The notes under the pieces were generated by a model. It saw nothing but the letters and a program-made list of their open reading frames with translations, had not been told where the DNA came from and did not search any database. Position numbers and translations under genes: made by a program. Of a stretch of DNA of 46,673 nucleotides, positions 1-46,673 are shown in pieces. The number at the start of each line of letters is the position of its first letter. Within the stretch, counting starts at the first letter, position 1. The stretch comes from a bacterium (lineage in GTDB: Bacteria > Cyanobacteriota > Sericytochromatia > S15B-MN24 > VGJW01), in assembly GCA_021781555.1 (NCBI GenBank), contig JAJXWQ010000020.1, positions 1 to 46,673 on the forward strand, read 5' to 3'.

Positions 1-1
1 T

Positions 2-436
2 CCGATCTGCCGCATGCTCCTCGATGCGGCGTACTTTCCGGATTACTACTTCCACGAGAACGACACCCGCGTGCAGGAGTCGGCCGAGTGGGCTAACCGG
101 TTCAACCTGCTTTCACCGATGTGCTACGAGTTCTACCTCGACGACTACCCGGCGCCTTACGGCACCTACACCATCTGGCGGGCCCTGCGCATCGCCGACG
201 ACACGGTGGCCCAGCTTCCGGCTGCCCGGCGCCCCCTGCTCATGCCCTCCTTCACGGCAGAGGCTCCAGGCACGCCCATGGTGTCGCCCTACCACCACCA
301 GACGCTGCGTGCCCAGGTCGCCTTCCTCAAGGGGCTCCTGTTCGACCGGACCTTCCCCGAGGTCGGCGGGGTGGCGTATTTCTCGTACGGATGGATCTTT
401 CCGGCGTTCGAAGCCGTGCGCAAGGCAACGGGCTAG
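2..436 (+). CDS. 3' end of a hypothetical protein (cut by window edge)
   Basis: The frame is open from the first bases of the window with no stop before the first Met at 14, so this is the C-terminal ~144 residues of a longer protein. The piece is rich in aromatic residues (for example FPDYYFHEND near its start and YFSYGWIFPAFEA near its end). It has the mixed hydrophobic/acidic pattern of a globular enzyme, possibly the last strands and helices of a TIM-barrel glycosidase-like protein, but no diagnostic motif is present and I do not assign a function. Its TAG stop lies inside the CTAG that forms the edge of an interspersed repeat. The next gene is convergent. Confidence 0.72.
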   Translation, partial: PICRMLLDAAYFPDYYFHENDTRVQESAEWANRFNLLSPMCYEFYLDDYPAPYGTYTIWRALRIADDTVAQLPAARRPLLMPSFTAEAPGTPMVSPYHHQTLRAQVAFLKGLLFDRTFPEVGGVAYFSYGWIFPAFEAVRKATG

Positions 437-534
437 CGTGCTCCCGGTTTGAAGGGATCGGGCCCGAGGAGTCCAAAGGGGCCCGGTTGCGCAGCGCAGC
501 GACCGCGCAGAGGGACCCGTTCAAGCTGCAAAGG
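433..534 (+). repeat. Interspersed hairpin repeat, copy 1 (orientation A)
   Basis: First of six main copies of a ~107-bp element. Order in this orientation: CTAG edge, GTGCTCCCGGTTTGAA, a GGATCGGGCCCGAGGAGTC block, then a long imperfect hairpin (GGGGCCCGG, TTGCGCAG, loop, CGCGCAGAGGGACCCG) and a TTCAAGCTGCAAAGG end. It fills the gap between two convergent genes, so it could act as a bidirectional terminator. There is no U-tract. The stop codon of the upstream gene (434-436) lies within the CTAG edge. Confidence 0.9.
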
Positions 535-547
535 ATATCCGGGCCGC

Positions 548-1699
548 CTACCTGTGCGAGATGGCGCCCTGCGGCCCGGGCCACGGGGAGAGCTGCGCGC
601 CTGGGTAGTAGTGTGCCAGGATCTGCGGGAAGCCAAAGCCCCACGTCGCCATCTGCCACGCGCCCCACTGGCTCATCCCGACTCCATGGCCCCAACCGCG
701 GCCGACGAAATCCCAGCCGTCGCCTGCGGGTTCGAGCGAAAAGAGCGTGCTCTGGAGGCCGAGCGCCAGCCGGAAGACCTGGCCCGGCACCTCGCGGCAG
801 CCGGCCCGGCCTTCGATCGCGATCCACGCGGCCCGGCCCGAGACGCTGCGCGAGGCGATCGCCACGCTGTCGATCGTCCCGGCTCCGAGCCCCGCAGCCG
901 CGAGGCGCTGCGCGAGGGCCTGGCTGGACATGTGCGTGCGCCAGCTCCAGTGGGGCGAGGCCCAGTCGAAGTCCGCCACGGGCTTGAGGTAGGGGTACCC
1001 TACCACACGGCCATCGGCCAGTTTGTGGCCGAATCCCCAGACCGATGCGGCATCCTCCGTGTAGCCACCGGCCGCCGCACAGTAATACGCGTTGATGGGC
1101 GCACCCGCGTAGGTCAGGATCTCGCCGGCAGTGCGCGCCACCGCCTCGTCCGACGCGGTCGCCTCGACGTCGAGCCCCCCGTAGGCCTGGCTCAGAACGG
1201 AGCCGGCGAGATCATAGCCGCGGGCGGCGAAGTCCCCGAGGTGGGCGATCGTGTAGGTCCGCGCCGCTACGGCCTGGGCCTCGAGCGCGGCCAGGGGCCA
1301 GGAGGACGGCATCTCGGCGGGCACGACTCCGCGCAGATACTGCTCGAGGGGCAGGCGGTCGATGGCCGTCACCTCGACCGATCCCGCAGCCTCACCGGCG
1401 GGCGCGGGGCCCACGCGAAGCTCGAGAGAACCCCGGTACCAGTGCCGTCCCGCATAGACCGGCCCGGGGCCGATGATCCGTGCCGGCGCCGTCACCTCTA
1501 CCCACTGACCGGAAGGCCCCTCGAACCGGAGGGCCTTGCCGTCGGCCCTGGCTACCCAGCGGTCGCGCGGCTCCAGGGGGATGGCCAGGCCGTTCGCGCC
1601 CACGATGCGAGCGGCTCGGGCAGTACCCACTGCCAGGGCGGGGGCCGCGTCCGCCACACCGATGCGAACCCAGAGTATGGCGGCCAGCAGAGCAGACAT
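548..1699 (-). CDS. SpoIID/LytB domain protein (lytic transglycosylase-like)
   Basis: 383 aa. Residues 1-20 form a short signal peptide or anchor. The SpoIID/LytB core begins near residue 105 with DRLPLEQYLRGVVPAEMPSSW and AQAVAARTY; E129 in PAEMP is at the position of the catalytic glutamate of SpoIID. The conserved C-terminal GRGWGHGVGMSQWGA block is present (about residues 335-350). Family members cleave peptidoglycan glycan strands denuded of stem peptides; in non-sporulating bacteria they serve in wall remodelling or amidase enhancement. No sporulation gene is nearby, so a sporulation role is not implied. A TATAAT lies 7 nt before the ATG and there is no Shine-Dalgarno, so the mRNA may be leaderless. 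Transcription ends toward repeat copy 1. Confidence 0.9.
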   Translation of the reverse strand: MSALLAAILWVRIGVADAAPALAVGTARAARIVGANGLAIPLEPRDRWVARADGKALRFEGPSGQWVEVTAPARIIGPGPVYAGRHWYRGSLELRVGPAPAGEAAGSVEVTAIDRLPLEQYLRGVVPAEMPSSWPLAALEAQAVAARTYTIAHLGDFAARGYDLAGSVLSQAYGGLDVEATASDEAVARTAGEILTYAGAPINAYYCAAAGGYTEDAASVWGFGHKLADGRVVGYPYLKPVADFDWASPHWSWRTHMSSQALAQRLAAAGLGAGTIDSVAIASRSVSGRAAWIAIEGRAGCREVPGQVFRLALGLQSTLFSLEPAGDGWDFVGRGWGHGVGMSQWGAWQMATWGFGFPQILAHYYPGAQLSPWPGPQGAISHR

Positions 1700-1706
1700 G
1701 GGCCTG

Positions 1707-1712
1707 ATTATA
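1707..1712 (-). promoter_or_regulatory. -10 box for the SpoIID-like gene (leaderless start predicted)
   Basis: Perfect TATAAT on the minus strand, exactly 7 nt upstream of the ATG at 1699, so the expected transcription start is the start codon itself. No clear -35 box and no Shine-Dalgarno sequence are visible. Confidence 0.6.
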
Positions 1713-1785
1713 AGGGGGTATAAGGAGAGCGTGGGACGCCCGGGGAGCTAGCCCTCGGGGCCGGATCTTCGCGAGGAGCGAAAGC

Positions 1786-2190
1786 TTGCAAGCTGCCAGG
1801 CCGTTGCACGAGGAAGACGGGACTTATCCCCGCTGGATCTGGGGCGTCTTCTACTATCATCCGGGCGATTCGCGCCTGCTGATTCCCATCCGGGGGGGGC
1901 GCGATCATATCTTCAACTACGCCAAGCCCCTGGCAGGTCTTTTGACCGCTGGATCGATCGTCCTGCCTTTGCTGGGCGGGGCCCTGATGATCGGGGGATT
2001 CCTCCGGTACTTCGATCTCGTGGCGAGTCACCTCGGCGAGATCGCCCTCCCCTCGCTCATCGTCCTGGCTTGCGTCGTCACCATCCTGGCGGACATCTTC
2101 ATCCGCGACGACGTTCCGGTCGACGCGGGAGCCGTCGAACCGCCCTGGGCTGCAAGAATTCGTAACAGGCGTGCGAGACATTCGGCTTGA
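1786..2190 (+). CDS. Small membrane protein, DUF5808-like N-terminus
   Basis: 134 aa from a TTG start. This start is chosen because a GAGGAG Shine-Dalgarno (1773-1778) sits 7 nt upstream and no better ATG exists. Residues 16-45 (WIWGVFYYHPGDSRLLIPIR, then an aromatic/Asn stretch) resemble the short DUF5808 motif, whose function is unknown. Two hydrophobic segments follow (about residues 49-70 and 85-107), so it is probably a two-TM inner-membrane protein with a cytoplasmic basic tail (RIRNRRAR). The stop codon overlaps the -35 box of the candidate rRNA promoter. Confidence 0.72.
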   Translation: MQAARPLHEEDGTYPRWIWGVFYYHPGDSRLLIPIRGGRDHIFNYAKPLAGLLTAGSIVLPLLGGALMIGGFLRYFDLVASHLGEIALPSLIVLACVVTILADIFIRDDVPVDAGAVEPPWAARIRNRRARHSA

Positions 2191-2216
2191 CGAGGCAGTG
2201 AGGAGGGGGTTAGGAT
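2187..2216 (+). promoter_or_regulatory. Candidate sigma70-type promoter of the 23S-5S unit
   Basis: TTGACG (2187-2192), 18-bp spacer, TAGGAT (2211-2216). It is the best promoter-like match between the upstream gene and the 23S leader, and would start transcription near 2223. The caveat is that a terminator-like hairpin begins at 2229, so either this is an unusual leader or the promoter match is fortuitous. Confidence 0.42.
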
Positions 2217-2228
2217 GGACTCTCTGTT

Positions 2229-2249
2229 GCGCGGAACGCCGCGCTTTTT
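2229..2249 (+). terminator. Hairpin plus T5 ahead of the 23S leader
   Basis: Perfect 6-bp stem GCGCGG/CCGCGC with an AACG tetraloop, followed by TTTTT: an intrinsic-terminator shape. It most simply ends transcription of the small membrane protein gene (stop at 2190). If the promoter at 2187-2216 is real it would lie at the very 5' end of the rRNA transcript. Confidence 0.6.
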
Positions 2250-2272
2250 CAATCCCTGGTGTTTCTGTACCT

Positions 2273-2289
2273 TGAAAACTGCATAGGAA
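2273..2289 (+). other. 5' strand of the pre-23S processing stem
   Basis: These 17 nt are complementary, with one mismatch, to 5514-5530 beyond the 23S 3' end, bringing the two ends of the 23S precursor together as in RNase III processing stalks. Two further leader hairpins follow: 2294-2320 (perfect 9-bp stem) and 2338-2359 (9-bp stem closed by a TTCG tetraloop). Confidence 0.75.
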
Positions 2290-2439
2290 GCGCGTCGCGA
2301 TCTTTTATCCAGATCGCGACATAAGAGGAATCTGTAGATCTGCTCATTCGTGAGCGGATGTAACAGAGGTCCAAGGGCCGAGCTCATCTGGAGGAGTCCG
2401 AAGCTCCGTTGAAGGATGAGATCGAAAGAAAGAGCCAAT

Positions 2440-5421
<2,982 letters not shown>

Positions 5422-5513
5422 GGCTCTTTGCGCCGTCACACGGACGGTAATGCGCAGGCCGCGAGGCCGAACGCAGAGCGGACGTGATTGACAACTTGGA
5501 CCAATCCTCGAGT

Positions 5514-5530
5514 TTCCTATGCAGTCTTCA
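5514..5530 (+). other. 3' strand of the pre-23S processing stem
   Basis: Complement of 2273-2289 (16 of 17 pairs). It lies in the 23S-5S spacer about 90 nt after the mature 23S end. Confidence 0.75.
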
Positions 5531-5553
5531 GGGTGCCAGGCACCCTTACAGAT

Positions 5554-5671
5554 TTCCGGTGGCAAGGCGACGTGGTCCCACCCGTTCCCATCCCGAACAC
5601 GGCCGTGAAACGCGTCAGCAGCAACGATACCTGGCGGGCGACTGCCCGGGAAAATAGCCCGCTGCCGGGAA
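5554..5671 (+). rRNA. rrf: 5S ribosomal RNA
   Basis: About 118 nt. The ends pair as TTCCGGTGGC with GCTGCCGGGA. The conserved loop CCCATCCCGAACACGG is at 5587-5602, with the usual internal CCTGGCGGGC. It lies about 130 bp after the 23S and is followed at once by a terminator, so the unit is 23S-5S only. Confidence 0.95.
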
Positions 5672-5678
5672 ATATCAA

Positions 5679-5713
5679 GGGGCCCTCTGGAGCAATCCAG
5701 AGGGCCCTTTCTG
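5679..5713 (+). terminator. Intrinsic terminator of the rRNA unit
   Basis: Near-perfect 12-14 bp stem (GGGCCCTCTGGA / TCCAGAGGGCCC) closed by a GCAA tetraloop and followed by TTTCT. It lies 8 nt after the 5S 3' end. Confidence 0.9.
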
Positions 5714-5735
5714 CTTGTGTCCTTGCGAGAGGCTA

Positions 5736-6065
5736 TCAGTGCTCGGCCTTGTCGACGACCCAGCCCACGCCGAAGCCCACGGCTGCAGCGGTACCGATGA
5801 TCGCCAGGGCGGCACCGCCGGTGATGGCCATGGCTCCTGCGAGTGCGGCGCCGCTCAGCTCCGCGGCAGCCATGCCGCCGCCCGTCATGACCACCGGGAC
5901 TGCCGCGGCGACACCCACGGCGGCACCCACCCCGGTTGCGATCTTCTCGGGGCGCGAGAACATGGCCTTGTCGGACGACATCTTGGGCTTGCCTTCAGCG
6001 CCTTGCGCGGCAGGGCGCGGCGCCTGGCCCTGAACTGATCCTGCCGCATGGCTCGAAATCTTCAT
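5736..6065 (-). CDS. Small Gly/Ala-rich membrane protein, unknown
   Basis: 109 aa. A strong GAGGAGGGA Shine-Dalgarno precedes the ATG. Residues 1-40 are polar and Pro/Gln/Lys-rich. Residues 43-102 are almost entirely Gly, Ala, Val and Ile in a glycine-zipper-like pattern (GVGAAVGVAAAV, GGGMAAAELSGAALAGAMAI, GTAAAVGFGVGW), ending VVDKAEH. This suggests two or three closely packed membrane helices. Small glycine-zipper proteins include pore formers, bacteriocins and membrane scaffolds, but nothing in the neighbourhood (no peptidase-ABC exporter, no immunity gene) supports a bacteriocin. Convergent with the rRNA unit. Confidence 0.65.
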   Translation of the reverse strand: MKISSHAAGSVQGQAPRPAAQGAEGKPKMSSDKAMFSRPEKIATGVGAAVGVAAAVPVVMTGGGMAAAELSGAALAGAMAITGGAALAIIGTAAAVGFGVGWVVDKAEH

Positions 6066-6173
6066 CCGTTCCCTCCTCTGGCCGTTCCGGCCCGACTCGC
6101 TATCCCTATCTTGGGCGTATATCGGGGAAGGGAGGGGGATCTTTCTTAGATCCGGGATAAGAAACGGAGAAGA

Positions 6174-6281
6174 CTAGAGTGCTCCCGGTTCGAATGGATC
6201 GAGCCCGATGAGTCAAACGGGGCCCGGTTGCGCAGCGAAGCGAGCGCGCAGAGGGACCCGTTCAAACTGCAAAAGGCCTAA
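6174..6281 (+). repeat. Interspersed hairpin repeat, copy 2 (orientation A, full length)
   Basis: Full-length copy from CTAGAGTGCTCCCGG to GCAAAAGGCCTAAG. It differs from the reverse complement of copy 6 at only about four positions, so both are recent or under constraint. It lies 30 bp beyond the stop of the His-rich small gene (minus strand) and upstream of the Gly/Ala-rich gene. No gene is seen to end at its CTAG edge. Confidence 0.92.
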
Positions 6282-6311
6282 GGGCCTGGCCAGGATGCCT
6301 TCGCCGTGCGC

Positions 6312-6590
6312 TCAGCTCGCGGCGAGGCCGCTCTGGCGGCTCAGGCTCAGCTGATCGGTGCCGAGGACTCCGGAGGTCTGCGATGCGGAGGCCCCGCCAA
6401 AAAAGGGCGAGTTGGGATCGAGCGTGGGATCGTAGTCGGGCGACAGCGGATTCGTCGGATCGTCCGTCGTGCTGTTGCTGTTGCCACCGCCGCCGTGGTG
6501 GTGGTGCGCCTTGTGCGCTCCGTGCCCCAGGTGGGCGGCGTCGAGGCGGCTCGTGGCGCTCGCGCTGGCCGAACGGATGTTCATGGTCAT
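6312..6590 (-). CDS. Small His/Asp-rich protein, unknown
   Basis: 92 aa. It carries a histidine cluster (HLGHGAHKAHHHH, about residues 21-32), a short Gly run, then a Ser/Thr/Asp/Pro-rich segment (STTDDPTNPLSPDYDPTLDP). It is probably disordered. The His cluster could bind Zn, Ni or Cu, but that is inference. There are two possible Mets (residues 1 and 3): a TGAGGA Shine-Dalgarno is 4 nt before the first and 10 nt before the second. It lies between the 3' side of a repeat copy and secA with no visible operon partner. Gene status is supported by reading-frame integrity and the Shine-Dalgarno only. Confidence 0.5.
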   Translation of the reverse strand: MTMNIRSASASATSRLDAAHLGHGAHKAHHHHGGGGNSNSTTDDPTNPLSPDYDPTLDPNSPFFGGASASQTSGVLGTDQLSLSRQSGLAAS

Positions 6591-6788
6591 CGATCCTCAC
6601 CGTGCACTGGCCGTTCCCGCTCGGCTGTTGCTATTGTAGCCGGCCCGCTCTCCGACATTCTTGGGGCGGCATTAAATCTTCGTCTGGAATCGGTTCGACC
6701 AAGCGGGCCGCTCGGGCGCTTCCGTTCGTGGCGGGCCGCTGGCCGCAGGGGCCGCCGAGCCCGGATCGGGGGGCTGTCCGGGCGGCCG

Positions 6789-9359
<2,571 letters not shown>

Positions 9360-9489
9360 GCGATCGTCCTGTCGAACGTGCTCTTGGCACGGCGCTCTGT
9401 ACTAGCAAAGAAATCGGATCATTCTACCATGCCGCCTCCGGCCGGATGGGGGCCCCGCGGCAGGCCAGGGGGCCGTGGCACGAGCTTCC

Positions 9490-9518
9490 TTGATCCCCGG
9501 GGGGGACCCTTGTAGAAT
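9490..9518 (+). promoter_or_regulatory. Promoter of rpmE-thyX
   Basis: TTGATC (9490-9495), 17-bp spacer, TAGAAT (9513-9518). The predicted start near 9525 gives a 27-nt leader with a GGAG Shine-Dalgarno before the rpmE ATG. Confidence 0.6.
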
Positions 9519-9551
9519 GGGCATTCTTGCTTTTACCTGGAGAGCCCCGAG

Positions 9552-9782
9552 ATGAAAGAAAAAATCCACCCCAAGTACACCAAGGTGATGGCTACCTGCG
9601 TCTGTGGCAACACCTTCGAGACCGGCAGCACCCGCGGTGCCATCAAGGTCGAGATCTGCTCGGCGTGCCACCCCTTCTTCACCGGCACGCAGAAGATCGT
9701 GGACACGGAAGGCCGCGTCGAGCGCTTCCTCAAGAAGTACCAGAACGTCGGCGCCAGGACCAAGACCAAGGCCAAGGCATAG
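9552..9782 (+). CDS. rpmE: 50S ribosomal protein L31 (zinc type)
   Basis: 76 aa. It is a component of the large subunit bridging to the 30S head. The zinc-binding cysteines are intact: C16-x-C18 and C36-x-x-C39 (CVCG ... [10 protein letters not shown]), which marks it as the C+ form. The C-terminus is Lys-rich as usual. The ATG is preceded by a GGAG Shine-Dalgarno and the promoter at 9490-9518. The tandem ThyX-like gene follows 21 bp later and is probably cotranscribed. Confidence 0.97.
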
Positions 9783-9803
9783 GAACAGGCGGCCCGCGTC
9801 GCC

Positions 9804-11372
9804 TTGACCGTGACCGGCGAGGCTCCCGCGCTGGTTGGCTTGTCGGCCGGCCGGGTGGTCGTGCTGCCGCCGCTTGCGCCGGAATCGCAGGCCTACGCGC
9901 TGGCGCGCTATAGCCGCTCTCCGGATACGATCTCGGATTCCCTCCGCTGGGTGCACGAGCACTCGGCGGAGCGTTTTCTCGACAAGTTCTACTTCGAGTA
10001 CGGCCATGCCTCCATCGCGGACCTCGGCCACGTGGCCATCTGCCTGGAGGGCGTCTCCGAGCTGGCTGCGGCCGAGGTTCTGCACGAGAGCCTGATGGAC
10101 GCGCAGCAGAAGTCCACGCGGTATCAGGACTTTTCGAGCGTGCCGCTGCTGTTCCCGGTCGACTCCGCTGGGGGCGATTCCCGGGCCCGTGCCGAGGTGC
10201 GGGATCTGTTCTCCCGGGCGTCGGCAGCCCTGCTCGCGGCATACCGGGACGTCCATTGCGCCGAGCTGGCGGCCTTGATGCGCCAGCACCCGCGGCCCGA
10301 CGGCATGGAGCCCGATCGCTACGAGCGCACGCTGGCGGCACGGGCCTTCGACGTCGCCCGCTACCTGCTGCCGGTCGCAACGACCACCAACCTCGGGGTG
10401 GTGATGAGCATCCGCACCCTGGAGCGCACGATCGGCCGCCTGGCGGTGTCGCCCCACGTCGAGCTACGCCTTTTGGCCGAGCGCCTGGCCGAGGCTTGCC
10501 GGGCCCCGGCGGATCCCACCTGGGCCGAGCTGACGGGTTCCGGAAGCGACCCCCGGCCGCTCGTTCCGACGCTGGCGCGTCACGTCAATCCCCATGCATA
10601 CGCTGCGGACGTGCGCGAGCGGGCCCGCGCCGCACTGGAGGCTGTTCCGTCGAGCGCTGCCGGCGCGCTCGCTCTCGGGAGCACCGGAATCCCCCGGGTG
10701 CCAAGCTGGCGCGAATCCGCCGGAGCCGCAGGACAGGTCGAGCTGGTTTCCCTTCAGCCCCTCGAGACCGAGATCCTGGCTACCTTGTTCTATCGGGACG
10801 CCAGGCTGCCCTACCGCCATTGGGCGGAGGTCGTAGGGGGCATGGCCATCCCGCAGCGCCAGGACCTCCTGGCCGGCATCCTGGGCGATGCCGGTCCCCA
10901 TGACGAGCCGCCGGGCGAGCTGCGGGCGGGCTATCGCTTCGTGTTCGACATCGAGATGGACTGGGGTGGGTTCCGGGACCTGCATCGCCATCGCCGCTGC
11001 CAGCAGGTGGTCCAGCGCTTCGACCTGGAGGCGGGCTTGCAGTTGCCGCCGGTCGTGGCGAGTGCCAGCACGAGCTCCCGCATCGAGGCCGCGCACGAGG
11101 CCGCCGTCAGCGCGGCCCGCAAGGTCGCCGCGATCGCCGGCGAGGATGTCGCCGTGTACCTCCTGCCTTTCGCCCACCGGATCCGTGCTCTGTTCAAGAT
11201 GGATTTCGCCGAGCTTCAGTACGTGACGCGGCTGCGGAGCGGCAAGAAGGGCCATGACTCCTACCGGGCGATCGCCTGGGCGATGGCCCAGGCCGCCCGC
11301 AATGCAGAGCCGGGCCTCGCGGCTTTCGTCGTCGCCACTTCGCCCGACGAGCGCGACCCGCTGATCCGGTAG
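9804..11372 (+). CDS. Tandem ThyX-like protein (two FAD-dependent thymidylate synthase domains)
   Basis: 522 aa, about twice a normal ThyX (220-250 aa). Half 1 (about 20-235) has YGHASIADLGHVAICLEG and QQKSTRY (101-107), matching the Ser/Arg end of the ThyX signature, but HES stands where the RHR triad should be. Half 2 (about 310-515) has HRHR (394-397) followed by RCQQVVQRF, keeping RHR but losing the S-x-x-x-S-x-R-Y end. Both halves keep C-terminal ThyX-like segments (ARYLLPVATTTNLG and YLLPFAHRIRALFKMDFAELQYV). The two halves may build one active site together, or the protein may have another role. The start is TTG 9804 or GTG 9810, with no Shine-Dalgarno, so coupling to rpmE is likely. 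Annotation as ThyX is by family resemblance; activity is uncertain. Confidence 0.85.
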   Translation: MTVTGEAPALVGLSAGRVVVLPPLAPESQAYALARYSRSPDTISDSLRWVHEHSAERFLDKFYFEYGHASIADLGHVAICLEGVSELAAAEVLHESLMDAQQKSTRYQDFSSVPLLFPVDSAGGDSRARAEVRDLFSRASAALLAAYRDVHCAELAALMRQHPRPDGMEPDRYERTLAARAFDVARYLLPVATTTNLGVVMSIRTLERTIGRLAVSPHVELRLLAERLAEACRAPADPTWAELTGSGSDPRPLVPTLARHVNPHAYAADVRERARAALEAVPSSAAGALALGSTGIPRVPSWRESAGAAGQVELVSLQPLETEILATLFYRDARLPYRHWAEVVGGMAIPQRQDLLAGILGDAGPHDEPPGELRAGYRFVFDIEMDWGGFRDLHRHRRCQQVVQRFDLEAGLQLPPVVASASTSSRIEAAHEAAVSAARKVAAIAGEDVAVYLLPFAHRIRALFKMDFAELQYVTRLRSGKKGHDSYRAIAWAMAQAARNAEPGLAAFVVATSPDERDPLIR

Positions 11373-11463
11373 CGGCGTCCAGCGGCCCATCGCTTTCCGG
11401 GGTCAGGACCAGGGCGAGCCTGGCAACGGCAGGTCCGACGAGAGCAGGGGCGCGACCCTGAAC

Positions 11464-11472
11464 TGCTATAAT
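11464..11472 (+). promoter_or_regulatory. Extended -10 promoter of the HD-GYP gene
   Basis: TGCTATAAT, a perfect extended -10 element, ends 12 nt before the ATG at 11485. A start near 11479 leaves only about 6 nt of leader and no room for a Shine-Dalgarno, so the mRNA is effectively leaderless. Confidence 0.65.
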
Positions 11473-11484
11473 CTGCAAGCTGGC

Positions 11485-12867
11485 ATGTCAATCGAGAAGC
11501 GCACTTCCGTCGATCAGCTCATCCCCGGGATGGTGCTCGCCGAGCCCGTCTTTCACCCGATGAGCATGCAGATGATCTGGAACAGCGGCACGACGCTGAC
11601 CCCCAAGCACATCGCGCTCCTGCAGAAGATGAACCTCGGCGGCATCCGGGTGATGGAGTTCGTGCCGGCGAGCCCGCAGTCCGCGGCCCTGGCTACGGCC
11701 ATCGCGCCCGCCGTCCCGCGAGACCAGCGCGAGCCGGCCGAGGTGCCGCGCCCGCGCCCCGAGCCGACCGCGCCCCGGCCATACACTCAGCCGCCCTCGG
11801 TGGCACCCCCGCAGGCCGCGTTTCGAGTCCCCAGCCCGCCCGCTCGCTTCGCTCCCGCGAGCGGTGCGCCCCTGGCTCCCCGCCAGCCCGTTCCGGTGCG
11901 GCGGCCCTCGTGGGAGCGGCTGCCCGAGCCGCTCAAGCAGCCGCAGCGCATTCGCGAGGAGGTCCTCGAGCGCAACTGCAACATCGTTCGTCACGTCACC
12001 GAGTCGGTGCGGCATTCCTCGCGGATCGACTTCAACCAGGTGGATCTGTCCGTCCAGACCACGATCAAGCAGATCGTCCAGCACAAGGAGCTACTCGAGA
12101 ACCTCATCGATCTGCGTGTGTACGACGAGTACACCTATGCGCACTCGGCCAACGTGATGAGCCTCGCGCTCGTCGTGGGCACCGCGCTGAACTACCCCGT
12201 CGAGCGTCTCCGCGTGCTCGGGGTCGGGGCGCTTCTCCACGATATCGGCAAGACCCTCGTCCCCGAGGAGATCCTCAACAAGCCCGAGAAGCTCAGCGAG
12301 GAAGAGTTCCGGATCATGGCCACGCATCCGGCGAACGGAATCATGATCCTGTCCAACTATCCCTGGGCGACCAACGATATCCGCAACTGCGCCTTCCAGC
12401 ACCACGAGAAGTTCGGCGGCCAGGGCTATCCCATGGGGTTGAAGGGCCCCCAGATCGCCGAGCTGGCGCAGGTCGTGTCCATCGTGGACTTCTACGACGC
12501 ACTCATCTCGGATCGCGTCTACAAGAAGGGTTTGCCGCCCAACGTCGTCTATCAGGCCATCATGAACGGCGTCAACCAGCATTTCGACGCCAGGATCGTG
12601 CAGGCCTTCCTCAAGTTCATCGTCCCCTACCCGGTCAATTCCCAGGTATTGCTCTCCACGGGCCAGAGCGCGCGGGTCATGCGGGTCAACCGGAAGGCCC
12701 TGCTGTCGCCGGTGGTCGTGGTCGAGGGGCAGGGCGAGCTCGATCTGGCCCGGCATCCCGAGATCGCGATCACGACCATCGAGCGGGTGGCCCGGGAGCA
12801 TCCTACCTTCTTCAATGCGCCCGCCGGCAAGGGCGCTCCCCGGGGCCGGGGGCTGCCGGAGCGGTGA
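11485..12867 (+). CDS. HD-GYP domain protein (probable cyclic-di-GMP phosphodiesterase)
   Basis: 460 aa. Residues 1-55 form a small beta domain (LIPGMVLAEPVF ... GTTLTPKHIALLQKMNLGGIRVM) common at the head of HD-GYP proteins. Residues 60-145 are a Pro/Ala/Arg-rich linker. The HD-GYP domain spans about 205-400: HAHSANVMSLAL-type first His, HDIGK with H252/D253, HHEKFGGQGYP with G314-Y315-P316, and DFYDALISDRVYKKG. HD-GYP enzymes hydrolyse cyclic-di-GMP to pGpG or GMP. No receiver domain or TM segment is present, so it is cytosolic. It is translated from a near-leaderless message. rsmE follows 22 bp downstream and is probably in the same transcript. Confidence 0.92.
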   Translation: MSIEKRTSVDQLIPGMVLAEPVFHPMSMQMIWNSGTTLTPKHIALLQKMNLGGIRVMEFVPASPQSAALATAIAPAVPRDQREPAEVPRPRPEPTAPRPYTQPPSVAPPQAAFRVPSPPARFAPASGAPLAPRQPVPVRRPSWERLPEPLKQPQRIREEVLERNCNIVRHVTESVRHSSRIDFNQVDLSVQTTIKQIVQHKELLENLIDLRVYDEYTYAHSANVMSLALVVGTALNYPVERLRVLGVGALLHDIGKTLVPEEILNKPEKLSEEEFRIMATHPANGIMILSNYPWATNDIRNCAFQHHEKFGGQGYPMGLKGPQIAELAQVVSIVDFYDALISDRVYKKGLPPNVVYQAIMNGVNQHFDARIVQAFLKFIVPYPVNSQVLLSTGQSARVMRVNRKALLSPVVVVEGQGELDLARHPEIAITTIERVAREHPTFFNAPAGKGAPRGRGLPER

Positions 12868-12889
12868 TCGGACGCTGGCGGTCCGGCGC

Positions 12890-13639
12890 GTGAAGGCCTC
12901 CACGCGGCTGCCGCGCTTCTTCCTCGAGAGCCCGCGGGGCCTCGGGGTGGGGGAGCTCGTGGCGATCGAAGGGCCCGCGTGCCACCAGATTGGCCGGGTC
13001 CTGCGCTTGAGATCTGGCCAGCGCGTGGTCTTGCTCGACGGTAGCGGGGGCGCCGGCGAGGCTGAGCTGGTCTCGGTCGGATCGGAGCGAGCCCTCGCCC
13101 GGGTCCTCCAGGCGGCGCCCTGTGCCCCGGAGCCCGCCATCTCGGTGACCCTCCTGGCGGCCGTGCTCAAGGGCGAGCGGCAGGACTGGTTGGTGCAGAA
13201 GGCGGTCGAGCTTGGGGTGGCTCGCGTCGTGCCGCTGCTGACCGAGCGCGGGGTCGCGACCGCAAACGGAGCCAAGCCCGAGCGCTGGCGGCGGATCGCC
13301 CGCGAGGCCGCAGAACAGTGCGAGCGCGCCGTGGTGCCCGAGGTCGCGGATCCGGTTTCCCTCAAAGTGGTCTCCTGGACCGGTGCCAAGGCGCTGGCTT
13401 GCACCGAGCGCGAGGGCAGGCCCTTGCCGGCCTTGCTGGCGGATGGCGATCGCGAGCTCGCCCTGCTGGTCGGTCCCGAGGGTGGGTGGACCGAAGCCGA
13501 GCATGAGTGGCTGGCTGATCGAGGGGCGATCGACGCCAGCCTCGGCCCCCGCATCCTCAGGGCCGAGACGGCGGCGCTCGCCGCGCTTTCCACGGTGATG
13601 TCCCATCTGAGCTGGCGGCTCGAGACGGCGAGCCGATAG
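12890..13639 (+). CDS. rsmE: 16S rRNA (uracil(1498)-N3)-methyltransferase RsmE
   Basis: 249 aa from GTG 12890, chosen because homology (TRLPRFFLE) begins there. RsmE methylates U1498 of 16S rRNA in the decoding region. Visible: the N-terminal PUA-like domain (about 1-70) with HQIGRVLRLRSGQRVVLLDGSG; then the SPOUT domain with LLAAVLKGERQDWLVQKAVELGV, REAAEQCERAVVPEV, LLVGPEGGWTEAE (SAM/trefoil-knot loop) and LGPRILRAETAALAALS. No clear Shine-Dalgarno precedes the GTG. It probably depends on transcription from the HD-GYP promoter. Confidence 0.95.
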   Translation: MKASTRLPRFFLESPRGLGVGELVAIEGPACHQIGRVLRLRSGQRVVLLDGSGGAGEAELVSVGSERALARVLQAAPCAPEPAISVTLLAAVLKGERQDWLVQKAVELGVARVVPLLTERGVATANGAKPERWRRIAREAAEQCERAVVPEVADPVSLKVVSWTGAKALACTEREGRPLPALLADGDRELALLVGPEGGWTEAEHEWLADRGAIDASLGPRILRAETAALAALSTVMSHLSWRLETASR

Positions 13640-13796
13640 AGCCTGCCAGCGGCCCGGCTGCTGGCTTGGCGCGCGTCGTGCTAACGGGATCTTATTCGCA
13701 TCTTTGGATGAACTTGAACCGTTCACAACCAAGTTCCGGGGAGCTTCTTCTCATAACCAAGAGGCTACAGGTCGAGTCGAGGAGGTTCTGCAAAGT

Positions 13797-14744
13797 ATGA
13801 GAAAGCTGATGGTCGGCGCCGTGGGCCTCGCCCTTCTGGCAGGCTGCGGTACGGCATCGATGCCCGGCATCGAACAGGCGCAGACCCTGAAGTTTGCGAG
13901 CGCGGCGGTCACGCAGAACCTCGTGGCGCAGTATGGCCGGGGCTTGGGCTGGATTTCCCGGGGCTCGGCTCCGATCGTCGATGACCTCGATCAGGTCAGC
14001 CTCCCCGCGTTCAACGTGCAGGACGCCTCGGCCTCGCTGCCAACTCACGTGGATCTGCGGCCGCTCATGAGCCCGATCGCCGACCAGGGCGACCTGGGTT
14101 CCTGCACCGCCTTCGCCACGGTCAAGGGGATCGGCGAGTTCCGCGAGCTGCAGCACCTCCGTATGGGAGGGGCTTCCTCCAGTGCCTTCGTTCCGCTCTC
14201 GGCGGGCTACCTGTACTTCGAGGAGCGCGAGTTCATGGGCACCACCAGCCAGGACTCGGGTGGCCACGTATTCCTGGCCATGGAAGATCTCGCGGGCGGC
14301 GTCCCGCCCGAGGCCGCCTATCCCTACCCGTCGCCCGCCCAGCAGCGCGATCCATGGTTCATGAAGTACTGGCTCCAGGCCACGCCGAGTGACGCGGTCA
14401 ACATTGCCTCTGAGCGTTTTGCCGGCGGCCGCCTGGAGGCGGTGACCAAGCTGTCCGAGCTCAAGCAGGAACTGGCCGCGGGCTACCCGGTGGCGTTCGG
14501 GTTCGACATCTTCCAGGAGTGGTACGAGACCGGTTCGACCCACATCCCGGTTCCGAACGTCAACGATCAGATCGTGGGCGGTCACGCCGTGGTCGCGGTC
14601 GGCTACGACGATGCGACGCAGGAGATCATCATCCGCAACTCCTGGGGCACCGGGATCGGCGACCAGGGTTACTTCTACATGCCTTACAAGTACTTCGACG
14701 CGCAGCTCGGCCTGGCCGACGACGGCTGGGCGCTCACGGACTGA
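13797..14744 (+). CDS. Papain-family (C1A) cysteine peptidase lipoprotein
   Basis: 315 aa. ATG 13797 is preferred to an upstream in-frame ATG at 13704 because it has a GAGGAGG Shine-Dalgarno (13779-13785) and is followed by a proper lipoprotein signal, MRKLMVGAVGLALLAGCG with lipobox LLAGC. The C1A fold follows from about residue 85: DLRPLMSPIADQGDLGSCTAFA (catalytic Cys in GSC; the usual GSCWAF Trp is Thr here), GGHAVVAVGYDD (catalytic His) and IIRNSWGTGIGDQGYFYMPY (catalytic Asn, NSWG). The enzyme is predicted to be anchored to the outer face of a membrane and to cleave proteins or peptides. There is no obvious propeptide motif. It runs into repeat copy 3 and is convergent with pntB. Confidence 0.9.
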   Translation: MRKLMVGAVGLALLAGCGTASMPGIEQAQTLKFASAAVTQNLVAQYGRGLGWISRGSAPIVDDLDQVSLPAFNVQDASASLPTHVDLRPLMSPIADQGDLGSCTAFATVKGIGEFRELQHLRMGGASSSAFVPLSAGYLYFEEREFMGTTSQDSGGHVFLAMEDLAGGVPPEAAYPYPSPAQQRDPWFMKYWLQATPSDAVNIASERFAGGRLEAVTKLSELKQELAAGYPVAFGFDIFQEWYETGSTHIPVPNVNDQIVGGHAVVAVGYDDATQEIIIRNSWGTGIGDQGYFYMPYKYFDAQLGLADDGWALTD

Positions 14745-14757
14745 ACCCCGGCGTCTT

Positions 14758-14854
14758 GAATTTGAACGGGGCCCTTTGCGCGGTCGCTGTATTGCGCAAC
14801 CGGGCCCCGTTTGACTCCTTGGGCCCGATCCATTCAATCCGGGGGCGGGTCTAG
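14758..14854 (-). repeat. Interspersed hairpin repeat, copy 3 (orientation B)
   Basis: Reverse-orientation copy: TTTGAACGGGGCCC, hairpin, GGGCCCCGTTTGACTC, GGGCCCGATCCATTCAA, CTAG. It fills the gap between convergent genes. The CTAG edge (14851-14854) contains the TAG stop of pntB on the minus strand. The loop region differs from the other copies (GCTGTATTGCG). Confidence 0.9.
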
Positions 14855-16254
14855 CCGAAGGTCTTGACGATCCCCTCGACGACCTTCTTGGCGTCGCCGA
14901 ACAGCATCAAGGTGTTGTCCCGGTAGAACAGCTCGTTGTCCACTCCGGCGTATCCCGTGGCCATCGAGCGCTTGATGAACAGCACCGTGCGGGCCCGCTC
15001 CACGTCGAGGACCGGCATGCCGAAGATGGGCGAGGCCGGATCGGTCTTGGCGGCGGGATTGGTGACGTCGTTGGCTCCGATGACGAAGGCGACGTCTGTT
15101 TGCGCGAAGTCGCGGTTGATCTCGTCGAGTTCGAACACCTCGTCGTAGGGGATGTTGGCCTCGGCCAGCAGGACGTTCATGTGGCCAGGCATGCGGCCCG
15201 CGACCGGGTGAATGGCGTAGCGGATCTGCACGCCTTGATGCTTGAGGACGTCCGCCATCTCCCGGAGGGCGTGCTGGGCCTGGGCGACCGCCATGCCGTA
15301 GCCGGGGACGACCACGACCGACTGGGCGTTCTTGAGGATGAACGCGGCGTCCTCGGCGCTCCCTTGCTTGACCGGGCGCTGCTCGCGCTTCGTGCCGGAT
15401 CCCCCGATGCCCGGCGCCGAGCCGAAGCCGCCGAAGATCACGTTGAAGATCGATCGATTCATGCCCTTGCACATCACGTAGCTGAGGATCGCGCCCGAGG
15501 AACCGACCAGCGCTCCGGTAATGATGAGAAGAGCGTTGTGGAGGGTGAAGCCGATGCCACTGGCAGCCCAGCCCGAGTACGAGTTGAGCATCGAGATCAC
15601 GACCGGCATGTCGGCCCCGCCGATGGGCACGATGAGCAGGAAGCCGAGGGCCAGGGCCAGCGCGACGATGGCGAAGAAAACCGAGGCCTGGCCCGCGGCG
15701 GCGAAGATCGGCAAGAGTGCTACGATCCCCAGCGCCAGCAGGGCGTTCAGGGGGTGCTGCAGGGGAAGGTTCAGCGGCGTGCCGGAGACCAGCCCCTGGA
15801 GCTTGGCGAAGGCCACGACCGACCCTGTAAAGGTGATGGCGCCGATCGCGCTACCCAGGCCCATCTCGATGAGCGATCCGGTGAGGATATGGCCGGAGGT
15901 ACCGATCCCGAAGGATTCGGGGGAAAAGAACGCAGCCGTCGCGACGCAGACGGCCGCCAGGCCGACCAGGGAATGGAAGGCCGCAACGAGCTGCGGCAGG
16001 GCCGTCATCTGGATGCGCAGGGCGATGGCGATCCCGATCGCCCCGCCGATCAGGATGCCGACCGCGATGGGACCGAAGGCCAGCATCCGGGGCTGCGCCA
16101 GGGTCGTCCCGACGGCCAGGACCATCCCGGTGATTGCGAAGACATTGCCCTTCTGCGCCGTCTCGGGATGGGACAGGCCACGCAGCGCGAGAATGAAGCA
16201 GACGGCACTGGTCAGATAGAGCAGGGCGGAGAGATCAGGGGACACGGTTGACAA
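14851..16254 (-). CDS. pntB: NAD(P) transhydrogenase subunit beta PntB
   Basis: 467 aa, standard length. Proton-translocating transhydrogenase transfers hydride from NADH to NADP+ at the expense of the proton gradient and supplies NADPH. The first ~265 residues are hydrophobic with about eight TM helices. The C-terminal NADP-binding domain has VVVVPGYGMAVAQAQHALREM, RYAIHPVAGRMPGHMNVLLAEA, VIGANDVTNPAA and FIKRSMATGYAGVDNELFY, all hallmarks. It is the third gene of pntAA-pntAB-pntB. Its stop lies in the CTAG edge of repeat copy 3. Confidence 0.97.
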   Translation of the reverse strand: MSTVSPDLSALLYLTSAVCFILALRGLSHPETAQKGNVFAITGMVLAVGTTLAQPRMLAFGPIAVGILIGGAIGIAIALRIQMTALPQLVAAFHSLVGLAAVCVATAAFFSPESFGIGTSGHILTGSLIEMGLGSAIGAITFTGSVVAFAKLQGLVSGTPLNLPLQHPLNALLALGIVALLPIFAAAGQASVFFAIVALALALGFLLIVPIGGADMPVVISMLNSYSGWAASGIGFTLHNALLIITGALVGSSGAILSYVMCKGMNRSIFNVIFGGFGSAPGIGGSGTKREQRPVKQGSAEDAAFILKNAQSVVVVPGYGMAVAQAQHALREMADVLKHQGVQIRYAIHPVAGRMPGHMNVLLAEANIPYDEVFELDEINRDFAQTDVAFVIGANDVTNPAAKTDPASPIFGMPVLDVERARTVLFIKRSMATGYAGVDNELFYRDNTLMLFGDAKKVVEGIVKTFG

Positions 16255-16305
16255 CTCCCAGGGTGTCCAGAGGGTTCGAAGGGGCGAGGATCCGGCGGGT
16301 CCGCA

Positions 16306-16644
16306 TCAGGTCTTGCGCTTGCGGAACTTGCCCAGCATCCGCCAGGTCACCGCGAAACCGCCGAAGATGTTGATCGCAGCCAGGGTCACGGCCGCGAACC
16401 CGAAGCCCTGGCTGGCCGCGGCGTGGCTGGCTCCCGCCGCGAGCAGGGCCCCGACGATGATGACCGACGAGATGGCGTTCGTGACGGCCATCAGCGGGGA
16501 GTGCAGGGCGGGGGTGACCTGCCAGACGACGTAGTAGCCGATGAAGATGGCCAGCACGAAGACCGTGAGCTCCCACGTCACGGGGCTGGGGCCGAGGCCG
16601 GCGGCGACCGGGGCCAGCAGGGCGAGGGCAAGCGGGGGGATCAA
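16306..16644 (-). CDS. pntAB: NAD(P) transhydrogenase subunit alpha, TM part (PntAB)
   Basis: 112 aa. This is the small membrane subunit found as a separate gene where the alpha subunit is split, as in Rhodospirillum and Cyanobacteria. There are three or four TM helices with the conserved VTPALHSPLMAVTNAISSVIIVGAL and NIFGGFAVTWRMLGKFR. It lies 28 bp after pntAA and 51 bp before pntB in one transcript. Confidence 0.96.
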   Translation of the reverse strand: MIPPLALALLAPVAAGLGPSPVTWELTVFVLAIFIGYYVVWQVTPALHSPLMAVTNAISSVIIVGALLAAGASHAAASQGFGFAAVTLAAINIFGGFAVTWRMLGKFRKRKT

Positions 16645-16672
16645 GGGATTCTCCTCGGATACGGACCAGCGG

Positions 16673-17842
16673 TCAGTTGACGGCGCTGGGGAGGGTGGCG
16701 GCGAAGGCCGGGTGCACGACAGCGCCGTCGCGGGTGAGAAGTGTTGCGGCGAGAATCTCGTCGCCCGAATCGAGGCGCGGCTCCCCCGAGGCGGGATCGA
16801 GCAGCACCTCGAGGAAGCTCTGGAGGTTGCGCGCGTACATGCTGCTGGCGTCGACCGCGATGCGGCTGGCGACGTTCTCCCAGCCGACGATCTTCACGGC
16901 ATCCCGGACGACGACCTCACCGGGCCGGGAGAGCTCGCAGTTGCCGCCGGTTTCCACCGCCAGATCGACGATCACCGAGCCCGGCTTCATGCGGGCGACC
17001 ATCGCCGCCGAGATCAGGAGCGGGGCCGGCCGGCCCGGGATCAGGGCGGTGCAGATGACGATGTCCTGCTTCTGCAACGTCTCGGCGATGAGTGCCTGCT
17101 GCTTGGCCTGGTACTCGGTCGACATCTCTCTGGCGTACCCGCCCGAGGTCTCGGCCCTGGCGGTCTCGGCGTCCTCGATCATGACGAAGGTGGCGCCGAG
17201 CGACTGGACCTGCTCGCGGGCCGCGGGCCGGACATCGGTTGCGCAGACGATCGCCCCGAGCCGGCGAGCCGTCGCGATGGCCTGCAGGCCTGCGACGCCG
17301 GCCCCCATCACCATGACCCGAGCCGGGGCGATGGTTCCGGCCGCCGTCATCATCATGGGGAAAGCCCGACCGAACTCGTGGGCCGCATCCATGACCGCAC
17401 GGTAGCCCGTGAGGTTGGCCTGGCTCGAGAGCACGTCCATCGTCTGGGCCCGGGTGATCCTTGGCACCAGTTCGAGTCCGAAGGCCGTGATCCCCCGTTC
17501 GGCGAGAGCGGCCAGCAGATCGCGGTTGCGGTAAGGGTCCAGCAGGCCGACCAGGATGCTGCCGGGTGCAAGCTGGGCCACCTCGTCGATGCCGTCCGCG
17601 GTCTCGCGCAGAGGTCGGCGGACCTTGAGGACCACGGCCGCTCCGCGGTACAGGTCGGCGGTATCGGATGTCACCGTGGCTCCGGCAGCCTCGTACTCTT
17701 TATCCGGGATCGCGCAGTGAATTCCCGCAGCCGCCTCGACGACGACGTCGATCCCTCGCTGGCGATACTTGCGCACGGTGTCCGGAGTGGCCGCGACGCG
17801 GAGCTCGCCCTCGAGGCGCTCGCGGGGAATGACTATCTTCAT
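16673..17842 (-). CDS. pntAA: NAD(P) transhydrogenase subunit alpha, NAD-binding part (PntAA)
   Basis: 389 aa, the soluble NAD(H)-binding dI domain, related to alanine dehydrogenase. Seen: IPRERLEGELRVAATPDTV at the N-terminus, LEL(V)PRITRAQTMDVLSSQANLTGYRAV, VMGAGVAGLQAIATARRLGA (Rossmann GxGxxG), and a KPGSVIVDLAVETGGNCE segment typical of the family. It is first in the operon. A weak TAAACT 5 nt before the ATG could be a -10 for a leaderless message; no good Shine-Dalgarno is visible. Confidence 0.96.
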   Translation of the reverse strand: MKIVIPRERLEGELRVAATPDTVRKYRQRGIDVVVEAAAGIHCAIPDKEYEAAGATVTSDTADLYRGAAVVLKVRRPLRETADGIDEVAQLAPGSILVGLLDPYRNRDLLAALAERGITAFGLELVPRITRAQTMDVLSSQANLTGYRAVMDAAHEFGRAFPMMMTAAGTIAPARVMVMGAGVAGLQAIATARRLGAIVCATDVRPAAREQVQSLGATFVMIEDAETARAETSGGYAREMSTEYQAKQQALIAETLQKQDIVICTALIPGRPAPLLISAAMVARMKPGSVIVDLAVETGGNCELSRPGEVVVRDAVKIVGWENVASRIAVDASSMYARNLQSFLEVLLDPASGEPRLDSGDEILAATLLTRDGAVVHPAFAATLPSAVN

Positions 17843-17964
17843 AGTCCAGTTTACCTGAGTTTCAATTCTTCATAACGAATCAGGCGTGAGTATAAAATCC
17901 GGAGGCCCGTCCTGGAAACGCGCGGCGGCGTGGCCATGCCGAGGGACCGGGTACCGGAAAAGGT

Positions 17965-19275
17965 CTACCGACGCGGGCGCGTCGCCAGTTCGCGGTCTGC
18001 CAGCGGCGGGAGCCGGCCGGTACCATCCCGGCGCAGCGAGTCGATCCAGGTGATCAGCGCGTCGCCCAGGGCCTCGGGGTTGTGCCGGACCGCCTCGGTC
18101 TCGTCGATGAGGGAGGCGACGATGGGCGTGACGCCCAGCTCGCGCACGCGCTCGAGGTCGAGCTCGACCGGATGCTGGCCCTGCTCCCCGTAGCGCTCGC
18201 GGAGGCGCTGCGGCGGGTCCTGGTTGACCAGCACGTAATCGAAGAGATTCCTGCCGCCGATCGCCTGGAGGGCCCGGACGTGGTCCGAGACGGTGAAATG
18301 GTCGGTTTCGCCAGGCTGGGTCATCACGTTGCAGACGTAGATCTTGGGAGCGCGGGATCGCCGTAGCTCGGCCAGGAGATCGGGGACCAGGAGATTGGTC
18401 ACGATCGAGGTGTACAGGCTGCCCGGACCCAGAATGATGACCTCGGCTTCCCGCAGGGCCGCCAGCACCTCGGGCAGGGCCGGGGGAGCGTTGGGCTCGC
18501 ACCAGATCCGGGCGATCGGCGCCAGCGATCTCGAGATGCGTGACTCCCCCCGGATGAGCGTGCCATCGGCAAGCTGTGCGGCGAGCTCGATCGAGGTCAG
18601 GGTAGCCGGCAGGACCTGCCCGCGGACGGCGAGGATCCGGCTGGAGGCCCGGATCGCCTGCTGTAGATCGCCGGTCAGGTCGGCAAGGGCGGTGAGGAAG
18701 AGATTGCCGAAGCTGTGCCCCTCGAGCCCGCCCTGGCGAAACCGGTAGTTGAAGAGTTCGGCCAGCAGGCGCTCCTCGCCGGCCAGGGCCACCAGGCAGT
18801 TGCGGACGTCGCCCGGCGGCAGGGCTCCGAGCTCGGCTCGCAGCCGGCCCGAAGATCCGCCATCATCGGCCATGGCCACGATCGCGGTGATGTTGTCGGT
18901 GTAGGCCTTCAGACCCCGCAGAGCCGCCGAGAGGCCCGTTCCACCGCCGATCGCGACGACCCGCACGCCGCGCCGCGACCGGCTGCGGTAGAAGGCCTCG
19001 ACGAGGCGCGGCCCGTCGGATGGGTTGAGGACGCGCACGACGGCGCGGACGATCCGCCGTCCGCCCGTGATCGCGACCCAGGCACCCAGGAGGAAGAGCC
19101 CTGCGCCGCCCAGCGACAGCACCCAGTCCAGGGGCATGTGCCAGTGCCAGGCGCGATGGATGGCCAGGGCGACAAGGACGCCTCCGGCGATCTGCGCCAG
19201 CACCCCGAGGCCGCAAACGGTCACCCACCGCTTGACCCCGATGCCAGGCGTCAGCCACTTGGCCAGATCGCGCAT
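17965..19275 (-). CDS. yvcK: YvcK/CofD-family protein with N-terminal membrane anchor
   Basis: 436 aa. Residues 17-40 and 52-70 are hydrophobic, forming a two-TM anchor like the long YvcK forms; the Bacillus form lacks it. The YvcK core has VVAIGGGTGLSAALRGLK (about 107-124), VAMADDGGSSGRLR, LPPGDVRNCLVAL, GNLFLTAL, ILGPGSLYTSI and NVMTQPGETDHF. In Bacillus YvcK binds UDP-sugars and is needed for growth on gluconeogenic carbon and for cell-wall precursor supply. It lies 37 bp downstream of rapZ with an AGGA Shine-Dalgarno, the usual pairing. whiA, often third in this cluster, is absent. The protein could tether nucleotide-sugar control to the membrane. Confidence 0.93.
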   Translation of the reverse strand: MRDLAKWLTPGIGVKRWVTVCGLGVLAQIAGGVLVALAIHRAWHWHMPLDWVLSLGGAGLFLLGAWVAITGGRRIVRAVVRVLNPSDGPRLVEAFYRSRSRRGVRVVAIGGGTGLSAALRGLKAYTDNITAIVAMADDGGSSGRLRAELGALPPGDVRNCLVALAGEERLLAELFNYRFRQGGLEGHSFGNLFLTALADLTGDLQQAIRASSRILAVRGQVLPATLTSIELAAQLADGTLIRGESRISRSLAPIARIWCEPNAPPALPEVLAALREAEVIILGPGSLYTSIVTNLLVPDLLAELRRSRAPKIYVCNVMTQPGETDHFTVSDHVRALQAIGGRNLFDYVLVNQDPPQRLRERYGEQGQHPVELDLERVRELGVTPIVASLIDETEAVRHNPEALGDALITWIDSLRRDGTGRLPPLADRELATRPRR

Positions 19276-19312
19276 CGGCTAGGTCCTGCACCCTCTCGCC
19301 AGGTTGCGCATG

Positions 19313-20227
19313 CTAACCCTCGAGCGGCTCGGGACGTATCGTGGGCAAGGTGGCGTAGTACTCCGCCTGGCGTTCGATGTCCCGGTGCAACTCCACGACC
19401 GGGTGGGAGAGCTCTCGCAGGTACTCGGCCAGATAATGCGAGATGGCGACACTGCGATGCCGGCCACCGGTGCATCCGATCGCCAGCGCGAGGTGCGTCT
19501 TGCCCTCTTGCCGGTAGTGCGGGATCAAGAACTCGACCAGATCGAGGAACCTGGCGAGGAACTCTTTGGTGACCGGATGGGTGGTCACGAACTCCTGCAC
19601 CTGCGGATCCATCCCCGTGAAGGGCCGGAGCTCAGGGTCGTAGTGGGGATTGGGAAGGAAGCGGACGTCGAAGACCAGATCGGCATCCGTCGGCGCGCCG
19701 AACTTGTACCCGAAGCTCATGATCGTGATCTGCATGGATGCGTCCGCTTGCTCGGGCAAGATGAAGCTCGCGATCAGCTTCTCCTTGAACTGGCGGGCCG
19801 AAAGGTCGCTGGTATCCATCACGACCGATGCCCGGGCCCGGATCTCGGCCAGCTTCTGGCGCTCGGCGGCGATGGAGTCGAGCAGGGATCCGTGGCCCCA
19901 CAGCGGATGCCGCCGACGTGTCTCCGAGAATCTCCGGAACAGTACGTCTTCGGCGGCCTCGAGGAAGAGCAGCTTGAGTGGAAGATCCCGTTGCTCCACC
20001 CGCTCGAGGACATTGAGCAGATCGTCGAAGAACTCGCCGCCTCGCGTGTCGATGACGACCGCTACCTGCGGGCAGCGAGGAAAAGCCAGTTCGAGAAACT
20101 GTGGAAGCAGCGCGGGAATGAGGTTGTCGACGCAGAAGAACCCCATGTCCTCGAAGCTGCGCAGCGCCTGTGTCTTGCCTGCCCCGGAAAGGCCGGTGAT
20201 AATGAAGACCACGCTGCTGTGCGCCAC
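19313..20227 (-). CDS. rapZ: RapZ/YvcJ-type nucleotide-binding adaptor
   Basis: 304 aa from GTG 20227. Earlier TTG/ATG codons (20236, 20233) exist, but they overlap the TATACT box, while the GTG lies 8 nt after it. Family members bind ATP/GTP and, in enterobacteria, RNA and GlcN6P, controlling amino-sugar synthesis. Seen: Walker A TGLSGAGKT (about 11-19), GFFCVDNLIPALLPQ, DTRGGEFFDDL, LEAAEDVLFRRFSETRRRHPL, Walker-B-like VVMDTSDL, and the C-terminal SFGYKFGAPTDADLVFDVRFLPNPHY and AIGCTGGRHRSVAI. First gene of rapZ-yvcK. Confidence 0.95.
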   Translation of the reverse strand: MAHSSVVFIITGLSGAGKTQALRSFEDMGFFCVDNLIPALLPQFLELAFPRCPQVAVVIDTRGGEFFDDLLNVLERVEQRDLPLKLLFLEAAEDVLFRRFSETRRRHPLWGHGSLLDSIAAERQKLAEIRARASVVMDTSDLSARQFKEKLIASFILPEQADASMQITIMSFGYKFGAPTDADLVFDVRFLPNPHYDPELRPFTGMDPQVQEFVTTHPVTKEFLARFLDLVEFLIPHYRQEGKTHLALAIGCTGGRHRSVAISHYLAEYLRELSHPVVELHRDIERQAEYYATLPTIRPEPLEG

Positions 20228-20235
20228 GGGCATCA

Positions 20236-20241
20236 AGTATA
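20236..20241 (-). promoter_or_regulatory. -10 box for rapZ-yvcK (leaderless GTG start predicted)
   Basis: TATACT on the minus strand, 8 nt before GTG 20227 and overlapping the alternative TTG start. No Shine-Dalgarno or clear -35 is visible. Confidence 0.5.
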
Positions 20242-20337
20242 GGGCCCCGGAGCTGCGGCGTCATCTCCGGCATCGTTCCCTTTGCAGTTACCCGTGATAG
20301 CCATCGACCCCATCCACTGCCACCGGGCGTTCCCGAG

Positions 20338-21138
20338 GTGGCCAATTTGACGCCAGGCTTGATCGCCGTCGACATCGACGGCACCCTCATCGGCGCCGAT
20401 CTTCAGCTGGCGGATGCCGTCGTCTCGTCCTTCCAGCGGGCCCGCGACGCGGGCTGGCGGACCGTGATCGCCACGGGCAGGATGTTCCGGTCGGCATTGC
20501 CCTGGGCGCGGCGCCTGGGCGTGACCGAGCCGCTCATCACGTACCAGGGCGCCTGGGTGCGGGATCCGGTGTCCTTCGAGACCCTGTGGCACCGGGTCAT
20601 CCCCGAGCCCCTGGCGCTGCAGGTCATCGCCGCGGTCAAGCGGCATGGTCTGCACCTCAACCTCTACCGCGAGGATGTTCTGATGGTCGAGCGCTTGACC
20701 CGGGAGGTGGGACTGTACTCGGCGCATTCGGGAATCGAGCCGATCGTGGTGCCCGACCTCGAGCCGCATGCGGGGCAGGCGACCAAGCTCGTGGCGATCG
20801 CAGCGCCGGAGATCCTGGACTCGCTCGATGCGGAGTTCAAGGCTGAGTTCGCGACGTCGATGAACGTCGTCCGCAGCAACCCGCGCTACCTCGAGTTCGC
20901 CCACTTCGAGGCCAGCAAGGGCAAGGCGCTCGCGGCTCTCTCTGGTCGGATGGGTATCGAGCCAGATCGGATCGTCGCCTTCGGCGATGCGGACAACGAT
21001 GCGGACATGCTGGAGCTCGCAGGCCTTGGCGTCTGCGTGGGCGAGGCTTCAGTGCGGGCGCGGCAGGCTGCCAGGCGCCACACCGAGCCGGTTGGCCTCG
21101 GGGTGGCGGCCGTCATCGACGAGCTGCTCGCCCCGTAG
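20338..21138 (+). CDS. HAD-superfamily hydrolase, Cof type
   Basis: 266 aa. Cof-type HAD phosphatases dephosphorylate sugar phosphates, nucleotides or phospho-cofactors; the substrate cannot be told. Motif I DIDGT has nucleophile D12 and D14, motif II TGR is at about 44, the C2 cap spans about 85-190, and motif IV GDADNDADML is at about 219-228. The listed start is GTG; a TTG three codons later has the better-spaced GAGGTGG Shine-Dalgarno. It is divergent from rapZ (about 100 bp). Its stop is only 5 bp from the convergent phosphoesterase stop, with no terminator hairpin between. Confidence 0.9.
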   Translation: MANLTPGLIAVDIDGTLIGADLQLADAVVSSFQRARDAGWRTVIATGRMFRSALPWARRLGVTEPLITYQGAWVRDPVSFETLWHRVIPEPLALQVIAAVKRHGLHLNLYREDVLMVERLTREVGLYSAHSGIEPIVVPDLEPHAGQATKLVAIAAPEILDSLDAEFKAEFATSMNVVRSNPRYLEFAHFEASKGKALAALSGRMGIEPDRIVAFGDADNDADMLELAGLGVCVGEASVRARQAARRHTEPVGLGVAAVIDELLAP

Positions 21139-21143
21139 TCAGA

Positions 21144-22139
21144 TCACGACGTAGCGGCCCAGAGGCCCTCGACCATCTCGATCCGACCGGCGCGCCCGCC
21201 GCTGAGTCGACCGAAGAAGTACGAGCGGATCCGTTCGGTACCTCTGACCGCGCGCTCGGGCACCGGCACGATGTGCGTGTCGAAGCGGATGGCGCCGTCG
21301 GACGAGCGGACCTCGAGCGTCCGGAACTGGTGCGGAAACTCGATCAGGCCCGGGCCCGTGAGGACGTGGGCCAGGCCGAACGGTTGCCAACCGGCCAGAT
21401 GGAAGTGCCCGCACAGCAGTGCCGCCACGTTGGGATGGGCCGACAGCGTCGCCGCGAGGCGCTTCTTGTCGGCAGCGGCGAACTTGAGAGAGTCCATCAG
21501 CGGGTATGGCGCGACCGGGGGATGATGCAGGGCGACCAGGACCACCTCGTCGCTGGCATCGGCCAGGACACGGCCAAGCCAGTCGGCCTGCCGTTGCGAG
21601 AAGAAGCCGCGCCAGCACAGGTAATGCGCGTCCTCGGTATCCGTTGTATCCAGCACCACCAGCCGCACGCCGGGATTCAGCCGGACATCGTAGAAGGGCT
21701 GTCCTGCCTGCGCGAGTCCCCAGTCCTCGAGGGATTCGATGAGCTGGAGCTTGCGCCGGTCCGCATGCTCACCTTCGACGTCATGGTTGCCCAGGGCGGC
21801 AAACCAGGGGTGGCGCAGCTCGCGCATGATGGAGTTGAAGACCGGGATCTCGGGACCCAGGCTCTCGGCGTCGTCGAACAGATCGCCGGTCACCAGCACC
21901 GCATCGAGATCGAGGTCGTTGAGGCGCGAGACCGCGTGCCGCAGGACCTCCGGGCCGGACGGATACCGGCTTTCGGGAGCCGAGGAGAAGTGGAGGTCCG
22001 TCAGGTGGGCGATCCGGACCGGTGCCGGGTCGCCCGGGCGGGCGAGCGCGGGCTCGCACGAGGCCCGCGCCGACGCGAGTTCCGTTCCCGGCTGGATCGA
22101 GGCGCGACGGGCCGACGGGCGAGCGAAAAAGCGCTTCAT
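21144..22139 (-). CDS. Calcineurin-like metallophosphoesterase
   Basis: 331 aa. The dimetal phosphoesterase motifs are complete and in order: HLTDLHF (about 45-51), VTGDLFDD, ALGNHDVEGEH, ALHHPPV and LCGHFHLAG. Such enzymes hydrolyse phosphomonoesters or diesters such as cAMP or lipid-linked substrates; the specificity is unknown. The first ~40 residues are Arg/Ala-rich without a clean signal peptide, so the protein is probably cytosolic or the true start is internal. No Shine-Dalgarno precedes the ATG; a weak TAGTTT 6 nt upstream could be a -10. It lies beyond the SpoIIE-type phosphatase operon on the same strand (about 100 bp). Confidence 0.9.
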   Translation of the reverse strand: MKRFFARPSARRASIQPGTELASARASCEPALARPGDPAPVRIAHLTDLHFSSAPESRYPSGPEVLRHAVSRLNDLDLDAVLVTGDLFDDAESLGPEIPVFNSIMRELRHPWFAALGNHDVEGEHADRRKLQLIESLEDWGLAQAGQPFYDVRLNPGVRLVVLDTTDTEDAHYLCWRGFFSQRQADWLGRVLADASDEVVLVALHHPPVAPYPLMDSLKFAAADKKRLAATLSAHPNVAALLCGHFHLAGWQPFGLAHVLTGPGLIEFPHQFRTLEVRSSDGAIRFDTHIVPVPERAVRGTERIRSYFFGRLSGGRAGRIEMVEGLWAATS

Positions 22140-22238
22140 ACCAGAAAACTACCCGCTCTCCGGAGCGGAGTAATCGGGCAAGCGCACAAGCTGCATTGAA
22201 ACTTTAGAGCGGTTTCCGAAGATCCGTAGCGAGGCGAT

Positions 22239-24653
22239 TCAAGGCGTCGCCGGCGGTTGCCCGGCGGCCTCCAGCTGCGGCCGGGCAACCCGAGCCTCCT
22301 TCGTCTCGGCGGACAAGCCACTCGGGAGCGCGGTGCACTGAAGGGCCAGGATGGTGAAGTCGTCGTACAGCGCGCGCTGCTGGCGGAAGCCGTCGATCTC
22401 CTGGCGCACGGCCGCGATGAGTTCGCCGGGCTCCCGCGTCGCGAGTTCTCCGGCCACCCCGTGCAACCGGTCCTCGCCGTAGCGCTCGTCGCCGGGGGCT
22501 CGGGCGTCGGTCACACCGTCGGAGAGCAATACGAGCGTCTCGTTCTCCGCCAGGTGCACCTCGAAGTCGCGATACTGCACCTTGGCGCGGGCGCCCAGGG
22601 GCATGCCGCGGGTCTCGAGCGCCTTGCCGGCGTGGATCGGGGCGGGATTCCCGCCATTGACCACGCGGGCGATGCCCGTGCCGGGGTCGTACACGGCGTA
22701 GGTGATTGCGATGAACATCTTGCTCGATGGGCGGTACCGGATCAGGGCTTCGTTGACGGCTTGCAGCGTCTCGATCGGAGTCCGGTACAGCGGCGCGTAG
22801 GCCCGGAACATCGTCAGGCAGACCGCTCCGAGGAACGCGGCCGGGACGCCCTTGCCAGACACGTCGCCGAGGACCAGGCCCACGGCCCCGCCCTCGAGCG
22901 GAATCACGTCGTAGAAGTCCCCGCCCATCTCGAGGGCGGCTTCGTTGAAGCCCGAGACCTTGGCCCCGGGGATCTCTGGCAGGTGCGCCGGCAGGATGCC
23001 GCGCTGGACCTCGTGGGCGATCTCGATCTCCTTGGCCATCCGCTCCTGGGCGAGGACCCGCCGGATCAGTGACAGGTTCTTCATCGCCATGGCGAGGTTG
23101 CCGCACAGGCTGCGCCAGAACACCCTGTCCGCCTCGTTGTACGGGAGGTCCGAGCGCTTCTCGCCTACCATCGCCAGGCCCAGGACCTCGTCGCCCATGT
23201 GGATGTTCTCGGACAGCGCAAAACCGCCCGAGGTCCCGCGCTCGTAGTGGTCGCCTCCCGTCATCGAGACGCCGACGAAAACGGGAGCGAAGGCCCGGGT
23301 GACGATACCGTCGAAGGCGTGGAAGAGCTCGTCGGGCACGATCGCCGCCCGCGCCCGTTCGCCGAATTCCGCCAGGAGTTGCGCGGCGTGGTATTGCTGA
23401 CGCGAGAAGATGCGATCGAGCGTCCGCTGCATCCAGTTGGACAGCGGCGTGAACGCGAAGGCCACCACGGCCGCCGCCACCGCATCCGTGAGCTGCGACG
23501 ATCCCTTGGGCAGGACCCACTGCAGGGCATAGCTCGAGCCGAGCATCGTGCCGAAGTAGATCGCGCCGAGGATCGTGGCCAGCAGGGCGTACTGGATCGT
23601 CCGCTTGATGACCAGGTCGATATCGAAGAGCTTGGTCTTGACGATGGCGTAGACGATCGAGGCCGGGAAGAAGACGAAGAAGAGCGTCCCGGGCAGCACG
23701 AAGCTCGTGGCGTCGTATCCGGCCAGGGTCGGTACCAGCCAGAGCAGCGTCAGCGGCAAGAAGGCCATGGCGGCTCCGTAGAGCGCCACCTTGGCTTGCT
23801 GTCCGGCCAGCGCACTCTGTGGCCGCAGGGTCGACACGATCAGACTCACGACGAGCGTCAGTGCACCGATGAGTACCCAGAGGTAGCTGGCCCCGTAGTA
23901 TACGGCGAGGTAGGCATCGAGCAAGGGATTGGCCGGGGCAGCCAGGGGCCGGAACAGGAGGGCGCCCAGCGCTCCGATGAGCAAGGCGGGAACATAGGCG
24001 ATCCAGAGCTTGCGCAGGGGACGGCGGCGTACCGTGAGGGGAACGGGAAACGACAGCCCGAGGTGCAGGGCCGTGCTCCCGAACAGCGCTCCGACCAGCG
24101 CCACGAAGGGAGACCACAGGCTCCTTAGATCGTAGTCCGTGTTGGACGCCATGAAGATGGCAAGAGACGCCGTGAAATACAGGTGGACACGACCCGTGGC
24201 ATTGTCAGGCTTGAGCCAATATCCGGCGGCGCCGATCAACAGGAATAGCAGGCCAATCAGGGCCAGCGGGAACACGGTCTGGAACCAGTCGCTGGCCGTG
24301 AAGACCACGGTAGGGATCGATATCGATCGGGTTCCCGCGTCGCCGGTCACCCGGTACCGGATGGGGGTTCCCGTCGGCACCGACCGGACGAGCCGCCAGA
24401 GATCGGCCGAGCCGGAGGCCGCGCGACCGTTGATCGCGACGACTCGGTCCTGCTGGGCCAGGCCAGCTCGCATTCCGGGCCAGCTCGCCAGGTTGACCGA
24501 GGAAACCGTCAAGGTCGGTTCGAACCGGAATCCCGCAAAGCTCTTTCCGACGAAGGACAGCGAGGCGGCGGTGCTGATGACCAGCAACGCGAAGGCGAGT
24601 GCAATGATCGACAGCGGGACGTACCGGTGTCTGCCAGCCTTGGACGGCACCAC
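22239..24653 (-). CDS. Membrane PDZ / ComP-like sensor fused to SpoIIE-type PP2C phosphatase
   Basis: 804 aa. Order: TM (12-32); PDZ-like domain (about 45-115, with LASWPGMRAGLAQQDRVVAIN); seven or eight TM helices (about 125-405) containing LHLGLSFPVP (196-205) and KLFDIDLVIKRTIQY (341-355); then NWMQRTLDRIFSRQQY (about 406-421), a GAF-like region (430-540), a short coiled linker (EIEIAHEVQRGILP) and a PP2C/SpoIIE phosphatase with GGDFYDV, LGDVSGKGVPAAF, NGGNPAP, LLSDGVTDA and YDDFTILAL. The metal-binding Asp residues are present, so it should be active on phosphoserine or phosphothreonine. The sensor half matches the plan of ComP-like and related multi-TM histidine kinases. Starts are GTG 24653 or 24650 (the second has better GAGGT spacing), 7 bp after the ComQ-like stop. 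No anti-sigma or anti-sigma-antagonist substrate gene lies nearby. Confidence 0.9.
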   Translation of the reverse strand: MVPSKAGRHRYVPLSIIALAFALLVISTAASLSFVGKSFAGFRFEPTLTVSSVNLASWPGMRAGLAQQDRVVAINGRAASGSADLWRLVRSVPTGTPIRYRVTGDAGTRSISIPTVVFTASDWFQTVFPLALIGLLFLLIGAAGYWLKPDNATGRVHLYFTASLAIFMASNTDYDLRSLWSPFVALVGALFGSTALHLGLSFPVPLTVRRRPLRKLWIAYVPALLIGALGALLFRPLAAPANPLLDAYLAVYYGASYLWVLIGALTLVVSLIVSTLRPQSALAGQQAKVALYGAAMAFLPLTLLWLVPTLAGYDATSFVLPGTLFFVFFPASIVYAIVKTKLFDIDLVIKRTIQYALLATILGAIYFGTMLGSSYALQWVLPKGSSQLTDAVAAAVVAFAFTPLSNWMQRTLDRIFSRQQYHAAQLLAEFGERARAAIVPDELFHAFDGIVTRAFAPVFVGVSMTGGDHYERGTSGGFALSENIHMGDEVLGLAMVGEKRSDLPYNEADRVFWRSLCGNLAMAMKNLSLIRRVLAQERMAKEIEIAHEVQRGILPAHLPEIPGAKVSGFNEAALEMGGDFYDVIPLEGGAVGLVLGDVSGKGVPAAFLGAVCLTMFRAYAPLYRTPIETLQAVNEALIRYRPSSKMFIAITYAVYDPGTGIARVVNGGNPAPIHAGKALETRGMPLGARAKVQYRDFEVHLAENETLVLLSDGVTDARAPGDERYGEDRLHGVAGELATREPGELIAAVRQEIDGFRQQRALYDDFTILALQCTALPSGLSAETKEARVARPQLEAAGQPPATP

Positions 24654-24660
24654 GAGACCT

Positions 24661-25542
24661 CTAGATGACCACCGACGGGGAAGCTTGCCGGATCAGTGCG
24701 GAGAACTCTACTCGGCTGGCTTCGGGGAGTGGAATTTGACCCAGCAGTCCCTCGATTTCGAGGACCATGCCGTCAATCGCCAGGTCTACGAACGCCAGGG
24801 CCCCACAGGATCGGAGGAGGGTCAACAAGGGCAAAGGATCGGGGGCTTGCAGCGCTTCATGCGTAGCCGCAGGATACCGCTCCAGGGCGTAGGCGATAGG
24901 AAGCGTGGCCTTTCGGTTCCGCAGATCTCGCGACTGGGGATCCGCCAGATCCAGGAGGTCCGACCTCAGCTGGGTCATTGTGCCCCAAATTCCTCCAAGC
25001 TCACCCCACAGGTCCACGATGTCGTGATTCTGCTCGGCGGCCAGGGCGGCCATCCTCGTGTAGAGTTGCATCGAGGCCCCGGACTTCTGGCGGACCGAAG
25101 AGAGCACCTCGGTTTCGCTCATCGGCCTTTGCCAGGATGACGCAAGATCCATCGCCTGTCCGGATGTGAGCGCCAGGCCGGCCCTCCCGATTTCGTTCGC
25201 TACTGGGGCTCCGGGAGCGGAGGCGGCAAAGGCCGCCATGGCGCCGAAAAGAAATGCGTTTCCGGCATTGATGGCCTGGGGCCACATCATGCCCACAGGG
25301 AGATCGCCGTCTTGCGCGTCGTCGATCACGTCCGCGGAGAGGAAGAAGAGCCTGCACCCGTCCAGAAGAGCTTCGGCACGTTCCGACGGGACGCCGTAGC
25401 TGCGGGCGATCCGTGCCGGCACGGCGACGACCGGCCAGCGCTCCGGATCGGTCTGCCGGGCCACTCTCTCGGCCCGGCTTTCGACCAGAGAACGCAAAGG
25501 GGCTGGCGGATCCCCGAGCCAGCCCAGGCTATTTTCGACCAC
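24661..25542 (-). CDS. ComQ-like isoprenoid synthase / polyprenyl transferase
   Basis: 293 aa, close to ComQ (about 300 aa). All-alpha isoprenoid synthase fold. The first Asp-rich motif is DVIDDAQDGD (D74, D75, D78: DDxxD), followed by TSGQAMDL (about 127-132) and RQKSG (K153). The second region is QLRSDLLDL ... DLRNRKATLPIAYAL (about 191-220), lacking the full DDxxD of farnesyl synthases but like ComQ, which transfers a prenyl chain to a Trp of the ComX pheromone. A diphosphate-binding role is secure from the motifs; whether it elongates prenyl chains or prenylates a protein or peptide is inference. The start is GTG, 6 bp after the metallopeptidase stop, with no good Shine-Dalgarno, so translational coupling is likely. 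No separate ComX-like small gene fits in the 7-bp gap to the phosphatase gene. Confidence 0.82.
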   Translation of the reverse strand: MVENSLGWLGDPPAPLRSLVESRAERVARQTDPERWPVVAVPARIARSYGVPSERAEALLDGCRLFFLSADVIDDAQDGDLPVGMMWPQAINAGNAFLFGAMAAFAASAPGAPVANEIGRAGLALTSGQAMDLASSWQRPMSETEVLSSVRQKSGASMQLYTRMAALAAEQNHDIVDLWGELGGIWGTMTQLRSDLLDLADPQSRDLRNRKATLPIAYALERYPAATHEALQAPDPLPLLTLLRSCGALAFVDLAIDGMVLEIEGLLGQIPLPEASRVEFSALIRQASPSVVI

Positions 25543-25548
25543 GGCGCT

Positions 25549-27303
25549 CTACATGCAGTTGTTCGCGCCGGCTTGCATATCCATCGCATTGCCGAGATTG
25601 GCAACGCCTTTGGCAAGCTGGTCCAGGTCGCTGTGGTTGTCGCTGTTGATCAGGGACTTGACGAGTTCGAGCTGGGCCGGTCCGATGCGGGAGATGTTCC
25701 CTCTCATGTTGGCGATCGTCGTCGGATCCTGTTCGGGACCGAGATGGCCGACCGTGAACCCGAAGATCTTGATGTCGATGCCGCCCCAGAGCTTGCCGGC
25801 CAGGTTGGTGATGTCCGGGTTGCTGGCCAAGGTGTTGACGACATCCTGGCCCTTGGGCGAGTTGAGGAGCTTCTGGAGCGAGGGATCGAGGTTGTCCCAG
25901 ACCGACGGGTTGTGAATCAGGCCCTCGAGGTACTGGGCCCGCTCATCCTGGCTCGCGAACATCTTGATCTTGTCCCAACCACTGGGCTGCTGCATGAGCA
26001 GGTTGGCGAAGTTGGTCATCGCGGTGACGTCGCCCGAGCTCACGTCTTCTGCAGGCGCGGCCTGGTTGGCCTTGACCGTGGCGAGGAGCTTGGACGCATA
26101 GGCGGGCTGCGATAGCAGGGATTGCTCGCTCTGCGAGAGCTGGCCCCAGAGGGTAGGCCCGAGGGCCTGCTGGGCGTTGCCGTTTGCGAACTGGCTGACG
26201 AAGGAGGAGTTGCCGAGGTTGGCCATCACCGTGCTGACGACATTCCCGGCCGCGCTGCCCGCGCTGCCCGAGTTGCCGAGGCCCTGGGTCTGGCTGATCT
26301 TGGCCAGCGTCTCGGGGCGCAGGTCCGAGTTGCGCATCTCGGCCATGACCATCGGGAGGTCGACCCCATCGCTGGCGGCCATGGTCTGCACCTGGCTCGG
26401 CGTGTACTTGCCGAACTGGGCGTTGAGGTAGAGGAACTTGTCCGGTGCGGCCTTCATCAGGTCGTCGGGATGAAGCAGGTAGTTGCGGAAGGATTCGGCG
26501 TAGTCCTCGGCTGCCGAGGTCTGGGCCATCTGGGTGCCGGCATCCTGCACGAAGTTGGTGGTGTTCAGGGGCTTGTCGCCACCCCGGTCGGTCGCCACCT
26601 CCATGCCGGAGTTGTTGTAACCGTCCTGCATCGTGCCGTCGGAGTTCTTGACGAAGTGCGAGAGCTTGCCGAACTCGCGGATCATGTTGGGGTCGAAGCG
26701 GCCGCCGCCATCGGCAGCATGACCGAACTCGTGCGCGGCGACGTCGGCGAGATCGCCGGTCTTGCTGGCCTTGTCAGTGAAGGAGATTGTCAGTGGGCCA
26801 CCAACTTGCTCGTTACCGCCGAAATTGGTTTGCGCAATGTTGCTGCTCCCGTCGGAAGCGACCGGCTCCCGGTTGAACGTGGTGTTGGCGAGCGCGGGGC
26901 GCGCCGAGGCCGGGAGGGCCTGGACGGCCGTGAGGAGCCCCTGGAGATCCTGTACCGACCACTGGCTGCCGCCGGTCGCGCTGAAGCTCACCCCCGGGCC
27001 GAGAAGCTGCTGGATCTGGCCCTCGAGGGCGGGCACCGTTGGACCCGAAGATGGCGGGGCGGCCGTGGCGACTGAACTTTTAAAGGCTGCGCGCACCGCC
27101 TCGGGTTCGAAGGCGAGGGCGCTCAGGCGCTGGCTCCCGGAGACCGTGGAGGTGTCGCTGACCAGCTTGGTCGTCGGGCTGGCCACCTGCTGGCTGGCCT
27201 GCTCCGGTGCGGGCTCGTGCTTTGCCCTCGCCGCCAGGTGCCGCGACCTGTCCGGGTGGAAGAAGTTCTCGACCCGGTGTTCGAACCTGCTGAACCAGCT
27301 CAT
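25549..27303 (-). CDS. HExxH zincin-like protein (ATLF/Pro-Pro-endopeptidase style) with C-terminal Asn-Cys-Met
   Basis: 584 aa from ATG 27301-27303, after a GGGGGT ribosome-site-like run; an upstream in-frame extension to 27402 is less likely. There is no signal peptide. Residues 1-100 are polar, Gln/Ser/Pro-rich. The putative catalytic zincin domain spans about 100-310: HEFGHAAD with H191, E192, H195, then SAAEDYAESFRNYLLHP with E266 or E270 as third ligand and a following Tyr, resembling anthrax-lethal-factor-like and Pro-Pro endopeptidase domains. Residues 330-560 are Gln/Asn/Ser-rich helical segments with repeated NLLxxP-like pieces. The last residues are ANNCM. First gene of the tight operon with the ComQ-like synthase and the membrane phosphatase; it may be the protease or the modified partner of the system. 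Confidence 0.82.
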   Translation of the reverse strand: MSWFSRFEHRVENFFHPDRSRHLAARAKHEPAPEQASQQVASPTTKLVSDTSTVSGSQRLSALAFEPEAVRAAFKSSVATAAPPSSGPTVPALEGQIQQLLGPGVSFSATGGSQWSVQDLQGLLTAVQALPASARPALANTTFNREPVASDGSSNIAQTNFGGNEQVGGPLTISFTDKASKTGDLADVAAHEFGHAADGGGRFDPNMIREFGKLSHFVKNSDGTMQDGYNNSGMEVATDRGGDKPLNTTNFVQDAGTQMAQTSAAEDYAESFRNYLLHPDDLMKAAPDKFLYLNAQFGKYTPSQVQTMAASDGVDLPMVMAEMRNSDLRPETLAKISQTQGLGNSGSAGSAAGNVVSTVMANLGNSSFVSQFANGNAQQALGPTLWGQLSQSEQSLLSQPAYASKLLATVKANQAAPAEDVSSGDVTAMTNFANLLMQQPSGWDKIKMFASQDERAQYLEGLIHNPSVWDNLDPSLQKLLNSPKGQDVVNTLASNPDITNLAGKLWGGIDIKIFGFTVGHLGPEQDPTTIANMRGNISRIGPAQLELVKSLINSDNHSDLDQLAKGVANLGNAMDMQAGANNCM

Positions 27304-27483
27304 ACTACGTGACCCCCACGAATTCCTCTGCTTGTGCCAGGTCCTTGTCAGGAGCCGAGGGCTTGCCCTTGCAAATGCATACAGTAACTTAATACCCCGC
27401 AACCGAGCATTTGGCGAGAGAAAACAGGTTCTTGAAGACCCGGGGCGATCCTGCGGGGCGGTGATCCTGGGGGATCCAGCAGG

Positions 27484-28596
27484 CTAGCGGTTCCTGAAGA
27501 AGGTTTCGGGGATGAGCGGCCATTCTCCGGCCGCGGCGCGACCGGGCTGGGTCGCGATGTCGCGCATGGCTTCCGTCACGTCCTGGGCTTGTGGAACGGA
27601 CGCAGCCTCGAGGGGCCAGGCCATTCCGATGCCCGGAACGTCCTTGCCCGCCAGGAGGCGGGGCGGGACCTCGAGGTCGTAGAAGAACTCTTCGGTGAGC
27701 CGGCGAATGAGGTGCTCGCCGTAGTTGGTGACCTCGGTGTCCTCGTTGATCACCAGCAAGCGTCGCGTCTTGTGGAGCGACTTGCGGAGTGTGGGCATGT
27801 CGATGGGATAGAGCGTGCGGAGATCGATCACGTCGAACGAGAGGCCCTCGCTGGCGAGCTGATCGGCGGCCTTGACGGCCAGAGGAAGGGTGCGGGCGTA
27901 AGACACCACCGTGGCGTTCGTCCCGGCGCGGCGGATGGCCGCCTGGCCGATGGGCACGAATGCGGGCTGGACGTCGGGCCAGTCCGGTTGCCAGCCGGTG
28001 GTGTCGCCGATTACCGGCTTGTTGATGCGGCGGTTGAGCTCTTTCTCGTCGGCGGGCTCGCCGGGGATCAGGTCGGGGGTCTTGGCCCGCAACAGGGCCT
28101 TGGGCTCCAGGAAGAGCACGGGATCGGGATCGGCGATCGCCGACAGCATCAGGCCGTAGGCGTCGATGGCGTTGGAGGGGCAGACGATCTTCCAGCCCGG
28201 GATGTGCGACGCGACGCTCTCGAACGAATGCGAGTGGTAGATCGATCCGTGGATGCCCGAACCCACGGGAGTCTTGACCACCAGCGGCAGGCCCCAGCTG
28301 CCGTAGCTGCTCCAGCGCATGTTGCCGGCCAGCTTGAGCAGGTCGATGGTGTTGAAGATGTAATCGCAGAACTGGATCTCGGCGACGGGCCGGCCGCCGG
28401 CCATCGCGATGCCGATGGCGGTGCCGATGATGCCCCGCTCGTCCAGCGGGCTGTTCCAGGCGCACTTGAGCCCCTGGGTCGCGGTGAACACGCCCCCCAG
28501 CGGAGGCCCGACGTCTTCGCCGAAGACGTCGGTAAGCCCGAGGTTTTCCTCGGCGTAGTGAAGGGCGAGGCGGATGCCCTGCGCCATGGTCGCCAT
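27484..28596 (-). CDS. 2-oxoacid dehydrogenase E1 component, beta subunit
   Basis: 370 aa. Thiamin-diphosphate-dependent E1 beta of the branched-chain / acetoin / pyruvate type. Seen: VFGEDVGPPLGGVFTATQGL near the N-terminus, PLDERGIIGTAIGIAMAGGRPVAEIQFCDYIFNTIDLL, PVGSGIHGSIYHSHSFE and VCPSNAIDAYGLM. The C-terminal transketolase domain has VIDLRTLYPIDMPTL and VINEDTEVTNYGEHL. With the alpha subunit it decarboxylates a 2-oxoacid and acylates the E2 lipoyl domain. The lipoyl E2 and E3 genes are not adjacent. The insertion around residues 180-215 (ADEKELNRRINKPVIGDTTG) is longer than usual. It follows the alpha gene by 36 bp. Confidence 0.93.
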   Translation of the reverse strand: MATMAQGIRLALHYAEENLGLTDVFGEDVGPPLGGVFTATQGLKCAWNSPLDERGIIGTAIGIAMAGGRPVAEIQFCDYIFNTIDLLKLAGNMRWSSYGSWGLPLVVKTPVGSGIHGSIYHSHSFESVASHIPGWKIVCPSNAIDAYGLMLSAIADPDPVLFLEPKALLRAKTPDLIPGEPADEKELNRRINKPVIGDTTGWQPDWPDVQPAFVPIGQAAIRRAGTNATVVSYARTLPLAVKAADQLASEGLSFDVIDLRTLYPIDMPTLRKSLHKTRRLLVINEDTEVTNYGEHLIRRLTEEFFYDLEVPPRLLAGKDVPGIGMAWPLEAASVPQAQDVTEAMRDIATQPGRAAAGEWPLIPETFFRNR

Positions 28597-28632
28597 CTTT
28601 CGAACCCTTTCCCTGTACAGGCCTCGCCCGGG

Positions 28633-29610
28633 TTACGTCCGCACCGGCTCGGCGAAGATGTGCTTCCAGATGTCGGTGCCGTCGGGGTATGGCTCGCGAT
28701 GTATCTGGTCGTACGCGGAGCGAATTTGAGCGCGCCACCGGTCCCAGACGGCGTCGCAGTCCGCGCGGCTCACGATCCCCTCGGCGGTCAGCTGGTCCTC
28801 GAAGAGCGCGATGCAGTCGGGTTCGCCCTCGATACGGTTTGCGCCCGATGCCGAGGAGTGGCCGTAGAGGCGGCTGACGTCTGCCTGGAGGCAATAGGGT
28901 CGCCGCTCGGTCCGCACGTAGTCCATCGCCTGTGCGATGGCATCCCAGGATGCCTCGACGTCGTTGCCGTTGACCCTCGAGTTCTTGATTCCGAAGGGTG
29001 TTGCCAGGTCGTTGAGGCTGGTCGTTGACCACTGGGAGGAGGAGGCTGTCGAGATTCCCCAGCGGTTGTGCGTGACGATGATGAGGAGCGGCAGCTCGTT
29101 GCCCGGCCGGCTGGCCCAGGTCAGGCAGACGTGGAAATCCCCTTCCGCCGCGCCGGCGTCGCCACCCGTCACGATCGTGATGCCATGCCCACCGTGCCGC
29201 TTCTGCACCAGCGCCGTTCCCGGGGCCATCGTGTACTGCGTCTCGATCGTCGGACTCACGGGCACGATGTTCCACTCGGGAATCGCATAATGCTCCACGA
29301 ACTGGCGCCCACCGGAGAAGGGATCCGAGGCCGTCGCGCGCATCTGTCGTAGGTGGTCGATGGGCTCTACCCCCATCGCGATGGCCGTCGGCCCGCCCCG
29401 GTAGTGCAGGTGCAGGAAGTCGTGGTCGGGCCCCTGGCCCTTGTTCACCTGGAGCCCGAGGCAGGTGCCGAAGGCCTCCTCGCCGGCACCGCCGATCCAG
29501 AAATGACCCTCACCCTTCTTGTTCATCGAGATCGCGGTCTCCTCGGTGAGCCGCGTCTTGACCATCAGGTCGTGAATCCGGCGCTTGCGCGCCGCGTCGA
29601 GAGTGGCCAT
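28633..29610 (-). CDS. 2-oxoacid dehydrogenase E1 component, alpha subunit
   Basis: 325 aa. The ThDP-binding motif is GGDAGAAEGDFHVCLTWAS ... IIVTHNRWGIS (GDA with the closing Asn about 30 residues on, about 149-185). HFWIGGAGEEAFG (about 36-48) and the DHDFLHLHYRGGPTAIAMGV active-site loop are typical, and GHSSA near 253 is the phosphorylation-loop equivalent. Substrate choice (branched-chain, pyruvate, acetoin) cannot be read from sequence. The ATG is preceded by a GGAG Shine-Dalgarno about 10 nt upstream. AT-rich TAGAAT/TAATAAT sequences near 29643-29660 are probable promoter elements. Divergent from the next plus-strand gene. Confidence 0.93.
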   Translation of the reverse strand: MATLDAARKRRIHDLMVKTRLTEETAISMNKKGEGHFWIGGAGEEAFGTCLGLQVNKGQGPDHDFLHLHYRGGPTAIAMGVEPIDHLRQMRATASDPFSGGRQFVEHYAIPEWNIVPVSPTIETQYTMAPGTALVQKRHGGHGITIVTGGDAGAAEGDFHVCLTWASRPGNELPLLIIVTHNRWGISTASSSQWSTTSLNDLATPFGIKNSRVNGNDVEASWDAIAQAMDYVRTERRPYCLQADVSRLYGHSSASGANRIEGEPDCIALFEDQLTAEGIVSRADCDAVWDRWRAQIRSAYDQIHREPYPDGTDIWKHIFAEPVRT

Positions 29611-29822
29611 CGTCGAGGTGCTCCTTCGTCTCCGGCGATCCGGGATTATTACTTATTCTAGCGCCGGGTCCAGGTCGCGTCGATAGCAAGCGATCGCTCG
29701 ATCGGAAAGGTTTCGTTGGGCTCGGTCCAACCGATGATCGGCTCGGTTTGGTACGATGGGAGTTCCGAGAGTACATCAGCGTGGCCTTCACGGCCGATAG
29801 AGCTTCCGCGACCACCCAGACC

Positions 29823-30896
29823 ATGTCCCAAACGGTTGTCGTACGAAACCGAGGCGCCAGGCCTCTGGGCGTTCGCGTCGTGGGCGGGTTGCTGTTGCTG
29901 GGCTTCGGGTCGGTGGTCGGCTTCCTGTCCGGGGCCGGCGCGGGCGCGGTCTACAATCGCCTGGTTCCCGAACGCGCCCTCATCGTCAGTCTCATCCCCA
30001 GGGTCTCGCAGCACACGTTTCGCCTGGTGACCCATCACGGGGTGCTGGCCGCCATCATCGACCCCAGGCGGGTCCGGATCGATCTGGCGCGAGGTTGGAC
30101 CGTCGAGCAGACCGCCTTTCACGACCGCGATGCGCTGCTGTATTTCACGGGCCCGTTCTTCGAGGAGGAGGGCGGCTCGGGCTACGACGCCAAGATCATC
30201 GGGGACGTCTACTTCTACGGCCAGCTGACGCTGGCGGACAAGGACAGCCGCGGATTCGCAGCGCGCCGCTACTTCATGGCGATCACCAAGGGTGGCCGGC
30301 TCCATTTCGGATACGGGGCCTGGCATGATGGCTATCAGAACCGGTACGACGTCTTCGTCGGCGGCCTCGGCTATCTTTACGCCGCGGAGCCCCCACCGCC
30401 CGATTACAGCAACCCGTACTCGGGCCTCACGCAGCGAATCCACGACGTCATCCCGCGCGAGCGCCTCGTGGTGGGCAAGGATGGCGACGGGCACCTGGTC
30501 GTCATCAAGACTCCCCCCACCACGTCGCAAGGGGCGATCCACGTGGCGCGCTCCCTCGGGCTCGTGGAGGCCTACTTCCTCGACCAGGGCAACAAGGCGC
30601 GCTTCATCGCACCGGGTCAGGTCGACGATCGCCCTCGCTACAATCTCCCGTATCTGCTGCGGGTGGCTTATCGCGACAAGGCGTGGCACCCGATCTCGGG
30701 CGAGGTGGAGCAGCCGCGTTGGCCCGAGGCGGTGTACCATTCACGGCGACTCTGGCTGGAGCGGTTGCGCCGCCTCCGGCTCGAGCGCGAGCGGCGGGAG
30801 CGCCAAGCCGAGGCCGACCGGGCGCTCCCCATGGCTACCCCGGAGGCGGTTCAGCTGGCGACTCCGGCTCCGGACTCCGATCCCTTCGCCAACTGA
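29823..30896 (+). CDS. Membrane-anchored protein, phosphodiester-glycosidase-like
   Basis: 357 aa from ATG 29823. In-frame TTG 29748 and GTG 29781 are alternatives; none has a good Shine-Dalgarno. One TM segment (about 16-40, VVGGLLLLGFGSVVGFLSGAGAGAV) anchors an extracytoplasmic domain. The pattern VVGKDGDGHLVVIKTPPTTSQGAIHVARSLGLVEAYFLDQG (about 230-275) recalls the C-terminal part of the NAGPA/DUF2233 phosphodiester glycosidase fold, where Gly/Asp-rich residues end the motif, but the DGGGS core is altered to DQGN, so activity is doubtful. The C-terminus is Arg/Glu-rich, possibly coiled coil. Function unknown; convergent with etfA. Confidence 0.7.
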   Translation: MSQTVVVRNRGARPLGVRVVGGLLLLGFGSVVGFLSGAGAGAVYNRLVPERALIVSLIPRVSQHTFRLVTHHGVLAAIIDPRRVRIDLARGWTVEQTAFHDRDALLYFTGPFFEEEGGSGYDAKIIGDVYFYGQLTLADKDSRGFAARRYFMAITKGGRLHFGYGAWHDGYQNRYDVFVGGLGYLYAAEPPPPDYSNPYSGLTQRIHDVIPRERLVVGKDGDGHLVVIKTPPTTSQGAIHVARSLGLVEAYFLDQGNKARFIAPGQVDDRPRYNLPYLLRVAYRDKAWHPISGEVEQPRWPEAVYHSRRLWLERLRRLRLERERRERQAEADRALPMATPEAVQLATPAPDSDPFAN

Positions 30897-30951
30897 CGCG
30901 AACTTCCATCCTCCGCGTTGCGCCCGGAGCCGCTTGACCGCAACCGACGGT

Positions 30952-31947
30952 CTACACGCCTTGCGGGGCGCCGGCGCGCTTCTTGAGCTCCTCGATCACC
31001 GCCGGGATGACTTCCTGGAGATCTCCGACGACGGCGACGTTGGCCACCTTCATGATCGGGGCTTCGGCATCGGTGTTGATGGCGACGATCGTGCCGGACG
31101 TGCGCATGCCGACCAGGTGCTGGATGGCGCCGGAGATACCGCAGGCCACGTAAAGCTTGGGGCTCACGGTACGACCCGTCTGGCCGACCTGCTCCTTGTG
31201 GGGACGCCAGCCGGCGTCGACGACGGCACGAGAGGCGCCGACCGCCGCGCCCAGCTGGGCTGCCAGCCGCTCGATCAGCTCGAACTTGTCGGGTGTTCCG
31301 ACTCCGCGGCCTCCCGAGACCACGATCTCGGCATCGGCCAGTCCGATGGCGGCCGTCTGTTCCCGGGTGATCTCGAGGGTCTCCGTGCGGGACCGGGCCC
31401 AGGACTCGTCGACCGCGATGCGCAGCAACTTGCCCTCGCGGCCGGGTTGCTCGTTCGGACGGGCAAAGGCCTTGGGGCGCACCGTGGCGAACGTGAGGGC
31501 GGTCGTGCCGACCGCCGAGCTGAGCATCGTGCCGCCGAAGATGGGGCGCGTGCATACGACCTTGCCCCCGGCGACGGCGAAATGGGTGCAGTCCGCGATG
31601 ACCGAGGTCCCGAGGCGCACGGCCAGCCGGCCGGCCAGATCCTTGCCCAGGGCCGAGTGCCCGAGCAGGATGACCTGGGGATGGTGCTCGGCGGCAAAAG
31701 ACGCGATGACCTTGGTCCAGGCCTCGGGAGCGAAATTAGCCAGGGCGGGGCTTTCCGCCACCGCGACCTCATCCGCGCCGCACGCGAACAGACTGCCGGC
31801 CACCGAGGCTGCCTCGTGGCCGATCACGACGGAGCCGACAGTCGTTCCGAGGGTATCGGCAAGCTGCCGGGCCGCGGTCAGTAACTCGAAGCTGATGGCC
31901 TTGATCTCTCCGCCGGAAATCTCGGCGACGGTCCAGACACCACTCAT
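30952..31947 (-). CDS. etfA: Electron transfer flavoprotein subunit alpha
   Basis: 331 aa. With EtfB it forms the FAD/AMP heterodimer that takes electrons from acyl-CoA and other dehydrogenases. The C-terminal FAD domain is clear: [54 protein letters not shown], and [34 protein letters not shown]-type Shine-Dalgarno 8 nt before the ATG. It lies 94 bp after etfB, with a hairpin in the gap. No bifurcating-type fusion or ferredoxin domain is present. Confidence 0.97.
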
Positions 31948-32008
31948 GCTTTTGCGTTCCTCTCTCGAGCGTGAATCATTTGGAAATCGGTACGGACTGC
32001 CTGCTCGG

Positions 32009-32037
32009 GCGGACCCTCTGCGCCAGAGGGTGCGTCC
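32009..32037 (-). promoter_or_regulatory. Intercistronic hairpin between etfB and etfA
   Basis: Perfect 8-bp stem ACCCTCTG / CAGAGGGT with a 3-nt loop, extended by GGAC/GTCC. It sits directly after the etfB stop. There is no U-tract, so it is more likely an mRNA stabiliser or partial attenuator than a full terminator. Confidence 0.5.
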
Positions 32038-32041
32038 GCGA

Positions 32042-32821
32042 TCAGATCAGCTTCTGGGCGTGGAGGTAGTCCACGAGCTGGCGGGCGATCTCGGTCGCCG
32101 GCCCTGACAGAACCTGGCTCTGCGGGCGAGCGGGAGGCTCCTGGATCGCCGCGACCTTGACCGTGGCATGCTCCAATCCCACCTCGCCGCCGGGGACGTC
32201 CGCCGCCGACCAGATCAGGATCTCCTTCTTGTTGGCCGCGGTGATGCCCTTGAAGGAGGCAAGGCGAGGCTCGAAGGGGGCCTTGGTCATCGCGACGAGG
32301 GCGGGAAGGTTGGCCCGGACGACCTCGATCGCGCCTTCGGCTTCGCGCTGGGCCTGGACCTGGTTGCCGGATAGCTGGGCATCCTTGGCGAAGGTGATCT
32401 GGGGCAGGTCGAGGAGTTCGGCCAGGGCGGGGCCCACGATGTTGCAGTCGCCATCGGTGGACCGGATGCCGCACAGCACGGCGTCCACGCCCCCGATCTT
32501 GGTGATCGCGGCGGCCAGGACCCGGGCGGTGGCGAGGGCGTCAGACCCCTCGAGCGCAGGATCGCTCACGAGCACGGCGCGGTCCGCCCCCTTGGCCAGG
32601 CACTTCTTGATGGATCCCTTGGCATCTTCGGGGCCCATGGTCAAGACCACGGTTTCGATCGAGGGATCGGCGTCCTTCCACTTGAGTGCAACTTCGAGGG
32701 CGTATTCGTCCATCGGATTGACCGTGCTCTGGGTGCCGGCGCGCTGGAGCGTCAGGTCGGACTCGAGACGACGCGGTTCGTTGGTATCGGGGACGTGTTT
32801 GACGCAGACGACGACTCTCAC
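32042..32821 (-). CDS. etfB: Electron transfer flavoprotein subunit beta
   Basis: 259 aa from GTG 32821. An upstream TTG (32836) is rejected because the GCAGGAG Shine-Dalgarno lies between the two and is 6 nt from the GTG, and the family begins with RVVVCVKHVPDT as here. AMP-binding beta subunit: NPMDEYALEVALKWKD, MGPEDAKGSIKKCLAKGADRAVLV, GIRSTDGDCNIVGPALAELL and VRANLPALVAMTK. The order etfB-etfA is standard. The 2-oxoacid dehydrogenase and a GH-like gene nearby do not identify an electron donor. Confidence 0.97.
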   Translation of the reverse strand: MRVVVCVKHVPDTNEPRRLESDLTLQRAGTQSTVNPMDEYALEVALKWKDADPSIETVVLTMGPEDAKGSIKKCLAKGADRAVLVSDPALEGSDALATARVLAAAITKIGGVDAVLCGIRSTDGDCNIVGPALAELLDLPQITFAKDAQLSGNQVQAQREAEGAIEVVRANLPALVAMTKAPFEPRLASFKGITAANKKEILIWSAADVPGGEVGLEHATVKVAAIQEPPARPQSQVLSGPATEIARQLVDYLHAQKLI

Positions 32822-32948
32822 GGTTAACTCCTGCAAAAGGTCGCATTGGCTTGAAGCTTTTCATGCTAGCACGGACGCGACTCACGATGCGTCCGTGGTG
32901 CTTCCCGAGGCCACCTGGGTCGGCTGGCGCACCTTGGCGCTGGACGGA

Positions 32949-32999
32949 ATCGCCCCGCTGGCACCTCTTCCGGCAAAAGGAGAGGGCCAGCGGGGCGAT
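32949..32999 (-). terminator. Large hairpin downstream of the repeat lipoprotein gene
   Basis: A perfect 14-bp inverted repeat (ATCGCCCCGCTGGC / GCCAGCGGGGCGAT) around a 23-nt loop, lying between the 33114 stop and etfB. It has no U-tract on either strand. A Rho-independent-like or structural end of the lipoprotein transcript is the simplest role. Confidence 0.5.
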
Positions 33000-33113
33000 C
33001 CGGTCGGTGTAGTGAGGTGTCCGAGAGTCCGGCCGGGCCCTGCCCGGCCCGTCATGAGACCTGCGAAAGCCTACTGCTCTCGGAATCGCGCACCGAATGC
33101 ACGGTGGACCCGG

Positions 33114-34052
33114 CTAGAGCACGGGTACCTCGCCCGGGAAGTACAGGAGCGGTCTGAGACCTTCTGCGACCGTCACGGGCAGGGCCGTTGGACCGCCTGC
33201 TTCCAGAGGAGCTACCGGCGGGATGAAGGGCGGGATCGCGCCCAGAGGAGCTACCGGCGGGACGACGGGCGGGATCGCGCCCAGAGGAGCTACTGGCGGG
33301 ATGACGGGCGGGATCGCGCCCAGAGGAGCTACCGGCGGGACGACGGGCGGGACCCCTCCCAGAGGAGCTACCGGCGGGATGAAGGGCGGGATCGCGCCCA
33401 GAGGAGCTACCGGCGGGACAACCGGTGGCAAGCCCGGCGCGACCGGTACGCCGGTGCCGTAATAGACCAGCGGTGGCTGGCAGTAAGGCAGGAAGGCCGA
33501 CGCACCGAAGTAGAAGGGACAGAACGACGGGTAGAAGAGCCCCGAGTCGTAGGCATAGGGATAGAAGAAGACGCTGGATCCGTAGGCGTACGGGAAGAAG
33601 TTCAGCGCGGTGAAGATGGAGAACGGAAAGTAGGACAAGGGGCCGATTCCGAACGGCGCGAAGCCGCCGAGGTAGGAAGGCCCCCAGGACGGGGCCAGGA
33701 AGTTGACGTGGCGATCGCCGAGCCCGGTCTCGACATCGGAGGCCGGCACGGAGATCAGCAGTTGCTTGGCCTGCTCGGGAGTGAGGGCCCGCGGCAGGGT
33801 TTGTGCCAGCAGATCGGGAGGCGGCGCGGAGTCGGCGCTCACGGGCCCGACATCCTTGCGCCGGGATAGCTGATCGAGCTGGCCCACGGCGGCCTTGAAG
33901 GTCAGCGCCCTCGCGATCTGGGCTGGGGTGGCCGGCTGGACGGTCGGGACCGCGTCGGCTTGCGGAGTGGCCGGGAGCTGTCCGGGGACTGGTCGGCCGC
34001 AGCCCAGCAGCGCCAGAGATGGCAGCCAGGCAACGCTTCTCCATGAACTCAC
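33114..34052 (-). CDS. Lipoprotein with Tyr/Phe-rich middle and Pro-rich 13-residue tandem repeats
   Basis: 312 aa from GTG 34052, which has a GGAGG Shine-Dalgarno 5 nt upstream. That start gives a lipoprotein signal (WLPSLALLGCG, lipobox LLGC). Residues 20-110 are Ala/Pro/Gln-rich with a short helical part (LTPEQAKQLLISVPASDVE). About 120-200 is very rich in Phe, Tyr, Pro and Gly (SYFPFSIFTALNFFPYAYGS and on). Then come six 13-residue units of the form GAIPPVVPPVAPL (unit residues vary at two or three positions), and a short tail. It is probably an exposed, extended surface or wall-associated protein. No known family recognised. Confidence 0.75.
   Translation of the reverse strand: MSSWRSVAWLPSLALLGCGRPVPGQLPATPQADAVPTVQPATPAQIARALTFKAAVGQLDQLSRRKDVGPVSADSAPPPDLLAQTLPRALTPEQAKQLLISVPASDVETGLGDRHVNFLAPSWGPSYLGGFAPFGIGPLSYFPFSIFTALNFFPYAYGSSVFFYPYAYDSGLFYPSFCPFYFGASAFLPYCQPPLVYYGTGVPVAPGLPPVVPPVAPLGAIPPFIPPVAPLGGVPPVVPPVAPLGAIPPVIPPVAPLGAIPPVVPPVAPLGAIPPFIPPVAPLEAGGPTALPVTVAEGLRPLLYFPGEVPVL
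33203..33436 (-). repeat. 39-bp coding tandem repeat, six units
   Basis: Units start at 33203, 33242, 33281, 33320, 33359 and 33398, each beginning CCAGAGGAGCTACCGGCGGG on the plus strand. Their length is a multiple of three, so copy number can change without frameshift. The last unit is diverged. Variation is limited to a few positions, as expected of a recently expanded minisatellite. Confidence 0.95.
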
Positions 34053-34900
34053 GGATCCCTCCTTCACCTCGACACCGGCAGGGGCCCGGAACACGTCCCC
34101 AAGGCGTCGAATTTCGGCCCCCGCTTCCGGGGCCCGCCCCCTGCACTCGACACGCCGATGCTAGGCAAGACCGGGCCCCTGCACAACGCCGGATCGATCG
34201 CCGTCAAAGCCTCTGATGGCCTCGAACAATCGGGTATGGGTCCCGAGCCGAACGCCGCCGCCTGCGCGACCTGGCCCGGGCCGGCGAGAGCTGGCATCTC
34301 GGCGAGATGGCCAAAAGCGATCGCCATCTGTCTTGAAGGGGCTTCTTGTGCCGATCCAGGGCGATCGGTCGGGCAACGGTCTCGTCGAAAGCGCCAGGCG
34401 CGAGTTGGCCGGGCTGGACCAACGCCGGTTCGGTCCACAGTGGCAAGATGGGCTCGACGCTCGAAGAGAGCGCGTCACTTCTTCCAGATTCCGCCGCTCC
34501 AGAAAGTGACTGCCTTGGATATCGAACCAACGCGATACGAAGGCAGTCGCCCTTGCCGGCCCAGTCTCGGGCCGCCTTCCGCCGGTCCCCCCCCCCAGAC
34601 GCGTGCGCGGACCGGATGCCCAGAGCCAGAGCCATCGGTCGGCTGCCGGATCGCACCGCGGCGCCGGGTCGGACGAGGTCCGACCGGCTCACCGATAGCA
34701 AATGGGATCTGCTGGCGGCAGGTGGTTCGAGACCGCAGTGGCCGGAAACCGGATCGCACTCCGTCTTGGCCAGGGCCTCGGGTCCCGGGTGCGTGGCGCA
34801 TGGCGCCGGGTACTCGATGCCCCGGCGTGCAACCTGACGGGTGCGCCCCATACCGGTCCCTGCCCGCATCCGGGCAGGGTATTGAGTGGTGAGGTGAGGT
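34053..34900. other. Intergenic stretch of about 850 bp without a supported gene
   Basis: Divergent lipoprotein genes flank this stretch. Open frames exist in several phases on both strands, but none has a Shine-Dalgarno, recognisable domain or consistent amino-acid make-up; all look like GC-rich noise. No tRNA, tmRNA, RNase P RNA or 6S signature was recognised. It holds a 7-nt inverted pair (GTCACTT ... AAGTGAC near 34468-34508) and a hairpin at 34858-34879. It may be a decayed gene, a long regulatory region or an unrecognised ncRNA. Confidence 0.5.
34858..34879 (+). promoter_or_regulatory. Hairpin in the leader of the beta-propeller lipoprotein gene
   Basis: Perfect 9-bp stem CCCTGCCCG / CGGGCAGGG with a CATC loop, ending 21 nt before the ATG and just upstream of the Shine-Dalgarno region GGTGAGGTGAGG. 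No U-tract. It could slow or protect initiation. Confidence 0.5.
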
Positions 34901-36055
34901 ATGAGCCGGAAGATGACGCTGCATCGCCGCGCCCTGTTTGCCGGTGCGTGCGCCCTGACCCTGGTCGCCTGTGGCCGAACCGTGCCTCAGGCGCCACCAA
35001 CCGGATCTTCCCCTACTCCGGTCACGGTGCCGGTTGGCGTCGGCCCAGGCGGCAACTTGACCGCCCCCAGCGACCTACCCAGTTCGTCGGCTTCTGATCC
35101 GGTTACGCCTTCGCAGGTGGCGCTGCCGGCGATCTCGACGCCCTTCGACGTCTCCGGTCCGACGCAGATCGCCTTCACGAGCGATCTGGATTTCAGGGGG
35201 ATCTCGCTGTCGTATTTCACTCCCTTCTCTCTTACGGGGATCCAGGGTCTGTTCGTCTATGACGACGCGAGCAAGGACAACTATGCGATTCCGGGCGCGG
35301 GTGTGGGAATCGAGAACCCGCAGATTTTCGATGGCGGGACCAAGGTCGTGTTCGACCGGGTCGACGGCACCATCTGGTTCTACGACCTGCTTACCGAGCT
35401 CACGGTGCAGTTCAATGACGTGAACGGAACGGGCTACTACGTGACCCGTCCATCCATCACCCAGGATGGCACGGTGATGACCTACGTCGGAGTTCCGGGC
35501 TGGGTGTGGCCTTCGGGGGTGGCTTTCATCTGGATCAACGGCGTGGTCGCCGAGCTCAGCAAGGTCAACGCCGTCGGAATGTTGCACGGCGGGATCTCGT
35601 GGATCCGCATCAGCGCCAACGGCCGGTGGGCGGTGTTCACGACCGGTGACGGGGCCTTGTTCACGTACGACGTGGTCAACACGACGGTCTACCAGGTCAC
35701 CGACGCACGTGTGGTGGCCAGCGGCTATGCCACCGATCCGGACATCTCACCGGATGGTTCCCAGATCGTCTGGTCGGCGATCGAGCCTGACGGTTCGATG
35801 CGGATCTATCGTTACGACCGCGTTGCCGGCCTCGTCGACCCGATGCCGTTCGCCAACCTGGCCATGGGGGCGTCCAGCGCCTTCGACCCACGCTTTCTTG
35901 GGCCCGACGGGTCCTGGATTACCTACGAGGTGTTCACTGCAGCGAATTGGGGCGGTTTCCGCGTCCTCGGCTACGACTGGATCACCGAGGCCGTGCGGAC
36001 CTTCTCGATCCTCAACAGTGTCCAGGGCGAGGGTGACCAGCGTGTGTCGAACTGA
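34901..36055 (+). CDS. Lipoprotein with TolB/WD-type beta-propeller
   Basis: 384 aa. Lipoprotein signal MSRKMTLHRRALFAGACALTLVACG (lipobox LVAC, about 21-24), then a Pro/Ser/Thr-rich linker (25-80). From about 85 there are repeated propeller blades of the TolB/PD40 kind: TQIAFTSDLDFRG, PQIFDGGTKVVFDR, PSITQDGTVMTYVGV, RISANGRWAVFTT, DPDISPDGSQIVWSAIEPDG and DPRFLGPDGSWITYE. Such propellers usually bind proteins or ligands in the periplasm; no catalytic residues are evident. Good Shine-Dalgarno (GAGGTGAGG) before the ATG. A strong hairpin at 36104-36141 follows. Confidence 0.85.
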   Translation: MSRKMTLHRRALFAGACALTLVACGRTVPQAPPTGSSPTPVTVPVGVGPGGNLTAPSDLPSSSASDPVTPSQVALPAISTPFDVSGPTQIAFTSDLDFRGISLSYFTPFSLTGIQGLFVYDDASKDNYAIPGAGVGIENPQIFDGGTKVVFDRVDGTIWFYDLLTELTVQFNDVNGTGYYVTRPSITQDGTVMTYVGVPGWVWPSGVAFIWINGVVAELSKVNAVGMLHGGISWIRISANGRWAVFTTGDGALFTYDVVNTTVYQVTDARVVASGYATDPDISPDGSQIVWSAIEPDGSMRIYRYDRVAGLVDPMPFANLAMGASSAFDPRFLGPDGSWITYEVFTAANWGGFRVLGYDWITEAVRTFSILNSVQGEGDQRVSN

Positions 36056-36103
36056 AGTGGTTCCAGCTGAAAAGGGCCCAGGCTACGAAAGCTTGCAGGA
36101 CGT

Positions 36104-36141
36104 GCGGGAAGCGGGGGGCTGTCAGGCCTCCCGCTTCCCGC
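36104..36141 (+). terminator. Hairpin after the propeller lipoprotein gene
   Basis: 15-bp stem (GCGGGAAGCGGGGGG with CCTCCCGCTTCCCGC, one G-U pair) and an 8-nt loop, about 50 bp after the stop at 36055. No T-run, so termination would rest on the stem and the adjoining repeat. Confidence 0.6.
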
Positions 36142-36169
36142 GCAGACAGCTCAGGACGAACCTGGTTGG

Positions 36170-36250
36170 GATGGCTCGGGGCCGGGGAGTCAAACGGGGC
36201 CCGGTTGCGCAGCGCAGCGACCGCGCAGAGGGACCCGTTCAAACTGCCCA
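36170..36250 (+). repeat. Interspersed hairpin repeat, copy 4 (orientation A, 5' truncated)
   Basis: Lacks the outer GTGCTCCCGGTTTGAA part but keeps the AGTCAAACGGGGCCCGG, hairpin and CCCGTTCAAACTGC. It lies between convergent genes (stops at 36055 and 36317). Confidence 0.88.
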
Positions 36251-36262
36251 GGAGTGATTTCG

Positions 36263-36296
36263 CCTAGATGGCTCGGGGCCGGGGAGTCAAACGGGG
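36263..36296 (+). repeat. Fragment of the interspersed repeat
   Basis: CCTAG followed by a 30-nt exact second copy (36267-36296) of the first 30 nt of copy 4, then unrelated sequence. It is a partial direct duplication of the element start, 97 bp downstream of the first. Confidence 0.85.
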
Positions 36297-36316
36297 AGTG
36301 TTCGACTGCGGAATGT

Positions 36317-36958
36317 CTAGAACCCGCGCCAGTAGCCGATCTGGGTCTCGAAGTACGCCGGTAGCGGATTGATACCGACCGACGTCGAATACAGCGGGTA
36401 GCGGGTCTCGATCACCAGGCCGCCCGGTATCTTGACGCCGAGAATGATGTTCATCGAGTACCAGGTCGAGGGATGGGGCGAGGCAGCGTTGGAACTCGGA
36501 GCGACGTAAGTGACGCGGTTGCCCAGCGCGATGTAGGGCAATGGCCCTCTGTCGGTGGCTTGGGCCGCCGCCATCGTGATGTCGATGTCGCCCGAGTAAC
36601 CCGAGAACGATGTCTTGGCGTTCGAAGACGTGGCCATCCACTCGTTGAGGGCGCTGGGATCCATCTCGGCACCGACGCGGATGCCCACGGGGGCCCAGAT
36701 GGTCTGCTCGAAGGACGCACCAAGCTCGGTGTAGTAGAAGGGAACCGGGGAATTGTCGGCAGGGCTGAGCCCCAGGCCTGCCTGCACCTGCACGAACCGG
36801 GTAGGTCCGGCGGACGGCGTGGCCGGATCGGCCGTCAGGCCGACGACCGAACCACCGTCCGGCAGCGAGTTCCCCGCGCCCTGCGCCCAGGCTGGCAGCG
36901 CCCAGAGGAGGGCGCCGCCGGCAAGGGACAGGGACAGAGTGCGGTGAAGGTAGTGCAT
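36317..36958 (-). CDS. Putative outer-membrane beta-barrel protein
   Basis: 213 aa. Signal peptide with cleavage after about 25 (SLAGGALLWALPAWAQG). The mature part alternates aromatic and small residues in strand-like runs (RFVQVQAGLGLSP, PFYYTELGASFEQTIW, GIRVGAEMD, PYIALGNRVTYVAP, YSMNIILGVKIPG, LVIETRYPLY, YFETQIGYWRGF) and ends in Phe, the BAM signal of outer-membrane barrels. About eight strands fit. It could be a small porin or transport-like barrel; substrate unknown. No Shine-Dalgarno seen. It lies 46 bp after ctpA on the same strand and may share its transcript. Confidence 0.75.
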   Translation of the reverse strand: MHYLHRTLSLSLAGGALLWALPAWAQGAGNSLPDGGSVVGLTADPATPSAGPTRFVQVQAGLGLSPADNSPVPFYYTELGASFEQTIWAPVGIRVGAEMDPSALNEWMATSSNAKTSFSGYSGDIDITMAAAQATDRGPLPYIALGNRVTYVAPSSNAASPHPSTWYSMNIILGVKIPGGLVIETRYPLYSTSVGINPLPAYFETQIGYWRGF

Positions 36959-37004
36959 TGGGCGATCGCCGTAGGTGCGGGCAGCGGTGGCAGAGGGGGC
37001 GGGA

Positions 37005-38711
37005 CTAGTTGTCCGAGGAGTTCAGGACCTCTCCGTAGGGGAGGTGGATCCGGAGCTCGGCCTGGCCGTCGGCGCCGTTCTTCACGTGGGTCTTGACCAC
37101 GATCTTGCGGGGATCCAGGGACTCGCCCAGGGACAGGAAGAAGCCGCGCACGTAGTCCGCGACGTGCATGGCGCGGGCCCTGGCCACGCGGGCGCCGTCG
37201 GCCTTGCTGGCTGCGCTGTCGATCTCGATGGCGAAGTCGCGGCGATGGATGATCGCGTCAACCTGATCGGGGGAGGCGTCCCTCAGCTTGTTACCGAGGT
37301 CGCCCAGCGTGCTGTCGAGCGGATCTGCGCGCAGGAGGTCCGCCAGCTCGGTGTGGCCCTTCTTGAAGTGCATGGCCACATCGAAGTTGATGGTGTTGGG
37401 CAAGCTGAGCGAGAGGTTCAGCGGAGTCTTCTTGCTGGCGTCCAGCGCCTGGATCCGGGGCGGAATGGCGATCTTGGGACCGTCGCCGAGACGGCCCTCG
37501 AGGTACTTGATGCCCATCTGGAGCTGGGTGTCCTTGTAACCGGGGCGCTGATCGAGCGGGATTCCGTCCATGTGCTGCGAGGCCTTGGGGAGGGCATCGA
37601 AGGGCATCGGCTGGACGATGATGTTTGGAACGATGCCGACCTTGTTGATGTCATGGCCGCCCGCCGTGAGATACTTGTCGGTCGTGATCGCGACGCCCGC
37701 GCCGCCATCCAGGGAGTGGACGGTCTGGACGAGGCCCTTGCCAAAGGTGCGGGTGCCGATGAGGACCCCCACATGCGTGTCCTGGAGCGCTCCCGAGAGG
37801 ATCTCCGATGCCGATGCGGAGCCACCGTCCACCAGGACCACCAGGGGTTTGGACTTGGGCCATACGAGCTTGGCGCGATCGCCGGGCGAGCTGTCCGGCA
37901 GCAGCTCGCGGTCGCCCTCGCGATCGACGATCTGCACGATGGGGCCGTGGTTGATGAACATCATGCCGATGTTGACCGCATTGGGCAGGAGCCCGCCCGG
38001 ATTGCCACGCAGGTCGAGGATGAGCGCCTTCTTGTTGTGCATGGCCAGAAGGGCCTTGTGGATTTCCTGGTCGGCGTTCTCGTTCATGAACGACGACAGG
38101 CGGATGTAGCCGATGTCATCCGGCAGGGCCTTGGTGGTGACGTCCTTGGTGACGATCTCGCCACGGGTGATCGAGACGCTGAAAGGTTTGGTTACGCCAT
38201 TCCTGCCGATCAGGAGGTCGACCTTGGTTCCCTTCCTGCCGCGGATCCGGGTCACGGCCTCCTCGATCGCCATGTCCCGCGTCGGCTTGCCGTCGACCGC
38301 CAGGATGTCGTCGCCCGCCCTGAGGCCGGCCCGGGAGGCCGGGGTATCCGGCAGCGGCGCGATGACCGTCAGGTCGTTGCCTCGCATCCCGATCTCGATG
38401 CCGATCCCGGAGAACTCGCCGTGGCGCTCGTCTTGCATGCCCTTGAAGGCCTTGGGATCCATGAAGCGCGTGTAGGGGTCATGGAGGGTTGCCAGCATGC
38501 CGCGGATGGCGCCGTACTCGAGTTTCGTGTCGCTGAGGTGCGGATCGAGGAACTCGCCCCGCACCAGATCGTAGACCTGGAGGAAAGTCGAGAAGTTGCG
38601 GGTCTGGGCCACGACCTTGAGGGGTGCGACCCCCATGCCCACGCCGAAAGAGCCGGCCATCAAGCCAACGATCAGCGCCGTCCGCCCGAAGCTCCTCGCA
38701 CCACGTCCCAT
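37005..38711 (-). CDS. C-terminal processing peptidase (S41, CtpA/Prc) with OmpA-like tail
   Basis: 568 aa. Signal/anchor (10-30); N-terminal cap with LHDPYTRFMDPKAF (about 76-90); PDZ (about 100-185, SGIGIEIG, PASRAGLRAGDDILAVDG); S41 protease domain with GYIRLSSFMN, LILDLRGNPGGLL, VDGGSASASEI with catalytic Ser298 and GTRTFGKGLVQ with Lys325. The extra ~170 C-terminal residues end in DSAASKADGARVARARAMHVADYVRGFF and RKIVVKTHV, which resembles an OmpA-like peptidoglycan-binding domain; that would tie the protease to the wall. Such proteases process or degrade periplasmic proteins, often murein hydrolases. The EnvC-like gene just upstream fits this. AGAGG Shine-Dalgarno. Confidence 0.93.
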   Translation of the reverse strand: MGRGARSFGRTALIVGLMAGSFGVGMGVAPLKVVAQTRNFSTFLQVYDLVRGEFLDPHLSDTKLEYGAIRGMLATLHDPYTRFMDPKAFKGMQDERHGEFSGIGIEIGMRGNDLTVIAPLPDTPASRAGLRAGDDILAVDGKPTRDMAIEEAVTRIRGRKGTKVDLLIGRNGVTKPFSVSITRGEIVTKDVTTKALPDDIGYIRLSSFMNENADQEIHKALLAMHNKKALILDLRGNPGGLLPNAVNIGMMFINHGPIVQIVDREGDRELLPDSSPGDRAKLVWPKSKPLVVLVDGGSASASEILSGALQDTHVGVLIGTRTFGKGLVQTVHSLDGGAGVAITTDKYLTAGGHDINKVGIVPNIIVQPMPFDALPKASQHMDGIPLDQRPGYKDTQLQMGIKYLEGRLGDGPKIAIPPRIQALDASKKTPLNLSLSLPNTINFDVAMHFKKGHTELADLLRADPLDSTLGDLGNKLRDASPDQVDAIIHRRDFAIEIDSAASKADGARVARARAMHVADYVRGFFLSLGESLDPRKIVVKTHVKNGADGQAELRIHLPYGEVLNSSDN

Positions 38712-38777
38712 CAGTTAGCCTCTGTTTCTAGCAGGTAGAGCCCACGCCCCAAACCCGCATAATATACCGGCCATACC

Positions 38778-40034
38778 CTACCACGTACGTAAGTATCCTA
38801 ACGGGTTGACCGGCTTGCCATTCCGGCGCACCTCGAAATGAAGGTGGGGGCCGGTAGCAAACCCGGTCATGCCCGAGAGGGCGATCTCCTGGCCTTGGTG
38901 CACCGCCTCTCCCTTGTGGACGAGCCATTCGGACAGGTGGGCATAGAGTGTGACGGTGCCGCCGCCATGGTTGATCATGACCACCTTGCCATAGCCGTCG
39001 TACCAGCCGGCGAAGAGCACGACCCCGGAGTCGGCAGCCACGACCCGAGAGTGCATCGGAGCCCGGAAGTCCACGCCCGTGTGCATCCTCCAGACGTGGA
39101 AGATCGGGTGGTAGCGCATGCCGAAGGGGCTGGTGATGAACGGGGCCACGCCTACCAGCGGGAAGATGAAGCGCCCGGTACCCAGGAGCGGATGGCTGGA
39201 CGAATGGGCCATCACGCGGCGGATCATCGCCTCGATCTCGCGCGAGGACTGCTCGAGCTGGTCTTGCTCTTTCTCCCACAGCTGCTTCTGGGTGCGGATC
39301 TGCGCCAGGAGCTGGGACTCCTGCTGGGTGGCTGTTTCTGCGGTCTGCTTTTGTGCCTGGATGCTCTGGGTGTATTGCTCGGTCTTGGTGACGAGATGGT
39401 CGATACGGTGTTTCTTGTGCCGCATCTGGCCGAGCATCCCGGCGAGGTCCGAGAGGATCTTCTGGTCTTGGTCGGAGATGTGCTTGAAGTACTGGTAGCG
39501 GGTCAGGAACTCGACGAGGTTGGGCGACGTGAGCAGGGCGTCCCACTCGCTGGTCGTCGAGTACTTGTACATCGCGCGCAGGCGGCTCGAGGCCAGCTGG
39601 CGCTCCTCGTCGAAGCGTCCGTGGATCTCGGTCAGCTCGGCCTTGGTGTGGGCCAGCTGATGCTGGGCTCGGGTCAGGCGATAGGTCGAGTCCTCGAGCT
39701 GGACGTTCGTCTGCTCCACGGTCTGCTGGAGTTCGGTGAGCTTCTCTACGTGCACCTGCTCCTGTCGCTTGAGCTGGGCGACCCTGGACCGGGCATACGC
39801 GAGCCTCTGGTCGATCGCCTCCTGCTTGCGCCGGGCGGCTGCGACCGTCGCCTTGATGCGCAGCATGCGTGCGTGCACCAGGCGGCGCCTGTCCCTGACG
39901 ATGCGGCGCCTGCGGACGACGTGGTGCGCCACCAGATGGCGCACCTTGCGCGCCGAAGCGGGCGCGGTCGGCGTGACCAAGGCCAGCGCCAGGAGCGCGG
40001 CCAGCATGACGTGGGACCAGCGGTTTTGCTTCAA
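38778..40034 (-). CDS. Murein hydrolase activator, EnvC/NlpD-like (coiled coil plus M23)
   Basis: 418 aa. Signal peptide (1-28, APASA cleavage), a basic stretch (RRRIVRDRRR), then long coiled coil (about 60-265, rich in Gln, Leu, Glu, Lys). The M23/LytM domain is C-terminal: PFITSPFGMRYHPIF, MHTGVDFRAP (H-x-x-x-D), GYGKVVMINHGGGTVTLYAHLS and GPHLHFEVRRNGKPVNPLGYL. The His and Asp ligands are present, so it may be an active endopeptidase rather than a degenerate EnvC. The start TTG overlaps the uvrC stop (TTGA), implying translational coupling. The neighbouring ctpA downstream is a common pairing; ftsEX, usually linked to EnvC, is absent here. Confidence 0.92.
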   Translation of the reverse strand: MKQNRWSHVMLAALLALALVTPTAPASARKVRHLVAHHVVRRRRIVRDRRRLVHARMLRIKATVAAARRKQEAIDQRLAYARSRVAQLKRQEQVHVEKLTELQQTVEQTNVQLEDSTYRLTRAQHQLAHTKAELTEIHGRFDEERQLASSRLRAMYKYSTTSEWDALLTSPNLVEFLTRYQYFKHISDQDQKILSDLAGMLGQMRHKKHRIDHLVTKTEQYTQSIQAQKQTAETATQQESQLLAQIRTQKQLWEKEQDQLEQSSREIEAMIRRVMAHSSSHPLLGTGRFIFPLVGVAPFITSPFGMRYHPIFHVWRMHTGVDFRAPMHSRVVAADSGVVLFAGWYDGYGKVVMINHGGGTVTLYAHLSEWLVHKGEAVHQGQEIALSGMTGFATGPHLHFEVRRNGKPVNPLGYLRTW

Positions 40035-41959
40035 GAGCTGCGAGTCTGCGAGCGGGGAGCGGTTGGGGGAGTCTGCGCCAGGGCTGCTTGGACCTGTTCT
40101 GCGACCGAAAGCGGGATGCCGCCCCGGCGAGCGAGCTCGGCTGCCGAGAGCTTTCGCATCGCGTCGACCGAGCCGATCCGGGTGAGGAGGTTGCGCTTGC
40201 GCGTGGCGCCGACGCCCGCGACGGCATCGAGAGCGCTGTCTTGCATGTGCTTGCCACGAAGCCGCCGGTGGAACGATACCGCGAAGCGGTGGGCTTCGTC
40301 ACGTACCCGCTGCACCAGGAAGAGCGCAGGCGCCCCTTCGGCCAGCAGGATCGGGTCCTCGCGGCCGGGCAGGAAGATTTCCTCGAAGCGCTTGGCCAGT
40401 CCGAAGATGGGCGGGTCCGCGATGCCGAGTTCGGCCAGGGCCGTGCAGGCCGCCTTGAGCTGCCCCTTGCCCCCGTCGATGAGGATCAGATCGGGCAGAT
40501 CGGCGCCATCGCGCAGGAGTCGCGCGTACCGCCGCGTCACGACCTCGTGCATGCTGGCGAAGTCGTCGTTGCGGTCATGGCTCTTGATCTTGAACGTGCG
40601 GTACTCCTTTTTGTCCGGGAGCCCACCCGTAAACACGACCATGGACGCCACGGTGTCGGTTCCCTGGACGTGCGAAATATCGAAGGCCTCGATGCGCGCG
40701 GGCGAGCTGTCCAGGCCGATCGCTTCGGCCAGCTGCGCCAGCGCCGTCTCCGGGTTCGCCGTGCGCTCCGCCTGCTCCTGGATGGCCAGGCGGTCGGCCC
40801 CCTGTAGCGCGTTTTCCTGGGCCATGTCGAGCAGCTTGCGCCGGGCGCCACGCTGGGGCACCGCGATCCGGACCTTGGTCCCTCGCTGCTGCGAGAGGTA
40901 CGCCTCGAGGGTGGGAAGGTCCTCGGGCGTGACGGGCACCAGCACCGTGGGGGGGATCTCGGCATCGGCATAATGCTGGGCCAGGAAGGCCGACAGCACG
41001 GTTGCCGCCGGATCGCCTGCCGGTGCCGAGGGATCCGCTCCGCCGACTGCCTGGCCCGAGAGCACGAACTCCAGGCGGTTGACGACCTTCCCCTCCCTGA
41101 CCTGGAAAAGCTGCAAGCAGAAATCCGACGGGAGCTCTACCGCCTCGCGCTCGGCCGCGGATTCCTTGCCGCCCGGCCCGTGCTCACGTGCGACCAGTCC
41201 GATGGCGTCGCAATTCTCGTCTTCCTCGCCCACCACGAGCTGGCGCTCCATCAGCCGATCGACGGCCTGGATGAGATCGCGGACCTTGGCTGCGCGCTCG
41301 AACTCGAGGTTCCCGGCTGCAAGGGCCATGTCGGCCTTCAGCTTGCGCCCGAGGTCGCGATGGCGACCCTCGAGGAAGGCGATCACGTCCTGGACCATTT
41401 CCTCGTAGCGGGTCTTGGTGACCAGGCCCTGGCACGGCGCCAGGCACCGCCCGATGTCGTAGTTGAGGCAGGGCCGATCCCGGAAAGGCGGCGTACGCTT
41501 CTTGCGAAGCGGGAACAGCCGACCGATGAGGTGTAGCGTGGCGCGCATCGCTCCGGCGTCCGGGAAGGGTCCGAAGTACCGCGCCCCGTCGGATTGCCGG
41601 CGGCGGACGACCAGGAGCCGGGGATAGTCCTCGTCGAGGCTGAGCTTGAGGAAGGGATAGGTGGAATCGTCCCGCAGGCGAACGTTGTAGTAGGGGTGAT
41701 GCTTCTTGATGAGCACGTTCTCGAGGGCGAGGGCCTCGATCTCGGTGCTGGTGGTGATGGTCTCGATGCTGGCGATCCGGGAAGCCATCAAACGCACCCG
41801 GGGGGATGCCGCAGCATCGAGGTGGAAGTATGACCGCACCCGTGCCCGCAGGTTGATCGCCTTGCCGACGTACAACAGCTTGTCGGCGGCATCCCGGAAG
41901 AGGTAGCACCCGGGAGTGGTGGGGAGCTGATCCGCTCTCTGGCTTGGTCCAGACGCCAT
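40031..41959 (-). CDS. uvrC: Excinuclease ABC subunit C
   Basis: 642 aa from ATG 41957-41959, where homology starts; an in-frame extension to 42112 would run into the divergent gene and is rejected. UvrC makes both incisions in nucleotide excision repair. The GIY-YIG domain reads GCYLFRDAADKLLYVGKA (about 17-34, Cys replacing Ile of GIY). The UVR domain is near residue 210 (NLEFERAAKVRDLIQAVDRL). The RNase-H-like nuclease has EAFDISHVQGTDTVASMVVF and LPDLILIDGGKGQLKAA, and the HhH tail VAGVGATRKRNLLTRIGSVDAM. A TATAAT 10 nt before the ATG with no Shine-Dalgarno predicts a near-leaderless transcript. It heads uvrC-envC-ctpA. Confidence 0.96.
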   Translation of the reverse strand: MASGPSQRADQLPTTPGCYLFRDAADKLLYVGKAINLRARVRSYFHLDAAASPRVRLMASRIASIETITTSTEIEALALENVLIKKHHPYYNVRLRDDSTYPFLKLSLDEDYPRLLVVRRRQSDGARYFGPFPDAGAMRATLHLIGRLFPLRKKRTPPFRDRPCLNYDIGRCLAPCQGLVTKTRYEEMVQDVIAFLEGRHRDLGRKLKADMALAAGNLEFERAAKVRDLIQAVDRLMERQLVVGEEDENCDAIGLVAREHGPGGKESAAEREAVELPSDFCLQLFQVREGKVVNRLEFVLSGQAVGGADPSAPAGDPAATVLSAFLAQHYADAEIPPTVLVPVTPEDLPTLEAYLSQQRGTKVRIAVPQRGARRKLLDMAQENALQGADRLAIQEQAERTANPETALAQLAEAIGLDSSPARIEAFDISHVQGTDTVASMVVFTGGLPDKKEYRTFKIKSHDRNDDFASMHEVVTRRYARLLRDGADLPDLILIDGGKGQLKAACTALAELGIADPPIFGLAKRFEEIFLPGREDPILLAEGAPALFLVQRVRDEAHRFAVSFHRRLRGKHMQDSALDAVAGVGATRKRNLLTRIGSVDAMRKLSAAELARRGGIPLSVAEQVQAALAQTPPTAPRSQTRSS

Positions 41960-41968
41960 CGTGTCGTC

Positions 41969-41975
41969 TATTATA
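41969..41975. promoter_or_regulatory. Overlapping divergent -10 boxes between uvrC and the GH-like gene
   Basis: The palindromic CTATTATAG reads TATAAT on the minus strand (41970-41975) and TATTAT on the plus strand (41969-41974). Predicted starts are near 41963 (uvrC ATG at 41959) and 41981 (GTG at 41986), so both messages would have leaders of only about 4-5 nt. Confidence 0.6.
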
Positions 41976-41985
41976 GAGCTATGGT

Positions 41986-43464
41986 GTGTCAGAACCCGAA
42001 TCTCGGCTTCGCCATCGGAACCGTGACGCCCTGGACCCGGTGGTGCCGGGACCGGAGCTGGCCGATCGCGGGGCGACGGCAGCGGCGGCCGGGTCGGCCC
42101 GGCGTGCGCCACCAGCGGCAGGCCAGGCCCTGATGCTGCACTGGTCGGTCAATCTCAACCCCTACCGGCTGTCGTCGCGTCTGGATCCGGTCGAGATGGG
42201 CGATCGCCTGCCCAAGATTCTCGCGGCCATCACCGATCTCGGCGTGAAGATGGTGCGCACGGACCTGCTCTGGGACTTCCTCTACCCGGAGCCCGGTCCC
42301 GCGGATCCCGGGGCCGTCGCCTGGCTGCGCGAGTTCCTGGACCAGCTGGCTGCTCGCGGGATTGGCGTCTTCGGCATCCTCTACAACCCTCCCCGCTGGG
42401 CTCGCGAGCTCGCCCATCGCGACGAGCCACGGTTCCTCGACAGCTGGCGCGAGTACGTGGCGCTGTGCGGCGAGAAGTTCGGCGATCGCGTGGCCCTGTG
42501 GCAAGTCTGGAACGAGCCCAACAATTACTTCTCGCACGTCAAGGACGACTTCAATCTGTTCACGCACCGATCGTTGCGGCTGGCTGGCTGGGAGGCCGAT
42601 CTGCCGGTCTCGGTGCGCTGGGACGCGGTCGCGGCGCTATTCTCCGGAGCCCGGGCGGAACTCGGGGACCGAGCCCGGATCGCGGTCAATGTCCTCGCCA
42701 ACATGGGCAACCTGGCTCCGGTGTCGTTCCCGGACTGGATCGAGTGGGACGTTTTTCTGGAGCGCCTGATGGAGCGCCTGCACGGTCAGGTGGACGTCCT
42801 GGCGCTCGATCACTACCCCGACACCTGGACACCTGGCACGGGGCCGGTCGAGTGGGAGCCCCTCGAGGTCCTGACGCGGCTGCGACGGGATCCCCGATCG
42901 GCCTGCTACGGAAAGGCCGTGGTGATCGGGGAGATGGGCTACTCCTCTTGCCGGAATGCGAGGCTGCCGCTGGGCTTTCAGCTCTTTCCCGAGGACCACG
43001 ACGAGGATCGCATGGCCGACTGGTACTCGCACGCCCTGGCACGCGTCGCCAGCCTCGCAGGACCGGAGGCCCTGCCGGACCAGGATCTCCACGTGATCAA
43101 CCTCTACGAGCTGCAAGATGCCCTGCCGCAGAGCGTCAACGGCTCGGCGGATCTGGTAGACATCGAGTACCACTTTGGCCTGTTGAGACCGGATCTTTCC
43201 CGCAAACCAGCCTTTGATATCGTGCGTCGCGCGATCGCCGGTGCCGCCGCGCCGCCCGCCGAGGTGCCGAGAGCCCGCACGGGCCCGCTGCAGGTCTACC
43301 TCGAGGCCTCGCGCATGAGCCGCGGCTTGCATCGCTGGGCCGGTCCCAAGGTCGTCGCCCTCTACAAGATGATCCGCCCGCCGCTGCGGCGCGCAGATCA
43401 CGCGGCGCTCGGGGTCGGTGCCCTGGTGGCCCTGGCCGCGGCCCTGCGCAAGCCCCGATCCTGA
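41986..43464 (+). CDS. Glycoside hydrolase-like TIM-barrel protein (clan GH-A style)
   Basis: 492 aa from GTG 41986; an ATG at residue 50 (MLHWSVNLNPY), where the domain begins, is a real alternative since residues 10-49 are low-complexity Ala/Gly/Arg. Barrel features: KMVRTDLLWDFLYPEPG, GIGVFGILYNPPRWARE, VALWQVWNEPNNYF (probable acid/base Glu in NEP), ALDHYPDTWTP and VIGEMGYSS (probable nucleophile Glu). This arrangement is that of GH5/GH39-type retaining glycosidases; the sugar is not identifiable. There is no signal peptide. The C-terminal ~70 residues are basic with a hydrophobic end (ALGVGALVALAAAL), possibly a membrane-associated tail. It shares a compact divergent promoter with uvrC. 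Confidence 0.82.
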   Translation: MSEPESRLRHRNRDALDPVVPGPELADRGATAAAAGSARRAPPAAGQALMLHWSVNLNPYRLSSRLDPVEMGDRLPKILAAITDLGVKMVRTDLLWDFLYPEPGPADPGAVAWLREFLDQLAARGIGVFGILYNPPRWARELAHRDEPRFLDSWREYVALCGEKFGDRVALWQVWNEPNNYFSHVKDDFNLFTHRSLRLAGWEADLPVSVRWDAVAALFSGARAELGDRARIAVNVLANMGNLAPVSFPDWIEWDVFLERLMERLHGQVDVLALDHYPDTWTPGTGPVEWEPLEVLTRLRRDPRSACYGKAVVIGEMGYSSCRNARLPLGFQLFPEDHDEDRMADWYSHALARVASLAGPEALPDQDLHVINLYELQDALPQSVNGSADLVDIEYHFGLLRPDLSRKPAFDIVRRAIAGAAAPPAEVPRARTGPLQVYLEASRMSRGLHRWAGPKVVALYKMIRPPLRRADHAALGVGALVALAAALRKPRS

Positions 43465-43561
43465 ACCGCGATCCCGGCGCACCCGGCCCGGGCCGCCATC
43501 CGAAGGAGCCGTGCTGGCGCCGCGGGTTTTTCCCGGCCCGCTTCCCGGGTAAGCAGCCAGG

Positions 43562-44485
<924 letters not shown>

Positions 44486-44621
44486 GTTGCCGCCGCACTC
44501 CAGGCGTGAGCGTCCGGACGCCATGGGTGGGGGCCTTCGCGTCAGTGCCCGAGCGCTGCGAGGGAGGCCACTTCCCTCCCCATGGCTGCTTTCGAGTTAG
44601 GGCACGGCGGGGGATCCTCCG

Positions 44622-45614
44622 GTGAACGGGATCGCGGGAGCGCTGACGAGGATCGCGGCGGTCGTGGCGCGGGAATTCCTGGACCTGCGCCACAACCCGC
44701 GCCTGATCCTCTCGGTTTATGTGATTCCCCTGCTGCTGAGTGCTGTCTCGATCCCGGCATTGTCCCGGGCCATGGAGGCCATACCACGGCACCATGGGGC
44801 CCACGTGGCCGCCTCGCACCACCCTGGCAGCCGGGTCGCGGCTTCGACCGGACCGGGCCGGCTGGATGGGCCGCCACGGGCTCTCCCGCGCAGGCCGGCC
44901 GAGACCCCGAGCTCGCTCGGAGCGCAGGTGGCGATCGCGCATCGGCGACCGGGCGACGAGCGTCAGGCAACTCGGTCCTGGCGCCCTGCATCGGTGTCAC
45001 GGCGCAACGTGCTGGCTCGCCTCGAAAAGGATCCGCACAAGGCACCGGCCTTCATCGTGGTCGCCGCGGTGATGAGCTACCTCTTCATGTTCGCCCTCTT
45101 CCTGCCGCTCTCGCTGGGCGCGCACGCCATCGTGGGCGAAAAGCAGGAAACGACCCTCGAACCCCTGCTCGCCACACCGCTCGAGACCTCGGAGCTCCTG
45201 GTGGGCAAGGCCTTCTTCGCCGTCGTTCCGGCCGTACTCGTCACGTGGACGATGTACGGTCTGCAGCTCTGGATGGCCAGTACCGTGCTGCCCGGCGATC
45301 TCGTGATGCAGGTGTTCGCCTCGGCGACCTGGCTGCTGGCCATCTTCGTCCTCGTGCCGCTCCTGGCGATGTTCACGACCCTCGGGTTGGTCGCCATCTC
45401 GGCGCGCGTATCCGATCCTCGGACGGCACAGCAGCTGGGCGTGCTGCTCCTTTTTCCGCTCGTGGCCGGTGGCATCGCCCTTGCCACGGGGTTGGTCGCG
45501 TTCCGGCAGCTGATCTTCGGGGCGATCGCCATCCTCGCCATCGCCTGTTTCATCCTGGTTCGCCTGGCCAGTGCCACCTTCCAGCGGGACGCCATTCTCA
45601 CGCGCTGGCGCTAG
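44622..45614 (+). CDS. ABC-2 type permease (NatB-like)
   Basis: 330 aa. TM1 is at about 27-48 (LILSVYVIPLLLSAVSIPAL), followed by a long extracytoplasmic loop (about 50-140), then five TM helices from about 145 (FIVVAAVMSYLFMFALFLPLS onward). The conserved GEKQETTLEPLLATPLETSELLVGKAFF segment is diagnostic for NatB/ABC-2 permeases. Residues 55-130 are Arg/Pro/His-rich and low in complexity, unlike the family, and look like a diverged or expanded loop. GTG start, 136 bp after the ATPase. Its TAG stop lies in the CTAG edge of repeat copy 5. Confidence 0.9.
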   Translation: MNGIAGALTRIAAVVAREFLDLRHNPRLILSVYVIPLLLSAVSIPALSRAMEAIPRHHGAHVAASHHPGSRVAASTGPGRLDGPPRALPRRPAETPSSLGAQVAIAHRRPGDERQATRSWRPASVSRRNVLARLEKDPHKAPAFIVVAAVMSYLFMFALFLPLSLGAHAIVGEKQETTLEPLLATPLETSELLVGKAFFAVVPAVLVTWTMYGLQLWMASTVLPGDLVMQVFASATWLLAIFVLVPLLAMFTTLGLVAISARVSDPRTAQQLGVLLLFPLVAGGIALATGLVAFRQLIFGAIAILAIACFILVRLASATFQRDAILTRWR

Positions 45615-45769
45615 ACCGCTCTCGGTTCGAAGGGATCGGGCCACAGGAGTCAACCGGGGGCCAGGCCTTTTGCAGTTTGAACGGGGCCCCTCTGCGCGGT
45701 CGCTTCGCTGCGCAACCGGGCCCCGTTTGACTCATCGGGCTCGATCCATTCAAACCGGGAGCACTCTGG
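45611..45769. repeat. Interspersed hairpin repeat, copy 5 (composite: partial A plus full B)
   Basis: 45611-45660 is the left half of an orientation-A copy (CTAG, CTCTCGGTTCGAAGGGATCGG, AGTCAACCGGGGG). At the central GGGG it switches to a full orientation-B copy (45661-45769) that is almost identical to copy 6 (one extra C, CTCTGG for CTCTAG). It looks like one element inserted into or recombined with another. It begins at the stop codon of the ABC permease gene. Confidence 0.9.
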
Positions 45770-45825
45770 TTGCAAAGCGGTGCCGGACGCACGGGAACGC
45801 GGCGAGGGCCGCTTCCGCTAGGCCT

Positions 45826-45876
45826 GTTGTGCGTGCGGCACGACCGCGCCAAGGGATCCGTTCAAGCCGCAAGAGG
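45826..45876 (+). repeat. Degenerate fragment of the interspersed repeat
   Basis: GCGGCACGACCGCGCCAAGG then GATCCGTTCAAGCCGCAAG is a mutated version of the right half of orientation A (GCGACCGCGCAGAGGGACCC, GTTCAAACTGCAAAAG). It is followed by a perfect 6-bp hairpin with an AAAA loop at 45879-45894. Confidence 0.6.
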
Positions 45877-45913
45877 TAGGGCCGAAAACGGCCCGGCGAA
45901 TTTCCCGCCAGGT

Positions 45914-46474
45914 GTGGCTCAAGGATCGCCCGGGCGTGCCGAACTGGTCCATGTGTACGATAGACAAGAGATCAGCCGGATCCTGGTACCTGGCCGGGTC
46001 CTGACTTATGCGCTCCGCGATCCCAGGACCCATGCCAAGATGCTGGCGGCGGGGACCGTGTTGACTCCGCGGCTGATTCGGCTGCTACACGAGACCCAGC
46101 TGGCCGCGGAAGCGGCGGCATGCGTGGGCGGGAGGGTGGTCGTCTCGGGCCCGTCGGGTGAGGGATCGGACCCCAGTCTTCAGGTGGAGCAGCGCCGTCG
46201 CCTGCACGAGGCGATGGCCTCTTTGCGCACCCTGGCGATCGTCGGGGCCCTCGCTGCCGCGGCCTTCGGGTTGTTGTCGGGCAGCTTGCTGGACCTGGAG
46301 ACCGCGATGGGAGCGGCGGCATTCCTGCTGATGGCCTTCGTCGCGTCCTTCGGGGTCGCGGCCCGGACCCGCGTCTTGCTTCAGGTGGTCCCGGTCCGGA
46401 GTCGTACGCCAAGAGCAGAGGCTCCGATCGTCGCGCTCGAGAGGAGCGAGACGCCGGAGCCCCAGGCGGCCTAG
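45914..46474 (+). CDS. Two-TM membrane protein with an HD-GYP-companion N-terminal domain
   Basis: 186 aa from GTG 45914 (GTG 45953 is an alternative; the frame runs further upstream only through repeat-derived sequence). Residues about 18-60 (EISRILVPGRVLTYALRDP ... MLAAGTVLTPRLIRLLHET) match the pattern of the small N-terminal domain of the HD-GYP protein at 11485: PGxVL, GTxLTP, LLH/LLQ. Two TM helices follow (about 102-122 and 127-148), then a Pro/Arg/Glu tail. No catalytic domain is present. It may sense or localise a signalling complex, but function is unknown. Its stop codon begins repeat copy 6. Confidence 0.65.
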   Translation: MAQGSPGRAELVHVYDRQEISRILVPGRVLTYALRDPRTHAKMLAAGTVLTPRLIRLLHETQLAAEAAACVGGRVVVSGPSGEGSDPSLQVEQRRRLHEAMASLRTLAIVGALAAAAFGLLSGSLLDLETAMGAAAFLLMAFVASFGVAARTRVLLQVVPVRSRTPRAEAPIVALERSETPEPQAA

Positions 46475-46578
46475 GCCTTTTGCAGTTTGAACGGGGCCCT
46501 CTGCGCGGTCGCTTCGCTGCGCAACCGGGCCCCGTTTGACTCATCGGGCTCGATCCATTCAAACCGGGAGCACTCTAG
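46471..46578 (-). repeat. Interspersed hairpin repeat, copy 6 (orientation B, full length)
   Basis: Best-preserved copy, flanked by CTAG on both sides: CTAGGCCTTTTGCAG at the left and GGAGCACTCTAG at the right. The left CTAG contains the TAG stop of the upstream gene (46472-46474). The central part can fold as ACGGGGCCC...GGGCCCCGT with an inner TGCGC...GCGCA stem. Confidence 0.93.
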
Positions 46579-46605
46579 TACCTCTGCACAGAGGATCTGA
46601 CGGAT

Positions 46606-46673
46606 TCAGGCGGCGAGGTCGATCGACGGCTGCTTGATCGCGGGCGGGTAGGACCGTCCCAGTTTTGCCCGGG
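46606..46673 (-). CDS. C-terminal tail of a gene running off the window (minus strand)
   Basis: A frame with TGA at 46606-46608 encodes a plausible C-terminus (AKLGRSYPPAIKQPSIDLAA) up to the window edge. Only about 21 residues are visible, so the product cannot be named; gene status rests on the open frame and its position after repeat copy 6. Confidence 0.35.
   Translation of the reverse strand, partial: RAKLGRSYPPAIKQPSIDLAA

Follow-up and report, generated by a model that had tools for sequence, protein, structure and literature searches.

The window (the whole 46,673-nucleotide stretch of Sericytochromatia DNA analyzed here) contained an operon of three genes, M, Q, and P, encoding a predicted zincin-type peptidase, a ComQ-like protein with the prenyl-synthase fold, and a putative ComP-type receptor with a phosphatase output, respectively. 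This operon has close to an even chance of being a signaling module that works as ComQ and ComP do in Bacillus quorum sensing, but with a phosphatase as its output; it is not comQXPA, and the signal itself is one that we infer. A prenyl-signal module had been proposed in the initial annotation, and three observations spoke for it (a broken Asp motif in Q, homology of P with ComP, and conservation of the trio), whereas the prenylated signal and its sensing by P are unproven.

Organization and conservation of the M-Q-P operon

The three minus-strand genes, found as initially annotated, were separated by gaps of 6 bp (M-Q) and 7 bp (Q-P), and GC contents at the three codon positions (0.61/0.46/0.88 in M, 0.69/0.50/0.74 in Q, and 0.66/0.47/0.87 in P) were typical of coding sequence.

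27304..27450, minus strand: likely promoter/leader of the operon (presumed role), upstream of M and strongly conserved in genome G001
25549..27303, minus strand: M, 584 aa; disordered N tail, PPEP/LF-fold zincin domain, helical C-terminal region, and short disordered C tail
24661..25542, minus strand: Q, 293 aa; trans-prenyl-synthase fold, ComQ-like
22239..24653, minus strand: P, 804 aa; ComP-type PDZ/multi-TM receptor with PP2C output

The stretch upstream of M matched that of G001 at 87% over 316 bases, with the coding end of the upstream gene counted in. No match was obtained to a sigma-70-type promoter upstream of M, or to Rfam in positions 22000-27800 of the window (E up to 1). There was no kinase or response regulator in the operon, and the gene downstream of P encoded a metallophosphoesterase.

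The proposal had been made to depend on conservation of the trio in relatives, and M-Q-P was indeed contiguous in 9 of the 18 genomes of the class Sericytochromatia, including that of the window, and in 9 of the 10 genomes of its order. These genomes are MAGs, in which the P gene of the trio runs off the contig end (G001 and G003) or is interrupted (G004), and gene starts outside the window were taken from a simple ORF script. In the other eight trio genomes, M shared 74% (one) or 23-37% (seven) identity with M of the window, and the trio was found in several different gene neighborhoods. Because contiguity persisted in nine genomes in spite of this divergence and the differing surroundings, the trio is more than a chance arrangement, and an accidental operon was ruled out. 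Q was paired with P, outside a contiguous trio, in two further genomes, and M-P pairs without Q occurred at five loci. At locus L158, a 68-aa ORF in the M-P interval is probably spurious, because this interval was ~200 bases shorter at the near-identical locus of G001. Locus L057 was equated with G008:C497 by matching gene lengths.

A broken second Asp-rich motif in Q

Q exceeded the cut-off of Pfam PF00348 (54.9 bits vs 27), and alignment located the two positions at which Asp-rich motifs are expected.

25309..25323, minus strand: first Asp-rich motif of Q, DDAQD (residues 74-78)
24949..24963, minus strand: pseudo second Asp motif of Q, SDLLD (residues 194-198), preceded by Gln191

The first motif (DDxxD) was intact in 21 of 22 Q-type rows, with DCVED in L044 as the exception. 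In the second, [SGNT]D replaced DD in all 22 rows (13 Ser, 6 Gly, 2 Asn, and 1 Thr), while DD was retained in 31/31 ordinary synthases; the first Asp was likewise broken in 4/4 ComQs. The loop after the second motif of Q was shortened. Gln191 and Asp195 were invariant in 18/18 Q-type sequences, the Gln being found also in the ordinary synthases compared. The 22 rows include two near-identical copies from G003 (L047 and L048), which count as one genome elsewhere, and the ordinary set consisted of 28 of the 29 loci L070-L098 (L086, which is the Q of G004, was left out) together with L025, L026, and one record from a Parabacteroides plasmid. For the alignment and tree, long rows were trimmed by position to leave the domain. 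In the ComQ-style second motif initially described, the S-D for D-D change is the informative difference and is of a type shared with ComQ; the DLRNRKATLP segment is not ComQ-specific, since some ordinary synthases carry a similar D..xGKxTLP.

Grouping of Q with FPP/GGPP synthases, which would have counted against the proposal, was not observed: the 31 ordinary synthases formed a clade of their own with Q outside (support 100/98), and an ordinary FPP/GGPP/polyprenyl synthase with two DDxxD motifs was rejected from the motif and the tree. ComQ also fell outside this clade, and in the best tree it lay closer than Q to the ordinary synthases. A single clade of Q and ComQ gave a p-AU of 0.076, with long-branch warnings, and the Acaryochloris Q fell by ComQ, away from Q of the window. 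Since two ordinary prenyl synthases are encoded elsewhere in the same genome, chain synthesis does not require Q. By sequence, Q is an enzyme of the prenyl-synthase fold whose donor motif is intact and whose elongation motif is broken, and in this it resembles ComQ-type peptide prenyltransferases. On the other hand, ComQ needs an ND or GD pseudo-motif for prenylation of Trp (PMC5331326), and SDLLD of Q lacks it.

A family 2 encapsulin cargo polyprenyl transferase was considered for Q and not favored; the NCBIfam model NF041169 gave 43.5 bits against a cut-off of 450. This model was the best NCBIfam match of Q, of most Q relatives tried, and also of one ComQ, and so does not discriminate. Short TG-x-L repeats in the N tails of M had also hinted at encapsulin cargo. 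The SrpI-like shell (PF19307) was detected in 0/18 genomes, but the controls gave no match either.

Among ten Q loci unlinked to the trio, most had no peptide- or effector-like partner, and L031, L032, L042, and L043 lay by unrelated-looking genes. Some others did adjoin such genes: a 100-aa ORF preceded a longer Q protein at L041, an eCIS_core gene lay by the Q-like gene of Acaryochloris, and a divergent Nif11-leader-like gene lay by that of L194. In L041 and L022, Q was followed by a long C-terminal half, in which SQHop_cyclase_C was sub-threshold (L041) or nothing was found (L022). No ComQ was found in a scan of viral contigs.

The receptor P and the zincin-like protein M

The following features were assigned to P.

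24558..24632, minus strand: first TM helix (residues 8-32; TM/structure prediction)
24300..24545, minus strand: PDZ-like domain (residues ~37-118; sub-threshold PDZ_6/PDZ_2 and predicted structure)
23406..24296, minus strand: membrane helices with LFDIDLVIKRT (residues 120-416; confidence falls in parts of 340-420)
23154..23387, minus strand: GAF-like domain (residues ~423-500; predicted structure), followed by a linker helix (507-553)
22326..22979, minus strand: SpoIIE/RsbU-type PP2C domain (residues ~559-776), Asp motifs kept (Pfam, alignment, and fold)

The PDZ-like domain lies between TM1 and TM2, and is therefore presumably outside the cytoplasm; PDZ_2 exceeded its cut-off in the paralogues L166, L171, and L172, and stayed below it in P. 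Similarly, a GAF profile was detected in relatives of P and not in P itself. SpoIIE scored 136.9 bits against a Pfam cut-off of 25, the predicted fold of the PP2C domain matched RsbU-RsbW of Rv1364c (Z 23.7, 2.6 Å over 213), and the Asp residues of the PP2C core were invariant in 10/10 P sequences. A match between the sensor half and ComP, a point to which the proposal had also been tied, was obtained by hhalign (97.3%, E 2.3e-11 over 406 columns; unrelated control, 0.3%, E 0.18) and by BLASTP with ComP of Priestia (5e-9), with only E 0.003 for ComP of Anoxybacillus. ComP was not among the best 50 matches of the fold search with P; since the PP2C domain fills these, this is no evidence of absence. 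By sequence, P is a ComP-type receptor (TM1, PDZ, membrane helices, and GAF-like linker) with an RsbU/SpoIIE-type PP2C output.

The ComP-type sensor proved to be a multi-copy module, with 48 P-like places, and so need not sense a prenylated ligand. Neighborhoods were sampled in a further 20 regions, of which 19 came from these 48 places. The P-type sensor was joined to a histidine kinase (HisKA/HATPase) output in five paralogues, to GGDEF in one, and also to SpoIIE/PP2C. The suggested replacement of kinase by phosphatase is thus real at the domain level, one sensor type being joined to HisKA/HATPase, GGDEF, or SpoIIE outputs. Neither Q nor M was seen in the stretches fetched around the six HK/GGDEF paralogues, and a sensor tree (“quick” method) neither united the M-Q-P receptors as one clade nor barred them from it. 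STAS and/or RsbW-like genes, called with single-sequence profiles at E 1e-3 (with a Pfam check for L033 and L160 only), lay within 1.3 kb of 5 of the 9 sampled PP2C paralogues without M and Q, directly downstream on the same strand at L160. They were also found directly before Q at L033, and a STAS gene lay 1.3 kb from the kinase-type paralogue L166. The trio loci that were fetched contained no STAS or RsbW-like gene.

M gave no match in Pfam up to E 1, and its assignment relies on motifs and predicted structure.

27046..27303, minus strand: disordered N tail (residues 1-86; pLDDT below 50)
26719..26733, minus strand: HEFGH, zinc-binding motif of zincins (residues 191-195; H191, E192, and G194 invariant in 9/9)
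26494..26508, minus strand: EDYAE (residues 266-270; D267, A269, and E270 invariant in 9/9), within helix 264-277
25552..25581, minus strand: disordered C tail (residues 575-584; predicted structure), ending in AGANNCM, with G579 invariant in 9/9

The second His of HEFGH was replaced by Asn in G001 (L029), and Glu270 is likely to be the third zinc ligand. The predicted fold matched zincins of the PPEP/lethal-factor type (Z about 9-13, 13-18% identity), and M is accordingly a predicted peptidase of this fold with flexible tails. No export signal was evident by eye.

Candidate signaling route and alternatives

The operon contained no ComX-sized gene, as had been noted, and near the trio of the window no small ORF with a Trp tail was found other than within larger genes; the search with PF05952 (ComX) gives no valid negative, because the B. 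subtilis control itself failed the cut-off. In the last 30 residues of M at the nine M-Q-P loci, Trp occurred in 2/9 and Cys in 3/9, and neither was a conserved acceptor in the M tails, so that M as a Trp or Cys acceptor is not supported by the sequences. A conserved Trp of the PDZ region of P was rejected as an acceptor, because it is found also in 4/5 kinase paralogues and aligns with Trp in both ComPs.

In the proposed module, Q would place a prenyl group on an acceptor, which may be a tail of M, a peptide that M sets free, or one encoded at another site. The prenylated product would exit the cell or stay at the membrane, where the PDZ/membrane half of P would detect it; P would then dephosphorylate a STAS anti-anti-sigma protein coded elsewhere, and partner switching would change gene expression. 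Because M accompanies P also at loci that lack Q, it would most likely mature or supply the ligand. Taken as a whole, prenylated-signal communication outside Bacillota that combines ComQ-like lipidation, PPEP-type maturation, a ComP-type phosphatase receptor, and a sigma partner-switching cascade is possible and rather doubtful.

Less probable than this route, and still deserving attention, is lipidation of an effector, in which Q prenylates M or its partner for anchoring or loading, and P only controls the operon via partner switching without any pheromone. The core of M shares its predicted fold with secreted zincins, the tails of M are disordered, and Q-like genes of other Cyanobacteriota adjoin genes with effector-like domains: eCIS_core at L067 and a CdiA-CT RNase A domain at L195. 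However, the tails lack a conserved acceptor, M-P pairs occur without Q, and characterized trans-IDS-like prenyltransferases all target Trp (PMC13290415, section 9).

Somewhat less probable again, Q may make a small prenylated molecule (a prenyl alcohol, a terpene-like compound, or a prenylated free amino acid), sensed by P or unrelated to it. An intact first motif and a broken second one are also compatible with chemistry on one substrate or on a free amino acid, Ord1 is an enzyme that farnesylates Trp in free form (PMC13290415, section 9), and a peptide substrate was found neither by the window trio nor in the M tails. Against this stand the ComQ-like motif and the position of Q between protease-like and receptor genes in nine genomes.

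It is improbable that P serves as a receptor phosphatase for envelope stress in general, with M as a housekeeping protease, Q as an accessory lipid enzyme, and no dedicated signal. Exposed protein tails are also recognized by PDZ domains, and sensors of the PDZ-multi-TM type occur in several copies with different outputs, but Q and M were linked to PP2C receptors and were not seen in the stretches fetched around the six HK/GGDEF paralogues described above. Finally, a drifted ordinary prenyl diphosphate synthase in an incidental operon is very improbable: Q exceeds the PF00348 cut-off, and most of the sequence relatives of Q with solved structures are ordinary synthases, but the motif change in every Q-type row, the clade split, and the two ordinary synthases of the same genome argue against it.

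With regard to the preferred signaling module, the closest known system is comQXPA of Bacillus, which likewise has, side by side on the same strand, a gene of the ComQ type and one for a PDZ/multi-TM receptor of the ComP type (PMC4008528); M-Q-P differs in lacking comX, the kinase, and comA, and in having the PP2C output and the additional zincin. The 2014 census reported no comQXPA outside Firmicutes (PMC4008528), whereas M-Q-P is in Cyanobacteriota. PalQ/PalX/PalP of Paenibacillus also pairs a receptor gene with one for a prenyltransferase similar to ComQ. Its receptor PalP is a histidine kinase, and PalX is a RiPP precursor with a leader peptide and a terminal Trp (PMC10853753); M-Q-P contains neither a kinase nor such a precursor, and PalQ was compared with Q by description only. 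ChrPC, also by description only (PMC13290415, section 9), has a trans-IDS-like prenyltransferase domain, and the long C-terminal half in L041 and L022 recalls its P and C domains, whereas Q of the window is single-domain. P shares the PP2C fold and Asp residues with partner-switching phosphatases of the RsbU/SpoIIE/SiaA type, and differs in its ComP-type PDZ/multi-TM sensor and its operon with Q and M. M shares the zincin fold, HExxH, and the later Glu with PPEP and lethal-factor-type zincins, and differs in the long disordered N tail, the helical C-terminal region, and the lack of an evident export signal. Among the matches listed in the literature searched (titles and abstract starts), no description of the M-Q-P operon was recognized, and no paper combined comQ with DUF4157, or Pro-Pro endopeptidase with polyprenyl synthetase. 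The sole paper listed there with both ComQ and PP2C was on the SigB regulon.

Relatives of two halves of a classical Gram-positive pheromone system, one like ComQ and the other like ComP, thus share one operon far outside Bacillota, with a phosphatase replacing the kinase output. This bears on how one sensor half plugs into kinase, cyclase, or phosphatase outputs, opens the question of the substrates of broken-motif prenyl synthases in Cyanobacteriota, and offers a concrete route to ask whether prenylated peptides serve for communication among the non-photosynthetic relatives of cyanobacteria.

Gene order and conservation of M-Q-P

The window is contig C13 of G000, a 3.8-Mb genome that probably belongs to the non-photosynthetic Cyanobacteriota class Sericytochromatia, and contains three minus-strand genes with gaps of 6 and 7 bp, followed by a phosphoesterase gene:

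25549-27303, minus strand: M, zincin-like protein (584 aa)
24661-25542, minus strand: Q, ComQ-like protein with a prenyl-synthase fold (293 aa)
22239-24653, minus strand: P, PDZ/multi-TM receptor with PP2C output (804 aa)
21144-22139, 3' of P: calcineurin-like phosphoesterase

The genes upstream of M-Q-P are presumably pyruvate-dehydrogenase-like. The region 5' of M (27304-27450) was highly conserved in G001, and matched no Rfam family. The metallophosphoesterase gene 3' of P was also found in G003 (L047:3418-4326; 44% identity), as two ORFs.

Of the 98 genomes searched, 16 gave Q matches; every one of these belongs to the same class, which contributed 18 genomes, and the other 80 Cyanobacteriota gave none. 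In the neighborhoods fetched around these matches, M-Q-P was contiguous with the order kept in G000, G001, and G003 to G009: 9/18 genomes of the class and 9/10 of the order, the exception being G002. P was truncated by the contig end at the trio loci of G001 and G003, and carried an in-frame stop in G004. The latter was a TAA near the PDZ end (L030 = G004:C37, about 2370-2450), indicating a pseudogene or a sequencing error. Since the flanking genes were common within groups of relatives, not across all, the M-Q-P linkage has outlived rearrangements. In G010 and G014, Q and P occurred without M, and P preceded Q; a search of the G010 genome found no M. M and P occurred without Q at five loci: G000:C62, G001:C120, G002:C67, G004:C80, and L057 (taken as G008:C497), in which P was short and the sensor missing.

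At 1e-5, the M profile matched 18 genomes out of 386 Cyanobacteriota: 15 belong to the class, and the matches in the remaining three were short and weak. The M alignment matched 14 loci from Sericytochromatia, Tanganyikabacteria, "Cyanobacteria bacterium" MAGs, two "bacterium" isolates, and one "Deltaproteobacteria" MAG (short and weak); the class assignment of G000 rests on these names. Outside the class, the Q profile exceeded 120 bits in two genomes, G140 and G100; the next scores, 75 bits and below, presumably represent ordinary synthases.

Q, a ComQ-like protein

Q was above the Pfam polyprenyl synthetase cut-off. The alignment comprised 22 Sericytochromatia Q rows, 31 ordinary synthases, two other sequences, and four ComQs taken from plasmid loci that were annotated or comX-linked. 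The first Asp-rich motif was DDxxD in 21/22 Q rows. The second motif contained DD in 31/31 ordinary synthases, versus GD, ND, ND, and ND in the ComQs and SD (13), GD (6), ND (2), and TD (1) in the Q rows. Q and ComQ had a shorter loop after this motif than most ordinary synthases did; of the 31, L026 and L098 were also short here. In the tree, the ordinary synthases formed one clade (100/98) with Q and ComQ outside, ComQ being nearer; a constrained tree with a single Q-ComQ clade was not rejected (p-AU 0.076), with a long-branch warning from the program. According to PMC5331326, ComQ requires NDxxx or GDxxx as the second motif, D in the first place being unsuitable for Trp prenylation. The Ser of the window Q fits a loss of elongation, not the strict ComQ rule, and for this reason Q is called a ComQ-like, trans-IDS-like prenyltransferase, not ComQ.

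G000 also contained two ordinary synthases and one further Q paralogue. Among the ten Q rows unlinked to P, a telling partner was absent in most. The Q domain was followed by a long C-terminal half, reminiscent of ChrPC, in L041:8258-10518 and L022:1270-3294; SQHop_cyclase_C was sub-threshold in this half of L041 only. A 100-aa ORF lay immediately 5' in L041 (G002), and its start resembled, by eye, the short TG-x-L repeats seen in the same way in the N tails of several M. Another Q-like gene (152 bits), at L194:2245-4228, comes from a Cyanobacteriota genome that is not of this class. It lay 0.7 kb from a divergent Nif11-leader-like gene (TIGR03798, 29.0 bits; cut-off 32.3), whose product has Trp in its C-terminal part and is a possible prenylated RiPP. 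Acaryochloris plasmid pREC3 (L067:4068-6780) carried an eCIS_core protein gene directly 5' of a ComQ-like polyprenyl synthetase gene, and at L195:6708-9667 the gene of a CdiA-CT RNase A domain protein came after a Q-like gene whose pseudo-motif reads, by eye, ND. ComQ-like matches on "Stenotrophomonas" plasmids CP065518.1 and CP031730.1 (97 and 98 bits) almost equaled the Lysinibacillus match; these records are possibly misassigned.

The zincin M

The window M had no Pfam match; a paralogue in L054 matched Peptidase_Mx (28; cut-off 27) and, weakly, ATLF. In the predicted model (mean pLDDT 70.5), residues 1-86 form a disordered N tail; next come the zincin core and a C-terminal part made of helices. 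The core matched lethal-factor C-domain and PPEP-1/-2/-3 structures (Z about 9-13, about 150-177 residues, mostly 3.2-4.5 A). H191, E192, and E270 were invariant in 9/9. In M of G001 (L029:594-2357; same genus), HEFGN lacks the second His of HExxH, suggesting that M catalysis may be dispensable in some genomes. A solitary M (L177:6226-8277) had a long SGGPK-repeat N tail starting GTGDLRGTGFL.

P is related to ComP, and the proposed role of the operon

In Pfam, P matched SpoIIE (136.9 bits), with PDZ sub-threshold. In its predicted model (mean pLDDT 77, pTM 0.46), TM helix 8-32 leads into a PDZ-like segment rich in beta structure and then into membrane helices 120-416; after these come a mixed alpha/beta domain and the long linker helix 507-553, which precedes PP2C. 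In a fold search, the PP2C part matched the RsbU domain of Rv1364c (Z 23.7, 2.6 A over 213), as well as SiaA, RssB, and SpoIIE. BLASTP matched P to Priestia ComP over the membrane region (5e-9), and to Anoxybacillus ComP at only 0.003. A profile-profile comparison with ComP (a two-sequence profile) gave 97.3% (E 2.3e-11), versus 0.3% (E 0.18) for a control pair of unrelated polytopic proteins; the 406 columns aligned with ComP run from TM1 across PDZ and end beyond the last helix. The layout is that described for B. amyloliquefaciens ComP in PMC9620489: TM1, a PDZ loop (27-111), more helices, and a cytoplasmic subdomain.

The P-type sensor was modular and multi-copy, being present in 16/18 genomes of the class, and its sampled outputs were HisKA/HATPase (five), GGDEF (one), and SpoIIE. 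Kinase paralogues matched ComP at 99.1%, including the kinase part. Nine PP2C-type paralogues that had neither M nor Q were sampled. Five of them (L159, L160, L161, L165, and L174) had STAS and/or RsbW-like genes at a distance of 1.3 kb or less, the L160 paralogue being immediately 5' of STAS and on its strand; no such gene was found within 1.3 kb at the other four (L167-L170). Kinase-type paralogue L166 also had a STAS gene at 1.3 kb. At L033:7618-9690, Q directly followed consecutive STAS and RsbW-like ATPase genes, with short tandem repeats (by eye) after this row, near the contig end. Based on the neighbors of the PP2C paralogues and on L033, we propose partner switching.

The sequences show the domains of M, Q, and P, the order in which they occur, how far they are conserved, and the relation to ComQ and ComP to the degree given above. 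By analogy with known families, Q would transfer a prenyl group in place of chain extension, the PDZ/membrane half of P would bind a ligand, and its PP2C would dephosphorylate a STAS protein. More tentatively, M may mature or supply this ligand because it stays with P even where Q is missing; if so, one subset of M-P pairs would have its signal modified by Q. In the leading alternative, M would be an effector that Q lipidates. According to review PMC13290415, all characterized members of the ComQ-like enzyme group target Trp. The tails of M lacked a conserved Trp or Cys.

PalQ-PalX-PalP (PMC10853753) and ChrPC (PMC13290415) also represent ComQ-like enzymes, each in a different context. A 2014 census lists no comQXPA-like locus from any phylum other than Firmicutes (PMC4008528). 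The initial annotation had proposed a prenyl-signal module with a phosphatase replacing the kinase output. Compared with comQXPA, the window operon is without a peptide gene, kinase, and response regulator, and has an added zincin; therefore, M-Q-P is a new variant, like comQXPA in its working parts, yet not a member.
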